From Labrenzia sp. DG1229 (GTDB lineage: Bacteria > Pseudomonadota > Alphaproteobacteria > Rhizobiales > Stappiaceae): DNA of 64,000 nt. Shown piece by piece: positions 1-64,000 of the stretch (its first letter is position 1; each line of letters opens with the position of its first letter). The translations under genes and the position numbers were made by a program. The notes under the pieces were generated by a model that was not told where the DNA came from, searched no databases, and saw only the letters and a program-made list of their open reading frames with translations. The DNA lies in the NCBI RefSeq assembly GCF_000521215.1, contig NZ_KI928927.1, forward strand, positions 383,710 to 447,709, read 5' to 3'.

Positions 1-166
1 TCAGCCGGGTGTTCAGAACTGTCGGTGAAATCTTCGGAAGCCCGCGCTGCAGACTGGAAAATCGAGAACTGCCAAGCAGGAGCTCGCGCACGATGAGGAT
101 AGACCACGGGTCGCCCAGAATTTCGGCCGATTTCGCGATCGGGCAGAATTGTCCGTATCTTTTCAT
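1..166 (-). CDS. HxlR-family transcriptional regulator (3' end cut by window edge)
   Basis: The reading frame on the minus strand runs off the left edge, so only the first 55 codons are visible. It begins MKRYGQFCPIAKSAEILGDP and continues with a winged-helix segment (residues about 13-55) typical of the HxlR/DUF24 family. These are small dimeric DNA-binding repressors or activators, often responding to electrophiles or thiol stress. The start is well supported: an AAGGAG ribosome-binding site lies just upstream of the ATG. Cys8 sits where the redox-active N-terminal cysteine of YodB-type members lies. The gene is divergent from the MddA-like methyltransferase gene, and a perfect inverted repeat lies between the two starts, suggesting autoregulation and control of that neighbour. 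Confidence 0.85.
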   Translation of the reverse strand, partial: MKRYGQFCPIAKSAEILGDPWSILIVRELLLGSSRFSSLQRGLPKISPTVLNTRL

Positions 167-204
167 TGCGCTCCTTCGTGCGAAAATCCTAGGCCGAACA
201 GGCC

Positions 205-223
205 AACTACGCAATCCGTAGTT
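205..223. promoter_or_regulatory. Inverted repeat, probable HxlR operator
   Basis: AACTACG-CAATC-CGTAGTT is a perfect 7-bp inverted repeat with a 5-bp centre, equivalent to ACTAC-N7-GTAGT. It lies 38 bp upstream of the HxlR start codon. The same ACTAC-N7-GTAGT core occurs in front of the second HxlR gene (12688-12726). The HxlR-family YodB box also has 7-bp spacing (TACT-N7-AGTA), which supports this being the operator. Confidence 0.65.
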
Positions 224-350
224 CAATACTACGCCTGCTGAAGTATCTCCGACCTCCGACATCCAATACCTGAAATGCATGGATGAAATCAGTGAAGGCG
301 CCCGATCATTGCATCGATGCTCTGCGCCTTTACGCAATCGGAGACCTGAA

Positions 351-1109
351 ATGAAACGTCCGGTACTGATACTCTATGGCATTGCGTGCTATGCCGCTTT
401 CAATATTTCTTTCCTGTATCTGGCAGGTTTCCTTTTGGATGTGGGTGTTCCGAAGTCTATCAATGAAGGCAATGCGGCATCCCTTGGTGTTGCTGCAGCC
501 ACAAATTTCGGACTGATCTTTCTGTTTGGCTTCTTTCACAGCCTGATGGCGCGGCAGTGGTTCAAGAATTGGTGGACCAGGTTTGTGCCGGTTGAAGCCG
601 AGCGGAGTACCTATGTTCTTCAGGCTGCTGCGTTCCTGTCGCTCCTAATGGGCTTCTGGAAACCGATGCCGGCAGAAATCTGGTCCGTCACGGGTTGGAG
701 TGCGGTAGCCGTCTATCTGGTTTTCGCGATCGGTTTGGCGATCCTTCTCTTGTCGACATTTCTGATCGATCACTTCGAACTGTTCGGACTGCGCCAGGTC
801 TGGTCTGCGGGAACGGGTTCCTTGATGCCATCGCCGCGGTTCCGCACTCCGCTGCTCTATAAAATGGTGCGCCATCCGATGCAGTTGGGCGTCATGCTTG
901 CGTTCTTTGCAATACCTCATATGACAGTCGGGCATCTGTTCTTTGCGGTCGCAATGACCGGCTACGTCCTGATCGGCCTCTATTTTGAAGAACGCGCGCT
1001 GGTGCGGGAGTTCGGCGACTACTATCGGGACTACCAGGCTCGTGTCCCAATGCTGCTGCCAAATCCCCTCCGGTTGTTTTCCAAATCGCCGTCAAAGCAT
1101 GCAGCCTGA
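351..1109 (+). CDS. mddA: Methanethiol S-methyltransferase-like integral membrane protein (MddA/NnrU-type)
   Basis: This 252-residue polytopic membrane protein has several hydrophobic segments. Its C-terminal half resembles isoprenylcysteine carboxyl methyltransferases: HFELFGLRQVW near residue 140, MVRHPMQLG near 175, and an EERALVREFGDYYRDYQ segment near 220. MddA-type enzymes methylate methanethiol with S-adenosylmethionine to give dimethyl sulfide, and the FGLRQVW and RHPMQLG signatures fit them better than NnrU. An in-frame start at 279 exists, but the ATG at 351 has a GGAGA site at a good distance and starts the hydrophobic N-terminus. Divergence from an HxlR regulator suggests inducible expression. 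The enzymatic call is by recognition only; a generic NnrU/ICMT-family protein is the alternative. Confidence 0.65.
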   Translation: MKRPVLILYGIACYAAFNISFLYLAGFLLDVGVPKSINEGNAASLGVAAATNFGLIFLFGFFHSLMARQWFKNWWTRFVPVEAERSTYVLQAAAFLSLLMGFWKPMPAEIWSVTGWSAVAVYLVFAIGLAILLLSTFLIDHFELFGLRQVWSAGTGSLMPSPRFRTPLLYKMVRHPMQLGVMLAFFAIPHMTVGHLFFAVAMTGYVLIGLYFEERALVREFGDYYRDYQARVPMLLPNPLRLFSKSPSKHAA

Positions 1110-1389
1110 CGGCACCCGGCTTGCTCCCTCTTTTTCATTTAGTGACTGAACTGTGTGCTCGATGATCGGTATCCCCGGAGTACAAAGTCAGGCGATGCGG
1201 GGCCTAAGTTTCGCATCGCCTGCATGGCAGACCTCTGTATTGGGAAATAAATTCGGCGGTGGCTTGCCTGGTGTCGTTTCGAGGCAATTCATCTTGTACT
1301 TCAAGTTGAATTCTGTCAGAGAACCGATTCAGATCATTGAGACATTCGACAGTGATTGATCTGACAGCTTTGACTTGGGACACCAGTAC

Positions 1390-2187
1390 ATGACGATGCG
1401 GCCAGAAACAGCCTATCAGGCCTACGTCATCTGCACCTCGCCGCGCAGTGGCAGCACCCTGTTGTGCAAGTTACTCGCTGCGACAGGCCAGGCTGGGGAT
1501 CCAAGATCTTATTTCCACAATGCAAATATTGGAGACTGGCAGAGGTCACTTGGACTGGACAAAACGCCTTTCGCCAATGAAGAAGAGCGGTTAACGACAG
1601 TCCTTGAGACGGCGCGCGACAAAGGGACCGCCGGGAGCGGTATCTTCGGCCTGAGATTGCAACGCAAGAGTTTCGATTTCTTCGTCCGCCAGCTTGCAAT
1701 CTTGCGTCCTGATCTGGAATCTCATTCCGGGTGCTTTGAAGCAGTCTTCGGCAAGACGCTTTTCATTCACCTGACGCGAAGCGACAAACTTGCGCAAGCG
1801 GTTTCCTTCGTCAAGGCTAGCCAGACAGGACTATGGCACAAGGCACCGGACGGCACGGAACTGGAAAGACTGGCGCCACCGCGCGAGCCGGATTATGACG
1901 CGGCGCTGATCCGGGAACATGTTGATCTCATGACCGCCTATGATCTTGCGTGGGCGGATTGGTTCAAGGTGGAGAACATCATGCCGCTGCGGATAACCTA
2001 CGATGATCTCTCCAGGGATCCGGAAACGGTCATCGAAGAGATTCTCGTCCGGATTGGACGGGATCCGACACATGCGAAAAACATCGATTTACCCGTTGCC
2101 CGCCTGTCGGACGGGGTCAACAGGGCGTGGATCGAACGCTTCCGTTCCGAGACGCAATCCGAACCGGATATCACTGGTCAAGACTGA
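1390..2187 (+). CDS. Stf0-family sulfotransferase
   Basis: This 265-residue soluble protein belongs to the Stf0 group, which transfers sulfate from PAPS to a carbohydrate (trehalose in mycobacterial Stf0). The PAPS 5'-phosphosulfate loop is seen near residues 16-26 (CTSPRSGSTLLC), followed by GDPRSYFH typical of Stf0 proteins. Later comes a LRITYDDLSRDP segment near residue 200. Family length is about 250-270 residues, so it appears complete. A TTG start at 1375 is possible but the ATG at 1390 is preferred. It stands alone, converging on the LysE-type gene with only 6 bp between the stop codons. Its acceptor substrate cannot be told from the sequence. Confidence 0.8.
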   Translation: MTMRPETAYQAYVICTSPRSGSTLLCKLLAATGQAGDPRSYFHNANIGDWQRSLGLDKTPFANEEERLTTVLETARDKGTAGSGIFGLRLQRKSFDFFVRQLAILRPDLESHSGCFEAVFGKTLFIHLTRSDKLAQAVSFVKASQTGLWHKAPDGTELERLAPPREPDYDAALIREHVDLMTAYDLAWADWFKVENIMPLRITYDDLSRDPETVIEEILVRIGRDPTHAKNIDLPVARLSDGVNRAWIERFRSETQSEPDITGQD

Positions 2188-2193
2188 CCTGCC

Positions 2194-2814
2194 TCAGGAC
2201 CCTTGGGTCATCAGCCCCATAAGACCGGCGGCGCCTATCAGGACGGATCCGCTGACGCGGTTCAATGCCTTCGGATGCTGTTTGAGATGACCGGCCAGAC
2301 CGTTTGCGCCTGCCGCGTACAGCATGACGAACAAAAAATCGAGAGATGCCATCGTCGGGCACATCAGCAGAAGTTGCGTATCAAGGTCCTTTGCCGGGTC
2401 GATAAATTGCGGGAAGAAGGCTGTAAAGAAGACAAGCGCCTTGGGATTGCTGAAGGCGACCAGAAATCCTGCTGTGAAGAGGCGTGTGGGTTGGCCGCCA
2501 AGACGGCTGTCCGTTTCCGGTTCATGCGAGGACGGAGCGTGCCATGCGCGCCAGCCCATGCAGAGCAGAACCACGACGCCTGTCCACTTGAGGATCTGGA
2601 AGGCAAGTGCCGAATGCGCAAGCACAACACCAAGACCGATTGCGACGAGAAGCATCTGGATCATGTTCGCACTGACATCGCCAAGGGCCGTGAAAAGTGT
2701 TTTCCGGGCCCCGAAGTGCAGTGAGTGCACCATGCCGAGAAGAATACTTGGACCCGGGGTCACGGTCAGCAGGAGTGATGCGGCAACGAAGGCCAGCCAG
2801 GTTTCGAGGGACAT
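2194..2814 (-). CDS. LysE/RhtB-family amino-acid exporter
   Basis: A 206-residue inner-membrane protein with about six hydrophobic segments and the family signature near the N-terminus (TVTPGPSILLGMVHS, residues about 18-32). LysE/RhtB proteins export amino acids such as lysine, homoserine or threonine; the substrate here is unknown. A second conserved stretch, GFLVAFSNPKALVFFTAFFP, lies near residues 115-135. It is transcribed divergently from a LysR-type regulator starting at 2900, the classic arrangement for a regulator-controlled exporter. The 85-bp spacer contains an odd palindrome close to the regulator start. Confidence 0.88.
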   Translation of the reverse strand: MSLETWLAFVAASLLLTVTPGPSILLGMVHSLHFGARKTLFTALGDVSANMIQMLLVAIGLGVVLAHSALAFQILKWTGVVVLLCMGWRAWHAPSSHEPETDSRLGGQPTRLFTAGFLVAFSNPKALVFFTAFFPQFIDPAKDLDTQLLLMCPTMASLDFLFVMLYAAGANGLAGHLKQHPKALNRVSGSVLIGAAGLMGLMTQGS

Positions 2815-2878
2815 GAAGTGTTCCGGTTGAGGATGGATTGGAAATTCAATAATTTTCAGATATAAAAAACATAAGAAA

Positions 2879-2893
2879 ATAACCTTAGGTTAT
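2879..2893. promoter_or_regulatory. Odd palindrome in the lysE-lysR spacer
   Basis: ATAACCT-T-AGGTTAT is a perfect 7-bp inverted repeat around a single base. It sits only 6 bp upstream of the LysR-type start codon, within an AT-rich spacer. A position this close to the start would suit autorepression. That this regulator binds it is inference. Confidence 0.5.
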
Positions 2894-2899
2894 GTATTT

Positions 2900-3793
2900 A
2901 TGGTGCGATCTCCCGAAGCCGACATCCCGATAACAGTTGCCAGAGCACTGAGGTTCATCCAGGCGTCGGGAAGCGTATCCGTTGCCGCACGTTCTCTCGG
3001 CATCAGTCAGCCGGCGATAAGCAAGGGTATCGCGCAGCTGGAAGAGCGTCTGGGGACGCAACTGTTGCGGCGGGGCGGAAGGCCTATCCTACTGACCGAG
3101 GAAGGAACAGCGCTGGCGGAGTACGCAGAGCGTGCTGACCTTGTTCAGGAACAGGTGCTGCGCAAGCTTGATGATGCCAGGAACAACCGGGAGGGAAGCG
3201 TCAGGCTCGGGTCCTTCGGGTCCTCGGCGTCATTTCATATCCTGCCAAAGACACTGGCGGCATTCGCAAGGGCCTATCCGGGGATAAACGTCGAAATTCG
3301 GGAATATCCGGACATTGAACTTCGTCAGGCTCTGGAAGAGGATTTCGTCGATCTGGCGGTCTTGTCCCTTGGATCGGATGATGGTCTGGATGTCATTGAA
3401 ATCGCAAACGACAAGCTTGTCGCATTGGTGAGCCCGGATCATCCCTTGACAGGCAGAAACACGCTCCAGGCTGAAGATCTTGTGGAGTACCCCTTCATCA
3501 TGACCAAAGGGGGCAGCGGGCCGTTGGTCGAAGAGTGGTTCATGAAGACTGGACACACGCCCAGGGTGGCTCACACGATCCTGCAGGTGAACTCGATAAT
3601 CGCGCTGGTCGAGGCAAATCTCGGCGTCTCCGTCATCGCAGAGCTTGCGCTGCCCGATACGCCCGGCAAATGCAAGGTTCTGCCGCTGGTACCCGACGCA
3701 CCGCGATCAATCGGCTTCGCACGCAAGGAAGAAACACCGCGTTCGGCAGCAGCAGCCAGGTTCTGGAGTTTCTGCCAAAAGTTTTCGGCCTGA
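2900..3793 (+). CDS. LysR-family transcriptional regulator
   Basis: At 297 residues it has the usual LysR length. The N-terminal winged helix-turn-helix spans residues about 8-68 (ALRFIQASGSVSVAARSLGI, then SQPAISKGIAQLEERLG), and a periplasmic-binding-protein-like effector domain follows from about residue 93. The divergent neighbour is a LysE-type exporter, so the effector is probably an amino acid or analogue and the exporter the likely target. The gene is followed after 33 bp by a convergent CDP-alcohol phosphotransferase gene. Confidence 0.9.
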   Translation: MVRSPEADIPITVARALRFIQASGSVSVAARSLGISQPAISKGIAQLEERLGTQLLRRGGRPILLTEEGTALAEYAERADLVQEQVLRKLDDARNNREGSVRLGSFGSSASFHILPKTLAAFARAYPGINVEIREYPDIELRQALEEDFVDLAVLSLGSDDGLDVIEIANDKLVALVSPDHPLTGRNTLQAEDLVEYPFIMTKGGSGPLVEEWFMKTGHTPRVAHTILQVNSIIALVEANLGVSVIAELALPDTPGKCKVLPLVPDAPRSIGFARKEETPRSAAAARFWSFCQKFSA

Positions 3794-3826
3794 ACACCAC
3801 CATCGTGATCTTGTTTTCGGCCACTT

Positions 3827-4435
3827 CTAGCGGTCGAGCGACTTTACGCCGATCATCACGCGTGCGCCCGCCGAAACAAAGCAGACAGCTGCAAATGCCC
3901 ACGCCAGCACTGGAAACCAGTCAGGCAACAAGGCCATCAGCAGGAACAGGGCGATCGTCTCGGTACCCTCTGCCAGGCCGCCAAGATAATAGAGAGATTT
4001 CTGACCCTGCCTGTCGGTTGAAAGCCCGCGACGCTCCGCCATGATCGCAAAGGCCAGAAACGCAGAGCCGTTGGCGTAGAAACTGCAAAGGAGTGCTGCA
4101 GCTGGCAAGGCATTGGCAGCCGGGTCCTGGAGCGCAAAGGCCAGCGGGACGACGCCATAGAAGACAAAATCGAGCGTTATATCGAGATACCCGCCCAGAT
4201 CGGTTTTCCGGGTCGCCCGCGCAACGGCACCATCCAGGCCGTCGGCGAGGCGGTTGAACGCGATCAGGACAAAGCCAAGGAGAAAATAACCCGTTGCAAT
4301 TGCGACCGCGGCCCCCATTCCCATTGCGAATCCGACCAGCGTGACGAAGATGGGACCGACACCGGCATTGGCAAGCGCGAGGCCAAGGCGATTGAGGAGC
4401 GGGTCGATCAAGGGTCGGATACGGGCGTCGAACAC
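3827..4435 (-). CDS. CDP-alcohol phosphatidyltransferase family protein
   Basis: This 202-residue membrane protein carries the metal-binding CDP-alcohol phosphotransferase signature DGLDGAVARATRKTDLGGYL followed by D and ITLD, near residues 65-90. The usual spacing between AR and the following G is eight residues; here it is seven, a variant I believe occurs in several alphaproteobacterial members. These enzymes transfer a phosphoalcohol from a CDP-linked donor (e.g. PgsA, Pss, inositol types) in the inner membrane. About five to six hydrophobic segments are visible. It starts with GTG. The acceptor alcohol cannot be assigned. Confidence 0.85.
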   Translation of the reverse strand: MFDARIRPLIDPLLNRLGLALANAGVGPIFVTLVGFAMGMGAAVAIATGYFLLGFVLIAFNRLADGLDGAVARATRKTDLGGYLDITLDFVFYGVVPLAFALQDPAANALPAAALLCSFYANGSAFLAFAIMAERRGLSTDRQGQKSLYYLGGLAEGTETIALFLLMALLPDWFPVLAWAFAAVCFVSAGARVMIGVKSLDR

Positions 4436-4584
4436 TAATTGAGGTTCCTGACTTGGACAAATCAGCGCTGTAAATGCAAAATCCTTTCGGAAATCACAAG
4501 TAAGTCTCTTTCACGCTTATGTCATTCGCCCTATAAGCCCTTCCTGAAGTTGCGGGTAACCGCCCCAGGATTGAAGGAACAACC

Positions 4585-4986
4585 GTGTCAGGCAGTTACA
4601 GCGCCATTACGCAGGGAATCGAAGTCTCTGTCGAGCCGTTTTATCTGGACGATGAATCGAAACCGGAAGAGAGCGAATTCATCTGGGCGTATATGGTCGA
4701 GATCCACAATAGCGGTTCCGAACCTGTGCAGTTGAAAACGCGGCACTGGCAGATCACCGACGGCTTCGGCCGTCTGGAGGAAGTAAACGGCGAGGGTGTT
4801 GTCGGGGAGCAGCCGGTGATAGAGCCCGGCGAAACCTATGAATATTCATCGCATTGCCCGCTATCGACAGACAACGGCATCATGGCGGGATCGTACGCCA
4901 TGGAACGGCCGGACGGCAGCCGTTTTCACGTCGCCATCCCACCATTTTCCCTGGACCTGCCGGACGCGATCCGCAGCCTGAATTGA
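4585..4986 (+). CDS. apaG: ApaG domain protein
   Basis: A 133-residue protein of the ApaG family, a fibronectin-III-like beta-sandwich. Typical segments are FIWAYMVEIHNSG near residue 30, the conserved RHWQITD near 52, GVVGEQPVIEPGETYEYSS near 75 and GIMAGSYAM near 100. ApaG is linked to Co2+/Mg2+ homeostasis in enterobacteria, but the biochemical role is unsettled. The GTG start matches the family N-terminus. It is followed by a convergent TerB-like gene after 73 bp. Confidence 0.93.
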   Translation: MSGSYSAITQGIEVSVEPFYLDDESKPEESEFIWAYMVEIHNSGSEPVQLKTRHWQITDGFGRLEEVNGEGVVGEQPVIEPGETYEYSSHCPLSTDNGIMAGSYAMERPDGSRFHVAIPPFSLDLPDAIRSLN

Positions 4987-5059
4987 CGGTGTTCGCCGGT
5001 ACGCGGAGCCTATCGTCAGCCCCGCGATCAACCTTACCGGTACACGCTGAAAAGCTGGG

Positions 5060-5479
5060 TCAGACCTTGCGGTGACGGGCAATCGCGCCGCGTTCGATGG
5101 CCGCAACGGTCAGTTTGTCGAGGCGAAAACGGTCACGAAGCATCTGCAGGACGCGGAGTTCTTCCTGTTCGACGTGTAGATCAGCCGCGGCAACTTCCAC
5201 TGCCAGAGCATAGGCAGTGTCGTAGAGTTTCGCAGGCAGGACGTCGCCGACCAGTTCCAGGACAAGCGACAGGCCATTTTCTTCCTGAAGGATGTCGCCA
5301 CACCGTTGAGCGGCCGGAATGATCCTGTTTTCGTTGTAGGTTTCAAACACCGGCAACATTTTGATCATGTCACCGATCGTGGCCAGTTCCTTGTCCGTCA
5401 TTGCGTTGTCTGATGCTGACACAATCACCATCACGTAAATGAGGGCTTCCTGAACGCTGATCGGTTCATTGCTAGACAC
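5060..5479 (-). CDS. TerB-like tellurite-resistance family protein
   Basis: This 139-residue, largely alpha-helical acidic protein has the TerB-like fold pattern: ALIYVMVIVSASDNAMTDKE near residue 12, and a second repeat ALAVEVAAADLHVEQEELRV near residue 90. In both repeats acidic residues follow a helix, as in the metal-binding TerB motif. Despite the name, stand-alone alphaproteobacterial members are not shown to confer tellurite resistance. It starts at GTG with GGAG upstream; no in-frame ATG fits. It has its own promoter region shared with the divergent lysK. Confidence 0.8.
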   Translation of the reverse strand: MSSNEPISVQEALIYVMVIVSASDNAMTDKELATIGDMIKMLPVFETYNENRIIPAAQRCGDILQEENGLSLVLELVGDVLPAKLYDTAYALAVEVAAADLHVEQEELRVLQMLRDRFRLDKLTVAAIERGAIARHRKV

Positions 5480-5686
5480 TATTCAATCTCCAGTGCGGTC
5501 CGGTTTTGGACAAATCGAGGCCCGGTTTATAGCGTTGTCAGGAAAGCTTCAAGTCACGGAAAGGCGACAATCGATTGACGTTTGCGTCGTGCTTTTCTAG
5601 TGTCGCGCCGCAACATACGGCTTCGCGTCAGTAAACCAGCCGGAATTGCACTGACTTCTTCCAATTTAGCAGAATGAAACCCGAAC

Positions 5687-7345
5687 ATGACCGACCAATC
5701 CCTGCCTTCGCTTGACCTTTCGCAAGAATTTGTCGAGGCGGCCACCAAATCGAAAGCGTGGCCGTTCGAAGAAGCGCGAAAACTGGTCAAACGTATCGGA
5801 AGTCGGGAATTGGAAAAACCGGTTCTGTTTGAAACGGGATACGGCCCTTCCGGGCTGCCACATATCGGTACCTTTGGCGAAGTGCTGCGTACCACCATGG
5901 TGCGAACGGCTTTTCGCTTGCTGACCGAAGACCGGATTCCGACCCGGCTTCTGTGCTTTTCCGATGATATGGATGGCATGCGCAAGATTCCGGAAAACGT
6001 TCCGGACCGTGCAGCGCTGGAGCCCTACCTGCAGATGCCGCTCAGCACCGTCCCGAACCCCTTTGGCGGCGACTATGAGAGTTTTGCAGCGCACAACAAT
6101 GCCATGCTGCGCCGGTTCCTGGACACATTCGGCTTTGATTATGAATTCGCAAGTGCGACCGAGTACTACACATCCGGAAAATTTGATGAAGTGCTTGTCC
6201 GGGCGACCGAAAAGTACCGGAAGATCATGGACGTGATGCTGCCGACACTCGGTGAGGAACGTCAGGCCACCTATTCTCCATTTCTGCCGATCTCGCCGAC
6301 GTCGGGCCGTGTTCTTTATGTGCCCATGAAAGACGTGAACCCCAGGGATGGAACGATCACGTTTGACGATGAAACCGGAGAGGAAATCACCCTGTCCGTG
6401 ACCGGCGGCAAGGTGAAACTGCAGTGGAAACCGGATTTCGGGATGCGCTGGGCGGCTCTTGATGTCGACTTCGAGATGTTCGGCAAGGATCACCAGACCA
6501 ATGCACCGATCTATGACAAGATCTGCAACATCCTGGGTGGCAAGGCTCCGGAGCACTACGTCTATGAACTCTTCCTTGACGAAAACGGTGAGAAAATCTC
6601 AAAGTCGAAGGGCAACGGTCTGTCGATCGACGAATGGCTGACTTATGCGTCGCCGGAAAGCCTCGCGCTCTATAATTTTCAGAAGCCGAAAACAGCCAAG
6701 AAACTCTATTTCGATGTCATTCCGAAGGCCGTGGACGAATACTATACCTTCGTCCAGAAATATGAGCAGATGCCGGTGGAGCAGAGACTTCAGAATCCGG
6801 CCTGGCACATCCATTCCGGAAACATTCCGAAGATTGATATGCCGGTTCCCTTCGCCATGCTGTTGAACCTTGTTTCCGCGTCGAATGCGGAAAACAAAGA
6901 GGTGCTTTGGGCCTTCATTTCCCGCTACGCGTCCGGCGTGACGGCCGAAACGCACCCGGAACTGGACGCGCTGGTTGGCTATGCGATCCGCTATTTCGAT
7001 GATTTCGTCAAACCGACGAAATCCTTCAAGGTTCCCGATGACACCGAGCGCATGGCGCTCGAACAGCTGGACGCAAAACTGGCCGGTCTTCCTGAGAATG
7101 CGGACGGGGCCGAAATCCAGGACGCGGTCCTGGACGTTGCCCGCGCAATCGAACGTTATCAGGACCCGAAAAAGAAGGGGCCGGACGGCGGTCCTGGCGT
7201 GTCGGTGGCCTGGTTCTCCGCGCTCTACCAGCTGCTTCTGGGGCAGGAGAAGGGCCCGCGTTTCGGGTCTTTCGTCGCCCTTTACGGCATTGACGAAACG
7301 CGCGAGATGATCCGCAAGGCATTGACCGGCGAACTGGCTGCCTGA
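5687..7345 (+). CDS. lysK: Lysyl-tRNA synthetase, class I
   Basis: This 552-residue enzyme charges tRNA-Lys with lysine. It is the class I type found in archaea and many alphaproteobacteria, not the usual bacterial class II enzyme. The HIGH-like motif is GLPHIGT near residue 58 and the KMSKS-like loop is KISKSKGNG near residue 305. The alpha-helical anticodon-binding region follows to the C-terminus. Length is as expected for the family. It is preceded by a 207-bp spacer shared with the divergent TerB-like gene and stands as a single gene. Confidence 0.95.
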
Positions 7346-7392
7346 ACCAGATGTACAAAACGGGGTGGAGATTTTGTCTTCATCCCTTTTTG

Positions 7393-8196
7393 TCAATCGG
7401 ACGACACGATTGTCCGAACACGTTCCAGGCTGGCATCGAGGCCTTTCTCTATAAGTCTGGCCGCCCCGAGTTCCTGAAGCTTCTTGAGGCCTGCGGTGGT
7501 CGTGCCCCCGTAGTCGACCATTTCCTTCACAAAGAAATCAGGTGGATGGTCACTAACCGACATCAGTTGACCACTCGACAGAAACAACTGCTTGACCGAC
7601 TTCACAGCCGCTTCCGGGGCGACATTGTTTGCCAGGGCGTATTGCACAAGACAATCGGCAAAAAAGGCGGCAAAGCCGGGCACAGGACCTGTGAGGACAG
7701 TGAAAACTTCGATCTGTCCTTCGTCCGGCACCTCATCCGCAGAGCCAATTGCCGACAATAGCTCTTGAACAGTTCTGCGGTCGGTAGCGCTCAATCCATC
7801 TTTTGCAAACCAGGCAGAATAGGCTGACCTTTGCCGGGCAGCAGGGCTCGACATTGCGCGCACGGCCTTGTGTGTTCCCGCCAATTCCCGAATCTGCCTG
7901 TGCGAGACACCTGCCATAACCGAGATAACCAGCTTGTCCCTGGCCGAAACATCCAACTCGCCAGTCTGGGTGGGCGGGACGGACAGAACGATCACGTCAC
8001 AGGCGTCGGCAAGAATCTGGTTTGAGGGGGTAAAATTGACTTCTGGCCAATCGGCGAATTCGCCTGCATTACCGGACCGGTTTGAGATCCAGAGATCTTG
8101 CGGCCGTATGTGATCGCTTTCAAGCCAGCCGGTTGCCATGGCGGCGCCAAGCTGGCCCGTTCCACCAACGATCCCGACCTTGAGTTTGTGTGACAT
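7393..8196 (-). CDS. Pyrroline-5-carboxylate reductase-like oxidoreductase
   Basis: A 267-residue protein with an N-terminal Rossmann fold (KVGIVGGTGQLGAAMATGWL, residues about 5-24), a middle segment DVIVLSVPPTQ near 66, and a C-terminal helical dimerisation region resembling ProC (GTTTAGLKKLQELG near 238). ProC reduces pyrroline-5-carboxylate to proline with NAD(P)H. The nucleotide loop and substrate region differ from canonical ProC, so it may act on another imine. GGAGA precedes the ATG. It converges with lysK, whose stop is 47 bp away. Confidence 0.7.
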   Translation of the reverse strand: MSHKLKVGIVGGTGQLGAAMATGWLESDHIRPQDLWISNRSGNAGEFADWPEVNFTPSNQILADACDVIVLSVPPTQTGELDVSARDKLVISVMAGVSHRQIRELAGTHKAVRAMSSPAARQRSAYSAWFAKDGLSATDRRTVQELLSAIGSADEVPDEGQIEVFTVLTGPVPGFAAFFADCLVQYALANNVAPEAAVKSVKQLFLSSGQLMSVSDHPPDFFVKEMVDYGGTTTAGLKKLQELGAARLIEKGLDASLERVRTIVSSD

Positions 8197-8348
8197 GGCG
8201 GTCTCCGATAAGCGACAGGTTTTTTTGGGAGTCTAGAGGGAAACTGACGGAACGCGGGTAAGTTAATCGACGTCTTCCGGAAGGGATACGACAGCGCAGG
8301 GCGTTCGTCACAGTTTGACAATGTGTCCCGAAACCGACCAACCCTGCA

Positions 8349-9254
8349 TCATTGCTGTGGAAGATCTTCAATGACGTCCGGCTCGAATCCGAAGAACTCC
8401 TGGTTTGGATCGGTCGACTCCGTTCGTTGGCTCCACTCGACGATTTCCGGTTCCAGATCCTCAAGACCAGGCAGGGGTGCATTCGGATCGGCATCCCATC
8501 GTGAGTCAGGGGTCGCAAATTGCCACTGGTCCTGCCACTTTCCGAGTTTCCGCTGTTCGGCCAGAAGTGCGAAGTCCTGAAATCCCTCAGGGGCGCCGGG
8601 CGCCGGATCCGCCCAACCATAGCGCACAAGACGGGTGCTCAAGTCGATCTTGCCACGTTTGCAGGTCGCCAATATTTCTTGCGGTCCGGTTTCTGCAATC
8701 TTTTCGCATGTGATCTTGAATTGGCGGATCAGGCCGCGCAAAAAGGTTCTGGCGCGCGTGCCGCAGGGCCAGACGCCGCCTTGCTGGGCGACGCAGGTTT
8801 CATCTATCCTCATCGGCTCGATATGCGCGAGCGTAACGACCAGTTTCTTCGATTTTATTCGGCCACCGTCCAGAACCTGCACCCGAATGAGTTCAAGTGG
8901 TCCGTCCGGAACCGGTTCGACCGGCGGATTGGCGAGCTCCTGAAACCGTTTGGAAGGTTCTATGCGCTTCAGGCCACCGCTGACCTGAGGTGCGGAAACC
9001 CCGTCGGGTGAGACATTGCGTATGTCCACCGGGAGCGGTGCTGCTGTCGCGACAGGATCATCCGAAGACAACTTTCCCGCGGCCGGAATTTCGAGCTCGG
9101 AAATTTCGTCTGTCGTTTCCGCAAGACCAGGTCTTAGCGCATCGGCAATTAGTGCTTCCGGAGTTTCGGGCGGTTCTGCCAGCAGCAACCAGGCAACCAC
9201 ACCGCCGGAGACGGTGAGCAAGAGAGCAGGCACCAGGAAAGGCCGAAGCTTCAT
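8349..9254 (-). CDS. SNase-like (thermonuclease-family) exported or membrane-anchored protein
   Basis: The 301-residue protein opens with a hydrophobic signal or anchor (residues about 4-25), then a low-complexity acidic/proline stretch to about residue 110. A staphylococcal-nuclease-like OB-fold follows (residues about 115-230, with LAHIEPMRIDETC and LSTRLVRYGWADP). Such proteins are periplasmic or surface nucleases or nuclease-like domains. The arginine and glutamate pattern of true thermonuclease is not clearly present, so catalytic activity is uncertain. The C-terminal 60 residues are acidic and unlike the family. It is monocistronic in appearance. Confidence 0.65.
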   Translation of the reverse strand: MKLRPFLVPALLLTVSGGVVAWLLLAEPPETPEALIADALRPGLAETTDEISELEIPAAGKLSSDDPVATAAPLPVDIRNVSPDGVSAPQVSGGLKRIEPSKRFQELANPPVEPVPDGPLELIRVQVLDGGRIKSKKLVVTLAHIEPMRIDETCVAQQGGVWPCGTRARTFLRGLIRQFKITCEKIAETGPQEILATCKRGKIDLSTRLVRYGWADPAPGAPEGFQDFALLAEQRKLGKWQDQWQFATPDSRWDADPNAPLPGLEDLEPEIVEWSQRTESTDPNQEFFGFEPDVIEDLPQQ

Positions 9255-9480
9255 CGCGAGTCACTTGTTTCCTTTTAGGGTTCAATCATACGACCAGGAA
9301 AAACGAATTCCGAGAATTTTAAGCGACGCCATACTGCATTTTCCCTGTGAATTTGTCATTCCTCAAGAAAGTCCGGCGGTCCGGCTTGTTTGGCGGCAGC
9401 CCTGTGAGTAGTGTCCGCGCGGATCGAGGCCGGTCCCGCAAAGATCGGCAAAACAGGAACAGTCGCGGTATTAGGCAGTC

Positions 9481-9825
9481 ATGACACTGATTTTCAAGAT
9501 CGTCCCGAGAACGATGTGGCAGGACGCCGTCGACGCGGGTGTCTTCAAGGGTGCACCGATCGATCTGGCCGACGGATTCATTCATTTTTCGACAGCGCAG
9601 CAGGCCCGGGAAACAGCGGCAAAGCACTTCAGCGGCCAGACGGATCTGCTGCTGGCTGCATTTGACGCCGAAACACTCGGAGAAGCCCTGAAATGGGAGC
9701 CCTCACGGGGTGGGGCGCTGTTTCCGCACTTGTATGATGATTTGCGGCCGGGAGATGCAATCTGGGTTCGCGAGCTGCCGTTGTCCGACGAGGAAACGCA
9801 CGTCTTTCCGGAGCTTGATGAATGA
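9481..9825 (+). CDS. DUF952 domain-containing protein
   Basis: A 114-residue protein matching the DUF952 family pattern: TLIFKIVPRTMWQDA at the N-terminus, then DGFIHFSTAQQARETAAKHF near residue 35 and LFPHLYDDL near residue 78. The HFS and PHLY motifs are family hallmarks; function is unknown, although the fold resembles ADP-ribosyltransferase-like or glutathione-transferase-associated proteins in annotation. Its TGA overlaps the ATG of pyrD by 4 bp (ATGA), so the two are translationally coupled, a pairing seen in many alphaproteobacteria. Confidence 0.88.
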   Translation: MTLIFKIVPRTMWQDAVDAGVFKGAPIDLADGFIHFSTAQQARETAAKHFSGQTDLLLAAFDAETLGEALKWEPSRGGALFPHLYDDLRPGDAIWVRELPLSDEETHVFPELDE

Positions 9826-10916
9826 GGTCCGGCTGGATTGAAAATGTTGCACTGAAGGGACTTCATTGTCTTGATGCGGAAAATGCGCACCGTCTGACAG
9901 TACTTGCCCTGAAAGCAGGGTTGATTTCGGGTGGCGACATGTCAACCGACCCGCGTCTTGCCTCGAGTTTCTGGGATCTGGATTTTCCCAATCCGCTCGG
10001 CATGGCAGCCGGGTTCGACAAAAACGCCGAAGTGCCCGATGCACTCCTGAAACTGGGATTTGGCTTTACGGAAGTCGGCTCCGTGACGCCCAGACCCCAA
10101 CCTGGCAATCCGCGGCCGCGCGTGTTTCGGCTGCCGGTTGATGAAGGCGTCATCAACCGCTATGGCTTCAACAATGATGGCCACACGGCAATGCGCAAAC
10201 GTCTCTTGTCGAGAAAGCGGAACGAGGGGATAGTCGGCATCAACGTCGGTGCGAACAAGGACGCATCTGATCGAATTGCCGACTATGTCGCCGGAATAAC
10301 CGAGTTCGCCGACATGGCTTCCTATTTCACTGTCAACATTTCGTCGCCGAACACGCCGGGTCTGAGGGATCTGCAGGCGCGTTCGGCTCTGGCCGATCTG
10401 CTGCAGGCTGTCGTTTCGGCGCGCGATCTGTGTGCAGACAAGGCGGGACGCCGGGTGCCGTTGCTGCTCAAGATTGCGCCCGACGTCGTTGATGAAGATC
10501 TGAAGGACATTGTCGAAGAGGTGCTGGAAAAGTCCTTCGACGGATTGATTGTCTCCAACACGACCGTCGGCAGAGACGAACTGGCTGGAACCGGACCTCA
10601 TCAGGAAACAGGAGGGCTGTCCGGCAGACCGCTCTTCAGGAAATCGACGGCCGTTCTCGCACGCGCCCGCAAGCTGGCGGGTCCGGACCTTCCCATTGTC
10701 GGCGTTGGTGGCATCGATAGTGCCGAAACCGCCTGGACAAAAATCACTGCCGGCGCTGATCTGCTGCAGCTCTATTCGTCGCTTGTCTTCAAGGGACCGG
10801 CTTTGATCGGCGAGATCCTGTCGGGACTTGCGGACAATCTCGACCACTATGGCTATGGGTCCTTGCGGGAAGCACGTGACCTGAATGTGGATGCCTGGGC
10901 ATCAGAACAGATCTAG
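9822..10916 (+). CDS. pyrD: Dihydroorotate dehydrogenase (quinone), class 2
   Basis: This 364-residue enzyme oxidises dihydroorotate to orotate, passing electrons to the membrane quinone pool, in pyrimidine synthesis. The long N-terminal helix region (residues 1-45) marks the membrane-associated class 2 type. FMN/substrate motifs include PNPLGMAAGFDKNAEV (about 50-66), GSVTPRPQPGNPRPR (about 86-100), NRYGFNND (about 110), NISSPNTPGL (about 170, including the catalytic Ser region) and VGVGGI near 290. It overlaps the preceding DUF952 gene by ATGA. Its TAG stop shares three bases with the stop of the convergent MATE gene. Confidence 0.96.
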   Translation: MRSGWIENVALKGLHCLDAENAHRLTVLALKAGLISGGDMSTDPRLASSFWDLDFPNPLGMAAGFDKNAEVPDALLKLGFGFTEVGSVTPRPQPGNPRPRVFRLPVDEGVINRYGFNNDGHTAMRKRLLSRKRNEGIVGINVGANKDASDRIADYVAGITEFADMASYFTVNISSPNTPGLRDLQARSALADLLQAVVSARDLCADKAGRRVPLLLKIAPDVVDEDLKDIVEEVLEKSFDGLIVSNTTVGRDELAGTGPHQETGGLSGRPLFRKSTAVLARARKLAGPDLPIVGVGGIDSAETAWTKITAGADLLQLYSSLVFKGPALIGEILSGLADNLDHYGYGSLREARDLNVDAWASEQI

Positions 10917-12265
10917 ACCTGCGCAAAGGCCTTGTCGGCGCGCCGCCCGCATGCGGCCAGAAGCGTCACGCCGCGCAATCCCAGGAAAATCGACAGCGCG
11001 AGCCAGAGACCATGATTTCCCAACAGTGGAAACAGGACATGGTAAGCGGCGATGTAGACTGCGAGGGACAGCAGCATCATGTTCCGCATTGTGCCTGACC
11101 AGGTTGCACCGATGTAAATTCCGTCCATCTGAAAGGCCAGAACACCGAGCAACGGTGCCAGGATGGCCCAGATGAGATAGGCATTCCCAAGCGCCCGAAC
11201 CTCGTCGGAAGTCGTCATGAAATCGATCAGGGCCGACCCGAAAATCACGAAGACGGCAGACAGCAAACCTGCCATTGCGAAGCTCCACAATGCAGTCAGT
11301 TTGAGTGTCCGGTCGAAGGCAGGGCGGAACTTTGCTCCGACGGCCCGGCCTGCCAGTTGCTCTGCAGCGGTTGCAAGTCCGTCGAGGAAGTATCCGGAAA
11401 CCAGTATGAATTTTTCGAGGACAGCGTTGGCAGCCAGCACCGTATCGCCCTGGTCTGCCGAGCGGGCCATGAAGAACGCATAGGCATAAAGAAGCGCAAA
11501 GGACCGGATCAGGATGTCCCGATTGAGGGCCATCATGCGCAACAAAAGCCGCCTGTTGAAAATGATCGCGGGTTTCGGCCAGGTTCCGCGCCGGACGCTG
11601 GTCAATATCAGGAAAAGGCCGAGCAGTGTTGCCGCTGCCTCGCTCAAGACGGTCGCCGCCGCAACACCTTCGACGCTCCACCCGAGTCCCATGACAAACC
11701 AGATGCTGAGGACAATGTTCAACCCGTTCAGGACAAGCTGCAGCAGCAGCCCGGTGCCCGCCCGGCCAAGGCCGATGAACCATCCAAGTATGGCGAAGTT
11801 CGCAAGAAGGAAAGGCGAGCTGAGCACGCGTATGTCGAAGTAGCGGGCCGTGACGGATCGAACATCGGCACTGCCACCGAGAAACCATTGGCCGGTTTCC
11901 CGGATTGGTGACTGGAGCGCGATTACCAGAACACCGCCGGCAAGCGCAATGACGAGCGCTCTCAAAAGGGTTGCCTTGATCTCCTCTTCGTTGCGTGCTC
12001 CGGCGGCCTGAGCCGTCAGTCCTGTCGTTCCCGCGCGCAGAAAGCTGAATGTGGTGAACACCAGGTCGAATATGATCCCGCCAAGTGCGATCCCGCCAAG
12101 CAGCACGGCATCGCCGAGCCGTCCAATGACAGCCATGTCGACCACGCCCAGAAGCGGTGTCGACAAATAGCCGAGTGTCATCGGAATGGCGATTGCCAGC
12201 ACGGAACGGTGTGTCACTGCGAAGGAAAGGCGGGACGGATCATCCGTGCCATTGGAATGGGGCAT
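10913..12265 (-). CDS. MATE-family efflux transporter (DinF-like)
   Basis: A 450-residue inner-membrane protein with twelve expected membrane segments. MATE proteins exchange Na+ or H+ for cationic drugs or metabolites. Family segments include SVLAIAIPMTLGYLSTPLLG with VVDMAVIGRLGD at the N-terminus and LNIVLSIWFVMGLG near residue 185; the DinF branch is the best fit. A longer frame starts at 12403 but would overlap the upstream HxlR gene; the ATG at 12265 gives the family N-terminus and a 52-bp gap. Lying directly downstream of the HxlR gene on the same strand, it may be co-transcribed with it. Confidence 0.88.
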   Translation of the reverse strand: MPHSNGTDDPSRLSFAVTHRSVLAIAIPMTLGYLSTPLLGVVDMAVIGRLGDAVLLGGIALGGIIFDLVFTTFSFLRAGTTGLTAQAAGARNEEEIKATLLRALVIALAGGVLVIALQSPIRETGQWFLGGSADVRSVTARYFDIRVLSSPFLLANFAILGWFIGLGRAGTGLLLQLVLNGLNIVLSIWFVMGLGWSVEGVAAATVLSEAAATLLGLFLILTSVRRGTWPKPAIIFNRRLLLRMMALNRDILIRSFALLYAYAFFMARSADQGDTVLAANAVLEKFILVSGYFLDGLATAAEQLAGRAVGAKFRPAFDRTLKLTALWSFAMAGLLSAVFVIFGSALIDFMTTSDEVRALGNAYLIWAILAPLLGVLAFQMDGIYIGATWSGTMRNMMLLSLAVYIAAYHVLFPLLGNHGLWLALSIFLGLRGVTLLAACGRRADKAFAQV

Positions 12266-12317
12266 GAGGGGCTCTGATCTGAATAAGGGTCCTTCATGTC
12301 CAGCGACAACGCATTCG

Positions 12318-12659
12318 TCAATCGCTTTTCGGATTTTTGCCCGTTTCCGGGTAACTGGTTCCCCAATCATAAAGCGCTTCGAGAACCGGTCCGAACCTTG
12401 CACCCATTTCCGTCAGCACGTATTCGGCGCGCGGAGGATGACTGGAATAAAGTTGACGCTCCAGAATGCCGGTGTTTTCCAGATGCTTGAGGCGGTTGGA
12501 AAGTGTGTTCGGCGACAATCCCAATTCCTGCTGGAGGTCCTGGAACCTTCGCTTTTTTCCTTCCAGAAAGAATTCCCGGAGGATCAGAAAAGACCATTGG
12601 TCTGTCAGAATATCTGTCGCCCGGCGGATCGGGCAGTGAGCGCGGGAAATATCTTTCAT
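12318..12659 (-). CDS. HxlR-family transcriptional regulator
   Basis: A complete 113-residue HxlR/DUF24 protein: MKDISRAHCPIRRATDILTD at the N-terminus, then a winged helix (QWSFLILREFFLEGKKRRFQ, LQQELGLSPNTLSNRLKHLE, NTGILERQLYSSHPPRAEY) and YVLTEMGARFGPVLEALYDW. Cys9 matches the conserved N-terminal cysteine used as a redox switch in YodB-type members. It is divergent from a membrane-protein/HDAC-like gene pair, and a 39-bp palindrome lies between. The MATE transporter downstream on the same strand is a possible co-transcribed target. Confidence 0.92.
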   Translation of the reverse strand: MKDISRAHCPIRRATDILTDQWSFLILREFFLEGKKRRFQDLQQELGLSPNTLSNRLKHLENTGILERQLYSSHPPRAEYVLTEMGARFGPVLEALYDWGTSYPETGKNPKSD

Positions 12660-12687
12660 GAACTGAAATGTAGGTGGCCCATTGCAA

Positions 12688-12726
12688 TTTGTGAAGTAAC
12701 TACGAAATTAGTAGTCACTTCACAAA
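12688..12726. promoter_or_regulatory. 39-bp nested palindrome, probable HxlR operator
   Basis: Outer arms TTTGTGAAGT and ACTTCACAAA are perfect 10-bp complements and enclose ACTAC-N7-GTAGT at exact symmetry. The site lies between the start codons of the HxlR gene (12659) and the divergent membrane-protein gene (12748). The ACTAC-N7-GTAGT core also occurs at 206-222 in front of the other HxlR gene. Confidence 0.7.
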
Positions 12727-12747
12727 TGGAAGTAAGGAGAAAAGTTC

Positions 12748-13485
12748 ATGTTTTCGACGTTCCTGGAATTTTATGTCCGCGCGTTCGCCACGCTACTGCC
12801 GATCCTCGCCGTCGTTGTGGTTGCAATAGCTGCACAAAGGGCAAAATTGTCCTTGCGCAAAACCGCGGGTGCGCTGTCGGTGCTCGGGCTTGTTTTCGGT
12901 CTTTGGTACGCCTTGGCGGCAAGAGTGGGTGAGATTGGGCTTCTGATGCCGCCCCAGACGCCGACTGGCATACCCTATGTCCTGTTTTTCCTGTTTGGCG
13001 GGGCAGGTTTGCTGGTGTTGTTGGGCAACGTGACGCACGTCGGGCGTCGAATTGTCGAAAGCGCAGATCAGCGTGAGATGATTGCCTTTCAGGTGCCGAG
13101 GGTAATGGGGTTTGTGTTTCTTGTCGGTTGGGCCTTCGGCGAAATTCCCTGGCAATTTGCGCTGCCCGCGGGGGTCGGCGACATCTGGGCCGGAATTGCA
13201 GGATGGCAGGCTTTCAAGGCACTTGAGCAGGGCAGGGCGAATGCAAACGCGCTCGTTTGGCGAGCCAACATTATCGGTCTTGCCGATTTCGCAATTGCAG
13301 TCCTGACCGGCGTTCTGACCTCGGAAGGTTTCCTGCACGTCATGGCACTGGAAGAACCGAACATCATCAACAACTTCCCGCTTGTTCTGTTTCCAGCCTT
13401 CTTTGTTCCGATCTTTCTCGCTGCGCACGTCTTTTCGACCCTGCAGCTCCGTCGCGCGGTTCGCCAAAGCACGGTGAATGCATGA
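12748..13485 (+). CDS. Polytopic membrane protein of unknown function
   Basis: I do not recognise this 245-residue protein. It has about seven hydrophobic segments (near residues 10-30, 42-58, 75-95, 118-135, 142-155, 170-190 and 205-230) and few charged residues in them, so it is an integral inner-membrane protein. Recognisable short stretches include GIPYVLFFLFGGAGLLVLLG and LPAGVGDIWAGIAGW. A ribosome-binding site (AAGGAG) precedes the ATG. It is divergent from an HxlR regulator with a large operator palindrome in its promoter and runs directly into the histone-deacetylase-like gene, so it is probably an HxlR-controlled gene. Confidence 0.8.
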   Translation: MFSTFLEFYVRAFATLLPILAVVVVAIAAQRAKLSLRKTAGALSVLGLVFGLWYALAARVGEIGLLMPPQTPTGIPYVLFFLFGGAGLLVLLGNVTHVGRRIVESADQREMIAFQVPRVMGFVFLVGWAFGEIPWQFALPAGVGDIWAGIAGWQAFKALEQGRANANALVWRANIIGLADFAIAVLTGVLTSEGFLHVMALEEPNIINNFPLVLFPAFFVPIFLAAHVFSTLQLRRAVRQSTVNA

Positions 13486-13565
13486 CAAACCAGCCGCCGG
13501 TGCACGAGCTGCCGGCGGCATTTGCCGGACTGGCAGGAAATGAGAGAAGCACTATAGTGCACCTG

Positions 13566-14483
13566 ATGCCTTTGCCGATCGTTCACCACCCGGCCTATTG
13601 CGCCGACCTACCCGCAAATCACCGGTTTCCCATGGACAAGTTTCGAGCGGTCGCCGATTTGATCCGTGCGGAAAGCCTGCTTGACGGGCGATCTTTTTTC
13701 CGCCCGCGGCCTGCACCATTTGAATGGATCGCCCTTGCGCATGATCCGGCATATGTCGATCAGGTCTTCAACGGCAAGGTTCCGGCGAAGATCGCCCGGG
13801 AAATCGGATTTCCGCTGCGTGCCGACATTGCGCTGCGCGCCCGGTGTGCCACAGGTGGCACTGTTTTGACCGGTTATCTTGCTCTTGAGCATGGCATCGC
13901 CTGTAACACGGCTGGCGGCAGCCACCACGCGCGCCGTCTCCATGGCGCAGGCTTCTGTGTATTCAACGATGTAGCCGTGGCAATTAGGGTCATGCAGGCG
14001 GACAACGCCATCCGAAAGGTGCTCGTACTTGATCTGGACGTCCACCAGGGCGACGGCACTGCGGACATCTTTCGAGGAGACCCTGACGTCTTCACTTTCT
14101 CAATGCATTCTCAGAAGAATTATCCAGTCCGCAAGGTCCCCTCGCATCTTGATATCGGATTGCCGGACGAAACCGGCGACGAGGGTTACATGAAGTCGCT
14201 GCGTGCTGTTTTACCGGACCTTCTTGAACGTGAACGTTGGGACATTGTTTTCTACAATGCCGGTGTCGACCCTTATGAGCACGACCGTCTCGGGCGGCTG
14301 AAACTGTCGCGGGACGGGCTACGACAGAGGGACCGTTATGTGATCGAAAAGGCAAGATCCCAAGGACTGCCGATCGCCGGTGTGCTGGGCGGGGGGTACT
14401 CGACTGATATTGATGAGCTTGCGGACCGCCACGTCACGCTGCACAGGACTGCGAGGGTTGTGGCAGCAAAGAGCCAGGGGTGA
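13566..14483 (+). CDS. Histone deacetylase-family (acetylpolyamine/acetoin-type) hydrolase
   Basis: A zinc amidohydrolase of the arginase/deacetylase superfamily, closest in appearance to class IV (HDAC11-like) bacterial members. From the ATG at 13566 it is 305 residues: MPLPIVHHPAYCADLP, then the His pair in AGGSHHARRLHGAGFCVFND (His120, His121), metal ligands in VLDLDVHQGDGTAD (Asp156, Asp158, His160), YNAGVDPYEHDRLG near 228 and GVLGGGYSTD near the C-terminus. It should remove acetyl groups from lysine, polyamine or related amides. An in-frame ATG at 13482 overlaps the upstream stop (ATGA) and would add 28 residues unlike the family; either start is possible. Confidence 0.85.
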   Translation: MPLPIVHHPAYCADLPANHRFPMDKFRAVADLIRAESLLDGRSFFRPRPAPFEWIALAHDPAYVDQVFNGKVPAKIAREIGFPLRADIALRARCATGGTVLTGYLALEHGIACNTAGGSHHARRLHGAGFCVFNDVAVAIRVMQADNAIRKVLVLDLDVHQGDGTADIFRGDPDVFTFSMHSQKNYPVRKVPSHLDIGLPDETGDEGYMKSLRAVLPDLLERERWDIVFYNAGVDPYEHDRLGRLKLSRDGLRQRDRYVIEKARSQGLPIAGVLGGGYSTDIDELADRHVTLHRTARVVAAKSQG

Positions 14484-14497
14484 CCCGGCTCCGGATA

Positions 14498-14773
14498 TCA
14501 GCGTGAACGGCCCATAGCGAGGAGCCGCGTGATCATCCAGATGGGAACCACCACGATCGCCCCGACCACCAGATAACTGCCAAGTCTGCCGATTGCGTGA
14601 AAACCCATGTTCCAAAGTCGCTCGAAGAAATTGACAGTCATACTGACCAGATCGAGAGGATCCAGGTTGAGTGCGGAAAGAATGATTCCAACGACAAAGG
14701 AAAGAAACACGAGCCGCAGGAGAACCTGGGCGGGAGACCCACCTAGAAATCTGCTCAGGCCGCTGTCGGACAT
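14498..14773 (-). CDS. DUF6460-type small membrane protein
   Basis: A 91-residue protein with two membrane segments (about residues 20-38 and 65-85). The N-terminus SRFLGGSPAQVLLRLVFLSF followed by SALNLDPLDL matches a small alphaproteobacterial membrane family I know as DUF6460. Function is unknown. It converges on the deacetylase-like gene with a 14-bp gap. Confidence 0.75.
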   Translation of the reverse strand: MSDSGLSRFLGGSPAQVLLRLVFLSFVVGIILSALNLDPLDLVSMTVNFFERLWNMGFHAIGRLGSYLVVGAIVVVPIWMITRLLAMGRSR

Positions 14774-15307
14774 GTGTTCCTCCGGAATGTGAAATCGGTA
14801 GATAGCTATCCCGGTTAGTTAAGATCAATTGACCACAATTACAACTTGGTTCCGGCTGCATCTTGGAAAGTGTCCACGAAACAGAACCCTGCGATTTGTT
14901 ACAATATCCCGCATGACGTGTCGTGAATAGTTAAATCCTTGAGGTCTCAAGCCAAAGACACATTAGTCGCGCTCGCGTAAGAAAGAAATCGGGTAGCTGA
15001 GACTTTTCGTTTGCGGAATGCCCACTTCTGCCTTCGATTAGGTTACCTCTGCTTGCAGCGAAAGATAATCCCGAACCGGTTCACTCCGGTACGGACTATA
15101 AAAAGGCATGTTGCAGGATCGGTCCGGGACGGGATGGTACACCTCTCGCAGTTTGAGGGCTTCTATTCCGGGAAAACGTCAGTCAGGGAGTACTGGGCGT
15201 TTCAAGGACCTTTGAATTATCTCTGGCACGGCGGTGGTACAGCCCGTAACCGCCACCGTGCCGAAATTCTCCGGCTGAAATGTGCATCGACAGGATCAGA
15301 ACAAACC
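14774..15307. other. 534-bp intergenic region without a supported gene
   Basis: No frame here has a convincing start, ribosome-binding site or recognisable product. It contains the upstream region of the DUF6460 gene, a perfect GAACCGGTTC palindrome near 15073 and a strong hairpin at 15225-15262 near the end of the AraC-type gene. A 110-codon open frame at 15011 reads as noise. Confidence 0.6.
15225..15262. other. GC-rich hairpin downstream of the AraC-type gene
   Basis: Arms GGCACGGCGGTGGT and ACCGCCACCGTGCC pair over 14 positions with one mismatch and one G-U type pair around a 10-base loop. It lies 45 bp beyond the minus-strand stop of the AraC-type gene. No T-tract follows on either strand, so a standard intrinsic terminator is not supported. 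Confidence 0.5.
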
Positions 15308-16441
15308 CTAGTCGGCACGCATACGCGTCTTTCGCTCAGATAGTTCTTTTGAACGACTCACGGGATGGGGCATCTTGGTGAGGCGGACAATGCCGGCCCT
15401 TTTTCGCGGACCGCCGCCAGCTTCGGTGTTTTTTGCTGATCCTTCCCGGAATTTGCGCGGCGACATGCCAAACCAGGACTTGACCGCTCTGGAAAACGTG
15501 CTGAGTTCAGAAAATCCGATGAGGTATGCGATTTCCTTCATCGGCAGATCGGTGCCGCGCAGATATCGCTCGGCAGCCGAGCGGCGGATTTCCTCGCTCA
15601 ACTTGCGGAAGCTTGTGCCTTCCTTTTCCAGAAGTCTTTGCACCGCTCTTTGCGACATGCCGAGTTTGGCCGAAATGTGGGGCAGGGTGCACGCGCCATG
15701 GGCAAGGTTGGATGCCACCTCGTTTGCAATTCTCGTCAGGGGCGATTCAAGCTGCCCGAAACGGTCCAGTTCCTCCATCGCGGCTTTGAGTATGATCTCG
15801 TAAAGGTGCGTATCGCTGCGTTGCAGCGGTCGTGACAGCAGTGACCGAGGTATGAAAATCCGGTTGTGTGACGCTCCGAATTTCAAGCGCCCCTGATACT
15901 TCTTCTGAAAGGCCGAAGTGTTTTGCGGTGCCGTGGTCGCCAGTTCGATCAGGATTGGCGGAACCTGCATGTCCAGGGCCCGTTCCAGTTGCTGGGTTGC
16001 CCATCCGGTTCTGGCAAACATGTTTTGTCGCCATTCACCGCGGCCCTCCAGAATGGGCCACTCGACGTACCCGCCAGTCTCGCCTTCTTCGAAAGTCAAC
16101 CGGTAAGCGTTCGTGCGGATCGGGATGAACTTTATCCAGGCAACACACGCATCCCGCAGGGTTGGTGCACACGAGAACAGATAGTCGAAGATGGAAAAAC
16201 AACCGATTTCAACATTGTTGAACAGATCGAACATGACGCCATCGTCGCCAAGCGCCTTGGCAACATATTCAAAAACGCCGTGCCAGGCGGTAATGGGAAC
16301 AGTACCTTGAGGATCTTCGATGCACGCAAGATCAAAGTTATACAGCTCGGCAATATGCGGCCAGTTCAAATCGGTGTTTGAACTGAAATCCCGCAATACC
16401 CGGAACACGTCCGCGCGTGCCCATTCGCCTTCAAGCGGCAT
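15308..16441 (-). CDS. AraC-family transcriptional regulator with N-terminal arabinose-binding-like domain
   Basis: The 377-residue protein has an N-terminal effector-binding domain of the type shared with OruR/ArgR-like AraC proteins (residues about 1-200). A C-terminal AraC DNA-binding domain follows with two helix-turn-helices: LPHISAKLGMSQRAVQRLLE, and MKEIAYLIGFSELSTFSRAV then KSWFGMSPRKFRE. The ATG at 16441 has a GGAGA site; an upstream ATG at 16498 lacks one. It lies downstream of the fadJ-type gene on the same strand, with an 87-bp gap, so it may be co-expressed with or regulate fatty-acid degradation; the ligand is unknown. Confidence 0.88.
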   Translation of the reverse strand: MPLEGEWARADVFRVLRDFSSNTDLNWPHIAELYNFDLACIEDPQGTVPITAWHGVFEYVAKALGDDGVMFDLFNNVEIGCFSIFDYLFSCAPTLRDACVAWIKFIPIRTNAYRLTFEEGETGGYVEWPILEGRGEWRQNMFARTGWATQQLERALDMQVPPILIELATTAPQNTSAFQKKYQGRLKFGASHNRIFIPRSLLSRPLQRSDTHLYEIILKAAMEELDRFGQLESPLTRIANEVASNLAHGACTLPHISAKLGMSQRAVQRLLEKEGTSFRKLSEEIRRSAAERYLRGTDLPMKEIAYLIGFSELSTFSRAVKSWFGMSPRKFREGSAKNTEAGGGPRKRAGIVRLTKMPHPVSRSKELSERKTRMRAD

Positions 16442-16585
16442 TCTTTTCTCCGGCCAACCCGTGCACAGTTGTATCGCAAACTCTGCATGACATGACAACG
16501 CGGATCAAGACACGATGGTCAATAACATTACCATTTCAGACTAAGGGATGAACCATCTCCGTGCCGGAGATGGTTCGAGAATCAA

Positions 16586-18796
16586 TTACGCAGCGTTTTT
16601 AGTTGCTTGTTCTGGATTGGGGGGGAACTTTCCGTAAAAGGATTCGTTTTCTCTGGCCATATCACGCAGCAGTTTGTTCGGCTTGAAGCGCGGTCCCCAC
16701 TTGCGGGTAAACTTCTTGCAGAGGTCCACGAACGCTGCGGTACCCATCATGTCGATGTAACTGAGCGTCCCGCCCGTATAGGGCGCAAAGCCGAAACCGA
16801 GGATGGAACCGACGTCGGCTTCGCGAACATCCGTCAGGCATTTTTCCTCGAAGATCCGTGCTGTCTCCAGCGCCTGCATGACCAGAAGCCGCTGCTTGAG
16901 TTCCTCGATATTGAAGTTTTCCGCCGGTTTGGGTTGACCGGTTACATCCGTGATCCCGGGCCACAAAGTCTTGTCCTTGCCCTTGTAGTCGTAGAACCCC
17001 TTGCCATTCTTGCGGCCGAACCGTTCCTGCTTGACCACCATTGCCTCAAGAATGTTGTCGAGCGGTCCCTCAACATATTTTACACCGAGATCCTTGCGGG
17101 TGGCCGAAACAATCTTCCAGGCAAGGTCGAGTGCCACCTCGTCACCAAGCGACAGCGGACCGACTGGCATTCCGGCCATTCTGCCCGCGTTTTCGATCAT
17201 CGCGGCGGGAACACCGTCGGCGAGCATCATCAGACCCTCGCGGATATAGGTCATCACGACGCGTGACGTATAGAAACCACGGCTGTCATTGACAACAATC
17301 GGCGTCTTCTTGATCGCCTTGATGTAGTCCAGAGCCATTGCCAACGCCCGGTCGGATGTGCGTTTGCCGAGGATCACCTCAACTAGCATCATCTTGTCGA
17401 CCGGCGAGAAGAAGTGGATGCCGATGAAGTTTTTCGGACGCTTCGAGGCCTGTGCAAGTGACGTGATCGGGAGCGTCGAGGTGTTGGAGGCGAATATGGC
17501 GCGCGATTTCATCACGGTTTCGGCTTTCTCGGTAACCGTTTTCTTGATGTCGCGGTCCTCGAAAACAGCTTCAATGACAAGATCGCAGTCTGCCAGCGCC
17601 TCATAGTCGGCGGTTGGATTGATACGCGCCAGCAGTTTTTGCTTCTGCTCTTCGCTGGCCCTGCCGCGTTTGATCGCCTTGCTCATCAATTCGTCAGAAT
17701 GCGCCTTGCCCTTGTCAGCTGCCTCCTGTTCGCGATCAATCAGAACGACATCGATACCCGCCTTGGCGGAGACATAGGCGATGCCGGCGCCCATGAAACC
17801 GGCACCCAGGATACCGACTTTCCTGATCTTGTTCGGACGCTGGCCTTCCGGACGGCGTGCGAGCTTGTTCAATTCCTGCATGGAAACAAACAGGGAGCGG
17901 ATCATGTTGGCAGCTTCTGGCGTCTGAAGCACCTTGGCAAAATAGCGGCTCTCGACCTTAAGGGCGAGGTCCATCGGCAGCTGAAGGCCTTCGACCACGG
18001 CATGAAGCAGGTAGCGTGCACCTGGATAGTTGTCATGGGTCTCGCGTCGGTATATCGCGTTGGCTGCCGGCCAGAACTGGAACCCTGCCGGGGAATACAC
18101 TTTACCGCTCGGCAGCCTGTAGCCCTTCTTGTCCCAGTCCTTGACCGGGTCGAGCCCGGCATTCAGCAGTTTTCTGGCTGCTGCAACAAGCTTATTGGTG
18201 CCTGTGACCTCGTCAACCAGTTTCATTTGTTTTGCTTGCGGTGCGCGCAGGGTTCTTCCTTGCAGGAGGAATTGCATGCCCTGCTGGCCATCGGTCATGC
18301 GCATGACGCGCTGCGTTCCGCCAGCACCTGGAAACAGTCCGACCTTGACTTCCGGAAGTCCCATCTTCAGGCCTTCGTCAACGATGCGTGCGTGACAGGC
18401 CAGAGCCAGTTCCGTACCGCCACCCATGCATGTGCCGCAAACCGCGGCCACAAAGGGTTTGCCGCAGGTTTCAAGCTTTCGATAGACCAGCGTGAGTTTG
18501 CGCGAGCCTTCATAAAGTGCCTTGGCAGCACCTTCAGGATCATTGCCGCGCTTCACGTGGAAATCTTTCAGAAGACCTTCCATCATTGTCAGATCCGCGC
18601 CACCCGAAAAGGCCGCCTTGCCGGATTGAATAATGGCACCCTTGATTGCGTGGTCTCCTGCAACCTGATCGACGATCGCCTCGAGTTCGTCCATGACCGA
18701 CAGGTCTATGACGTTCATGGATTTCTCGGGCATGTCCCAGGTGATGAGAGCGATGCCGTCTTCGTCCGTCTCTATCGTGAAATTCTTGTAGCTCAT
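16586..18796 (-). CDS. fadJ: Multifunctional fatty-acid oxidation protein: enoyl-CoA hydratase / 3-hydroxyacyl-CoA dehydrogenase (FadJ/FadB-type)
   Basis: A 736-residue two-domain beta-oxidation enzyme. The crotonase domain (residues about 1-200) has the oxyanion-hole segments SGKAAFSGGADL and CGTCMGGGTELALACHAR. The 3-hydroxyacyl-CoA dehydrogenase domain begins near residue 325 with the NAD loop VGILGAGFMGAGIAYVSAKA, followed by FIGIHFFSPVDKMMLVEVI. The start at 18796 (MSYKNF) is backed by GGAGATA; a frame extending to 18943 adds 49 residues of no family likeness and overlaps the cupin gene. It is the last catalytic gene of the block and lies 17 bp after the cupin gene. Confidence 0.95.
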   Translation of the reverse strand: MSYKNFTIETDEDGIALITWDMPEKSMNVIDLSVMDELEAIVDQVAGDHAIKGAIIQSGKAAFSGGADLTMMEGLLKDFHVKRGNDPEGAAKALYEGSRKLTLVYRKLETCGKPFVAAVCGTCMGGGTELALACHARIVDEGLKMGLPEVKVGLFPGAGGTQRVMRMTDGQQGMQFLLQGRTLRAPQAKQMKLVDEVTGTNKLVAAARKLLNAGLDPVKDWDKKGYRLPSGKVYSPAGFQFWPAANAIYRRETHDNYPGARYLLHAVVEGLQLPMDLALKVESRYFAKVLQTPEAANMIRSLFVSMQELNKLARRPEGQRPNKIRKVGILGAGFMGAGIAYVSAKAGIDVVLIDREQEAADKGKAHSDELMSKAIKRGRASEEQKQKLLARINPTADYEALADCDLVIEAVFEDRDIKKTVTEKAETVMKSRAIFASNTSTLPITSLAQASKRPKNFIGIHFFSPVDKMMLVEVILGKRTSDRALAMALDYIKAIKKTPIVVNDSRGFYTSRVVMTYIREGLMMLADGVPAAMIENAGRMAGMPVGPLSLGDEVALDLAWKIVSATRKDLGVKYVEGPLDNILEAMVVKQERFGRKNGKGFYDYKGKDKTLWPGITDVTGQPKPAENFNIEELKQRLLVMQALETARIFEEKCLTDVREADVGSILGFGFAPYTGGTLSYIDMMGTAAFVDLCKKFTRKWGPRFKPNKLLRDMARENESFYGKFPPNPEQATKNAA

Positions 18797-18813
18797 GGGA
18801 ATATCTCCTCGAT

Positions 18814-19212
18814 TCAGACACCGTTCGAATGCAGATCGTTCGACTGCAAATGGGCGCGCTGCTGCGCGGCCGACCTGGTGCCTTCGGCGACAACATCGCC
18901 CGTGTGTTTCGTTTCTGCCGGTTCGAAAAGCATCACCCAGCATTCACTTTCTGCGATCGGATTGTGCTGGATACCCTTGGGTACGACATGCATATCACCG
19001 GCGGTGAGAACCGCATTTTCCCTGTCGCGGTAACGAATGGTCAGGCTGCCCTTCACGATGAAGAACAACTCGTCCTCATCCTCATGGTCGTGCCAGACAA
19101 ATTCGCCTTTCAGCTTCGCGAGTTTGACACTCTGGTCATTCACATCCGCAACCACGCGCGGCGACCAGTATTCGGTGATCTCTGCGAATTCCGCGTCAAT
19201 GTTGCTGATCAT
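18814..19212 (-). CDS. Cupin-domain protein
   Basis: A 132-residue single-domain cupin. Metal-binding motif 1 is seen in [20 protein letters not shown] (His, His, Glu, residues about 38-58) and motif 2 in [15 protein letters not shown] (His near 82). Cupins of this size are metal-binding isomerases, dioxygenases or small-molecule binders; the substrate is not predictable. Its start (GTG-ATG in tandem at 19215/19212) follows the thiolase stop without a gap, and fadJ begins 17 bp after it. It is therefore embedded in the beta-oxidation operon. The C-terminal 30 residues are polar and probably disordered. Confidence 0.85.
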
Positions 19213-19215
19213 CAC

Positions 19216-20424
19216 TCAGACCCGCTCAATGATGGTGGCCGTACCCATGCCAGCGCCGATGCAAAGCGTGACCAGGGCCGTGTTGAGGTCGCGGCGTTCG
19301 AGTTCATCCAGCACTGTACCGAGGATCATCGCACCGGTCGCGCCCAGCGGGTGACCCATGGCAATAGCACCGCCATTGACGTTGACGATGTCCGGATCCA
19401 GATCGAACGCCTGCTGATAGCGCAGCACCACGGAGGCAAAGGCTTCGTTGATCTCGATGAGATCCATGTCCTTCATGTCCATCTTGGCGTTTTTCAAGAG
19501 TTTCTCGGTGACGTCCACGGGGCCTGTAAGCATGAGTGCGGGTTCTGATCCGATGTTGGCAAATGCCTTGATCCGAGCACGAGGCTTGAGGCCCGAGGAT
19601 CGGCCGGCCGTGCTGGAGCCGATCAGGACAGCCGCAGCGCCATCTACAATGCCGGAAGAGTTTCCTGCATGGTGCACGTGTTTGACGGCCTCGATTTCCG
19701 GATGGGCCTGAATGCCGACTGCATCGAATCCGCCCATGTTGCCCATCAACTCGAAGGAAGGATTGAGTGCGGCGAGAGACTGCATGTCTGTTTCCGGCCG
19801 CATGTGTTCGTCCCGGTCGAGAATTGTAATGCCGTTTATGTCCCGGACTGGAATGACAGACTTCGAAAACCGGCCTTCTTTCCATGATTTGCCGGCACGT
19901 TTCTGGCTTTCGACGGCATAGGAATCGCAGTCGTCACGATTGAAACCGTATTTGGTAGCGATCAGATCTGCCGACACGCCCTGGGGCATAAAATAGGACG
20001 GCACGGCCACCTGAGGCTCAATGGGCCAAGCTCCCCCGGAGGCACCGATGCCGACCCGGCTCATACTCTCGACTCCACCGGCTATGACCAGCTTGTGCTG
20101 GCCGGACATGACCTGGGCTGACGCCATATTGACTGCATCGAGGCCGGAAGCGCAGAAGCGGTTGATCTGCATGCCGGGAACGGAGGTAGCGTATCCGGCT
20201 GCAAACACTGCGGCGCGGGCGACGTCGCCGCCCGCTTCCCCGACCGGGTCGACGCAGCCCAGAACGACGTCGTCAACCTTGGCCGTAGCGAGACCGTTCC
20301 TGTCCCGGACTGCCTCCAATGCGGTTGCGGCCAGCCGCACCGACGGCACTTCATGGAGTGCGCCGTCCTTCTTGCCGCGGCCCCGCGGGGTCCGCACGTG
20401 ATCGAAGATATAGGCTTCAGCCAT
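19216..20424 (-). CDS. fadA: Acetyl-CoA C-acyltransferase (thiolase)
   Basis: A 402-residue thiolase catalysing the last, thiolytic step of beta-oxidation (or the reverse condensation). The nucleophilic cysteine is Cys91 in [12 protein letters not shown]. The C-terminal histidine and second cysteine are in [18 protein letters not shown] (near 353-357) and [14 protein letters not shown] (near 388). An AGGAGG ribosome-binding site precedes the ATG. Context between acyl-CoA dehydrogenase and FadJ-type genes supports a degradative FadA role; a PhaA-type acetyl-CoA acetyltransferase is the alternative. Confidence 0.93.
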
Positions 20425-20447
20425 CTGGTCCTCCTTCGGAAGGTTGT

Positions 20448-21086
20448 TTACGTGGCATCCGGCATGGGGTGGCCGGGCATCAGATCATAGGGATGTTTCC
20501 AGCCGGGCAGTGCCTTGATCCGCTCAAGCCAGGCAATGACATTGGGGTAGGGCGCAAAATCGGTCCCGATTTCGTCCCGGACATAAAGGTATCCACACAG
20601 TGAAAAATCGGCAGTGGTCGGCTTGTCACCGATGGCGAACGCGTGACTTTCAAAGTGCTTTTCAAGAATGGCGAGCGCTCCCTTCAGCCGGCCGTCAAGG
20701 AACTTGGTAACCTCGTTTTCACCGGTCTTGACGAGGGTGCGCATGTACCTCAGCGGGCCGGCCACACCCGAAACCTTCTGGTTGTCGAAAATGGTCCAGC
20801 GCAGGATTTCGCGGCGCTCATCGTCATCCGCCCCGCCGAACTTGCCAAAAACGTCGGTAAGATAGTCCAGAATGACGCCGGACTGTGACAGGGATCGCGA
20901 GCCACGAACCAGAACGGGAACTTCTCCCATCTCGTTCACGGTGTTGCGGAATGCATCCGTGCGCGTCTCGCCGCCGAAAAAGTCCACCCATTTCGGTTCC
21001 CAGTCGGCGCCGCACAATTCCAGCATAAGGGCCGCCTTGTAAGAGTGGCCTGACTGGGCCATGCAATAAAGAACGTGTTCGGCCAT
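20448..21086 (-). CDS. Glutathione S-transferase family protein
   Basis: The 212-residue protein has an N-terminal thioredoxin-like domain (residues about 4-80: YCMAQSGHSYKAALMLELCG, then GEVPVLVRGSRSLSQSGVIL with the conserved Ser) and an all-helical C-terminal domain (FAIGDKPTTADFSLCGYLYV near 150, the capping motif). It probably conjugates glutathione to an electrophile or acts as a glutathione-dependent lyase. Sitting 23 bp upstream of the thiolase gene and 105 bp downstream of the acyl-CoA dehydrogenase gene, it belongs to the beta-oxidation block, perhaps detoxifying reactive enoyl or aldehyde products. Confidence 0.92.
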   Translation of the reverse strand: MAEHVLYCMAQSGHSYKAALMLELCGADWEPKWVDFFGGETRTDAFRNTVNEMGEVPVLVRGSRSLSQSGVILDYLTDVFGKFGGADDDERREILRWTIFDNQKVSGVAGPLRYMRTLVKTGENEVTKFLDGRLKGALAILEKHFESHAFAIGDKPTTADFSLCGYLYVRDEIGTDFAPYPNVIAWLERIKALPGWKHPYDLMPGHPMPDAT

Positions 21087-21191
21087 ACCTGTTTCATCTC
21101 CCTGGCAAATCTTGTCGGCTGAGAGCCTACACCGGCGATTGCGGATTCGCGCGGGTGAAGTTCCGGCCCGGCAAGTCCGGACCGGTCGGGC

Positions 21192-22988
21192 CTAGAATGC
21201 GTCTGCGTCCATAGACATCATCGTCTCGGAACCGGAGGAGATCCGGGCAAGATGAGCAGCCGTCTCCGGCAAGGCACGCTCCATGAAGAAGGTGCCGAAG
21301 GCCAGTTTGTTTTGCAGCCAGTCGGCATTGTCACCTGCGCCTTCGGCAAGCTGATCCCTGATGGTCTTGGCCATCTTCGCCCACATGTAACCAAGTGCCA
21401 CAAGACCGAACAGATGCATGTAGTCGACAGCGCCCGCGCCTGCATTGTCCGGATTCTTCATGGCATTGTTCATGAACCACATGGTCGCTGCCTGCAGGTC
21501 GTCCGCTCCATTTTTCAACGGGGCCGTGAACGCTGCCAGGTCTTCGTTGTCCTTGTTTTCCTTCAGAAACGTATTGACTTCGTTGAAGAAACTCATGACG
21601 GCTCGGCCACCGTTCGCCGGTAACTTGCGGCCGACAAGGTCAAGTGCCTGGATGCCGTTCGCCCCTTCATAGATCATGGCAATGCGTGCATCGCGCACAA
21701 ACTGGTCCATTCCCCACTCTGCGATGTAACCGTGACCGCCATACAACTGCTGTGCGTTGACCGCATTGGCGAAACCGGTATCGCTCAGGACGCCCTTGAG
21801 GACCGGGGTCATCAAACCCATCATGTCGTCGGAATATTGCCTGTCTTTCTCATCGTCCGCGCGATGCGAATTGTCGCCATGAAGCGCGGTCCAGATGACA
21901 AGCGCCCGTGCTGCCTCGTTGAAGGCGCGAATGGACATCAGAGTTCGGCGTACATCCGGGTGCACGATGATCGGGTCTGCAGCCTTGTCCGGAGCTTTCG
22001 GGCCCGTCAGCGAGCGGCCCTGCAAGCGGTCTTTTGCATAGGTTGCCGCGTTCTGATAGGCGACTTCGGACTGGGACAATCCCTGAACCGCAACCCCGAG
22101 GCGGGCTTCGTTCATCATGACGAACATGGCCTTCAGGCCCTTGCTCTCTTCGCCGACGAGCCAGCCGGTGGCCTCGTCATAGTTCATCACGCAGGTCGCG
22201 TTGCCGTGAATGCCCATCTTGTGTTCGATCGACCCGCATGAAACGCCGTTGTTGTCGCCCACCGATCCGTCGTCACCGATCGCGTTGCGGGGGACCACGA
22301 ACAGCGAAATGCCTTTGACACCCTCTGGAGCCCCCTCTATGCGGGCAAGAACAAGATGGATGATGTTATCCGACATGTCATGTTCACCGGCCGAGATGAA
22401 TATCTTGGTTCCGCTGATCTTGTAGGACCCGTCCGCCTGAGACACGGCCTTTGTGCGGATCAGGCCGAGATCGGTTCCGCAGTGCGGCTCGGTCAGGTTC
22501 ATGGTTCCGGTCCAGGTCCCGGCGATCATGTTGGGCAGGTAAGTCTGCTTCTGCTCTTCGGTTCCGTGAATTGTCAGCGCTGCGACGGCTCCGGCAGTCA
22601 GGCCCGGATACATGGAAAATGCCATGTTCGCCGAGGACGCAAATTCGTTGAAAATGGTGGCAAGCGTATGGGGAAGACCCTGGCCACCATGGTCTGGGTC
22701 CGCAGACAATGTCCCCCAACCGTTTTCGCAAAATGCCTTGTAGGCCTCCAGGAAACCTGTCGGCGTCGTCACGGTTCCGTCTTCGTTGCGAGTGCAACCT
22801 TCCTGGTCACCGACCTGATTAAGTGGTTGCAGGACTTCTTCGGCAAACTTCCCGCCTTCACGCAGGATAGCTTCCACCAGATCGAGTGGTGCATCGGCAA
22901 AACCGGGAAGATTGGAATAGCGTTCGTAACCGAAGACGTCCTTCAATAGGAAAAGAGTGTCTTCAACGGGCGCAGTATAGCTTGGCAT
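21192..22988 (-). CDS. Acyl-CoA dehydrogenase (long FadE/DmdC-like type with C-terminal domain)
   Basis: A 598-residue FAD enzyme of the long acyl-CoA dehydrogenase branch that also contains DmdC (3-methylmercaptopropionyl-CoA dehydrogenase). Visible segments are [20 protein letters not shown] (FAD/substrate), [40 protein letters not shown] and [19 protein letters not shown] carrying the probable catalytic Glu. The C-terminal 130 residues form the extra acyl-CoA dehydrogenase C domain. GGAGG precedes the ATG. It is the first gene of the operon and has a 16-bp palindrome in its upstream region that also occurs before the divergent-side MerR gene. The operon favours ordinary fatty acyl-CoA substrates over DMSP catabolism. 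Confidence 0.93.
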
Positions 22989-23022
22989 GCATATCCTCCC
23001 AGATCTGCCGGGTGTTGTCAGC

Positions 23023-23038
23023 TTTACGTTTCCGTAAA
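23023..23038. promoter_or_regulatory. TTTACG-N4-CGTAAA palindrome, probable MerR/LiuR-type operator
   Basis: The perfect 6-bp inverted repeat TTTACG-TTTC-CGTAAA lies 35 bp upstream of the acyl-CoA dehydrogenase start codon. A near-identical site (CTTACG-TTTG-CGTAAA) lies upstream of the MerR-type gene. The pattern resembles LiuR-type operators of proteobacterial branched-chain and fatty-acid degradation genes as I recall them. Confidence 0.65.
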
Positions 23039-23254
23039 CGTCAGGTGTTGTTTATATACGCGTCTCGATTCCGTCCGGCAAGTGGTGTCCCCACGGAAGG
23101 GATGACAAAAAATGTGCCTAAAACACGTAAAATGGAAGAGTTTTCGGAGGTGACCACGTCAGATTCATGCCGGGATGACTTTTTTTTGAAGTTTTTCAGG
23201 GTATCGGCTGCTGTGAAGGTGTCGACCTGACCGGATAGCTGTTGGCATGCAAAC

Positions 23255-23282
23255 AAAAAACCGCCGGCCAGTTGGCCGGCGG
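23255..23282 (-). terminator. Intrinsic terminator of the MerR-type gene
   Basis: On the minus strand, CCGCCGGCCA and TGGCCGGCGG form a 10-bp GC-rich stem directly followed by six T residues. It lies 21 bp beyond the MerR-type stop codon, so the regulator is transcribed separately from the acyl-CoA dehydrogenase operon. Confidence 0.85.
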
Positions 23283-23303
23283 CGGCAATGAAGCGTCGAT
23301 TTG

Positions 23304-23765
23304 TCAGGCTTCCTCGGCTTCCTTGTGCTTCAGCATTCCCGAGACGATTTCCACGGTGCGCGACAATTCCTCGATTGCCTGTTCGATGTCTTTTCGCTGG
23401 TCCTCCAGAACCGCGATTTGTTCATTGAACTTGGACAAGGCGACACGCAACTGGGTAACCTGGCCATCCCGCAGGTCATAAAGATCGAGCATGTCGCGGA
23501 TTTCCGTCAGAGAGAACCCGACACGTTTGCCCATCAGGACAAGTTTCAGCCGGGCCCGGTCCCTTCTGTTATAGATCCGGTTCATTCCGTCACGTTTCGG
23601 GTTCAACAGGCCCTTGTCTTCATAGAACCTCAAGGTCCGCAAAGTGCAGCTGAATTCCTTGGCAAGGTCCCCGATTGTGAACTGGGTTTTCTTGGTGCTG
23701 TCATCGGACGCGGAGACCACGTCGACAAGATCGTCTTCGTTGAGGATGGAAAGCGCTTCGCTCAT
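23304..23765 (-). CDS. MerR-family transcriptional regulator (LiuR-like) of the beta-oxidation block
   Basis: The 153-residue protein has a MerR winged helix (residues about 25-95: FTIGDLAKEFSCTLRTLRFY, EDKGLLNPKRDGMNRIYNRR, DRARLKLVLMGKRVGFSLTE) and a C-terminal dimerisation coiled coil (about 105-145). No metal-binding cysteine cluster follows, as expected for the LiuR/acyl-CoA-responsive branch. The ATG at 23765 is preferred; a longer frame to 23909 would overlap promoter sequence. Matching palindromes occur upstream of this gene and of the acyl-CoA dehydrogenase gene, supporting autoregulation and control of fatty-acid degradation. Confidence 0.85.
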   Translation of the reverse strand: MSEALSILNEDDLVDVVSASDDSTKKTQFTIGDLAKEFSCTLRTLRFYEDKGLLNPKRDGMNRIYNRRDRARLKLVLMGKRVGFSLTEIRDMLDLYDLRDGQVTQLRVALSKFNEQIAVLEDQRKDIEQAIEELSRTVEIVSGMLKHKEAEEA

Positions 23766-23917
23766 GGCTATTGATACTCTATTTCCAGCCGTTAACCGGC
23801 TCATTGTTGGGTTTTTTGGTTCTCGTGGACCGGCATTGAAGGTCTCGTGACTTGCCTCCGCACGCCGCTGTGCATACCGCAAGACAATCGCCGGCCGGTT
23901 TCCTGACAATTGTTTAG

Positions 23918-23933
23918 CTTACGTTTGCGTAAA
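23918..23933. promoter_or_regulatory. CTTACG-N4-CGTAAA site upstream of the MerR-type gene
   Basis: This 16-bp site differs from the one at 23023-23038 by its first base and one spacer base. It lies between the MerR-type gene and the divergent PodJ-like gene and is probably the autoregulatory operator. Confidence 0.6.
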
Positions 23934-24186
23934 GGTCCAGTGCGGACGAAACGAAGTAAAAAAAGCGTTAACGAATGCGTGTGCAATTTGTATCTGCAAG
24001 AAGATATGAACAGGCCATTCTACTCGAAAAAGGTTGATTTTCGCATTTAGCAACACCGGTTAACTACCTGTTTACCCTAAGTCGACAAAGTCTATCAAAA
24101 CGCTGCAACTGGTCCGTTCTTTGGCGGAATATAGGGGCAGCCCGCTAAATCAGCGGTCTGAATGACCGTCAGTCCAGGGTCTAGAT

Positions 24187-27100
24187 ATGCCGGCATGGAA
24201 GAAACACGAGGCAGGACGCCGCGGCCGTGATGCGTATGAAAGCGACGGTTTCTATGAAACGGCCGGAAGGGAACCGGCGCGCGAACGCATTGAACGGTTG
24301 ACGCGTACCGCGACGTCTCTGGGAAACGGCTATGATACGCGCGCCAGGGAAGGTCGTGATGATGACCTCAATGCTGTCGCGGACGAACTGGACAGGATGT
24401 TGTCGGAGCGCGGAGGTGTAGGAGCTGGCCGGACAGCATCCGTCCGGCCGCAGCGCAGTGCATCGCCACCGAGAACGCCTTCACGCAGTCCTGTTATGGA
24501 TGACGTTCTTGGAGCGCTGGACCGGCTTGACGAACAGGTACAGGGACTGGCGAACGCGTCCGATACGCACGAAGTCGGATTGTCTGCGCCTTCCCGCCCA
24601 TACCCACAGCCGGGACGTTACGCAATGGATACACTGCACGAAAACGACCAGAGCATTGGGTCACAAGTGTCCTTTGGAAGCGAGCGCGCGGGAGACTTTG
24701 ACGAACAATACGGTCTTGACCCGCATTCGGCCCGCGACCGGGGCCAATATGGGCAAAACGATGCATCGCTCCATATTTACAAGGATCTGGGACGGCGAAT
24801 AGACGCATTGAGAGCGCCACATGAAAAGGCTCTCAATCAGGTTCGCGAAGAGCTTGGGTCACTGCGCGCAGCTCTCGGGGGCATTACCAGAGGCACCAGC
24901 GAAACCGTGGGTCGTCAGAATGCCGAGTTGCGCCGGCTCGCCGATATGGTTGATCGGCTGCGTGTCGACAAGCGCGGCGAACAGTTCACCAACGAAATCC
25001 GCAAGGAAGTTGCTGACCTGAAGACCATGGTCGGCCGCACGAACGTGGAAGGTGCGCTGCAGACGCTTGAACACGGCTATTCCCATATCCTTCAGCGGCT
25101 GGATGAGCTTTCCCGGGCCTCCCTGGATCCGCGTGTTCTGAATAGCGTGACCGCACGATTGAACGAAATCGAGGAGGCCTTTGCAGCTCTTCCGCGTTCC
25201 GAGCACATGGTGGTTCTTGAAAATCGTGTCGTCACCATTGCCGAGCGTATGGAAGAACTGCTTCAGCGCAAGGAGCAGGTGGAAATCGAGCCGCTGCGAG
25301 CCGAATTGCGCGAAGTTCGGGGTTATGTCGAGCAGATTGATGTCAAGGGTCTCGTCGAGGGCATCGACGATCGCATGAAGTTCGTTTCCAGCCGCCTGGA
25401 TGACATTGAGGTTCTTGCGCGTGAGCAGCGCGGCATGGATGTGCGATTGTCGGCGATGGAAGAGCGCATCCCGGAACCGGAGACAATTGCACGCCTGCAG
25501 GGACGTCTTGAAGACATTGCCGGCATGATGGCGGATGATCGGGCAAGTTCCGGTGATCAGGAGCAACTGTCACAAGTGGATCGGAGGCTGGACGAGATCG
25601 TTGACCGGCTGGAGAGAATGGAGCAGGCAGGTCCATTACCTTCGACCGACAGCACGGCCTTTGAAGCACTTGAAAAGCGCCTCGAGAGCATTTCGGGCAA
25701 GATAGACTCCATCGAACAGAAATCATCCAAGCCGGTTTCGATGTTGGAAACTGCTGCGATGAAGGCCGCGCCAGGGGCTGACGCGAAGTTTCTCTCCCAA
25801 TTGCAGGAAAGACTTAATCACCTGTCCGAGCGGCTCGACGAGCCGAAGGACACCGTAACGTCCTCTGATCTTGACAAGTTGCGTGAGGAAATAGGGTCGA
25901 TGCGCGCGAGCGTTGCCGCGCCCTCATCAACCGAATCTCTGGAAGCGCGGATCTCCGATCTTGCACAACTTGTCTCCAGGGGAGCGGAGTCCACCGACGA
26001 CAACCGGTTCGAGCAATTGGGTGAAAAGGTCGCCGCGTTGGCGGAGCAGATCGCAAGCAACCCCGCGCCGATATCGGGCCTGGAGCAGGTATCGCCGGTC
26101 CTTGAAAGGATTGAAAGCGGGCTGGCACAAACCCGGGCGGACGTCACGGATATTGCCAGGAAGGCCGCGTTTGACGCGGTCGCGAACGCCCCAAATCAGT
26201 ATGTCGCCCAGTATGACAATGCGATTTCCGCTCTGCAGGGGGATTTGAAGCGGCTCCTCGACGCTGCCGAAGGCAGTGAGGAGCGAACCCGCAACACTTT
26301 TGACAGCGTGAAATCGGTTCTCGGGTCGCTGACTGAACGCCTGGACAGTCTGGAACGCGCAGAAATTGCTGCGCCGGCCACGCCGGCAATGCCCTATTCC
26401 GCCGTGGCTGCCGCACCCATTGCCGGCGAGGAGCCATCACTTCAGTTCACGCCTGTTACCCAGCGGATCCAGGAACCTCTGCAATGTGTAGCGGGAACCG
26501 CGGAGACCAGAACAGGTCACCCGGATGAAAAGACCAGGGACCGCAAGGCCGATTTCATCGCGGCAGCACGAAGAGCTGCGCAGGCGGCATCTGCGGAGGC
26601 CGCGAAACTCGATCAGGCGCGGGCGCCTCACGAAGACCAGGAAGCGGCCGACGAAGAGCGTGGCAAGGAGCGTGTCGGCTGGTTGCGCAATGTTCTGAAA
26701 CGCGGCAAGCCTTCACGTGGTGATGAAACTGACGGGCACGAAGCTGCCGACGAACTGGAGCTTGGCAGCGAAGACCTCGCCGAAGACAACATGGAGGCGC
26801 AGGATGCACCGGTCCTGCCGGGTGATCGTCCGGCTCCTGAGGCTGCCCCGTCGTCAGGCGGAAGCCGCCGCAAAGCCATCATGCTGGCTGCCGTGGCTGT
26901 TGTACTGACGCTTGGAACTTTGACGGCCTACAGGTTTATGGCGAGTGCACCCGAAGGTGAGAACCTTGCCGCGACGGAACAGGAAACGGCGGCACCGGCC
27001 GGGGTGCTTTCGGAGAATGTCGCACCTGTTGTGGAGACCGAGCCTTCGTTAGACGTCGCCAGCCTCGACAACGGCCAAGAGGCGGCAAAAACGGTTGCAG

Positions 27101-28281
27101 AAGCCCCGGGACCGGTGAAAAGCGCAGATGAGATTGCTGAACCTGTAGCGCCGCAAGTGCCACCGGAACGGGTTACGGAGGTCGTGGAGACTGATCCGAT
27201 ACCTCGGACCGATCCGATTGCGGCCACTTCGAATGTACAGTCGGCTTCTGTATCGAACACGGTCATTCCGGAAGCGGAAGTCGCCTTCGCGCCTCCGGCC
27301 AATGTCGACAACGGCTTCAAGGAAAAAGCCCTCGACGACACCACGGCATTTGCACCTTCAACCCCCTCTTCGTCGACCGAAAATGGCGCATCTGCGCTCA
27401 TCGCCAATCTTCCGCCGGAAGGCGTCGGTCCCATGGCATTGCGCAGCGCCGCTGCGGGAGGAAATCCGGCTGCGGAATTCCTGGTTGGCGTCAAATACAC
27501 CGAAGGTAAGGACGTCCCTGCCGATCTTTCCAAGGCAGCGGTCTGGTACCAGAAAGCGGCCAACAAGGGCTTGCCGCCTGCGCAGTATCGTCTTGCCAGC
27601 CTTTATGAAAAGGGCAGGGGTGTGGAAAAGGACGTTTCCAAGGCGAAAGCCTGGTATTCACTGGCGGCGCAGGCCGGCAACGCCAAGGCGATGCACAATC
27701 TTGCGGTCCTTTATGCTGAGGGAGGCGGGGAAGAGCCGGATTACGGCAAGGCCGCGACCTGGTTTGAGGCGGCTGCCAACTACGGTGTCAAGGACAGCCT
27801 GTTCAATCTCGGTATCCTCTACGCAGGTGGTATCGGTGTGGATAAGGACCTGGTGGCCAGCTACAAATGGTTTGCGATTGCAGCTGACAAAGGCGATCCG
27901 GAGGCTGCCAAACGCCGCGATGACGTCGCCAACATGATGGATCAGCAGACACTGGCAAATGCCCGCCTGGCGGTGGAAAGTTTCGCGTTGACGGAAGCCG
28001 ATCCTGCTGCAAACAAGGTCACGCTCGAACCGTCCTGGGCCGAGGAGGCGTCGCTGCCCGCAGCAAACGTATCGTCAATCGCGTCTGCCGCTGATACGGA
28101 CATGATCCGCGAGGCGCAAGACAAGCTGAACTACCTGGGCTTCGATACTGGAACTCCGGACGGCCAGATGGGTCCACGCACCCGCAGCGCGATCCAGGCG
28201 TTTCAGCGCAGCATCGGCATGCCGGAGACAGGTTTGGTCGACAGTAAGCTGATCGACGAGCTCAAGAGCCAGGCAATCTGA
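24187..28281 (+). CDS. podJ: PodJ-like polar organelle/cell-polarity protein with Sel1 repeats and peptidoglycan-binding domain
   Basis: The 1364-residue protein has a polar, charged N-terminus (about 1-200), a long cytoplasmic coiled-coil region (about 200-760), a basic segment and one membrane span near residues 897-917 (AIMLAAVAVVLTLGTLTAYR). A proline/alanine-rich periplasmic linker follows, then at least four Sel1-type TPR repeats (about 1082-1255, e.g. KAAVWYQKAANKGLPPAQYR). A C-terminal peptidoglycan-binding module ends it (about 1305-1360, DTGTPDGQMGPRTRSAIQAF). This is the domain order of PodJ, which marks a cell pole and organises division and polar structures in alphaproteobacteria. 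It appears monocistronic. Confidence 0.85.
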   Translation: MPAWKKHEAGRRGRDAYESDGFYETAGREPARERIERLTRTATSLGNGYDTRAREGRDDDLNAVADELDRMLSERGGVGAGRTASVRPQRSASPPRTPSRSPVMDDVLGALDRLDEQVQGLANASDTHEVGLSAPSRPYPQPGRYAMDTLHENDQSIGSQVSFGSERAGDFDEQYGLDPHSARDRGQYGQNDASLHIYKDLGRRIDALRAPHEKALNQVREELGSLRAALGGITRGTSETVGRQNAELRRLADMVDRLRVDKRGEQFTNEIRKEVADLKTMVGRTNVEGALQTLEHGYSHILQRLDELSRASLDPRVLNSVTARLNEIEEAFAALPRSEHMVVLENRVVTIAERMEELLQRKEQVEIEPLRAELREVRGYVEQIDVKGLVEGIDDRMKFVSSRLDDIEVLAREQRGMDVRLSAMEERIPEPETIARLQGRLEDIAGMMADDRASSGDQEQLSQVDRRLDEIVDRLERMEQAGPLPSTDSTAFEALEKRLESISGKIDSIEQKSSKPVSMLETAAMKAAPGADAKFLSQLQERLNHLSERLDEPKDTVTSSDLDKLREEIGSMRASVAAPSSTESLEARISDLAQLVSRGAESTDDNRFEQLGEKVAALAEQIASNPAPISGLEQVSPVLERIESGLAQTRADVTDIARKAAFDAVANAPNQYVAQYDNAISALQGDLKRLLDAAEGSEERTRNTFDSVKSVLGSLTERLDSLERAEIAAPATPAMPYSAVAAAPIAGEEPSLQFTPVTQRIQEPLQCVAGTAETRTGHPDEKTRDRKADFIAAARRAAQAASAEAAKLDQARAPHEDQEAADEERGKERVGWLRNVLKRGKPSRGDETDGHEAADELELGSEDLAEDNMEAQDAPVLPGDRPAPEAAPSSGGSRRKAIMLAAVAVVLTLGTLTAYRFMASAPEGENLAATEQETAAPAGVLSENVAPVVETEPSLDVASLDNGQEAAKTVAEAPGPVKSADEIAEPVAPQVPPERVTEVVETDPIPRTDPIAATSNVQSASVSNTVIPEAEVAFAPPANVDNGFKEKALDDTTAFAPSTPSSSTENGASALIANLPPEGVGPMALRSAAAGGNPAAEFLVGVKYTEGKDVPADLSKAAVWYQKAANKGLPPAQYRLASLYEKGRGVEKDVSKAKAWYSLAAQAGNAKAMHNLAVLYAEGGGEEPDYGKAATWFEAAANYGVKDSLFNLGILYAGGIGVDKDLVASYKWFAIAADKGDPEAAKRRDDVANMMDQQTLANARLAVESFALTEADPAANKVTLEPSWAEEASLPAANVSSIASAADTDMIREAQDKLNYLGFDTGTPDGQMGPRTRSAIQAFQRSIGMPETGLVDSKLIDELKSQAI

Positions 28282-28406
28282 CCAAAAGTCGTTTTTGCAA
28301 AGAGAAGTGACGTGCTTGCTGGTTGACACTTTGGCAGGCACGGGTTTTTAACCAGTCCAGTTTAACTTTGTCGCAGTCCTATCTGCAGTCTGTCCGGCGT
28401 AACCCA

Positions 28407-29336
28407 GTGCAACTATACCTGCCCATAGCCGAAATTCCGGTGAATATCTTCGTGATCTTCGCCATGGGCGGTGCTGTGGGTTTCCTGTCAGGGCTGTTCG
28501 GCATCGGTGGCGGGTTTCTGCTGACACCACTTCTGATATTTTCCGGTATTCCGCCCGCAGTCTCGGTTGCCACCGTCACGACGCAGGTCGTTGCCTCGTC
28601 GGCGTCGGCGGTCATGACCTACTGGCGCCGCAAGGCCATCGACCTGAAGCTTGCCACCATCCTTCTGGCCGGGGGTGTCTTCGGATCGCTGATTGGTGTG
28701 ATCCTGTTCGACGTGTTGCAGTCCGTCGGGCAGCTCGATCTGGTAATCTCGCTCTCCTACGTAACGTTTCTGAGCGCGATCGGCGGCCTGATGCTGTTTG
28801 AGTCCATACGCGCGATACGGCGCAGAAAATCGGGTATTGCACCATCTGCACGAAAGCCGGGCCAGCATAACTGGATCCACGGTTTGCCATTGAAGGTGCG
28901 TTTCCGCCGGTCGAAGCTCTATGTCAGCGTTATTCCTGTGGTTGGTCTGGGCGCCATAATCGGTTTCCTTGGTACGATCCTGGGTATCGGCGGTGGCTTC
29001 ATGATGGTTCCTGCGCTGATCTACCTTTTGCGGGTGCCGACAAACATCGTGATCGGCACCTCGCTGTTCCAGATCCTCTTCACCATGGCTGCGGCGACTA
29101 TTTTTCACTCGATGGGGACGAAGACCGTCGACATTGTTCTCGCGATGACGCTGATGATCGGCGGTGTCATCGGCGCGCAATTCGGTGCAAGAATGGGCCA
29201 GAACCTGCGTGGCGATCAGTTGCGTCTTCTTCTGGCATTGCTGGTTATGGGTGTCGGATTGCGCTTCGCGGTCGACCTCCTGCTGGTGCCCGAGGACTTC
29301 TACTCGATCGCAATTCGCAAGGGGGCGGGCGCATGA
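28407..29336 (+). CDS. TauE/SafE-family sulfite/sulfonate exporter-like membrane protein
   Basis: A 309-residue inner-membrane protein with about eight hydrophobic segments and the duplicated TauE/SafE signature: GFLSGLFGIGGGFLLTPLLI near residue 20 and IGFLGTILGIGGGFMMVPAL near residue 185. The family exports sulfite, sulfoacetate or other organosulfur anions; the substrate here is unknown. The GTG at 28407 gives the family N-terminus (QLYLPIAEIPVN), whereas the longer frame begins with TTG at 28323. Its TGA overlaps the ATG of the next gene, a TIGR02186 protein that commonly accompanies this exporter type. Confidence 0.88.
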   Translation: MQLYLPIAEIPVNIFVIFAMGGAVGFLSGLFGIGGGFLLTPLLIFSGIPPAVSVATVTTQVVASSASAVMTYWRRKAIDLKLATILLAGGVFGSLIGVILFDVLQSVGQLDLVISLSYVTFLSAIGGLMLFESIRAIRRRKSGIAPSARKPGQHNWIHGLPLKVRFRRSKLYVSVIPVVGLGAIIGFLGTILGIGGGFMMVPALIYLLRVPTNIVIGTSLFQILFTMAAATIFHSMGTKTVDIVLAMTLMIGGVIGAQFGARMGQNLRGDQLRLLLALLVMGVGLRFAVDLLLVPEDFYSIAIRKGAGA

Positions 29337-30118
29337 TCCGGTTTGCTCTCTGTCTTGCCTTTGCCATCTTCGGAGCGTCGCTCTCGCTTGCGCAGGAAGA
29401 GGCCTCTTCCAAGGATCTGGTCACGGCGCTTTCCTCCGACACGGTCTCGATCCAGTCGAACTTTACTGGCACCGAAATTGTCATTTTCGGTCAGGCCAGC
29501 GACATAGAAAGAGCACCGCACGCCGCCGGCGATTTTGAGCTCGCGATTGTCGTTGAGGGCCCGCCGCAGGACATTACGACGCGGCGCAAGGGCCGATTTC
29601 TGGGTGTCTGGGTCAACCGCGAGGCTGAACGGTTTCGGAATGTACCGTCCTTTTATGCGGTTGCGAGCACGGCAGATATCGGCGACATCGCCCACCGGAA
29701 CGTGCTGGACGAATACCGCATAGGGCTTAATCACCTTAATCTGGCAGTCTCTGGTGTTTCCAACGTTCCGCTGTCGGACCGCGATGATTTTCGAAAGGCC
29801 TTTGTACGGCTTCGCGAGGAATCGGATCTTTATTCTGAGCGGGAGACCTCGATCGAGTTTCTGACGGATACGATGTTCCGCACCAATATTCCCCTTCCGG
29901 CAAACATTCCTGTCGGCGATTACAAGATCAAGAGCTTCCTGTTCAATCGGGGAGACCTGGTCTCACAGACCGAGCAGACGCTGGCAGTCGCCAAGATCGG
30001 TTTCGAACAGGTAACGTTCGAGCTCGCGCAGAACTATCCACTGGTCTACGGTGTTCTCGCGGTGATCCTGGCGATATTCACTGGCTGGCTTGCAGGCGTC
30101 ATCTTCAAGAAAGACTGA
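29333..30118 (+). CDS. TIGR02186-family transmembrane protein
   Basis: This 261-residue protein has a cleavable signal peptide (residues about 1-20), a periplasmic beta-rich domain and a C-terminal membrane anchor (about 232-255, VYGVLAVILAIFTGWLAGVI). Segments such as SDTVSIQSNFTGTEIVIFGQ and RKGRFLGVWVNREAERFRNV fit the alphaproteobacterial TIGR02186 family. Function is unknown. Overlap with the TauE/SafE gene (ATGA) and the frequent co-occurrence of the two families suggest that it assists that exporter. Confidence 0.88.
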   Translation: MIRFALCLAFAIFGASLSLAQEEASSKDLVTALSSDTVSIQSNFTGTEIVIFGQASDIERAPHAAGDFELAIVVEGPPQDITTRRKGRFLGVWVNREAERFRNVPSFYAVASTADIGDIAHRNVLDEYRIGLNHLNLAVSGVSNVPLSDRDDFRKAFVRLREESDLYSERETSIEFLTDTMFRTNIPLPANIPVGDYKIKSFLFNRGDLVSQTEQTLAVAKIGFEQVTFELAQNYPLVYGVLAVILAIFTGWLAGVIFKKD

Positions 30119-30264
30119 TGATTTTCCGGGTGCTCCCGTTGTAGTGACGACTGCTTTGGCTCTGATGGGCGCCTGAGGTCGAGCCTCATATTCCTCTGGC
30201 ACTCCCGTGTCCTGCCGCTATTCTTCCGCAAAGGAAATTACCGGGAATCACAAGGTGGGGCACC

Positions 30265-31365
30265 ATGACCGATCAGTCTTCATCCGAACCAACTGCCGAA
30301 GGAACCGCCAAACGGGAAACGACGCTCGACGCCAGGGTGATCGATGTTGCCATTCGTCTCGGTGTTCTGGGATTGTTTGCCTATTTCTCCCTGCAGCTGA
30401 TCGCGCCTTTTTTTCTGTTCCTGCTCTGGGCCGTCGTGCTTACGGTCGCGCTCTATCCGGCCTATGACTGGCTTGCGGCCAGGCTTGGCGGCCGAAAGGT
30501 ACTGTCCGCAATCCTGATCACGCTGGTGTGCCTGGCCATTGTGATCGGCCCCGTTGCGGTACTGGTGGTCAGCCTCGTTGAGACGTTGCAGTTCTGGTTA
30601 CACGGGATAACGGGCGACGGCCTGAAACTGCCACCATTACCCCAAAAGCTGGCAGGGCTTCCGATAGTCGGCGACCGGGTATCCGAATTGTGGGACCTTG
30701 CCAGTCGAAGTCTTGAACTGTTCTTCGAGAAGGTCGGTCCGATGGTCGTGCCGGCAGGTGGTCGTATCCTGTCCATGCTCGCCTCGCTGAGCGGCAGCGT
30801 CCTGTTCTTCATCGTCTCGATCATCCTTGCAGGCTGCCTGTTTGTTCCCGGACCCGGTCTCGCGCAAGGAGCCAAACGCTTTGCCGATCGTATCATCGCT
30901 CCTCGCGGTGCCGAATTTGTTGATCTTGCAGGCGCCACGATCCGCAATGTTTCGCGGGGAGTGATCGGAGTTGCGGTCATCCAGGGTCTTCTGACAGGTG
31001 TCTTGCTGATCGTTTTCAGCGTTCCCCTTGCCGGTGTTCTGACATTCGTCGCACTGATCCTGTGTATCATTCAGATTGGGCCGGCGCTGGTGATCATACC
31101 GACCATCATCTGGGCCTGGAGCTCCTGGGACCTGGTTCCCGCGCTCGCCTTCACGGTCCTGATGGTGCCTGTCATGCTGGTGGACAACGTGTTGCGGCCG
31201 ATCCTTATGTCGCGCGGCCTGGATGTTCCCATGCTGATCATCCTGATCGGTGTGCTCGGCGGCACCATCGCTCACGGTCTGCTCGGTCTTTTCCTGGGTC
31301 CGGTTGTCCTCGCGGTGTTCTATGAGTTGGTCATCGCCTGGGTGAAAGCTGGAGAGGAAAGCTGA
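30265..31365 (+). CDS. AI-2E family transporter (PerM/YdiK-type)
   Basis: A 366-residue inner-membrane protein with about eight membrane segments. Typical features are a paired hydrophobic N-terminus (LGLFAYFSLQLIAPFFLFLL from about residue 30), an amphipathic middle region with PQKLAGLPIVGDRVSELWDL, and the C-terminal DNVLRPILMSRGLDVPMLII then GVLGGTIAHGLLGLFLGPVV. Members are called AI-2 exporters or Na+/H+ antiporters depending on the case; no specific substrate can be inferred. AGGTGGGG precedes the ATG. It follows the TIGR02186 gene by 146 bp. Confidence 0.9.
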   Translation: MTDQSSSEPTAEGTAKRETTLDARVIDVAIRLGVLGLFAYFSLQLIAPFFLFLLWAVVLTVALYPAYDWLAARLGGRKVLSAILITLVCLAIVIGPVAVLVVSLVETLQFWLHGITGDGLKLPPLPQKLAGLPIVGDRVSELWDLASRSLELFFEKVGPMVVPAGGRILSMLASLSGSVLFFIVSIILAGCLFVPGPGLAQGAKRFADRIIAPRGAEFVDLAGATIRNVSRGVIGVAVIQGLLTGVLLIVFSVPLAGVLTFVALILCIIQIGPALVIIPTIIWAWSSWDLVPALAFTVLMVPVMLVDNVLRPILMSRGLDVPMLIILIGVLGGTIAHGLLGLFLGPVVLAVFYELVIAWVKAGEES

Positions 31366-31601
31366 AAGAGGCGAAAACGTTCGCGCAACGGATTTTGTTC
31401 CCGTACTCCAATGTTCCCCGACCCGGGCCGAAGTCTCACGCGTGATCGGGCCAAGCCAGCCGCATCAAGAGTTGAACTTTCACAGCGAATTGTCCTGTTC
31501 GGGGGGCCGGTTGCAAATGAAGACCAAATCACCACCTGTGGAGAATGCAGGAGTTCCGTGCGAGGAAACAGCATCAGACGAGGCAATAGAAACGCTTGAG
31601 T

Positions 31602-31964
31602 GTGAACAAAAAGCTTGACCGGCTGATGTGGATGGAACGAGCGAAAAACGTGCTGATACTCTTGGTGATCGGAGTGCCGGTCGCCATCGTGACCAGTCTC
31701 CTCATGGTCTCGATGAGCGGCGTAAACAACTATACCGAGGAGCAGATTACCGGTGTACTGCATCACTACAATCTTGCCCCACGAGACGATGGCTCGGTTC
31801 AAAAGATTTTGCACGTGCAATTGGAAGACGGAAGTATTGTTACGGCGCGTACATCAAACGATGGAATAATTGGCGTCGGCGAACCTGTGGAACTCGTCAA
31901 GCGAACCAGGACGAGAGGGGCCACCAGCTACCACTTGCCAATTCCGAGTTCGTCAACCGACTAG
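31602..31964 (+). CDS. Small single-span membrane protein of unknown function
   Basis: I do not recognise this protein of about 120 residues. It has a basic N-terminus (NKKLDRLMWMERAKNV), one membrane span at about residues 15-38 (VLILLVIGVPVAIVTSLLMV) and a soluble C-terminal part (about 45-120) with short beta-like stretches (LHVQLEDGSIVTARTSNDGI, GVGEPVELVKR) reminiscent of a small OB-like barrel. The start is uncertain: TTG 31596, GTG 31602 or ATG 31626 are all possible and none has a strong ribosome-binding site. It converges with the pdeM gene after 43 bp. Confidence 0.6.
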   Translation: MNKKLDRLMWMERAKNVLILLVIGVPVAIVTSLLMVSMSGVNNYTEEQITGVLHHYNLAPRDDGSVQKILHVQLEDGSIVTARTSNDGIIGVGEPVELVKRTRTRGATSYHLPIPSSSTD

Positions 31965-32007
31965 TGCAAACTGGTTGCCGCACTGTCTCAAGAACAAAAT
32001 ACATCGA

Positions 32008-32745
32008 TCAATCCCCCACCAACCGGCTTGCCGTGAACGGAAAGAGGCGGTCATTCCCTAGCAGGAAGACCGAGAACTGCCGGCGATTGAAGAGTGTCGT
32101 GTAGGCGCGGTCGGTCACATTGAGCCCGCCGGTCAGGGCGCCGAACGCTGGCAGGACGAGGCGGGTGCTGTCGGTGATGAAGCAGGAGCGCCGGATCGAG
32201 CGACCGAAGCGCCGGACGCGGGCGACGGGATGCAGGTGGCCGCAAACCTCGCCGGCTGCGCGTTCGACACCGATTTCCTCAACCGGTTCGTGGCGGAATT
32301 TCAACGGGCCCACGGTAATTTCGTCAACCGTTTCGCCGCAAAGCCGCACAGGGGCAACCGGATCGTGGTTGCCGGTCACCCAGATCCATTCCCGACCCAA
32401 CTGCAGGGTGGTGAGCATGGCGCGATAGGGAGCCGGCAGCCTGTCGGATCCGTCAGCATCATGGAAACTGTCGCCGAGACAGATGACACAGGCCGGATCA
32501 AAGGCGTCCATTACACCGGCGAGCCTTTCCAGCGTCGCTCCCGTATCATAGGGCGGCAGCATGACACCGCGTCTGGCAAAGCTGGAGCCTTTTTCCAGGT
32601 GAAGATCGGCAACGACAAGCAGGGACTCGTCAGGCCACCACAGAACACCGCTGTCGTGCAGCCCGACCAGTTGGCCATTGATCTGAATGTCATGGCACAC
32701 CGGCGCAGTCTGATAATTGCGCACATGTGATGTCAGAACATTCAT
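32008..32745 (-). CDS. pdeM: Ligase-associated DNA damage response metallophosphoesterase PdeM
   Basis: A 245-residue calcineurin-like phosphoesterase with the metal-site motifs LLVVADLHLEKGSSFARRG (about 42-60), ICLGDSFHDADG (about 88-99), WVTGNHDPV (about 121-129) and GEVCGHLHPVARV (about 165-177). The family belongs to a conserved repair cluster with a helicase, an MBL exonuclease and an ATP-dependent ligase. It probably trims 3' or 5' phosphate-containing ends. Its ATG overlaps the helicase stop by ATGA, so the two are coupled. Confidence 0.93.
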   Translation of the reverse strand: MNVLTSHVRNYQTAPVCHDIQINGQLVGLHDSGVLWWPDESLLVVADLHLEKGSSFARRGVMLPPYDTGATLERLAGVMDAFDPACVICLGDSFHDADGSDRLPAPYRAMLTTLQLGREWIWVTGNHDPVAPVRLCGETVDEITVGPLKFRHEPVEEIGVERAAGEVCGHLHPVARVRRFGRSIRRSCFITDSTRLVLPAFGALTGGLNVTDRAYTTLFNRRQFSVFLLGNDRLFPFTASRLVGD

Positions 32746-35246
32746 TCCATAGCCTCCAGAACAAGATCCTCTGCCGCCTCTTCCAAAAGCGAATCCATGG
32801 CTTCACCATAGATCGGTTCTTTGCCTATTTCCAATAGGATAGGCACAGCAAGGGGCGAGACGCGTGTGAGCTGAGTATGTGCGATTCGTCCCCGAATGCG
32901 GGCAAGAAGTTCACCGAGGCGCGAGATATCCAGAAGTCCCTCGGCCGCATCGCTCCAGGTCGCCTTGAGCAGAATGTGATCCGGTTCATGCGCCCTGAGA
33001 ACGTCGTAGATGAGGTCGGAGGAAACCGTGACTTGCCGGCCGGTTTTTTCCTTGCCTGGATGCCGGCGTTCGATCAGGCCTGCGATCACGGCGCAATTGC
33101 GGAAGGTACGCTTCATCAGGCTGGAGTCCGCCAGCCAGGCATCAAGATCGTCGCCGAGGATATCTTCCTCGAAAAGTTCATCCAGTGAAATGCGGCCTGA
33201 TGAAAACAGCAGGGAGAGATCGCCAAGACCCCAGACCGACAGAGCATAGTCGTTGGCGACAAATCCCATCGGACGGGCGCCCATCCGCTCCAGCCGCTTG
33301 GTCAGCAACATGCCGAGCGTCTGGTGCGCCAGCCGGCCTTCGAAGGGGTAACAGACCATGTAGTGCTTGTTCGAGCGCGGGAAGGTCTCGACCAGCAGTC
33401 CGTCGCGCGTCGGCAGGACGGATTTGTCTCTCTGGATTTCCAGCCATTCCCGAACCTGTCCCGGCAACTGGTCCCAGCTCGACGGATTTGCCAGCATCGC
33501 CCGAACTCCCTCTGCCAGATAGGTGGAGAGCGGAAACTTGCCTCCCATATAGGACGGTATCATCGGGTTTTCGGTTTTTGCGCGCGACACATAGGCTTCG
33601 TTTTCGCGGATTGCCTCAAAGCGCACGACTTCGCCGCTGAACAGGAACGTATCGCCGGGGACCATCTGGTCGATGAAGTATTCTTCGATCTCGCCAAGTA
33701 TCCGTCCGCCGCGCCCTACCGGTGTCCGTCGGCCATCCGCTTTCGAACGCACGAGCCTGACCTTGATCTTGGGAGCTTCGACGATCGTGCCGACATTCAG
33801 CCGGTATTGCTGGGCGATTTTCGGGTTGGCAATCCGCCAGAACCCGTCCTTTCCCTTGCGAAGCTTGGCATACTGGTCGTAGCTCTTTAGCGCATAGCCC
33901 CCCGTTGCAGCGAAGTCGATGACGCGCTCGAACGTCTCCCAGTCGAGCGTACGATATGTTTCGGACGATCGGATTTCCTCATAGGTTGCGGCAAGATCCA
34001 GAGCGTCGGCACAGGCAAGGCCGAGAACATGCTGTGCCAGCACATCAAGAGCGCCCTTGCGAAGAGGGGGGGTGTCCTGATCGCCTCGCCTGGATGCGGC
34101 AAGCGCCGCCTGGCATTCGAGTACCTCGAAGCGGTTGGACGGCACAAGCACGGCCTTTGACGGTTCATCCATCCGGTGATTGGCCCGCCCGATCCGCTGT
34201 GCAAGACGGCTTGCGCCCTTCGGTGCGCCGATATTGACGACAAGATCGATGTCACCCCAGTCGATGCCCATGTCGAGTGATGAAGTGGCAACGACTGCCC
34301 TCAGGGCTCCGGATGCCATCGCGGCTTCCACCTTGCGCCGCTGACCGACATCCAGCGAGCCATGGTGAAGAGCGATCGGCAGCGTATCGTCGTTGATACG
34401 CCAGAGTTCCTGGAAGACCATTTCTGCCTGGCTTCTTGTATTCACGAAGAGCAGCGAGACATTATGGGCCTTGATCAATCGGTAGATATCGCCGACCGCA
34501 TAGCGTGAGGAGTGCCCGGACCACGGAAGACGTTCCTGAGAATCCAGTATCGATATGTCGGGTCGGGCTCCTCCCGACACTTCTAGAACATGCGACAGGG
34601 CTCTTTTGTTCGCATCCGGCTGGTCGACCAGATATGCGCGCAAATCATCAGGCTCAGCTACCGTCGCCGAAAGGCCAATGGTGCGAACACCGGGTGCCAG
34701 ACGGCGCAACCGCGCCAGTCCAAGGGCGAGCAGGTCACCGCGTTTTGACGTGACGAGCGCGTGGAGCTCATCCAGGATGACCGTTTTCAAGGACGCAAAC
34801 ATTCTGTCGGACGCCGGATCCGAAAGAAGCAGGGCGATCTGTTCCGGAGTGGTCAGCAGGATGTCCGGTGGATTGAGTTTCTGACGCTGCCGTTTGTGGG
34901 ATGGTGTGTCGCCGGTGCGCGTCTCAAGGCGAACAGGCAGGCTCATCTCCAAAACGGGAGCCTCGAGGTTGCGGGCTATATCGACTGCCAGGGCTTTCAA
35001 TGGGGAGACGTAAAGCGTGTGTATGCCGTGTCCAGGCTGTCCGGTTTTGCGTTTTCCCCGCCTTTCAAGCTCCACGAGGCTTGGCAGAAATCCGGCCAGT
35101 GTCTTGCCCGCACCCGTAGGAGCGATCAGGAGCGTGGAATGGCCCAGCGTCAGGTGATCGATAAGCTGCAGCTGGTGCGGCCGCGGGGCCCAGCCTCGTG
35201 AGGCAAACCAGGATTGAAACCGATTGGGTAGCAGCGCAGCGTCCAT
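32742..35246 (-). CDS. Ligase-associated DNA damage response DEXH-box helicase (Lhr-like)
   Basis: An 834-residue superfamily 2 helicase. Motif I is LIAPTGAGKTLAGFLP (about 36-51), motif II VILDELHAL near 160 (DELH), motif III GLSATV near 197, followed by RecA2 motifs VVATSSLDMGIDWGDIDLVV near 320 and RLAQRIGRANHRMDE near 350. The Lhr-type winged-helix/beta-barrel core fills the C-terminal half. It should unwind or remodel damaged DNA for the ligase-associated repair complex. The ATG at 35246 is preferred to the TTG before it. It is divergent from the exonuclease gene. Confidence 0.94.
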   Translation of the reverse strand: MDAALLPNRFQSWFASRGWAPRPHQLQLIDHLTLGHSTLLIAPTGAGKTLAGFLPSLVELERRGKRKTGQPGHGIHTLYVSPLKALAVDIARNLEAPVLEMSLPVRLETRTGDTPSHKRQRQKLNPPDILLTTPEQIALLLSDPASDRMFASLKTVILDELHALVTSKRGDLLALGLARLRRLAPGVRTIGLSATVAEPDDLRAYLVDQPDANKRALSHVLEVSGGARPDISILDSQERLPWSGHSSRYAVGDIYRLIKAHNVSLLFVNTRSQAEMVFQELWRINDDTLPIALHHGSLDVGQRRKVEAAMASGALRAVVATSSLDMGIDWGDIDLVVNIGAPKGASRLAQRIGRANHRMDEPSKAVLVPSNRFEVLECQAALAASRRGDQDTPPLRKGALDVLAQHVLGLACADALDLAATYEEIRSSETYRTLDWETFERVIDFAATGGYALKSYDQYAKLRKGKDGFWRIANPKIAQQYRLNVGTIVEAPKIKVRLVRSKADGRRTPVGRGGRILGEIEEYFIDQMVPGDTFLFSGEVVRFEAIRENEAYVSRAKTENPMIPSYMGGKFPLSTYLAEGVRAMLANPSSWDQLPGQVREWLEIQRDKSVLPTRDGLLVETFPRSNKHYMVCYPFEGRLAHQTLGMLLTKRLERMGARPMGFVANDYALSVWGLGDLSLLFSSGRISLDELFEEDILGDDLDAWLADSSLMKRTFRNCAVIAGLIERRHPGKEKTGRQVTVSSDLIYDVLRAHEPDHILLKATWSDAAEGLLDISRLGELLARIRGRIAHTQLTRVSPLAVPILLEIGKEPIYGEAMDSLLEEAAEDLVLEAME

Positions 35247-35328
35247 CAAACGGTTTTAGGCCAGACATTGTGAAAAGGCGAGGGGATCAGGCTGATTTTG
35301 TTCACTTTGTGTTCCGGTGGGTGGCCGA

Positions 35329-36402
35329 ATGATGAAAAGGCTCTTGAATGTCGCACCTGATCAGGAATTAAATCTCCGGATGTCTGATCACCTGACAATC
35401 ACCCCCGAAGGTCTTTATTCTCCTGCAGCAGGAGCTCACATCGATCCTGTCCGGCCGGTCGAACGGGCCATTGTCACCCATGGCCACGCGGATCACGCAC
35501 GGGCAGGCCATGGAGCTGTTCTGGCGACGCGGCAGACGCTCGATATCATGGCGATCCGCTACGGAGAGAATTTCTGCGGCACAGCCCAGGCTGTCGACTA
35601 CGGTGAGACTCTCCGGGTCGGGAACGTTGACGTTTCGCTCCATCCCGCGGGCCATGTGCTGGGGTCGGCGCAGGTCCTGTTGCAGACCGCCGGTCAGAAG
35701 ACCGTTGTCTCCGGCGACTACAAGCGCCAGAGCGATCCGACCTGCGCTCCATTCGAACCGGTTCCTTGCGATACGTTCGTGTCGGAGGCGACCTTCGGGT
35801 TACCCGTTTTCCGCCATCCGCCAGCACGACACGAGATTGCGAAACTGCTGTCCTCGCTCGATCTGTTTCCCGAGCAGACTCATCTGGTCGGCGCCTATGC
35901 TCTGGGAAAGGCGCAGCGCGTAATCGCGGAGATCAGGGAGGCCGGGTATAGCAAAGTGATTTACCTTCATGGCGCTCTGGAAAAGCTGACGGACTACTAC
36001 CAGGCGCAGGGGATAGACCTGGGTCTGCTTGAACCGGTTGGAAAACGCGGCAAGGAGCTTCAGGGAGAGATCATAATCTGCCCGCCGGGGCAGTTGAGTG
36101 ATCGCTGGGCGCGGCGGTTTGGCGATCCTGTTGCAGCCATGGCATCCGGATGGATGCGAGTACGCGCCCGGGCGCGTCAACGTGGAGCAGAATTACCGCT
36201 CATCATATCTGATCATGCTGATTGGGATGACCTGTGCCGAACGATTCTCGAAACAGGTGCAGAGCAGATCTGGGTCACGCACGGCGCAGAGGAAGCTCTC
36301 GTGCACTGGTGCGAGTTGAACGGACGAAAGGCCCGCCCTCTCAACATGATCGGCTATGACGATGGCGAGGATACCGACGATGCGCGTGGCACAGAACCGT
36401 GA
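35329..36402 (+). CDS. Ligase-associated DNA damage response exonuclease (MBL/beta-CASP-like)
   Basis: The protein is about 357 residues from the ATG at 35329; another good start is the ATG at 35380 (MSDHLTITPEGLYSPAAGAH). The metallo-beta-lactamase motif is THGHADHARAGHG (HxHxDH) near residue 48. LHPAGHVLGSAQVLL and VVSGDYKRQ follow, and a C-terminal HADWDDL and THG pair resembles the beta-CASP region of RNA/DNA processing nucleases. It works with the helicase and phosphoesterase transcribed divergently. Normally the partner ligase is adjacent; here it lies at 45851. A diverged copy of this gene's last 120 bases occurs at 37710-37889. Confidence 0.93.
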   Translation: MMKRLLNVAPDQELNLRMSDHLTITPEGLYSPAAGAHIDPVRPVERAIVTHGHADHARAGHGAVLATRQTLDIMAIRYGENFCGTAQAVDYGETLRVGNVDVSLHPAGHVLGSAQVLLQTAGQKTVVSGDYKRQSDPTCAPFEPVPCDTFVSEATFGLPVFRHPPARHEIAKLLSSLDLFPEQTHLVGAYALGKAQRVIAEIREAGYSKVIYLHGALEKLTDYYQAQGIDLGLLEPVGKRGKELQGEIIICPPGQLSDRWARRFGDPVAAMASGWMRVRARARQRGAELPLIISDHADWDDLCRTILETGAEQIWVTHGAEEALVHWCELNGRKARPLNMIGYDDGEDTDDARGTEP

Positions 36403-36590
36403 AGGTCGCGGAACGAACACTCCGCGCTGTTGGCTGGATGGTCATCACCGACCGGATGAAATTCGGCATCGATCCTGCAGGCCTGGCGACCGGGACATGT
36501 TCTCATCTTCGGCGGCGGGGCATAAAGCCGGTTAGCGTCAGCTTCCGCACTCGGCGCCCCTCATCATGCGCTGTTTCGCGAGAGGTTTGA

Positions 36591-37400
36591 CTAAACCTCT
36601 TTCCACCAGATGTCTGGCAGCACGACGTCTGGATTTGCGGGGATGTTTTTTTCATCGAGTGGATGCGGAAACACAAGTTCTCTGGTCGGGTTCGAAGCAT
36701 CTACCCGGTCCTTGCGCAGGAATGTAACTTCAAAAACCTTTGGAACTTGAATTCCGTTCCGTTCCACCAAACCCTTGCAGTTGTTGGGATGAATGTGAAC
36801 GACAACGAATTCACGGGTGATCTTTTCCATCAGCGCTTTCATTAGCCGCAGCGTGTAGCTCTCAAAGAGCATCTGCAACGTATGAAATTCAATAACCATG
36901 ATCCTGAAGCGTTTCAGGGTCTCCATGGACGTATCAATGAGGACGTCGTACTCAAAGCCTTCTATGTCCATTTGCAGCAAAAGATCCTGACCGGAAATTT
37001 GCTCTTCCTTCGAAGTCAGCCAACTTTCCAGCCGGATGAAGTCTCCTTCGTCCCGACTTCCCAGAAACTTCTTCTCAAAGGAAAAGAACTCGTTGAGCAC
37101 TGGCGGGTTTTCAACACTGGCATCCGCCAGAAACGATTTTATCGAATACCTGGACGCCAGTTCCTCTTCAAAACTCGCCTTTACCGAGACACCGGGTGAA
37201 AAGCAAAAACCTATGCCCTGGAAGTCATCTGGAACCAGGTAACCGCCATCGCCATCTTCTCCAATTCTAACCAGTTCATGTGAAGTGGGTTTTGGCCTAA
37301 GTATATTGATGAATTCAACAAGGTCATCTGGTTCGCTGACTCTGGATCGCGGGCGCTTGTCTTCGTATAGGAATTTTGAAATGCTTTTGCGCAATCCCAT
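36591..37400 (-). CDS. FkbM-family SAM-dependent methyltransferase
   Basis: A 269-residue protein with the FkbM-type core: ELVRIGEDGDGGYLVPDDFQ near residue 42 and LLLQMDIEGFEYDVLIDTSM near 142, followed by FRIMVIEFHTLQ. Such enzymes O-methylate sugars or lipid-linked glycans, often in polysaccharide clusters. The gene is visibly richer in A+T than its neighbours, and an AAGGAAG site supports the ATG at 37400. It is flanked by the intact exonuclease gene on one side and a diverged remnant of the exonuclease 3' end on the other, so it looks like acquired cargo. A small hairpin (36581-36600) spans its stop codon. The acceptor is unknown. Confidence 0.85.
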   Translation of the reverse strand: MGLRKSISKFLYEDKRPRSRVSEPDDLVEFINILRPKPTSHELVRIGEDGDGGYLVPDDFQGIGFCFSPGVSVKASFEEELASRYSIKSFLADASVENPPVLNEFFSFEKKFLGSRDEGDFIRLESWLTSKEEQISGQDLLLQMDIEGFEYDVLIDTSMETLKRFRIMVIEFHTLQMLFESYTLRLMKALMEKITREFVVVHIHPNNCKGLVERNGIQVPKVFEVTFLRKDRVDASNPTRELVFPHPLDEKNIPANPDVVLPDIWWKEV

Positions 37401-37709
37401 TTTTTCTTCCTTGATTGAATGCTATCGATCTTTGCCGTCGAAGCCTGGGTTGCTTCAGAAGGCAGCGCAACCAGAGAGGTTGGCCACGGTGGCATTTTGT
37501 CCTCGTTGAGCACCCTCGTAATGCCTTGCGCTCGGCAATTGGTATTCGATTGTCCGTTGAACCAGATTTGCTTCTGTTGCCCTACACTCAGAACGCGGTT
37601 TTGGCTAGTGCCCTCACTGTTGTCAGCTTTCTCAATCGCCTCTGCCGGCGCGAAGGTCGAGGTGTCAGTTTTCCAATGACCGGGCGAAGCTCGAAGTGGC
37701 GCAAAGTAG
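37401..37709. other. Non-coding stretch upstream of the FkbM gene
   Basis: This 309-bp segment contains the FkbM ribosome-binding site and presumably its promoter. Open frames on both strands cross it but none has a recognisable product or continues credibly; a 170-codon minus-strand frame runs into the FkbM gene out of frame. No transposase, integrase or terminal repeat is seen. Confidence 0.5.
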
Positions 37710-37889
37710 ATTTTTGTGACCAACGACGCTGGGGATGCGCATTTGCTCCGGCGCGAATTGAATGGACGAAACGCTCAAGCACTCAATATGATAGGCTATG
37801 ACGATGGCGAGGATGCCGGCGACGTGCGGGTTTCAGGGGCGAAAAATTACCTGTGTGCTTGTTCCCATCCTCCGGGGAGGCGGTCATGA
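37710..37889 (+). pseudogene. Diverged 3' remnant of the ligase-associated exonuclease gene
   Basis: Reading from 37710 gives IFVTNDAGDAHLLRRELNGR then NAQALNMIGYDDGED, which aligns without gaps to the end of the intact exonuclease (IWVTHGAEEALVHWCELNGR then KARPLNMIGYDDGED) at a constant offset of 1442 bp. About 24 of 41 residues are identical. An in-frame TAG immediately precedes it, so it is only a fragment. The frame stays open to a TGA at 37887-37889 that overlaps the ATG of the next gene. This is the typical end of an operon gene and suggests that the remnant is the original 3' end of the exonuclease gene at this site. Confidence 0.8.
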
Positions 37890-38329
37890 CGGACAACGGT
37901 GGATTTGAGAAGGCCGGGAACGGCCACACGAACGGGTCGGGGACGAGTGCGAATGGAGATGCCGAAGAGGCCATTGCGCAGCTTTTCGACGACTACCAGG
38001 CCGGCTTTGACGACTACGATATTGAACGCATCTGCGATTGCTTTGCCCTGCCGGTGATTATCTGGCAGCACGAGAAGGGTCACGTTTTTGCAAATGACGA
38101 CGAACTGATCGAGAACATCGAAGCCCTTCTGAAAGCGCTCGAAAAGGAAGGGATCGCGCATTCGGAATTTCAGGTCGTATCGAGCCACGTCAGCGGATCG
38201 GCTGCTCTCGTGACGCTCGACTGGTCGCAGGAAAGTGCTGATGGTGAAGCCGTGTTTGAGTTCACGTGCCACTATCAACTGATCCAGCAGGGGCCTGACT
38301 GGGTGATCACCTGTATCATCAATGAATGA
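37886..38329 (+). CDS. SnoaL/NTF2-like domain protein
   Basis: A 147-residue protein: a polar, glycine/asparagine-rich N-terminal 30 residues, then a compact alpha+beta domain (AIAQLFDDYQAGFDDYDIER, CDCFALPVIIWQHEKGHVFA, ALVTLDWSQESADGEAVFEF, CHYQLIQQGPDWVITCIINE) with the length and pattern of NTF2-like proteins. These serve as isomerases, hydrolases or binding domains; no activity is predictable. The GGGGAGG site supports the ATG at 37886. That ATG overlaps the stop of the exonuclease remnant, indicating former translational coupling to the repair gene. Confidence 0.75.
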   Translation: MTDNGGFEKAGNGHTNGSGTSANGDAEEAIAQLFDDYQAGFDDYDIERICDCFALPVIIWQHEKGHVFANDDELIENIEALLKALEKEGIAHSEFQVVSSHVSGSAALVTLDWSQESADGEAVFEFTCHYQLIQQGPDWVITCIINE

Positions 38330-38353
38330 TCGCCGCTGTATAGGGCCATTGTC

Positions 38354-39535
38354 TCAGGCAAGCAGAGCTTCACAAAATGGGTATGTGGTCATCCGCTCGG
38401 CCCCCGTTTCGGTGATCAGGTACTGGTCCTCCAGTTTGACACCTTCGCTTCCCGCTTCCGCGCCGATATAGCTTTCAATGCAGATCACCATGCCTGGCTC
38501 GAAGCAACCTTCGAATACATAAGGAACGCCATCAAAATAATGCGGCACATAGGGGAATTCGCCGCACAGTCCGAGGCCGTGACCGAGACAATAATACCCA
38601 TGGCCGCGATACTCGGCCGGAATAGGCCACGCGGCACGCGCGAATTCCTCGTAGGAGACACCGGGGCCGAGGAGCATGGCATTGTGGTGCAGCTGGTCAT
38701 GGGCGAGACTGTAGAGATCCTTTTGTCTCAAGCTGGCTGCACGGTCACCACACAGGAACGTTCGCGAGAAATCCACGGCATAGTGCAGGTAGCCCAGGGC
38801 ATCGGTATCAAAACACACCAGATCACCGGATTGCATACGCCGCGGGCCTGCTTCCTGGAAGTAAGGGAATGTTCTGTTGCCGGATTGAAATAGCCGGGTC
38901 GAGACGTATTCACCTTCTGTCGCAATTAGGTGGCGGTGAAATTCGGACCAGACTTCAACTTCGCTCGCATCGGGTGTGATAGCTGCTTCAAGGGAGCGCG
39001 CAGCGGCCTCTACGCGGCTGACAGCCTCGCGCATGACTGAAATTTCCAGAGGCTGCTTGATGAGACGTGCAGTCGAAAACACATCGGTCGCATCTTCCAG
39101 TTCAAGTCCGTTCTCGCGCAATACATCAATGACCGGTAGATCGAAACCTTCTGTCGCGAGCCGCGTTTCCGCACCCATTGCGGATCTGACGTCACGAACA
39201 AAACAGTCGATCTCGGAGCGGTAACCGGGACCGGAAATCGCCGAGATCCCTGGAGCCGCACGGATGTCCGTTGCAACCGGATTGTCCGTTTGCAGGTGTT
39301 CGCAGCCTGCGAATTCCCAAAGAATGACTTCCCCCGACGCCAGTATCAGGGCAAACCGGAAAGGACCCATGAGACTGAACACTGTCATGTTCCGCGCGCC
39401 CGTCGCGTAGAGAATATTTATCGGGTTGGCCGTCAGCACTGCGGGAACGTCACGTTGGGTCATGACCGCAACAAGACGCTTGTGGGTTTCTCTGATCAGG
39501 CGATCGCGTTCAATTTCCAAGACCGGGCGTCCCAT
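38354..39535 (-). CDS. M24 (aminopeptidase P/creatinase-fold) metalloenzyme, DddP-like but lacking its catalytic Asp
   Basis: This 393-residue protein has a creatinase-like N-terminal domain (about 1-160) and an M24 catalytic domain. The six metal ligands are Asp243, Asp245, Asp255, His319, Glu354 and Glu369. As I recall the DMSP lyase DddP of Ruegeria lacuscaerulensis, its ligands are D295, D297, D307, H371, E406 and E421: the same set with a constant shift of 52. Tyr314 matches DddP Y366, but the proposed catalytic base D377 is Gly325 here. It may therefore be an Xaa-Pro-type peptidase or a related hydrolase and not a DMSP lyase. It starts without a clear ribosome-binding site. Confidence 0.8.
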   Translation of the reverse strand: MGRPVLEIERDRLIRETHKRLVAVMTQRDVPAVLTANPINILYATGARNMTVFSLMGPFRFALILASGEVILWEFAGCEHLQTDNPVATDIRAAPGISAISGPGYRSEIDCFVRDVRSAMGAETRLATEGFDLPVIDVLRENGLELEDATDVFSTARLIKQPLEISVMREAVSRVEAAARSLEAAITPDASEVEVWSEFHRHLIATEGEYVSTRLFQSGNRTFPYFQEAGPRRMQSGDLVCFDTDALGYLHYAVDFSRTFLCGDRAASLRQKDLYSLAHDQLHHNAMLLGPGVSYEEFARAAWPIPAEYRGHGYYCLGHGLGLCGEFPYVPHYFDGVPYVFEGCFEPGMVICIESYIGAEAGSEGVKLEDQYLITETGAERMTTYPFCEALLA

Positions 39536-39984
39536 AATGTTTTTAAATTGCAGACCGAAGCAGGGTGGACGACTTCGAATTGTGCCGGATTGGGCTGCTT
39601 CGATCCATTTTTCGAAGGAGAATACGAGCCTTCAACGCTATTGCAACACGATGTGTGGTCGCCGAGCGTGCAAAGCAAAGGCGGCATTCTCGCGTTTGGC
39701 TGCCAGTTGCAGAAGGTCCTGTTTTCCGGTGAACTCGTGCGGAACACGGCTTTCAGCATGTCGAAACGGCAAACAACTGCGGTTCACTTGCCTGGCACGG
39801 ATTGACGTAGGGCGCAGGTCTTTCCAAAACGGCAAAATGATGCGTCAATGACGGGAAAGCCGTATTGTGAATGCTTTTTGATTGGCCTTTTGAAAACCAA
39901 TTTGTCTAACTGGCAGCAACAGTTTCGGCGACCTGTATATCCGGCCACAAGATCCGGAAAGTGAAAACCAGTGGAGGTTACCCT
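39536..39984. other. 449-bp intergenic region between the M24 and persulfide dioxygenase genes
   Basis: No supported gene. Frames on both strands lack recognisable products. An inverted repeat ATTGG...CCAAT (39881-39901) encloses TTTTGAAAA and could be a regulatory site for the downstream sulfur gene. GGAGG at 39973-39977 is the ribosome-binding site of that gene. Confidence 0.5.
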
Positions 39985-41019
39985 GTGATTTTCAGGCAAT
40001 TGTTCGACAAGACCTCATGCACATACACCTATCTGATGGCGAGCAGAAGTGGCGGTGAGGCGCTCCTGATTGATCCGGTCCTTGAACAGACTGGCCGTTA
40101 TCTGAAACTTCTTGAAGAACTCGATCTGAAACTCGTCAAGGTGATTGACACGCATATTCACGCCGATCATGTCAGCGCCATGGGAAAACTCCGGGACGCT
40201 ACGCGTTGCGTGACCGTCATGGGTGAACAGTCGCCGACGGAGGTCGTTTCCATGCGGGTCGGCGACAACGAGAAACTGACCATTGAAGGGTTGACGCTGA
40301 GAGCGCTTCACACACCCGGCCACACGAGCGAGAGCTACAGTTTCCTGATGGACGACCGCGTCTTTACCGGTGACACCCTCCTGATCAGGGGCACTGGCCG
40401 CACCGATTTCCAGAACGGTGACCCGTACGATCAGTATCACTCCTTGTTTGAACGCTTGCTCAAGTTGCCGGAACAGACATTTGTCTACCCCGGGCACGAC
40501 TACAAGGGTGACACGGTCAGCACCATTGCGGAAGAAAAGGCGTACAATCCTCGCCTCAATGTTTCCTCGGCGGAAGAATACGCCGAGATCATGAACAACC
40601 TGAATCTTCCCAATCCGAAGATGATGGATGTTGCGGTTCCCGAGAATTTGAAGCTCGGACTGCGAATGGAAGCTCAACATCGCGTGCCCTCCGTCGAAGT
40701 GGACGCGTTGCTTGCGGACTGGCCGAATGTACAGATGCAGCTCGTCGATATCCGTGAGGAGAGCGAGCGCAGACGTGATGGCGCAATCCCGGGATCAATC
40801 CATTTGCCCTACGGACGGTTTGCTTCCCACTGTTCGGATGCCGGCACACTTCGCAGCCTCAACAGGAACGCGGACCTTTTGATCTATTGCGCCGTTGGAG
40901 AACGTTCGACGCTTGCTGTTGAAATAGCCAGTGAATACGACCTGAGGGGACTCGCACATCTGCCTGGAGGATTTCGCGCCTGGAAAGCCGCAGGTGGCGA
41001 GATCGAGGCGATCGACTAA
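39985..41019 (+). CDS. Persulfide dioxygenase (ETHE1-like MBL fold) fused to rhodanese
   Basis: The 344-residue fusion has an MBL domain of the persulfide-dioxygenase branch (residues about 1-235) and a C-terminal rhodanese domain (about 250-344). Metal ligands are in THIHADH (His57, His59, Asp61, His62), TPGHTS (His113) and FTGD (Asp130). The rhodanese nucleophile is the Cys in LLIYCAVGERST near residue 300. It should oxidise glutathione persulfide to sulfite and shuttle sulfane sulfur, detoxifying sulfide. The GTG at 39985 has an ideal GGAGG site, so it is preferred to the GTG at 39961. Confidence 0.9.
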   Translation: MIFRQLFDKTSCTYTYLMASRSGGEALLIDPVLEQTGRYLKLLEELDLKLVKVIDTHIHADHVSAMGKLRDATRCVTVMGEQSPTEVVSMRVGDNEKLTIEGLTLRALHTPGHTSESYSFLMDDRVFTGDTLLIRGTGRTDFQNGDPYDQYHSLFERLLKLPEQTFVYPGHDYKGDTVSTIAEEKAYNPRLNVSSAEEYAEIMNNLNLPNPKMMDVAVPENLKLGLRMEAQHRVPSVEVDALLADWPNVQMQLVDIREESERRRDGAIPGSIHLPYGRFASHCSDAGTLRSLNRNADLLIYCAVGERSTLAVEIASEYDLRGLAHLPGGFRAWKAAGGEIEAID

Positions 41020-41038
41020 CGCCTGGTCTTCGCGTCCG

Positions 41039-41070
41039 AAAAAAAAGACCGATTGCCTTGGCAACCGGTC
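41039..41070 (-). terminator. Intrinsic terminator between the persulfide dioxygenase and DEAD-box genes
   Basis: GACCGATTGCC and GGCAACCGGTC form an 11-bp stem with one mismatch. In the minus direction it is followed by eight T residues, fitting termination of the DEAD-box helicase gene. A weaker T-rich tail on the plus side may also stop the convergent gene. Confidence 0.75.
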
Positions 41071-41076
41071 TGTTTG

Positions 41077-43134
41077 TTACTTCTGCGCCTTTGACGCCTT
41101 CCGCTCTGCACGGGAAGGCTTGTTCTTTTTCGGGGCCTTCTTTTTGGCAGGGGACGTTTTGGCCGCTATCCGTGGTTTCGGCTTGCGCCGCGCATCGGCG
41201 TCGCCTTCCTTGTCGCCCTTCCGGTGTGGTTTGCTGTCGCCGCTATCCTGGTCCTTTGAAAGCGCCTTCATGTCAAGCGGCTCATAAGCGGGATGATTGG
41301 GAGCGGCATCATCGTCGCGGCGCCGTTTCTTACCGCGTGGCGCATCGAAATCGCGCTTCGGGCCACGTTTCGGTTTGCCGGATTTGAGGCTGTCTTCCGG
41401 TCCGAGTGTCTCGTAGTCTGGTGCATCCGCCTTGCGCGGGCGGCGTTTGGGCGGACCGCCGCGGTCGCGCCGGAACCCGTCGTCCTTGGGTGGTGCGGGG
41501 ATCTTGCCGCCGCGCGCGTCCAGAAGCGTGATCGTGACGTTTTCCTCGCCTGAACCCTCACGCTTGATAACATCGGAAAAGCGCTTGCCGTGACTGCCCG
41601 CGATTTCGAAATACAGCTCGTTCTGGAAGATCTTGATCGCGCCGACTTCCTTCTTGGTGACGTGGCCCGCGCGGCAGATCATTGGCAGGATCCAGCGTGG
41701 TTCTGCACGCTGCCTGTGACCGAGCGACAGGGAAAACCAGATGCCGTCCTCGAATTTTCCGGCGATTTCCGCGGTTCTGCCGCCGCGTGATCCGGCGTCC
41801 CGTCCCTTGAGCGAAGATTCATCGATTTCCGCAATCTCTTCCGGCGCAGGCATGCGAGACTGTCTCAGCTTGACGAACGCGGCTGCCAGTTGTTCCGCGC
41901 TGTGCAGCGAGAGAAGTTCCATCGCCAGTGCACGGTCTTCTTCTTCGAGTTCCACCGACAGCGCAGGGTCGGCAAGAAGCCGTTCCTTGTCATTTGCACG
42001 GATGGCCTCTGCGGTGGGCGCACCGGTCCAGGTTGCCTTGATCCCCGCAAATTGAAGCACGCGTTCAGCCTGGCGCCGTCTTGGGAACGGCACCATGAGA
42101 ACACAGGTTCCCTTTCGTCCCGCGCGGCCGGTACGCCCGGACCGATGCAGCAGTCCAGCTTTCCCGGTTGGAAGATCCGCGTGGACAACCAGATCCAGAT
42201 TTGGCAGGTCAATCCCGCGCGCGGCAACATCGGTGGCAACGCAGACGCGCGCGCGGCCGTCTTTCATGGCCGCCAATGCACTGGAACGCTGTTCCTGGCT
42301 GAGCTCGCCGGAAAGAGAAACAATCGAAAAACCGCGGTTGGCGAGTCGCGACGTCAGGCGGCTGACGGCTTCGCGTGTAGAACAGAAGACAATCGCTTTT
42401 TCAGCTTCATGCATTCGCAGGACGTTGATGATTGCGTTCTCTCGTTCATTCGGCGCAACAGGATGAGCGACATAATGGATGTCGCCGTGCTGCTCCCGCG
42501 CGTTGATGGTCGAGAGGCGAACCGCATCCTTCTGAAACCTCTTCGCAAGCTCGGCAATCGGCTTGGGAACGGTCGCTGAAAACATCAGCGTTCGGCGCTC
42601 CTGAGGGGCCGCGTCGAGAATAAACTCAAGATCCTCGCGGAAACCCATGTCGAGCATTTCATCGGCTTCATCGAGTATGACCGCGCGCAATTCAGACAGG
42701 TCAAGCGCGCCGCGCTCGATATGGTCACGCAGGCGGCCAGGTGTTCCGACGACGATGTGCACGCCGCGATCCAGTTGACGCCGCTCGGTGCGCGGATCCA
42801 TTCCGCCGACGCAGGACGCGGTGACGGCCCTGGCTTCTTCATAAAGCCAGGTCAGTTCTTCCTTGACCTGCAGCGCAAGCTCGCGGGTCGGGGCAATTGC
42901 AAGGGCGATCGGAGCACCGGCTTTTCCAAGGTGTTCATTGTCGCGAAGTAGGGTCGGGGCGAGTGCAAGGCCGAAGGCAACGGTTTTCCCGGAACCGGTC
43001 TGGGCGGACACGAGAAGGTCCGCTTCTGCGGGCGCGTCGCTCAGAACGCTTTCCTGGACAGGTGTGAGGCTTTCATAGCCCCGCTTCGCCAACGCGGCCG
43101 ACAGGGCCGGGGCGAGTGAATTCAATTCGGTCAT
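41077..43134 (-). CDS. DEAD-box RNA helicase with DbpA-type RNA-binding domain
   Basis: A 685-residue helicase. RecA1 has the Q motif (GYESLTPVQESVL), SAQTGSGKT (motif I), VILDEADEMLDMGF (motif II, DEAD) and FSATVP. RecA2 has VCVATDVAARGIDLPNLDLV and LLHRSGRTGRAGRKGTCVLM. A DbpA/CsdA-like RNA-binding domain lies near residues 460-530 (ICRAGHVTKKEVGAIKIFQN), and a highly basic, disordered tail of about 120 residues follows. Such helicases act in ribosome assembly, cold adaptation or RNA turnover. It is transcribed as a single gene ending in a strong terminator. Confidence 0.93.
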   Translation of the reverse strand: MTELNSLAPALSAALAKRGYESLTPVQESVLSDAPAEADLLVSAQTGSGKTVAFGLALAPTLLRDNEHLGKAGAPIALAIAPTRELALQVKEELTWLYEEARAVTASCVGGMDPRTERRQLDRGVHIVVGTPGRLRDHIERGALDLSELRAVILDEADEMLDMGFREDLEFILDAAPQERRTLMFSATVPKPIAELAKRFQKDAVRLSTINAREQHGDIHYVAHPVAPNERENAIINVLRMHEAEKAIVFCSTREAVSRLTSRLANRGFSIVSLSGELSQEQRSSALAAMKDGRARVCVATDVAARGIDLPNLDLVVHADLPTGKAGLLHRSGRTGRAGRKGTCVLMVPFPRRRQAERVLQFAGIKATWTGAPTAEAIRANDKERLLADPALSVELEEEDRALAMELLSLHSAEQLAAAFVKLRQSRMPAPEEIAEIDESSLKGRDAGSRGGRTAEIAGKFEDGIWFSLSLGHRQRAEPRWILPMICRAGHVTKKEVGAIKIFQNELYFEIAGSHGKRFSDVIKREGSGEENVTITLLDARGGKIPAPPKDDGFRRDRGGPPKRRPRKADAPDYETLGPEDSLKSGKPKRGPKRDFDAPRGKKRRRDDDAAPNHPAYEPLDMKALSKDQDSGDSKPHRKGDKEGDADARRKPKPRIAAKTSPAKKKAPKKNKPSRAERKASKAQK

Positions 43135-43441
43135 AGAGATCTTTCAACTGCTCCGGATCATCTGCATGCCAATCAGCAGTCTACCGGATCCGCCCGGACT
43201 TGGTCGGGCGAGGATTTGCGCGGCTTATATATGCAAAATCAGCTGCCGTCCACAGCGACCCCATGACTCAATATTAGGCACAAGTGAAAGTAGTTGCGAT
43301 GGTTGCAAATGCGAAAAGGAAGAATTTAGTTGTAAATTTTAACATTAGGCACAAAAGATTGCATTTTCATCCTCAGGTAGAATGAATTTGTTAACCTGCA
43401 ACCATGCTAAATCCAGTCAGTTGTAGCAATGGGAGTGTTCG
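43135..43441. other. 307-bp intergenic region with an 11-bp direct repeat
   Basis: This is the divergent upstream region of the DEAD-box helicase and chemoreceptor genes. ATTAGGCACAA occurs twice, at 43273-43283 and 43344-43354, in direct orientation 71 bp apart (about seven helical turns). The stretch is A+T-rich near the chemoreceptor, and no gene is seen. Confidence 0.6.
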
Positions 43442-45763
43442 ATGCTGAAATCGATTCGCATGCAGATCGCCCTGCTGGCGATTGTGCCGCTATTGGCTTA
43501 CGGAGTTGCGACATTCATCGCGCTCAACGAAGCTCACACGGAAAGTCGGATCGCTGCCGATATCTATCCGATTGCGCTGATGGCCGAGAAGTCCGAGGCC
43601 ATGCTTCATGAATTGCAGAAAGAGCGCGGCAGGACCGCGGTTCTTCTTGCAACAGGTTATGCAGATAAGCCCAGGGAACTCCTGGACAAGCAACGCGGCG
43701 CATCCGACAAGGCGCTTGACGATCTGCGAAATACGGTTGTTGATTTCAATGTCGGTAATCCCAAGCTTCTTGAAGAAGTTCGCGCCACCGCAAGCGGGCT
43801 GGACGCGATCGCCGGACATCGCTCCGGAATTGACGACCGGATCCTGGACGGCAAGCAAAACCTGGCATTTTATTCAGGTAAGATCCGTGACCTGATCCTG
43901 ATCATTCAGGAAGCCCAGCATGCAAGTGCGGATCCTGAGTATGCCGAACAGATGACACCGTTTCTGCTACTGACCGAAGCAATCGAGGCAGGTGGGCTGG
44001 AACGTGCGCTCGGCGCCCAGCTTTTCACGATCATTGAGAAAAACGAAGAAATACCAAATGATCAGTTTCTTGCCTATTTTGACCGCTTGTCGGTTGAAGC
44101 CACTTTCCTGGAGAACTTCAAGAGCGTTGCGACGCCGGAAGAACTTGCATCCTACGAGCAGATCGTGGTGGGACCTGCTGTTGGTCAGGTCACGGAGTGG
44201 CGCAATGTCTTGCGCTCATTGCCGCAGACGCGGGACAGTCAGGGGATCGAAGGATCCGTCTGGTTCGGGAAGGCGACGGAACGATTGGACCTGATCCGAG
44301 AAACTTCGCTGGGGATGCTCCAGGCCGCAGAACTAAGAGCACAGGAGCTTGCCGCTGTTGCGATTTCCCACCTCAATTACGTTATAGTCGAAACGCTTGC
44401 TGTTATCCTCTTGACCCTTGCAATATGTGTCTGGCAGCTCCGTAGCGTCAACGGCACTCTGGCAAACCTGACTGCCAACCTCGTGCGCATTTCCAATGGT
44501 GATATCGAGTTCAAGATGCCCTACGGCGAACGTAGTGATGCCATAGGGGATCTTGCGCGTGCCGGCGGTGTTTTTCAGGAGAATGCAAGGGTGCGCCAAA
44601 CGCTGGAGGATGAAGCTGCCAGGGAACGTGATCGAGAGCGTATGCGCCAGAATCACGTTGAGGAACTGATCAACAAGTTCAAGAATCTGATGAACAGCGT
44701 GACGGGCGAAGTTCATGAAAAGACAGGCACCATGACCGAGATTGCCGCGCGTGTCCGGTCGATCTCGCAAGATGCATCTGGAGCTGCAACACAAGCTCGC
44801 GATGCATCGGCTTCATCATCAAACAACGTTCAGACGGTCGCAGCGGCAGCCGAAGAGATGTCCGCGGCAATCCAGGAAATCATGAGCCAGGCCGATCGAG
44901 CCAACACTGTCCTCAGTGACGCGACGGGTGTGGCACAACGAACTGATCACAGTGTTTCAAGCCTCGCGGAAGCGGTGGAAAAAATCGGGACCGTAGTGGA
45001 GATGATCCGGGCAATTGCCGAACAGACCAACCTTCTTGCGCTGAATGCGACCATTGAAGCCGCAAGAGCCGGTGAAGCCGGAAAGGGGTTCGCGGTCGTC
45101 GCGGCGGAGGTCAAGGAGCTTTCCACACAAACCGCCAAGGCAACGGAGGAAATCTCAAGTCAGATTTCTTCCGTCCAGGGACTGACCGATGAAGCCGTCG
45201 GTTCCATTCGGAAGATTTCCGGCTCTATTGAGATGATCAGCGAAGTGACCGGTGCGATCACGACCGCGGTCGGTGAGCAAAGCGTTGCAACTCAGGAGAT
45301 TTCGCAAAGTATCACGATGGCTGCGAGCGAAACGAGCAATGCCGTCAACAGCGCCGAAAGCGTCGATCAGGCCGTTCAGACAACTGCGGGCGAAGCTCAA
45401 ATCGTCGATCGCATCTCCGGTGAGGTCAAGGACGTTGCCGATCAGATGGCCAGGGGCATTGAAGGGTTCCTTGTCGAGATGGCCCAGGACGTGGAGGAAC
45501 GTCGCCGGGCATCGCGCACGCTTGAGACCGGTCAGACTGTAACATTGACTACTCAGGGTGGGCACGAGATTACGACCAGCCTGGTGAACAGTTCCGAAGG
45601 TGGTGTTGCGGTCACCGGCTTTGAAGGTGCCGACGTTGGAATGCGCATTACCTATGAGGACGCTTCCGGTGACAGGCACCCCATGGAAGTCAGGTGGGTT
45701 AAGGACGGTATCGTCGGACTGAAAATCAATGCCGCCGACGGTCAACTGAATGCGGCGGCTTGA
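43442..45763 (+). CDS. Methyl-accepting chemotaxis protein with NIT sensor and C-terminal PilZ domain
   Basis: The 773-residue chemoreceptor has a first membrane span at about 7-29 and a periplasmic NIT-type (nitrate/nitrite-sensing) helical domain (about 50-290, with [20 protein letters not shown] and [20 protein letters not shown]). A second span lies at about 310-330, then HAMP and a cytoplasmic signalling hairpin (about 430-660; tip [20 protein letters not shown]). The extra C-terminal part (about 687-773) is PilZ-like: RRASR matches RxxxR and NSSEGG matches N/DxSxxG, the c-di-GMP-binding motifs. It should couple an external ligand and internal c-di-GMP to CheA. Confidence 0.92.
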
Positions 45764-45800
45764 ATTGCAACCCCCTCCACGCAATTGAGCTAGTTCGCAC

Positions 45801-45845
45801 AAAGCCGGGAAAGACTTGCGTCGCAAGGCTTTCCCGGCTTTTCTC
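45801..45845 (+). terminator. Strong hairpin terminator directly before the ligase start codon
   Basis: AAGCCGGGAAAG pairs perfectly with CTTTCCCGGCTT, with an inner CTTGCG/CGCAAG helix, and is followed by a short T-rich tail. It suits termination of the chemoreceptor transcript. Its tail ends only 5 bp before the ligase ATG, leaving no space for a promoter or ribosome-binding site of ordinary form between them. Confidence 0.85.
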
Positions 45846-45850
45846 TGATC

Positions 45851-47500
45851 ATGCAGGCTTTCTCCCAGCTTCTGGACCGACTTTCCCTCGAACCCCGGCG
45901 CCTTGCGAAGGAGGCGTTGCTGGTGCGTTACTTTCAGGAAACGGCCAATCCGGATCGTGGCTACGCCCTTGCCGCACTGACCGGAGGGCTTTCTTTCAAA
46001 AACGCAAAGCCGGCGCTTCTTCGATCCCTGATCAGTGAGCGAACAGATCCGCAGCTGTTTGCGCTATCTTATGATTTTGTCGGGGATCTTTCCGAAACAA
46101 TAGCGCTGATGTGGCCCGAGGCCGGAAGGGACCGTCCTGATGAGTCCAACGGCGAGTTGACACTGACGCAGGTCGTTACTGAATTGGAGACGGCCGGAAA
46201 AACGGACGTTCCCAGATTGTTGACGGCTTGGCTTGACCGGCTGGACGAGACAGGAAGGTGGGCGCTGTTGAAACTCGTGACCGGCGGCCTGCGCGTCGGT
46301 GTCTCCTCTAGGCTTGCCAAGACATCGGTTGCAAAGCTCGGCTGTCTCAATGTGTCTCAGATTGAAGAAGTCTGGCATGGATTGAAACCGCCCTATGAAA
46401 CTCTCTTTGCCTGGGCAGAGGGAAAAGGCAACAGACCTGACAATCAGGATCCGGCGCCGTTCCGGCCGGTAATGCTGGCGCACCCGCTGGATGAAAACCG
46501 GGATCCTGACTTGCTGGTGTCCGCGGACTACGCAGTTGAATGGAAATGGGACGGCATCCGGGTGCAGGCAGCTGCAGGGAAGACTTCAAGCGGTGAAACG
46601 GTTCGCCGCCTTTACAGCCGCACGGGCGAGGATATTTCCAGGGCGTTTCCCGATATTGTCGAGTTGCTGGATTTCAATGCCTGCATCGATGGTGAGCTAC
46701 TGATAGTACATGATGGCAAGGTAAAACCATTTTCCGACCTTCAGAAACGCCTGAATCGCAAGACAGCAGGACCGAAACTGATCCGGGACCATCCGGCAGC
46801 GATCCGGGCATACGATCTGCTCCAGATAGGCGACGAGGATCTGCGCGATTGGCCGTTTGTTGAGCGGCGCAAGAGGTTGGAGGCGTTCATTGGTACAGTT
46901 TCAGACCCGCGCATCGAGCTGTCACCGATGGTTGAAGTGAACGGGTGGGATGAAATGGCCGCAGCGCGCGCCGACCCGCACAAACTTCTCCGGACCCATG
47001 ACGCCGAAGCTGTAGAGGGACTGATGCTCAAGCAATGGGCCTCTTCATATGTCAGCGGCCGGCCGAAAGGACCCTGGTTCAAATGGAAACGGGAACCGTT
47101 TCTGGTCGACACCGTGCTCATGTATGCACAGCGGGGGCACGGAAAACGGTCATCCTTTTACTCGGACTACACATTTGGCGTTTGGCGGCGTGGAGATGCC
47201 GGCGAGGAATTGGTGCCGGTCGGCAAAGCTTATTTTGGCTTCACCGATGAAGAACTTCGTGAAATTGACCGATTTGTCCGCAACAACACAATCAACCGTT
47301 TTGGCCCTGTGCGGGAAGTCGAACACGGCAAGGATCAAGGTCTTGTTCTGGAAGTGGCCTTCGAAGGACTGAACCGTTCGACCCGGCACAAGTCCGGCGT
47401 TGCCATGCGGTTTCCAAGAATATCCAGGTTGCGATGGGACAAGCCGCCGGCTGAAGCTGACCGGTTGGAAGCCTTGGAATCGTTGCTGCCGGACAGTTGA
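45851..47500 (+). CDS. ATP-dependent DNA ligase (ligase-associated DNA damage response type)
   Basis: A 549-residue ATP-dependent ligase with an N-terminal DNA-binding domain (about 1-200), a nucleotidyltransferase domain with adenylated Lys232 in VEWKWDGIRVQ, later motifs DGELLIV, EGLMLKQW and PWFKWKREP (motif V, two lysines), and an OB-fold C-terminus. Its N-terminal MQAFSQLLDRLSLEPRRLAK matches the ligase of the four-gene repair cluster. No ribosome-binding site is visible and a terminator abuts its start. It is about 9.4 kb from its usual partners (exonuclease, helicase, PdeM). Confidence 0.93.
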   Translation: MQAFSQLLDRLSLEPRRLAKEALLVRYFQETANPDRGYALAALTGGLSFKNAKPALLRSLISERTDPQLFALSYDFVGDLSETIALMWPEAGRDRPDESNGELTLTQVVTELETAGKTDVPRLLTAWLDRLDETGRWALLKLVTGGLRVGVSSRLAKTSVAKLGCLNVSQIEEVWHGLKPPYETLFAWAEGKGNRPDNQDPAPFRPVMLAHPLDENRDPDLLVSADYAVEWKWDGIRVQAAAGKTSSGETVRRLYSRTGEDISRAFPDIVELLDFNACIDGELLIVHDGKVKPFSDLQKRLNRKTAGPKLIRDHPAAIRAYDLLQIGDEDLRDWPFVERRKRLEAFIGTVSDPRIELSPMVEVNGWDEMAAARADPHKLLRTHDAEAVEGLMLKQWASSYVSGRPKGPWFKWKREPFLVDTVLMYAQRGHGKRSSFYSDYTFGVWRRGDAGEELVPVGKAYFGFTDEELREIDRFVRNNTINRFGPVREVEHGKDQGLVLEVAFEGLNRSTRHKSGVAMRFPRISRLRWDKPPAEADRLEALESLLPDS

Positions 47501-47624
47501 GCATTCGCAGGGATGAACCGGAAAGTTTTCGCAAGCCGCGCTTTGGCCATGGATTTGTGTCACCCATCACCGCTATGAGAGTACAGCGACAGGTCTGCTG
47601 TTGAGCAAAACCCGGAGACCCACG

Positions 47625-48161
47625 ATGACGATGCGCAAGATTACGTTCCTTTACTTCTTTGGCGCGGTAGCGGCTGTCTTGGTCCTGGCCGTGCCTGCGC
47701 AAGCCCAGTCAGGAATGGCAAGCAAGGATACCAACGCCGTGACCGGGGGACAGCCTGAGCGGTTCTCTCTTGTTGAAGCCGATGGAGACATTCTGAGGGT
47801 CGACCGGCAAACTGGTACTGTTTCGATTTGCCGGAAACAGAACAGCTCCTGGAGATGCAACCCGGTGCCTTTGGCAGAAGAAGCCTATCTTGCGGAAATC
47901 AATGAGCTTGCAGCGGAAGTTGACCGTCTGACAGCCCGTCTTGAGCAACTGGAAGATCAGGCAGGATCTCCCACGCCGCAAGCACCTGGTTCGACTCTGA
48001 AACGGCAGGGTCCGAAGACAGATGGCGGGGACCAGACATCCAGATGGATCGAGGAGGATGAAGAGCTGGAACGGGTTCTGAGCTTTACTGAGGGTGCCAT
48101 GCGGCGATTTTTCGGCATGGTGCGCGACTTGCAGAAAGATTTTGACAACGAGGGGAACTAG
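47625..48161 (+). CDS. Exported hypothetical protein with coiled coil
   Basis: Not assigned to a known function. The 178-residue product has a clear signal peptide (residues about 1-25, ending VPAQAQS), a short beta-rich part (RFSLVEADGDILRVDRQTGT followed by VSICRKQNSSWRCNPVP with two cysteines), a coiled coil (about 85-115, LAEINELAAEVDRLTARLEQ) and a charged C-terminus. GGAG precedes the ATG at 47625. The DGDILRVDRQTG and CR segments are seen in other small alphaproteobacterial periplasmic proteins. It follows the ligase gene by 124 bp. Confidence 0.75.
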   Translation: MTMRKITFLYFFGAVAAVLVLAVPAQAQSGMASKDTNAVTGGQPERFSLVEADGDILRVDRQTGTVSICRKQNSSWRCNPVPLAEEAYLAEINELAAEVDRLTARLEQLEDQAGSPTPQAPGSTLKRQGPKTDGGDQTSRWIEEDEELERVLSFTEGAMRRFFGMVRDLQKDFDNEGN

Positions 48162-48343
48162 ACGTGGTGCCTCAACAGGTTGTCTTCATCGAACACGGTG
48201 TCAGGGGCGCCAGTGATCAATAGCACCCACCGTACAGCATTCACGAGCCTATACGATGAGGGGTATCGCACTTGCCCCTGTTATTTGTTGTAAATTGAAT
48301 TGAAGCCCAACAAGTGGCCTGGTTGCCCTTGAGCGAATTCCGG

Positions 48344-48391
48344 GTTGAGAAGCGCAGGCAAGATTTGGATTGCCTTGCGCCCGGTCTCAAC
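48344..48391. other. Long two-part hairpin beside the thioesterase stop
   Basis: GTTGAGA pairs with TCTCAAC, and inside it GCGCAGGCAA pairs with TTGCCTTGCGC apart from one bulged base, around an 8-base loop. The structure ends 16 bp from the minus-strand thioesterase stop. It has no T-tract on either side, so its role as terminator, repeat or RNA element is open. Confidence 0.5.
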
Positions 48392-48407
48392 TGCTAAACC
48401 ATTTGAG

Positions 48408-49277
48408 TTAGTCGATTAGCATCTTTGAAATGCTGCCGTGAGCTTCTTCCGGCAAAGCAACGGCCTTGCGCGTCGAAAGATCCATTGTCAGGGCGACAAC
48501 GTCCAGGGTAGCGACCAGTCTGGTCGTGCGGCTTTCAAACAAATGATGCCGCATCGAGAAAGTGTTGGCGTTGACGCTGGTGAATCCTGTTGCAACGACC
48601 ACTGTGTCTCCGGATTTAACCGGTGTCGACCAGGTCAACTTCATCTCTGCGGCAACCCGGCCATATCCGTTTTGGTTTAGATATGCATGATCCATCGGTG
48701 TGCGCTGCCAGACATGCGCGACGCCATCGGTAAAGCAGGAGAGGGCAAACTGGTCGTCCGCCTTTCCGTCCGGCCCGATGTTGCGCGGCAGCACAGTTCC
48801 CCTGAAGCAGATTTCCGCACCATGAGACAACAGTCCTGGCAACGAGGTGCGCAGTCCCGCCGGACCGGAGGGGATTCCGCGCGGAGCAGCTTCGGAAATC
48901 ATGGGGGTCTGGAATTCCTTGAAACGCTGACGCAGCGATTTGGCTGAATTCGGGCTTGGTTCATATCCGTCGAGGGCGGTTGCTGCCAGGGTGCCTGTGG
49001 TTCCGTCACGCATTTCATGCACAACGGTCAACATGTGCGGACCGTCGAAAGCGACGCTGGAGTGTACGGTGATCAGGTCGCCTGTGCGCAGCTCCCGGTG
49101 GTAGCGGACGTGTCTCACACGTCTTGCGCCGACAATTGTTTCGCTCAGTCCGCACATCAAACGGAACTGGCGGTCGGCTTCTTCAAATCGGCTAAAATAG
49201 AACTGAACGTTTAGGTGATCATTTTCATCGCATTCCCAGCGATTCACAAATGAGTAAAAAGTAGCTTGAATGGTCAT
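48408..49277 (-). CDS. Acyl-CoA thioesterase-like double hot-dog protein
   Basis: The 289-residue protein contains two hot-dog domains. The first starts with YSFVNRWECDENDHLNVQFY (WECDENDHLNV resembles the 4-hydroxybenzoyl-CoA thioesterase family site, Asp near residue 19), with GLSETIVGARRVRHVRYHRE following. The second starts near residue 190 (HVWQRTPMDHAYLNQNGYGR, then KLTWSTPVKSGDTVVVATG). It probably hydrolyses an acyl-CoA or aryl-CoA. The substrate is unknown and no metabolic partner lies beside it. Its upstream region is an A+T-rich spacer shared with the divergent response-regulator gene. Confidence 0.8.
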   Translation of the reverse strand: MTIQATFYSFVNRWECDENDHLNVQFYFSRFEEADRQFRLMCGLSETIVGARRVRHVRYHRELRTGDLITVHSSVAFDGPHMLTVVHEMRDGTTGTLAATALDGYEPSPNSAKSLRQRFKEFQTPMISEAAPRGIPSGPAGLRTSLPGLLSHGAEICFRGTVLPRNIGPDGKADDQFALSCFTDGVAHVWQRTPMDHAYLNQNGYGRVAAEMKLTWSTPVKSGDTVVVATGFTSVNANTFSMRHHLFESRTTRLVATLDVVALTMDLSTRKAVALPEEAHGSISKMLID

Positions 49278-49748
49278 TCTATAACTTCGTGCGCTTAGTG
49301 ATTTATTTGGTTTTTGCGAATTGGTACAAGTTCATTTGTTGCCCTCTTTTGAGATTTTATCAATAAGAAATGTAGACTGTGGAAAAAATAGTTTGGATTG
49401 GTGGCGAAATATTCTCAAGAGGTGGAATGCTACTGCGGAAACTTAATATTAAACCCGTAGTTGCACGTTCCGATATGAAGTTAATCTAGGTTTTATATTA
49501 AAAGAGAAGGATTGCGTGCCGGTGAAAATCTATCGTCTTGCCGTAGAGGCGCGGACGAAAAAGTGCATACATTCACCAAAAGCATTGTTTGACTTGCGCG
49601 CAACCCATGATGCAAACATACTTCAAACAAGCCGCATTACGGAACAAAAAGCCGATAGGGTCGCCTTGAAGCGCACGCTTGGAGCGGAGCGCTCGGCGAA
49701 AAAAGGCTGGTAAGGCGGAAAAGTGACCGTTGAGGGAGGAAAAACAAC
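49278..49748. other. 471-bp A+T-rich intergenic region upstream of the response regulator
   Basis: Shared upstream region of the thioesterase-like gene and the response-regulator gene, clearly richer in A+T than the surroundings. The only candidate gene is the short frame at 49516-49713. No known motif was recognised. Confidence 0.55.
49516..49713 (+). CDS. Possible small basic protein upstream of the response regulator
   Basis: A GTG-started frame of 65 codons with a good AGAAGGA site 6 bp upstream. The product is basic, lacks membrane segments or known motifs, and ends 35 bp before the response-regulator start. The ribosome-binding site and position are the only support; it may equally be noise in a leader. 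Confidence 0.3.
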   Translation: MPVKIYRLAVEARTKKCIHSPKALFDLRATHDANILQTSRITEQKADRVALKRTLGAERSAKKGW

Positions 49749-50429
49749 GTGTCGTCGACCTCATATCGTTTTATCATCGCAGATGATCATCCTCTGTTTC
49801 GTGGAGCTCTGCGGCAAACGCTCGAAACGCAGTATCCTGATGCGTCCATAGAGGAAGCAGGAGCGCTTGAAGATGTAACGTCGCGCCTTGAAAAGGACGG
49901 CGATGCCGATCTCATCCTTCTCGATCTCACAATGCCTGGAATGCGGGGCTTTTCCGGCCTGATGTATTTGCGTGCGCAATATGCAGGTGTTCCGGTGGTT
50001 GTTGTTTCCGCGAATGAAGAGCCGCAGGCAATCCGCAGGGCAATCGAATTCGGAGCTTCTGGTTTCATACCCAAATCACACGGCATCGAAGTCATCCGTC
50101 AGGCGATTTCCGAGGTCATGTCCGGCAACATGTGGACACCACCCGATGTCGATCTGAAGGCTGACGATGGCAGTGATGACCTGGTTCAACGCTTGTCCAC
50201 GCTGACACCGCAACAGGTTCGCGTTCTCATGATGTTGTCCGAAGGCCTGCTGAACAAGCAGATCGCGTATGAGTTGTCGGTGTCCGAGGCCACGGTCAAG
50301 GCTCATGTCTCTGCCATTCTGCAAAAGCTTGGTGTGGAAAGCCGAACTCAAGCCGTCATCGCCGCCTCCAAGATTGAGGCCGGGCAATGGCATCTCGGCG
50401 GGGAAACGCAGGAAGCTGCCGGGGCGTAG
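49749..50429 (+). CDS. LuxR/NarL-family response regulator (CrbR/ErdR-like)
   Basis: The 226-residue protein has a receiver domain (about 5-120; acidic pair in IIADDHP, phospho-Asp in LILLDLTMPGM near residue 58, SANEE and GFIPKS) and a C-terminal LuxR helix-turn-helix (about 150-210; LTPQQVRVLMMLSEGLLNKQ, then IAYELSVSEATVKAHVSAIL). It most resembles CrbR/ErdR-type regulators, which pair with transporter-kinase hybrids like the one at 53192-56713 and control acetate or alcohol metabolism. GTG start with a GAGGGAGG site. The pairing is inferred from family and proximity. Confidence 0.85.
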   Translation: MSSTSYRFIIADDHPLFRGALRQTLETQYPDASIEEAGALEDVTSRLEKDGDADLILLDLTMPGMRGFSGLMYLRAQYAGVPVVVVSANEEPQAIRRAIEFGASGFIPKSHGIEVIRQAISEVMSGNMWTPPDVDLKADDGSDDLVQRLSTLTPQQVRVLMMLSEGLLNKQIAYELSVSEATVKAHVSAILQKLGVESRTQAVIAASKIEAGQWHLGGETQEAAGA

Positions 50430-50791
50430 CGACATCCCTCCAACTCGGTGCCGGCAAATCCCTCGATCCACGCCGCAACGAGACCGGTCTGTGCGTCGTT
50501 TATGTGCCGAATGGCCATCGGAAGCAGTCTGTTAACCTAAACGGGCATTAGCTCTAAATTCTTTAAATGTTTCAGAAATTTCCGAAATTCAGGCCAAGCC
50601 TTTTACCGGAATTTCAGGGATTGCACGTACTTTCTCCCCATTGAGCTGTGACGCCCACAGTGACGAGAAGTGGATGCGGAGACGAGATGCGGCCCGGCGC
50701 CAATTGGAAATTGATCCTCCAGACGATATTGATGGCGCTATTGTCACCCGGGACGCGTATTAGATTTGCTGCGTCGAAGACGGATGGGCAA

Positions 50792-53187
50792 ATGGATTCC
50801 AGTCCGTCGAGGGCTCTTCTTCTTGCGTTCGGTCATCCGGTCGTCGATCAGTACCTGGCCTGCAAGGTGCGGGCGGCGCAGATCGCGAGTATCGCCCGCC
50901 TGACGCCGCTCACTATTCTTGCCAACATCGTCAACGTGGTGGTCGTCACTCCTGTTCTGGCACTGGTTCTGCCGCTTCCTTATGTTTTGGGTTGGGTAAT
51001 TGCGGTGTTAAGCCTTATGGCGCTCACCGCGATAAAATGGTTTCTGGCGAAACGCTCGCCGGTGGAACTGGCATCCCGACGCGCTCTTTCAGCAGCCTTG
51101 CGCCACGCTACGGTATTGAGTGCGCTTTGGGCTGTGGTGCCCATCGTCGCCTTTGCCAGTGGAAATTTGAACGGTATCTGGATTGCGTCCTGCATCACCA
51201 CCGGGATGATTTGTGGCGGAGGGTTTGCACTTGCCACTGTACCCCAGGCCGCCTTCAGGTGGGTCGCGATCCTCTATGTGGCAACCGTTGTCGCGCTTGT
51301 CATCGATCAAGGCGTGATGATGTGGCCGCTCCTGTTTTTGCTGACCAGCTACGCTTTCGTGGTGATCGGCAGCACGACAGCTGCGGGATGGTTGTTTGCA
51401 TCTCATTTTCTCGCCGAGGCGGAGCTCGAGAAGCACAGCGAACTGATTGCGCTGCTGCTGAACGAGTTTGAGGAAACATCGAGCGATTGGATCTGGGAAG
51501 CCAACAGTGCCGGCAATTTCCGGAATGTCTCAGACAGATTTCTGCATGCGAGCGGTCGAAGCAGGTCGGAACTCCATGCCATGCGCATGGTTGATCTGGC
51601 CTACTCTCTTGATGAGGACGAAGCGCGGGATGCGGTCGTCAAACTGGAGGAAGCCATTGCCCTGCAAAAATCCTTCCGCGAGATGATCATCGGTCTGACG
51701 GTCAATAGTGAAGAACGCTGGTGGTCACTTGCGGCAAGACCAATCTATGACGATCACGGCTCATTCGCTGGATACCGGGGGGTGGCCTCCGATATCACGG
51801 AACCTCGACGCGCTAATGCGTTGGCATCTCATCTGGCAGACCATGATTCACTGACCGGTATCGGAAACCGCAGCTGGTTCCTGAAGCAGGCTGAGAGCAT
51901 GCTGGAGGAACAAGCACGGACCGGCCAGAACACGCTGACGCTGTTTCTCATCGACCTGGACAATTTCAAGGTTGTCAACGATACGAGCGGACACCCGGCT
52001 GGTGATGAGCTTTTGCGGCAGGTTGCCGACAGGTTTACAGCCATCAGCGAGGGCAGGACCGCGTTGGCCCGCTTCGGGGGGACGAATTCGCTGCACTTGG
52101 CCGCTTCGTCAGCGACCAGGCGGCAAGTGCTTTTGCCGAAGAGCTTGTCAGCGTGACGCGAAAACCCTTCAGGATCGGGCGGCGAGACTTCGCTATCGGT
52201 TCAACGGTCGGCTTCACGAGGCTGCGCGACAAAGGGGACACGGTCGACGATCTGATGCGAAAGGCCGACATCGCCCTTTACAAGGCCAAGGAAAGTGGCC
52301 GTGGCCGGGCACTTGCATTTGAAAGCGCTATGGAGCGCGAGGTTCGCGAACGCCGGGAACTGGAGGCGGATCTGCGCGAGGCTTTCGAGTACGGCAAGCT
52401 CAGTGTCGAATTCCAGCCTATCGTCAATGCCCGATCGGGGAAAGTGGTCTCAAGCGAGGTTTTGGTTCGCTGGTTCCATCCAACGCGCGGTGAAGTTACG
52501 CCAAATACTTTCATTCCCATTGCCGAACATGCCGGTCTTATCCTGCCGCTCGGAAGCTGGGTTCTGCGAAAGGCATGTGCGGCGGCGGCGCAATGCCCCG
52601 AACTGGAGAGTGTCGCGGTGAACCTGTCTCCGGTTCAGTTCATGGACCCAAACCTTGTGGGGCATATCACGTCCGTTCTTGATGAGACCGGATTTCCACC
52701 CGAACGTCTTGTTCTTGAGATAACAGAATCGGTCTTTCTGCGGGACTTCGGATCGGCGCCGGACAAACTGGAAAAGCTTCGCGATCTCGGTATCAAGATT
52801 TCGCTGGATGATTTCGGCACCGGCTATTCGTCGCTGTCTTATCTGCGGCAATACAAGTTTGACAAGATCAAGATCGACAAGTCGTTTGTGGACGAGATCG
52901 GAGAACGCAGCGATGGTTTGGCCATTATTTCTGCCGTGATTGCTCTTGCGCACAACCTCGGTCTTGAGGTGACTGCGGAAGGAGTCGAGCGCCAGTTCCA
53001 GGTGGAAGCCTTGCGCACACTGGGGTGTGACACGTTGCAGGGTTATTACTTCGGCAAACCACATGCAAATCCGATGAAGATCACGCAAGTCAGCTCTGAA
53101 GACTGGGTAGACCGTAGCCCGAGTACAGCACCACAAAACGCCCTCGAGCATCAAAAGGTTCCGGGAATAAAATCCTCCGCATCCTGA
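50792..53187 (+). pseudogene. GGDEF-EAL c-di-GMP signalling protein interrupted by a one-base frameshift in the GGDEF motif
   Basis: Frame 1 (to 52156) encodes about six membrane segments, a PAS domain and the first half of a GGDEF domain (LASHLADHDSLTGIGNRSWF). The sequence then reads ARFGGTNS. Adding one G to the six-G run at 52076-52081 would give ARFGGDEFAAL and continue without a break into the second frame (from 52153). That frame holds the rest of GGDEF and a complete EAL domain: FQPIVNARSGKVVSSEVLVR, NLSPVQF, LEITES, DDFGTGYSS, KIDKSF, EGVE and QGYYF. So it is one gene with a single-base deletion, or a sequencing error, or a switchable tract. The EAL half could be made alone from the GTG at 52153. 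A longer frame start (50648) is possible. Confidence 0.88.
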
Positions 53188-53191
53188 AGAT

Positions 53192-56100
53192 TTACTCCGC
53201 TGCTTGACCTGCCTGGCATCGGGCAAGCTGCGCGCGCAACGCGGCAGGCTTGACCGGCTTGTTGAAGAAGGAGATATCCTTGTCTCCGGCTTCTGACCGG
53301 ACGGGTCTGCTCCGGTCTGCGGTAATCAGGATTGCCGGAATGCTGTTGCCGAATTTCCACCTGAGTTTGACGATTGCCTCAATGCCTGTGCCGTCATCCA
53401 GATGGTAATCGGCCAGAATGACATCAGGCGTCAGGCCTGCTTTGTTCAGGAGCGCAGCGGCTTCATGCTCATTTGCAGCGGTGACGACTGTACAGTTCCA
53501 GCTCGACAAGAGATGGTGCATCCCGCTCAAAATGTCCGGTTCGTTGTCAATTGCCACAACGCAAAGACCGTCCAGATTGCCGATTGCAGCAGGGGCTTGT
53601 TTGGCGGGTTCGATATCGGGAACTGCCGCTGAACGTGGTAACTCGACGGAGAAGCAGGATCCCTTGTCGGCGTCCGAGCGAAGGTCGACAGGATGTTTCA
53701 GGACATGACTGATCCGTTCCACGATTGACAGGCCAAGTCCAAGGCCTTTGGCAACACGCATGCCATCATCAAGCCTGTGGAACTCTTGAAAAATGGCCTT
53801 CTGCTTGCTTTTCGGGATCCCCATTCCGGTGTCGTGAATCTCGACAAGCACACGGTTGCCACGACGCCTGCAGCCGACCAGAACCCGGCCTTCCTGCGTG
53901 TATTTCAATGCATTGGAAACCAGATTTTGCAGCAGGCGGCGTAACAACCGGCGATCAGTTCGAATGGAAATAGACGTTGGCACAATCCTCAGTTCGAGAC
54001 CCTTTTCCTGCGCGACAGGTTGAAAATCGAGCGCAAGGCCACGCAACATTTCATCCAGCCGGAATACAGTCGGCTCCGGTTTCAAGGCGCCAGTGTCGAG
54101 CCGAGAAATGTCGAGTACGGCGCCTATGATATCCTCAACCGATTCCAGTGCCGCTTCCACATTGCGCACGAGATCGCCGTCGTCACCTTCCTTGAGTTTG
54201 TCGACCAGGACGGAAGAGTAAAGTCTCGCTGCGTTAAGGGGCTGCAAAATGTCATGGCCGGCAGCAGCCAGAAATCTGGTCTTGCCGATATTGGCTTCTT
54301 CTGCGGCGCGTGTGGCTTCGACGAGGCGTTCGTTGACGTGCGTGAGTTCCTCGGTTCTTTCCCTGACGCGCCGCTCGAGCGTCTCATTGGCTCGGGCAAG
54401 TGCATTTTCTGCCATGACCCGTTCTGTGATGTCGGTATAAGTGGTGACAATTCCTCCGTCCGGCATGGGGCTGATCCGAACTTCAAAGACAGTGTCACTG
54501 GACTCCAGCCGTTCCTGAAAGGTCTCCTGGACCAGCACCATCTTTTCGATCCGGTCGGCGACGATCGCTTCGACCGGGCCTGGGCCGTGTTCACCGCGTT
54601 CTGCGTTCACGCGCAGTATTGCGTCGAGAGTGGTGCCGACCTGACCATATTCTGCAGGCAGTCCAAGAAGGTCCCTGAACTGGCGATTCCAGCAGATCAG
54701 TCGCAAATCCCGGTCGAATACACCGATGCCCTGACGAACCTGATTGAGCGCGGTTTGCAGAAGATCGCGGTTGTACTGGATGGCAACGGATGCGTCGTCG
54801 AGAAGTTTTACTGCTCCTTTGGTCGACGGATCGTGGCGTTTGAGCATCAGCGTCAGAACCAGACGTGAAGATGCTGCGCCGATGGCGCTTGCCAGCAGTT
54901 GCTCGGAAAACCTCAGCAGATTGGCATCAGCCAGGGTATTCGGGTCGAGCGGGATGCCTCTTTCGGTGGCGAACCGATGAAACGAACGTTCCGTGCGTTC
55001 CTCGCCAAGATAGCGGGCAACGGTCGATTGCAGGTCGCCTGCCGTGACGGAGGTCCGCCAGTATCGAAGGCTCGGCGACGGGGTGAATTCGGCGGGCACA
55101 AAAACATTTGCCTGCAGCGTTTCGGCCGGCAGGGGTTTTCTGACAAAGGAGACGCCGACAAAAAGCAGGATATTGATACATAGGCTCCAAAGCGTCCCGT
55201 GAATAAAGGGATCGGCCTCGATTCCGAAAAGCGATTGCGGGTTCATAACGCCCACGCCGAAGGGACCGGTCTCCAGGAAACCGGCCGAAATCAGCCCGGA
55301 TTGAGCGAAAGTCGGCAAAAGAAGGGTGTAGGCCCAGAGCACAAACCCACCACTCAGTCCAGCCAGCGCACCCAGAGAGGTTGCCCTGCGCCAGACAAGG
55401 GCTCCGATAAAGGCAGGCGCGAATTGCGCAATCGCCGCGAAGGACAGCAGGCCGATCGATACCAGAGCCGCAGTGTCACCGGCCGCCCGGTAATAGGCAT
55501 AGGCCAGAAGCAGGATCGCAAAAATCGCCAGGCGGCGGATCGTCAGCAACTGCCGGCTCATGTCCCGTCCACTGGTATTGACCAGCTCGTCCTCACTGTG
55601 GCGGCGAAGAAGGAGCGGAACAACAATGTCGTTGGAAATCATGATTGCCAGCGCAACCGTGGCGACGATAACCATTGCGGTCGCCGCGGACAATCCGCCG
55701 ATGAAGACAAACAGTGCCAGCCAGTTCTGGCCGGCATCAATCGGCAGGGCAAGAACGAAAGTATCGGGATTGATATCCTGGCCGAAGCGCAGCATTCCGG
55801 CAGCGGCAATCGGAATCACGAAAAGGTTGATCAGGACCAGATAGACCGGGAACAGCCAGGTTGCCCGCCGAAGTTCGGCATCGGAGTTGTTTTCCGTAAC
55901 GGTGACATGAAACTGGCGCGGCAGCATCAGAACCGCGAAACCGGACAGAATTGACAGGATCAGCCAGTTGCTCACGTTGATCGGCTGTTCGAATACCTCC
56001 GCCACCTCCGGAGCTTCCGTAATGGCCCGGACCAGGTCGAACGGGCCGTCGAAAAGCCAATAGGTGACCCATACGCCAACGGCCAGAAAGGCGAGCAGCT

Positions 56101-56713
56101 TGACGATCGCTTCAGTTGCGATTGCCAGCATAAGGCCTTCCTGGTGTTCCGTCGCATCAATGTGGCGTGTTCCGAAAGCCCAGCTGAAGATAGCCATGCC
56201 CAGCGCAATAAGCAGCGTGACGTCGTCGAAGACAGGGGTAAAGATGTCGCCAGGCGAAATCAGCGGCCCCACCATGGTCGTGACCGACAGGGAAACGGCT
56301 TTCAGCTGCAGCGCGATATATGGGATTACGCCAATCACGGCGATCAGTGTTGCGAGCGCTGCCACGGATTGGCTCTTGCCGTATCGCGCACCGATGAAAT
56401 CGGCAATCGACGTGATGCTCTCTGTCTTCGAGATCTGGACGATTCGCCGCAGCAGCGGATAACCAAGTGCGAATACAAGCAGGGGGCCGATATAGATTGT
56501 CAGAAATTCCGCACCGCTCCTGCTGGCGTTTCCAACCGAGCCGAAGAATGTCCAGGACGTGCAATAGACGGATAAGGAAAGTGCGTAGATGAATGGACGC
56601 CCACCTGCGCGTGACGATTTGCGGCGCGTCATCCGGTCGCCATAGCTGGCAATGGCAAACAGCAGCAGGATGTAGCCCGTTGCGGTCAATATCACGATCC
56701 ATCCGTGCAACAT
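53192..56713 (-). CDS. Transporter-type hybrid sensor histidine kinase/response regulator (CrbS/MxtR-like)
   Basis: The 1173-residue protein starts with a sodium/solute symporter-like membrane domain of about 12-13 segments (about 1-490). A PAS domain follows (about 650-730, LNQVRQGIGVFDRDLRLICW), then a histidine kinase (phospho-His near residue 818 in AAGHDILQPLNAAR; ATPase about 905-1020, including GMGIPKSKQKAIFQEFHRLD and GLGLGLSIVERI) and a C-terminal receiver (about 1045-1170; phospho-Asp near 1103 in VILADYHLDDGTG). This order is that of CrbS/MxtR/CbrA-type proteins, which monitor acetate or carbon/nitrogen state. The CrbR-like regulator lies on the other side of the GGDEF-EAL gene. 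Confidence 0.92.
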   Translation of the reverse strand: MLHGWIVILTATGYILLLFAIASYGDRMTRRKSSRAGGRPFIYALSLSVYCTSWTFFGSVGNASRSGAEFLTIYIGPLLVFALGYPLLRRIVQISKTESITSIADFIGARYGKSQSVAALATLIAVIGVIPYIALQLKAVSLSVTTMVGPLISPGDIFTPVFDDVTLLIALGMAIFSWAFGTRHIDATEHQEGLMLAIATEAIVKLLAFLAVGVWVTYWLFDGPFDLVRAITEAPEVAEVFEQPINVSNWLILSILSGFAVLMLPRQFHVTVTENNSDAELRRATWLFPVYLVLINLFVIPIAAAGMLRFGQDINPDTFVLALPIDAGQNWLALFVFIGGLSAATAMVIVATVALAIMISNDIVVPLLLRRHSEDELVNTSGRDMSRQLLTIRRLAIFAILLLAYAYYRAAGDTAALVSIGLLSFAAIAQFAPAFIGALVWRRATSLGALAGLSGGFVLWAYTLLLPTFAQSGLISAGFLETGPFGVGVMNPQSLFGIEADPFIHGTLWSLCINILLFVGVSFVRKPLPAETLQANVFVPAEFTPSPSLRYWRTSVTAGDLQSTVARYLGEERTERSFHRFATERGIPLDPNTLADANLLRFSEQLLASAIGAASSRLVLTLMLKRHDPSTKGAVKLLDDASVAIQYNRDLLQTALNQVRQGIGVFDRDLRLICWNRQFRDLLGLPAEYGQVGTTLDAILRVNAERGEHGPGPVEAIVADRIEKMVLVQETFQERLESSDTVFEVRISPMPDGGIVTTYTDITERVMAENALARANETLERRVRERTEELTHVNERLVEATRAAEEANIGKTRFLAAAGHDILQPLNAARLYSSVLVDKLKEGDDGDLVRNVEAALESVEDIIGAVLDISRLDTGALKPEPTVFRLDEMLRGLALDFQPVAQEKGLELRIVPTSISIRTDRRLLRRLLQNLVSNALKYTQEGRVLVGCRRRGNRVLVEIHDTGMGIPKSKQKAIFQEFHRLDDGMRVAKGLGLGLSIVERISHVLKHPVDLRSDADKGSCFSVELPRSAAVPDIEPAKQAPAAIGNLDGLCVVAIDNEPDILSGMHHLLSSWNCTVVTAANEHEAAALLNKAGLTPDVILADYHLDDGTGIEAIVKLRWKFGNSIPAILITADRSRPVRSEAGDKDISFFNKPVKPAALRAQLARCQAGQAAE

Positions 56714-56894
56714 TGCGCTGTTTACTGTCCTCCCGACCCGGTTCCTGCAGCAATTTGTTTCGCCATCTTATTCAGATCGGAGCACAGCGGAACCATTCTG
56801 TCCATTCGTCTTGCGAACAATGAGCGCAAAACAGAATATCGACCGGTTTGCCAAGGGGGTAACTGATCAAAGTTGGTGAAGTCCTGTTCACATC

Positions 56895-56906
56895 GTTTCA
56901 TGAAAC
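56895..56906. promoter_or_regulatory. GTTTCATGAAAC palindrome with adjacent half-repeat
   Basis: A perfect 12-bp palindrome in the 247-bp divergent spacer between the hybrid kinase and aminotransferase genes. A second, imperfect copy, GGTTTCAAAC, follows at 56911-56920. The arrangement resembles a double operator lying about 55-65 bp upstream of the aminotransferase start; the protein that binds it is unknown. Confidence 0.45.
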
Positions 56907-56960
56907 AATCGGTTTCAAACGAGCTAAGGTGCGCCGGGAAAGTCTGCGAGGAAATGTGAG

Positions 56961-58133
56961 TTGTCCAACCTGATCGAGCGATTGAGTGCAGGAGCACGCA
57001 ATACGGCCGAAAGCGGCATTGTCGAAGTGTTCAATGCGGGCTGGCATCACGAAGCTCTGATACCTCTCTGGGCAGGGGAGGGGGATCTGCCGACGCCGGA
57101 TTTCATCAACCGGGCGGTGAAGGCTTCACTCGACCGGGGAGAAACCTTTTATACCTACCAGCGCGGCATTCCCCAGCTGCGCGAAGCGTTGGCGGCTTAT
57201 CATCAGGACCTGTATGGCAGGGTGTTCTCGGCTGAAAGGTTCTTTGTAACCGGATCTGGCATGCAGGCGATTCAGCTTGCCGTGCAGGCTGTCGTGGACC
57301 CCGGCAGGGAGGTGATTGTTCCGTCTCCGTCATGGCCGAATATTTCTGCTGCAGTGGAAATACATGGAGCCAGGCCGGTACCGGTACCTCTTCGCGAGGA
57401 AAACGGCGGGTGGAGCTTGCACATGGAGGAGATCGAAGCTGCGATCACACCTCACACTGCCGCTCTCTTTTTGAATTCTCCGAGCAATCCGACCGGATGG
57501 ACCGCATCGGAAAACCTCTTGCGCGCCTTTCTGGAAATTGCCCGCAAAAATGGCCTGTGGATCATAGCAGACGAGATCTACGCCCAGTATTTTTATGGGG
57601 AGACTCCTCGGTCACCGTCGTTTTATGATATCGCGGATGAAGACGATCAGATCATTTTTGTGAATTCGTTTTCCAAGAACTGGGCAATGACAGGTTGGCG
57701 CGTCGGCTGGCTCTCCGCGCCACCGATGATCGGCCAGATTGTCGAAAACCTCATCCAGTACTCTACCTCAGGCGTTCCCGCTTTCATGCAATGGGGAGCG
57801 GTTGCGGCGTTGACGGAGGGAGAAGACTTCCTCGCATCACAAATTGAACGTGCGCGCCTTGGAAGGAACGCCGTCTTCAAAGGTCTTCAGGAGACCGGTC
57901 GCATGGGCGCAAAACCGCCTGACGGGGCGTTTTATCTGTTCTTTTCCATTGATGGTGTAACCGACACGCGCCGGTTTGCGCTTGATCTGGTACGAGAAAC
58001 TGGTGTCGGTCTGGCACCCGGTTCTGCGTTTGGCCCGGGCGGTGAGAACTTTGTTCGCCTTTGCTACGCCCGCGGGCAGGATCAGCTGGAAGAGGCGGTA
58101 CGGCGAATTAACGCTTGGCTTCCAGAGATTTAG
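56961..58133 (+). CDS. Class I/II pyridoxal-phosphate-dependent aminotransferase
   Basis: A 390-residue fold-type I aminotransferase. Recognisable elements are the substrate/N-terminal region IPLWAGEGDLPTPDFI, GSGMQAIQLAVQAVVD (cofactor phosphate loop), LNSPSNPTGW near 170, ADEIYAQYFY near 202 (PLP Asp and Tyr), NSFSKNWAMTGWRVGW near 235 (Schiff-base Lys and Arg) and a C-terminal VRLCYAR carrying the substrate-binding Arg. It transfers an amino group between an amino acid and a 2-oxo acid; the exact substrate (aspartate, aromatic or other) is not clear. The TTG start has a GAGGAA site and matches the family N-terminus. Confidence 0.88.
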   Translation: MSNLIERLSAGARNTAESGIVEVFNAGWHHEALIPLWAGEGDLPTPDFINRAVKASLDRGETFYTYQRGIPQLREALAAYHQDLYGRVFSAERFFVTGSGMQAIQLAVQAVVDPGREVIVPSPSWPNISAAVEIHGARPVPVPLREENGGWSLHMEEIEAAITPHTAALFLNSPSNPTGWTASENLLRAFLEIARKNGLWIIADEIYAQYFYGETPRSPSFYDIADEDDQIIFVNSFSKNWAMTGWRVGWLSAPPMIGQIVENLIQYSTSGVPAFMQWGAVAALTEGEDFLASQIERARLGRNAVFKGLQETGRMGAKPPDGAFYLFFSIDGVTDTRRFALDLVRETGVGLAPGSAFGPGGENFVRLCYARGQDQLEEAVRRINAWLPEI

Positions 58134-58207
58134 ACATATGTCGGGTTGCTGGTCTACGTGAAACCCCTTAAACCTTGAATGGACGTGATTTCCATTTGGG
58201 TGCCGGG

Positions 58208-59371
58208 ATGGCAGACGACAGTGTAATTGATCGCAATGCGGAAACTGCCGCTGTTTCTGAGGCACGGCTTGCGAGTGTGTTTGATACCGCTGTCGACGGT
58301 ATCATCGTCATCAATGATCGCGGTCTGGTGCTGGCCTACAACAAAGCTTGTGAGCGATTGTTCGGATACGAGGCCGCAGATCTACTGGGACGGAACGTCA
58401 ACAAGATCATGCCTCGGGAATACGCGCAGGCGCATGATCACTACGTTCAAAATTACATTGATACCGGGGACAAGAAAATCATCGGTATCGGCCGTGAGGT
58501 GCAGGCGCAGCACAAGGACGGAACCGTGTTTCCGATCGAGTTGTCGGTCGGCGAGGCCGAATCGTCCTATGGCCGCCAGTTCATCGGTATCCTGAGGGAT
58601 CTTAGATCCCGCAAGCAGATCGAGGATCGGCTGGCTAGGACGCAGGCCCAATTGTTGCACATGACACGGCTCAGCGCACTCGACGAGATGGGCGCAGCAA
58701 TTGCGCATGAGCTTAATCAGCCCTTGACCGCTGTCCTTTTGTACCTTCAGTCCGTATCGCGGAAAGCGAAGTCGGACGCCTCGATTGATCCGCTTGTCCT
58801 GTCTGTAATCGAAAAGGCAGTCCGCGAGGCGGAACGCGCCGGGGAAATCATCCAGCGCATGCGGCAACTGGTTGAAAAGAAGGCGCCCGAAAGGCAGACG
58901 GTTGATGTTGCCGAACTGGTAAGGTCCTGCCTGGAAATGGCTCAACTTGGTAGCGGTGAAAAGCAGACATTTCTTTCAGCCACGATCGAGCCTGACCTGC
59001 CGCCCCTGCAGGCTGATCCGGTACAGATAAGGCAGATCCTGATCAACCTTTTGCGAAACGCCCGCGAAGCGGTTATTGACCAGCCAGACAAGAAAGTGAG
59101 CTTGTCGGTGATCATGAATGCAGAGTCCCTTGAGTTCAGGGTAAAGGACAACGGACCTGGCGTCCCAGCCGAACTCATTGATGGACTGTTTCGCGCTTTC
59201 ACCGGTGCAAAGCACAAGGGTGTTGGATTGGGATTGGCGATCTCGCGATCGATTGCCCAGAATCACGGTGGCGATTTGAAGCTTGAATCCACGCCGGACG
59301 GATGTGGTGCATCATTTTTATTGACGTTGCCGGTTCATCCAAGAGAGGAATCATTGGATGAAAAGCTTTAG
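58208..59371 (+). CDS. fixL: FixL-like heme-PAS oxygen-sensor histidine kinase
   Basis: A 387-residue soluble kinase. The PAS domain (about 18-135) keeps the heme features of FixL: His76 in AQAHDHY at the proximal-ligand position and Arg96 in IIGIGR, 20 residues later exactly as H200 and R220 in Bradyrhizobium FixL. The kinase has phospho-His167 in GAAIAHELNQPLT and ATPase motifs NLLRNAREAV, VKDNGPGVP and GVGLGLAISRSI. Under low oxygen it should autophosphorylate and pass phosphate to FixJ, encoded 39 bp downstream. The ATG at 58208 is preferred over an upstream TTG at 58175. It lacks the membrane region of Sinorhizobium FixL. Confidence 0.93.
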   Translation: MADDSVIDRNAETAAVSEARLASVFDTAVDGIIVINDRGLVLAYNKACERLFGYEAADLLGRNVNKIMPREYAQAHDHYVQNYIDTGDKKIIGIGREVQAQHKDGTVFPIELSVGEAESSYGRQFIGILRDLRSRKQIEDRLARTQAQLLHMTRLSALDEMGAAIAHELNQPLTAVLLYLQSVSRKAKSDASIDPLVLSVIEKAVREAERAGEIIQRMRQLVEKKAPERQTVDVAELVRSCLEMAQLGSGEKQTFLSATIEPDLPPLQADPVQIRQILINLLRNAREAVIDQPDKKVSLSVIMNAESLEFRVKDNGPGVPAELIDGLFRAFTGAKHKGVGLGLAISRSIAQNHGGDLKLESTPDGCGASFLLTLPVHPREESLDEKL

Positions 59372-59410
59372 CGTTCGCGAAGCGATGGCATAACTGAGGA
59401 CTGAAAAACA

Positions 59411-60022
59411 ATGGAAGCTGACGCAGAGGCCGTTTACATCGTCGATGATGACCCTGCGGTGCGTGATGCGCTATCCGTCCTGTTCAACATGGAAGGCTAT
59501 GTTGTTGAAACTTTCTCTGACGGAGACACGTTCATTCAGTCCGCGAGCAAGTCTGTTCCGGCATGCGTCATGCTGGACGTTCATATGCCAGGCAGGTCGG
59601 GTATCGAGATCCTCAAGGCATTGAATGCCGAGAACTATCCCGCACCGATATTCATTATCTCCGGCCAGGGTGACATTCCGATGGCCGTTGAGGCAATCCG
59701 AAACGGAGCATTCGACTTCATTGAAAAACCCTTCTCCGCGGAAACTGTTCTTGACCGTGTCAAGGAAGCGATCGCGGCGATGAAACAGCGGGAAGACGAA
59801 GACAGGTCCCAAACGTTCGAGGGGGCAGACTTGCTCACCCGCAGGGAGCTCGAAGTTCTCAAGCAGATCACGGACGGGGCCTCGAACAAGGAAGCTGGCA
59901 GGACACTTGGGATAAGCCCGAGGACCGTCGAGGTTCATCGTGCCCGGATCATGGAAAAACTGAGTGCACGCAACGCGGCGGATCTGGTCAGGATTGTACT
60001 GGGGCATCCAGCAGCCGGCTGA
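59411..60022 (+). CDS. fixJ: FixJ-like response regulator
   Basis: A 203-residue FixJ-type regulator with a receiver domain (acidic residues in VDDDPAV, phospho-Asp56 in MLDVHMPGRSG, ISGQGD, FIEKPF) and a C-terminal LuxR-type helix-turn-helix (LLTRRELEVLKQITDGASNK, then TLGISPRTVEVHRARIMEKL). Phosphorylated FixJ activates fixK-type genes under oxygen limitation. It lies 39 bp after fixL in the same direction, and the fixK-like gene follows after a single-domain receiver gene. Confidence 0.94.
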   Translation: MEADAEAVYIVDDDPAVRDALSVLFNMEGYVVETFSDGDTFIQSASKSVPACVMLDVHMPGRSGIEILKALNAENYPAPIFIISGQGDIPMAVEAIRNGAFDFIEKPFSAETVLDRVKEAIAAMKQREDEDRSQTFEGADLLTRRELEVLKQITDGASNKEAGRTLGISPRTVEVHRARIMEKLSARNAADLVRIVLGHPAAG

Positions 60023-60077
60023 AAGAGCCGATTCGCGAAAAAAGCTCCGGCTGATCACGCAAGTTTTAGCGGCAGAC

Positions 60078-60110
60078 GTATTTCTGCGTACATTCGCAGT
60101 GGTATTTCTG
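60078..60110. repeat. Direct and inverted repeats in front of the receiver gene
   Basis: GTATTTCTG occurs at 60078-60086 and again at 60102-60110, a 24-bp period, with CTGCG-TACATT-CGCAG (60084-60099) between. ACGTA also flanks both copies. Placed 56-88 bp upstream of the receiver gene, these look like regulator-binding sites in a promoter, possibly for FixJ, but no match to a known FixJ consensus is claimed. Confidence 0.45.
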
Positions 60111-60165
60111 ACGTATGTATATGGGGAGTTCTGGCAATGTCGCCGGCTTCCTGGGATTGTTTTGT

Positions 60166-60507
60166 GTGATTGTTCACATCGTTGAGGATGATGTAGCTGT
60201 TGCCGACGCGTTAGCTTTTACGCTCGAACATCTGGACCATCGTCCCCGGATATACAAGGATGGCGAAACTTTCCTGGCACAGGCGAACCTGTCCGCCTGC
60301 CATTGGGTTATTGTCGACCTGGGACTTCCCGGTGTGAGTGGAGCAGAAATTGTCAAGAAATTGAAGAGCTTGGCGATACCTCCGAAAATCATTGCGATCT
60401 CGGGAAAGTCACGGGTCAAGATCCTGCGGCAAATGCGGGAAATGCAGGACCTGACCATTTTGCGCAAGCCATTGTCCATCGACATGCTGACATCGGCAAT
60501 GATCTGA
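60166..60507 (+). CDS. Single-domain response regulator (stand-alone receiver)
   Basis: A 113-residue receiver without an output domain: acidic residues in HIVEDD, phospho-Asp in HWVIVDLGLPGVSG near residue 54, Ser in AISGKS and Lys in ILRKPLS, so it should be phosphorylatable. It may serve as a phosphate sink or connector for FixL or another kinase. The GTG at 60166 gives the normal receiver N-terminus. An ATG at 60115 would add 17 hydrophobic residues unlike a receiver. It lies between fixJ and fixK. Confidence 0.8.
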   Translation: MIVHIVEDDVAVADALAFTLEHLDHRPRIYKDGETFLAQANLSACHWVIVDLGLPGVSGAEIVKKLKSLAIPPKIIAISGKSRVKILRQMREMQDLTILRKPLSIDMLTSAMI

Positions 60508-60783
60508 CGCGTTTGGCAAGCAACTGCGTTCACTCCGATTAATACTTTCGTTGCCTGCGTCCATTCGGCTCATATGTAGTTCCTCTTACGCAGTCGACCG
60601 AATTCCTTCAATGGATTCCAAGCTTTAGTGTAGCTCCTGCAAGTTGCGAGACGTCGGACGGGACGCCTCGGCAACAAGGGGCGGTGCTTGTTTGGTTCGT
60701 AATGGCCGGTTTCGGGATCGGCGACCAGAAACAAGGACTGCCATTGCAGACCAGGCCGCGCAGACGCGCGCAAAGGAGGGAAA

Positions 60784-61497
60784 ATGGCGTATTTGGAAGC
60801 AAGTGTTATCGACCACGGTGTTGTCGCACGACCCACCGGCAGAACACCATGCAGTTCCGCGAAAACAAATCTCTCCGATTTTGGCGGCAAATCGACGGCA
60901 TATGAAACCCATGCCGTTGTTTATTACGAAGGCGACCCCGCCAAACGGCTTTACGAGCTGGTTCGCGGTTCGATCATGCTCTACAAACTGTTGCCGGATG
61001 GGCGTCGTCAGGTCGTGGAAGTACTGCGTCCGGGCGACATTTTCGGGCTGGCAAGCAACGACGAAAACGATTGCACAGCTGAAACGCTGACCAGCTCGAT
61101 CGTACAGGAAATTGATCTCAGGCAGGTTGAGCGATCTCAGGAACTGCAAAGTATCCTGACGAAAAGCCTGACCAGCCAAATGCACGTTCTGCATGAACAT
61201 GCGGTTCTTCTTGGACGTAAATCGGCCGTCGAGCGGGTTGCCAGCTTTCTGATGCATTTGGTTCCCGATCGTGGTGGCCTGGGATGCGCCGGTCCTGAAG
61301 ATGAAGAAAATGACGGCTTCGACTTGCAATTGCATATGACGCGTCAGGAAATCGCCGACTATCTGGGATTGACCATTGAAACCGTCAGCCGGGTTGTCTC
61401 CGACCTGAAGCGGCGCGGTGTCATAAGAGTGGACAAGGCTGACAAGATTCACCTCAACAAGGTCTGCAGCCTCTGCCAGATGACAGGCATTCACTGA
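60784..61497 (+). CDS. fixK: FixK-type Crp/Fnr-family transcriptional regulator
   Basis: The 237-residue protein has an N-terminal cyclic-nucleotide-binding-like beta roll (about 40-130, VVYYEGDPAKRLYELVRGSI and VLRPGDIFGLAS) and a C-terminal winged helix (about 165-225; MTRQEIADYLGLTIETVSRV with the E..SR recognition pattern that reads TTGAT half-sites). The N-terminal cysteine cluster of Fnr is missing, so it is FixK-like and takes its oxygen signal from FixL/FixJ. GGAGG precedes the ATG. hemN, a classical target, lies nearby with an FNR/FixK-type box. Confidence 0.9.
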   Translation: MAYLEASVIDHGVVARPTGRTPCSSAKTNLSDFGGKSTAYETHAVVYYEGDPAKRLYELVRGSIMLYKLLPDGRRQVVEVLRPGDIFGLASNDENDCTAETLTSSIVQEIDLRQVERSQELQSILTKSLTSQMHVLHEHAVLLGRKSAVERVASFLMHLVPDRGGLGCAGPEDEENDGFDLQLHMTRQEIADYLGLTIETVSRVVSDLKRRGVIRVDKADKIHLNKVCSLCQMTGIH

Positions 61498-61518
61498 GCA
61501 GACATCAGGAACAATCTG

Positions 61519-61549
61519 AAAAAGGCCGCGATCATGTCGCGGCCTTTTT
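61519..61549 (+). terminator. Intrinsic terminator after fixK
   Basis: AAAAAGGCCGCGA and TCGCGGCCTTTTT form a perfect 13-bp stem with a 5-base loop and built-in T-tract, 21 bp after the fixK stop. It separates fixK from the following unknown gene. Confidence 0.92.
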
Positions 61550-61710
61550 GGTTCAACTGGACATTTTTCCTGCTGACGAGAGAAATCGTTTCCTGGCCAT
61601 ATCTCCGATTTCATTTGAACAGCCATCAATTGGCGGAGATCTGCGGAAGAATCTTAACAGTTGAAACTGCATATGAGTCTCTGGTTTTACGAGGATCGGA
61701 CGCGATCGTG

Positions 61711-62307
61711 ATGCAGATCAACTCACTACGCTTTGTGCAGGCGTCGCCTCCCGACGGCAATGCCGACAAGCAATATTCAGTCCTGGCGAACGAGGAAGAA
61801 TTCGTTCGCTGCGATCTTTCCAGGAGAACGATCGCCAAGCCGATTGCTCTGGTCAATCTGATGGACAAAACAACGCGAACATTGTCGCCTGAAAAGAAAT
61901 TTCTCAACAAACGCTGGCATCTCACCGAAAGCGAAGAACACGATAGCGGCATGGTCGTGGCCGATGGCGCGAGTGCATGGCTTGCATTCGACGCTTCTGC
62001 CAACGAACTCTTCCGTTTGGTTGATCCCCGCAAATGGACAGCAAAAACCGTCGAAACCGCACTTGGCTCCTGGGCTGACAGCTATGCTGTTGTGTCACAG
62101 GATCGCTGTGTTGGTGTGGTGAGACGGGCCTTGCGGCCCGGCGAGGAGGAAGCCGGCACAAGGCTTCAAAAGCTGAGAGGCCTGTTGAAACCTCGCGATT
62201 GGAAACTCGAACTCGAAGCGCCGGTCTCCGATGAAGCGGCGCATCTGATGATTGCATCCATTTTGCTTCTGGTTGAAATCACGGTTCGCGGCGCACGCGC
62301 AGGTTAA
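61711..62307 (+). CDS. Unknown protein between fixK and hemN
   Basis: I do not recognise this protein of about 198 residues. It has no signal peptide; the sequence alternates beta-like stretches (KQYSVLANEEEFVRCDLSRR, SGMVVADGASAWLAFDASAN, AVVSQDRCVGVVRRALRPGE) with a tryptophan-rich middle (KRWHLTE, PRKWTAKTVETALGSW) and ends in a hydrophobic helix. A compact barrel of the LURP/tubby-like kind is possible but unproven. The frame extends up to 61534, but that start lies inside the fixK terminator, so ATG 61711 is preferred, without a clear ribosome-binding site. It converges with hemN, 18 bp between the stops. Confidence 0.6.
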   Translation: MQINSLRFVQASPPDGNADKQYSVLANEEEFVRCDLSRRTIAKPIALVNLMDKTTRTLSPEKKFLNKRWHLTESEEHDSGMVVADGASAWLAFDASANELFRLVDPRKWTAKTVETALGSWADSYAVVSQDRCVGVVRRALRPGEEEAGTRLQKLRGLLKPRDWKLELEAPVSDEAAHLMIASILLLVEITVRGARAG

Positions 62308-62325
62308 CGGCGACAACAAGCTTTG

Positions 62326-63717
62326 CTATACGGCGGCCGAGTGTCTTGCCTTGCCGGTCGCCTGGCTTTCGGCCAGATACGCATCGAATGCTGCTGCTGC
62401 AAGGCGCACATACGGTCGGCCGGTCTCTGTTACGCTCACCCTCACATTGTCATTTGCACCGAAGTCCAGCGCAACCATTCCGTCCGCGATCAGGTCCTGC
62501 AAGGCGTCCAACGCGTCGTCGAGATTCCGCGGTGACAGACCGTATCCCTCACAGACCGGTGCGAGATCACAGGCATAGTTGGTCATTAGCTCTTCAATGA
62601 TCCGACCGCGCATCATGTCGTCTGCCGAAAGGGCGAGGCCCTTGGAAACGGGCAGTTCGCCTGCCAGTATGCTGCGGCGCCAGTTGCCGACATCCGGCAT
62701 GTTCTGGATGAAGCCCCTGGACATTTTCCCTATGGAAGACACACCGAAGCCGACGAGCTGCTCACCCTGGTCGGTCGTGTAACCCTGGAAGTTGCGCTTC
62801 AACGAGCCATCGGCGAGCGCTATGGCCATGCTGTCGTCGGGGCGTGCGAAATGGTCGAGACCGATTGCGACATACCCTGCATTCAGTAGCTCGGCCCTTG
62901 CCAGATCCGCAAGTTCAAGGCGCTGGGCGGCAGAAGGCAGGGCGGTCTCATCTATCAGTCGCTGATGCTTTCGCATCCAGGGGACATGTGCATATCCAAA
63001 GAGCGCGATCCGGCCCGGTGCAAGCGAGAGTGTCTTGTCGACCGTGTCGAGAATGGTGTCACGCGACTGACCGGGCAGGCCATACATCAGGTCGAAATTG
63101 AGTGCATTTAGACCGGCCTTCCGAAGGAACATTGTTGCCTTTGCCACGATTTCATATGGCTGAACCCGGCCTATGGCCTTTTGCACGTCGGGGTCGAAGT
63201 CCTGCACACCCAGGCTGGAACGATTGATGCCCACCAGCGCGAGTGTCTCAGCCAGGTCCTCCGTCACCAGTCTCGGATCAAGTTCGATCGCGTGTTCCAG
63301 GTCGGGCGACAGGTCGAACCGGTCCTGCAACAGAGCCGTCAGATCGATGAGACTTTGACGCGGCAACAGGCTTGGCGTGCCGCCACCCCAATGGATGTGC
63401 CGTACCGGACCAGCTTCTTTCAAGTGCTCGCTTACCAGTCCGATTTCCTGCCCGAGTGTCGCCGCATAGGTCTTTAGTGGCGCATCCTGACGGGTTGCCT
63501 TGGTGTGACAGCCGCAATAATGGCAAAGTTCCCGGCAATATGGCACATGCAGGTAAAGGGAGAGGCTGTCGTCCCGGGAGACCGCTCCGAGCCAGTCTGC
63601 ATAGGTTTCAGCCGTGACACCATCGTGGAAATGCGGTGCTGTCGGGTAACTTGTGTAGCGCGGCACATTGCGCAGCGCGTAGGAGAGCGGATCGTGAGTC
63701 ATGGCGGCATAATTCAT
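62326..63717 (-). CDS. hemN: Oxygen-independent coproporphyrinogen III oxidase (radical SAM)
   Basis: The 463-residue enzyme decarboxylates coproporphyrinogen III to protoporphyrinogen IX without oxygen. The radical-SAM iron-sulfur ligands are Cys61, Cys65 and Cys68 in YCRELCHYCGCHT, the fourth cysteine at 70 being typical of true HemN. HIHWGGGTPSLL, GVQDFDP and DLMYGLPGQS follow, with the C-terminal HemN domain near 350-440. Two starts are possible (63717 and 63702), neither with a ribosome-binding site. An FNR/FixK-type box lies just upstream, fitting anaerobic induction. Confidence 0.95.
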   Translation of the reverse strand: MNYAAMTHDPLSYALRNVPRYTSYPTAPHFHDGVTAETYADWLGAVSRDDSLSLYLHVPYCRELCHYCGCHTKATRQDAPLKTYAATLGQEIGLVSEHLKEAGPVRHIHWGGGTPSLLPRQSLIDLTALLQDRFDLSPDLEHAIELDPRLVTEDLAETLALVGINRSSLGVQDFDPDVQKAIGRVQPYEIVAKATMFLRKAGLNALNFDLMYGLPGQSRDTILDTVDKTLSLAPGRIALFGYAHVPWMRKHQRLIDETALPSAAQRLELADLARAELLNAGYVAIGLDHFARPDDSMAIALADGSLKRNFQGYTTDQGEQLVGFGVSSIGKMSRGFIQNMPDVGNWRRSILAGELPVSKGLALSADDMMRGRIIEELMTNYACDLAPVCEGYGLSPRNLDDALDALQDLIADGMVALDFGANDNVRVSVTETGRPYVRLAAAAFDAYLAESQATGKARHSAAV

Positions 63718-63736
63718 TCAAGTGCCGACGAGAACC

Positions 63737-63750
63737 TTGATATCGCTCAA
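63737..63750. promoter_or_regulatory. FNR/FixK-type box upstream of hemN
   Basis: TTGAT-ATCG-CTCAA matches the TTGAT-N4-ATCAA consensus at 9 of 10 defined positions. It lies 20 bp upstream of the first hemN ATG, and its centre is 41.5 bp from the second ATG at 63702. The neighbouring fixK product is the obvious candidate binder. Confidence 0.65.
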
Positions 63751-63778
63751 GTCCGGCTTCTGGATTCGGAGAAATTTG

Positions 63779-64000
63779 GTGATCGACGGGTGGGATACAG
63801 CTCAAGGACAATCCCGGACGCCGCGCTGCCGGCTCCATGGGGCACCGGACAACGCAAATCTGGTTGTCCGCATGGTGTTGGAGGAGCTGGGAGCAGAGTA
63901 TGACTTTGTCTACGTAGATCGCGTGGCATCGGAGCAGAAATCGGAGACCTACCGGCAACTGAACCCGCAGGGGCTGATCCCTGTTCTGGAATGGACCGGA
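63779..64000 (+). CDS. Glutathione S-transferase-like protein (3' end cut by window edge)
   Basis: The frame is open to the right edge (74 codons seen). After about 18 unplaced residues it reads RLHGAPDNANLVVRMVLEEL then GAEYDFVYVD and YRQLNPQGLIPVLEW, the N-terminal thioredoxin-like domain of GST proteins. The NPQGLIPVLE segment holds the glutathione-binding cis-proline. The GTG at 63779 has a GGAG site at good spacing; no in-frame ATG lies nearer the domain. It is divergent from hemN. Confidence 0.8.
   Translation, partial: MIDGWDTAQGQSRTPRCRLHGAPDNANLVVRMVLEELGAEYDFVYVDRVASEQKSETYRQLNPQGLIPVLEWTG

Follow-up and report, generated by a model that had tools for sequence, protein, structure and literature searches.

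A promoter-like element in the 3' end of an exonuclease gene, repeatedly detached around inserted cargo genes in Roseibium

Introduction

Repeated gene ends around foreign genes are usually taken as integrase scars, and some genomic islands are known to rebuild the 3' end of the gene into which they insert. A second relevant process is duplication-degeneration-complementation, a form of subfunctionalization in which, of two functions, one is lost from the first copy and the other from the second. Promoters located inside the end of an upstream gene are known from alphaproteobacteria; in the Caulobacter start-site map, 197 starts are both primary and internal (PMC4287350).

We describe an exonuclease gene whose 3' end is repeated around a cargo gene. 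As in 3'-end-restoring islands, the repeated end lies on both sides of the cargo and one junction has been reused. Unlike such islands, no integrase was recognised, the repeat is not identical, and a promoter-like element is kept downstream. The locus also resembles duplication-degeneration-complementation: at the sequence level, coding has been lost in the detached tails and the exact motif is absent from all five upstream copies, except that here one function is to encode a protein end and the other to serve as the predicted promoter of a different gene, both within the same 30 nt. A close parallel is category IP of the Caulobacter map (PMC4287350), where a start likewise lies in the last part of an upstream gene and serves the next gene; unlike those promoters, the element in the exonuclease tail was deduced from constraint, and it was traced across a genus through insertions and gene loss. 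We found no described case of such a split, and no start-site map for this group, in literature judged by titles and abstract openings. Internal promoters in upstream gene ends are known; the novelty lies in their being split repeatedly around cargo.

Results

The window, meaning the whole 64,000-nt stretch of a Roseibium genome that was analysed, carries a ligase-associated repair cluster. PdeM (32008-32745) and the Lhr-type helicase gene lhr (32742-35249) lie on the minus strand. They are followed on the plus strand by an intact gene for the ligase-associated DNA damage response exonuclease (35332-36402), which scores 481.7 bits against NCBIfam TIGR04122 and passes the equivalog cut-off of 325. 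The first ATG was used as its start, and a GTG at 35317 is a possible alternative. Next comes a segment recognised as inserted by comparison with other genomes of the genus (36403-37696), and after it the plus-strand NTF2-like gene (DUF4440/DUF6841; 37886-38329). The cargo of the insert is a minus-strand FkbM-type methyltransferase gene (36591-37400) that scores 29.1 bits against Pfam PF05050 (gathering cut-off 22.7) and 23.4 against TIGR01444, under the cut-off of 37.7. As the initial annotation had noted, no integrase is visible: gene and frame matches within the insert revealed only FkbM, together with seven further frames that have no Pfam match over the cut-off. No tRNA was found in the window. 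The ATP-dependent ligase of the cluster lies further along, at 45854-47488.

Downstream of the NTF2-like gene, on the minus strand, is an M24 peptidase gene (38354-39535) with a strong but sub-threshold match to the DMSP lyase DddP model (272.8 versus 600 bits). Among the stretches read, an M24 peptidase occupies the same place in G020, G032 and G068.

Of the direct repeats listed for this region, the longest is a gapless 131-nt match with 74 per cent identity, pairing the 3' end of the intact exonuclease (36256-36386, plus strand) with 37698-37828 at a spacing of 1442 nt. A DNA profile built from thirty-six single-copy exonuclease genes matched the distal copy over 37697-37840 of the same strand (E = 3.7e-25), so this copy is no chance match. 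These results bear out the initial annotation, which had reported a duplicated exonuclease end at this offset and had left nucleotide relatedness to be checked, and the in-frame TAG that it described as cutting off the distal copy is present at 37707-37709. Its reading of the TGA that overlaps the NTF2 ATG (37887-37889 and 37886) as the native operon end has to be revised. In G024 and G067, which belong to the same clade, the exonuclease ends in VSGA followed by TGA about 42 nt before the NTF2-like gene. The window reads GCG-AAA at the corresponding positions (37839-37844), with AAA in place of the stop at 37842-37844, and the frame extends 45 nt to the overlapping TGA. Judged from these relatives, the native stop 45 nt upstream has been lost, and the TGA at 37887 became the end of the frame later and by accident. 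A longer exonuclease remnant was sought in the insert, and only the last ~144 nt were found.

We compared the distal stretch, from the -10 hexamer described below to the NTF2 start, with those single-copy genomes in which the motif is exact and the leader does not exceed 200 nt. It scored best against G067, G032, G024, G068 and G013. Because these best scores fall in the window's own clade, the downstream tail is the native one, in agreement with the earlier proposal of a stranded native 3' end. The last residues of the upstream copy differ from those of the clade.

Across the genus, the usual arrangement is an exonuclease gene that runs directly into the NTF2-like gene. Thirty-six of forty-five genomes have this arrangement with one intact exonuclease and nothing inserted between the two genes, and the NTF2 match starts -10 to +202 nt from the exonuclease stop (median 42). 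The nine remaining genomes comprise five with cargo and a second tail, two without exonuclease (G018 and G025), one with the exonuclease split over two contigs and the NTF2-like gene 32 nt on (G001), and one that lacks both genes (G066). The FkbM insert, far from being shared by all related strains, was matched only in the window and its sister G020 (R. album). At the family level, NTF2 was matched in 86 of 87 genomes and the exonuclease in 69, a difference that fits selection for NTF2 expression. In G049, from another family of the order, the exonuclease likewise stands ~800 nt away from an NTF2-like gene and the ligase (L051:4056-4854), and L155 has a similar spacing.

Other cargo is present at the same junction in other genomes of the genus, and a remnant of the exonuclease end lies directly before the NTF2-like gene in G006, G029, G023, G018 and G025. 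In G006 and G029 the cargo is a minus-strand gene of 109 aa, 69 per cent identical between the two and without a family match; no integrase was recognised in either insert. G023 carries a RiPP maturase of the GrrM/OscB radical SAM type (TIGR04261, 379 bits; cut-off 310) in an insert that is incomplete, its left end being on another contig. Within this region (L054:86-4820), a short tryptophan-rich frame precedes the maturase and a 1109-aa frame without a family match follows it. G018 and G025 have an SH3-domain gene between lhr and the NTF2-like gene where the exonuclease is missing (L105:9862-11571, L106:9853-10817). No exonuclease match was found elsewhere in either genome, and Lhr and PdeM stay in place. 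On the joint tree, the detached state requires at least four changes, with the placement of G006, G023 and G029 not resolved; the cargo is also of four types.

The distal copy in the window contains TGGACG-N18-TATGAT (37763-37792, plus strand), composed of a -35-like hexamer at 37763-37768 and a -10-like hexamer at 37787-37792. The initial annotation did not mention this element. It fits the sigma-70 consensus at nine of twelve positions (TGGACG matches TTGACA at four of six, a consensus match only), and its hexamer spacing falls within the 16-18 nt of internal promoters upstream of a next gene. A general sigma-70 scan of the plus strand over 36200-37950 returned this site and no other; with one further site on the minus strand, there were two in all versus 0.7 in shuffled sequences. 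The exact motif pattern occurs once in the 7.63-Mb genome, in the distal copy. Between the end of the -10 hexamer and the NTF2 start lie 94 nt in the window and 93 nt in G020. The median of this distance among the thirty single-copy genomes with the motif is 95 nt, twenty of them lying at 86-106 nt. For the other five remnants the distance, taken to where the NTF2 match begins, is 71 to 135 nt.

In all seven genomes of the genus where an intact exonuclease does not directly precede the NTF2-like gene any more, a detached tail with the motif is retained; the motif is exact in six and has one mismatch in the seventh. The profile search for tails was independent of the motif expression; three tails are weak by that search (E = 0.00016 in G006, 0.00055 in G029 and 0.0012 in G018), their matches coming mostly from the motif. 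GACGAAA and TCAATATGAT are common to all seven remnants, which vary in the sequence between these blocks. Agreement of the tails with the single-copy consensus was counted in the hexamers (83 of 84 positions), in the spacer (89 of 126) and over all positions outside the hexamers (250 of 406), a comparison biased upward since the tails were placed by the motif expression and aligned without gaps.

The upstream copies show the complementary pattern. The exact motif is present in thirty of thirty-six single-copy genes versus none of the five upstream copies in duplicated loci (Fisher P = 0.0006, or 0.009 when counted as three events), though the numbers are small and phylogenetically non-independent, with perhaps three duplication events behind them. 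The proximal copy of the window reads CGGACG/CATGAT at the motif positions, with two mismatches. TATGAT is still present in the upstream copies of G020 and G029, and the copy of G020 has one mismatch in all, as many as the single-copy genome G028.

The motif is not universal. Six of the thirty-six single-copy genomes lack the exact form, with one to five mismatches. Elsewhere in the family, it is found in two further genera (g27, 5/5; g124, 1/1) but not in g26 and g28 (0/17), where NTF2 follows the exonuclease, nor in the exonuclease-poor g125 and g123 (0/19). Since these genomes and genera lack the exact motif, NTF2 can be expressed in other ways.

Two other kinds of element were considered for the region. 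An RNA element was rejected: no Rfam match reached the gathering score in 36200-38000, and inspection by eye shows no complementarity between the two conserved blocks. An intrinsic terminator was rejected as well, with none found in 36200-37950.

Intact exonuclease genes show codon constraint at the same place. We scored each of 269 codon columns by its departure from the gene's own codon usage across the thirty-six single-copy genomes, leaving out the five duplicated genomes and G001, G018, G025 and G066. The top four columns (CGA, GGA, CTC and ATA) are in or next to the motif, and they rank 1, 2, 3 and 5 after thinning to twenty-four genomes. Only GGA has its variable base within a hexamer, the -35. 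The free base of CGA comes 1 nt after that hexamer. Around the -10 hexamer, the free base of CTC precedes it by 3 nt and the one of ATA follows it by 1 nt. All seven remnants keep the CGA and CTC bases, and four keep the ATA base. The two AAT codons, each of which supplies the first base of a hexamer with its third position, reach only ranks 45 and 71, in part because the exonuclease gene normally uses AAT for Asn.

Across forty-seven outgroup loci, forty-six of which have no NTF2 match in the stretch, codons of the tail rank 18th of 227 at best; this set was drawn from fifty-nine loci (L137-L195), twelve without the tail pattern having been dropped. For seventeen Bradyrhizobium loci alone, CGG ranks 6th and CTC 8th of 307 at this block. 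Of the control genes, lhr (thirty-five of the thirty-six genomes) scores higher, in its own 3' end, dead (thirty-three) has one higher column, and lig (thirty-one) and mcp (eighteen) score lower.

The insert is older than the divergence of the two genomes that share it. The window and G020 are 93.5 per cent identical over 34001-39500, with identities of 93.7 per cent in the exonuclease, 95.6 in FkbM, 89.5 in the distal tail, 96.6 in NTF2, and 82.4 and 88.5 in the non-coding flanks of FkbM. Synonymous divergence is alike for FkbM (dS = 0.170), the exonuclease (0.188), NTF2 (0.156) and Lhr (0.191), and the insert therefore predates the split. The dN/dS of 0.085 for FkbM between the two genomes indicates purifying selection and retention as a gene. 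Its source lineage was not found among the forty-five genus genomes and 297 genomes drawn from the order; sixteen of the latter have a match, the best outside the genus with 51 per cent identity.

Separate trees of Lhr, the exonuclease and NTF2 each group the window and G020 with G032, G024 and G013 (SH-aLRT 97, 94 and 90). A joint tree of Lhr, NTF2 and DEAD concurs (100/99) and adds G067 and G068 to the clade. This agreement leaves the divergent relative, named in the initial annotation as the donor of the intact exonuclease, unsupported. What stands of that account is an insertion at an otherwise empty site and a stranded native end; the divergent donor and the native TGA/ATG junction are not supported.

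Discussion

We propose, with a probability of roughly 0.7, that the exonuclease end served a dual purpose, as protein code and as promoter of the NTF2-like gene, and was split by duplication, with selection for NTF2 transcription keeping the tails. The last 30 or so codons of the exonuclease would carry a sigma-70-type promoter, TGGACG-N18-TATGAT, so that DNA inserted between the two genes would separate the NTF2-like gene from it. In the window lineage, the FkbM gene would have entered along with a second exonuclease 3' end. The upstream copy would then have kept the protein end without the exact promoter, and the downstream copy would have lost its frame and native stop while keeping the promoter at the usual distance from the NTF2-like gene. 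Other lineages would have undergone the same split around different cargo, and in G018 and G025 the promoter remnant would have been retained after the exonuclease was gone. The gene arrangement, the constrained codons and the complementarity of the two copies are observed; that the element works as a promoter, and that the tails were kept by selection on NTF2 transcription, we infer. Several results weigh against this reading: the single-copy genomes and family genera without the exact motif, the imperfect consensus fit, the position of three of the four top codon bases outside the hexamers, the low ranks of the AAT codons, the high rank of CTC in Bradyrhizobium, codon scores in lhr and dead that are as high, the TATGAT still present in two upstream copies, and the small number of duplication events. 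As for the extra copy, our guess is recombination with DNA that carried an exonuclease end together with cargo.

An unlikely alternative is that site-specific integrase islands used the exonuclease 3' end as their attachment core, supplying a new gene end each time and leaving the old one on the attR side, with the integrases since lost. Recurrent use of one junction, the different cargo and the repeated gene end are all as such islands would leave them, yet no integrase was recognised in the inserts of the window, G006 or G029. The copies in the window, at 74 per cent over 131 nt, are also not the near-identical end repeats expected of such an island, although decay may account for this. Nor would an attachment site that is not in use explain the synonymous codon constraint in insert-free genomes, or the remnant kept by G018 and G025 without an exonuclease.

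We think it improbable that an unequal local duplication of the exonuclease end came first and the cargo later, with the motif kept by chance or because the tails are young. The short stretch of exonuclease homology left in the window insert (~144 nt) would suit such an event, but spacer and flanks have diverged and the hexamers have not, even allowing for the upward bias of that comparison. The least probable explanation is that the exonuclease and FkbM were imported together from a divergent relative by homologous recombination, stranding an inert tail: the native distal tail and leader and the unusual last residues of the upstream copy speak for it, but the exonuclease tree agrees with those of Lhr and NTF2 in placing the window and G020 in the native clade (SH-aLRT 94), dS is alike across all four genes (0.156-0.191), and an inert tail should not retain both hexamers in seven genomes.

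If the exonuclease end was indeed a dual-purpose sequence split by duplication, the scrap retained here, which looks like a promoter, was repeatedly freed from overlapping protein code. The genus would then offer a recurring natural experiment on the way a dual-purpose sequence is divided once it has been duplicated, and a sequence-only route to promoters hidden in gene ends. It would also give a reason why some junctions take cargo only with such a duplication. A broader suggestion, to which we give somewhat less than even odds, is that a promoter in a gene end filters horizontal insertion, such that at the exonuclease-NTF2 junction only inserts bringing a spare exonuclease end survive, and that repeated ends can mark hidden promoters instead of integrase sites.

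A second strongly constrained codon block lies in the 3' end of lhr, at about codons 770-796, just before pdeM. GGACTT, CTTCT, GAATC and CATANT recur there in the twenty-seven genomes read, and the block contains a GANTC site; by eye, it may be another hidden promoter.
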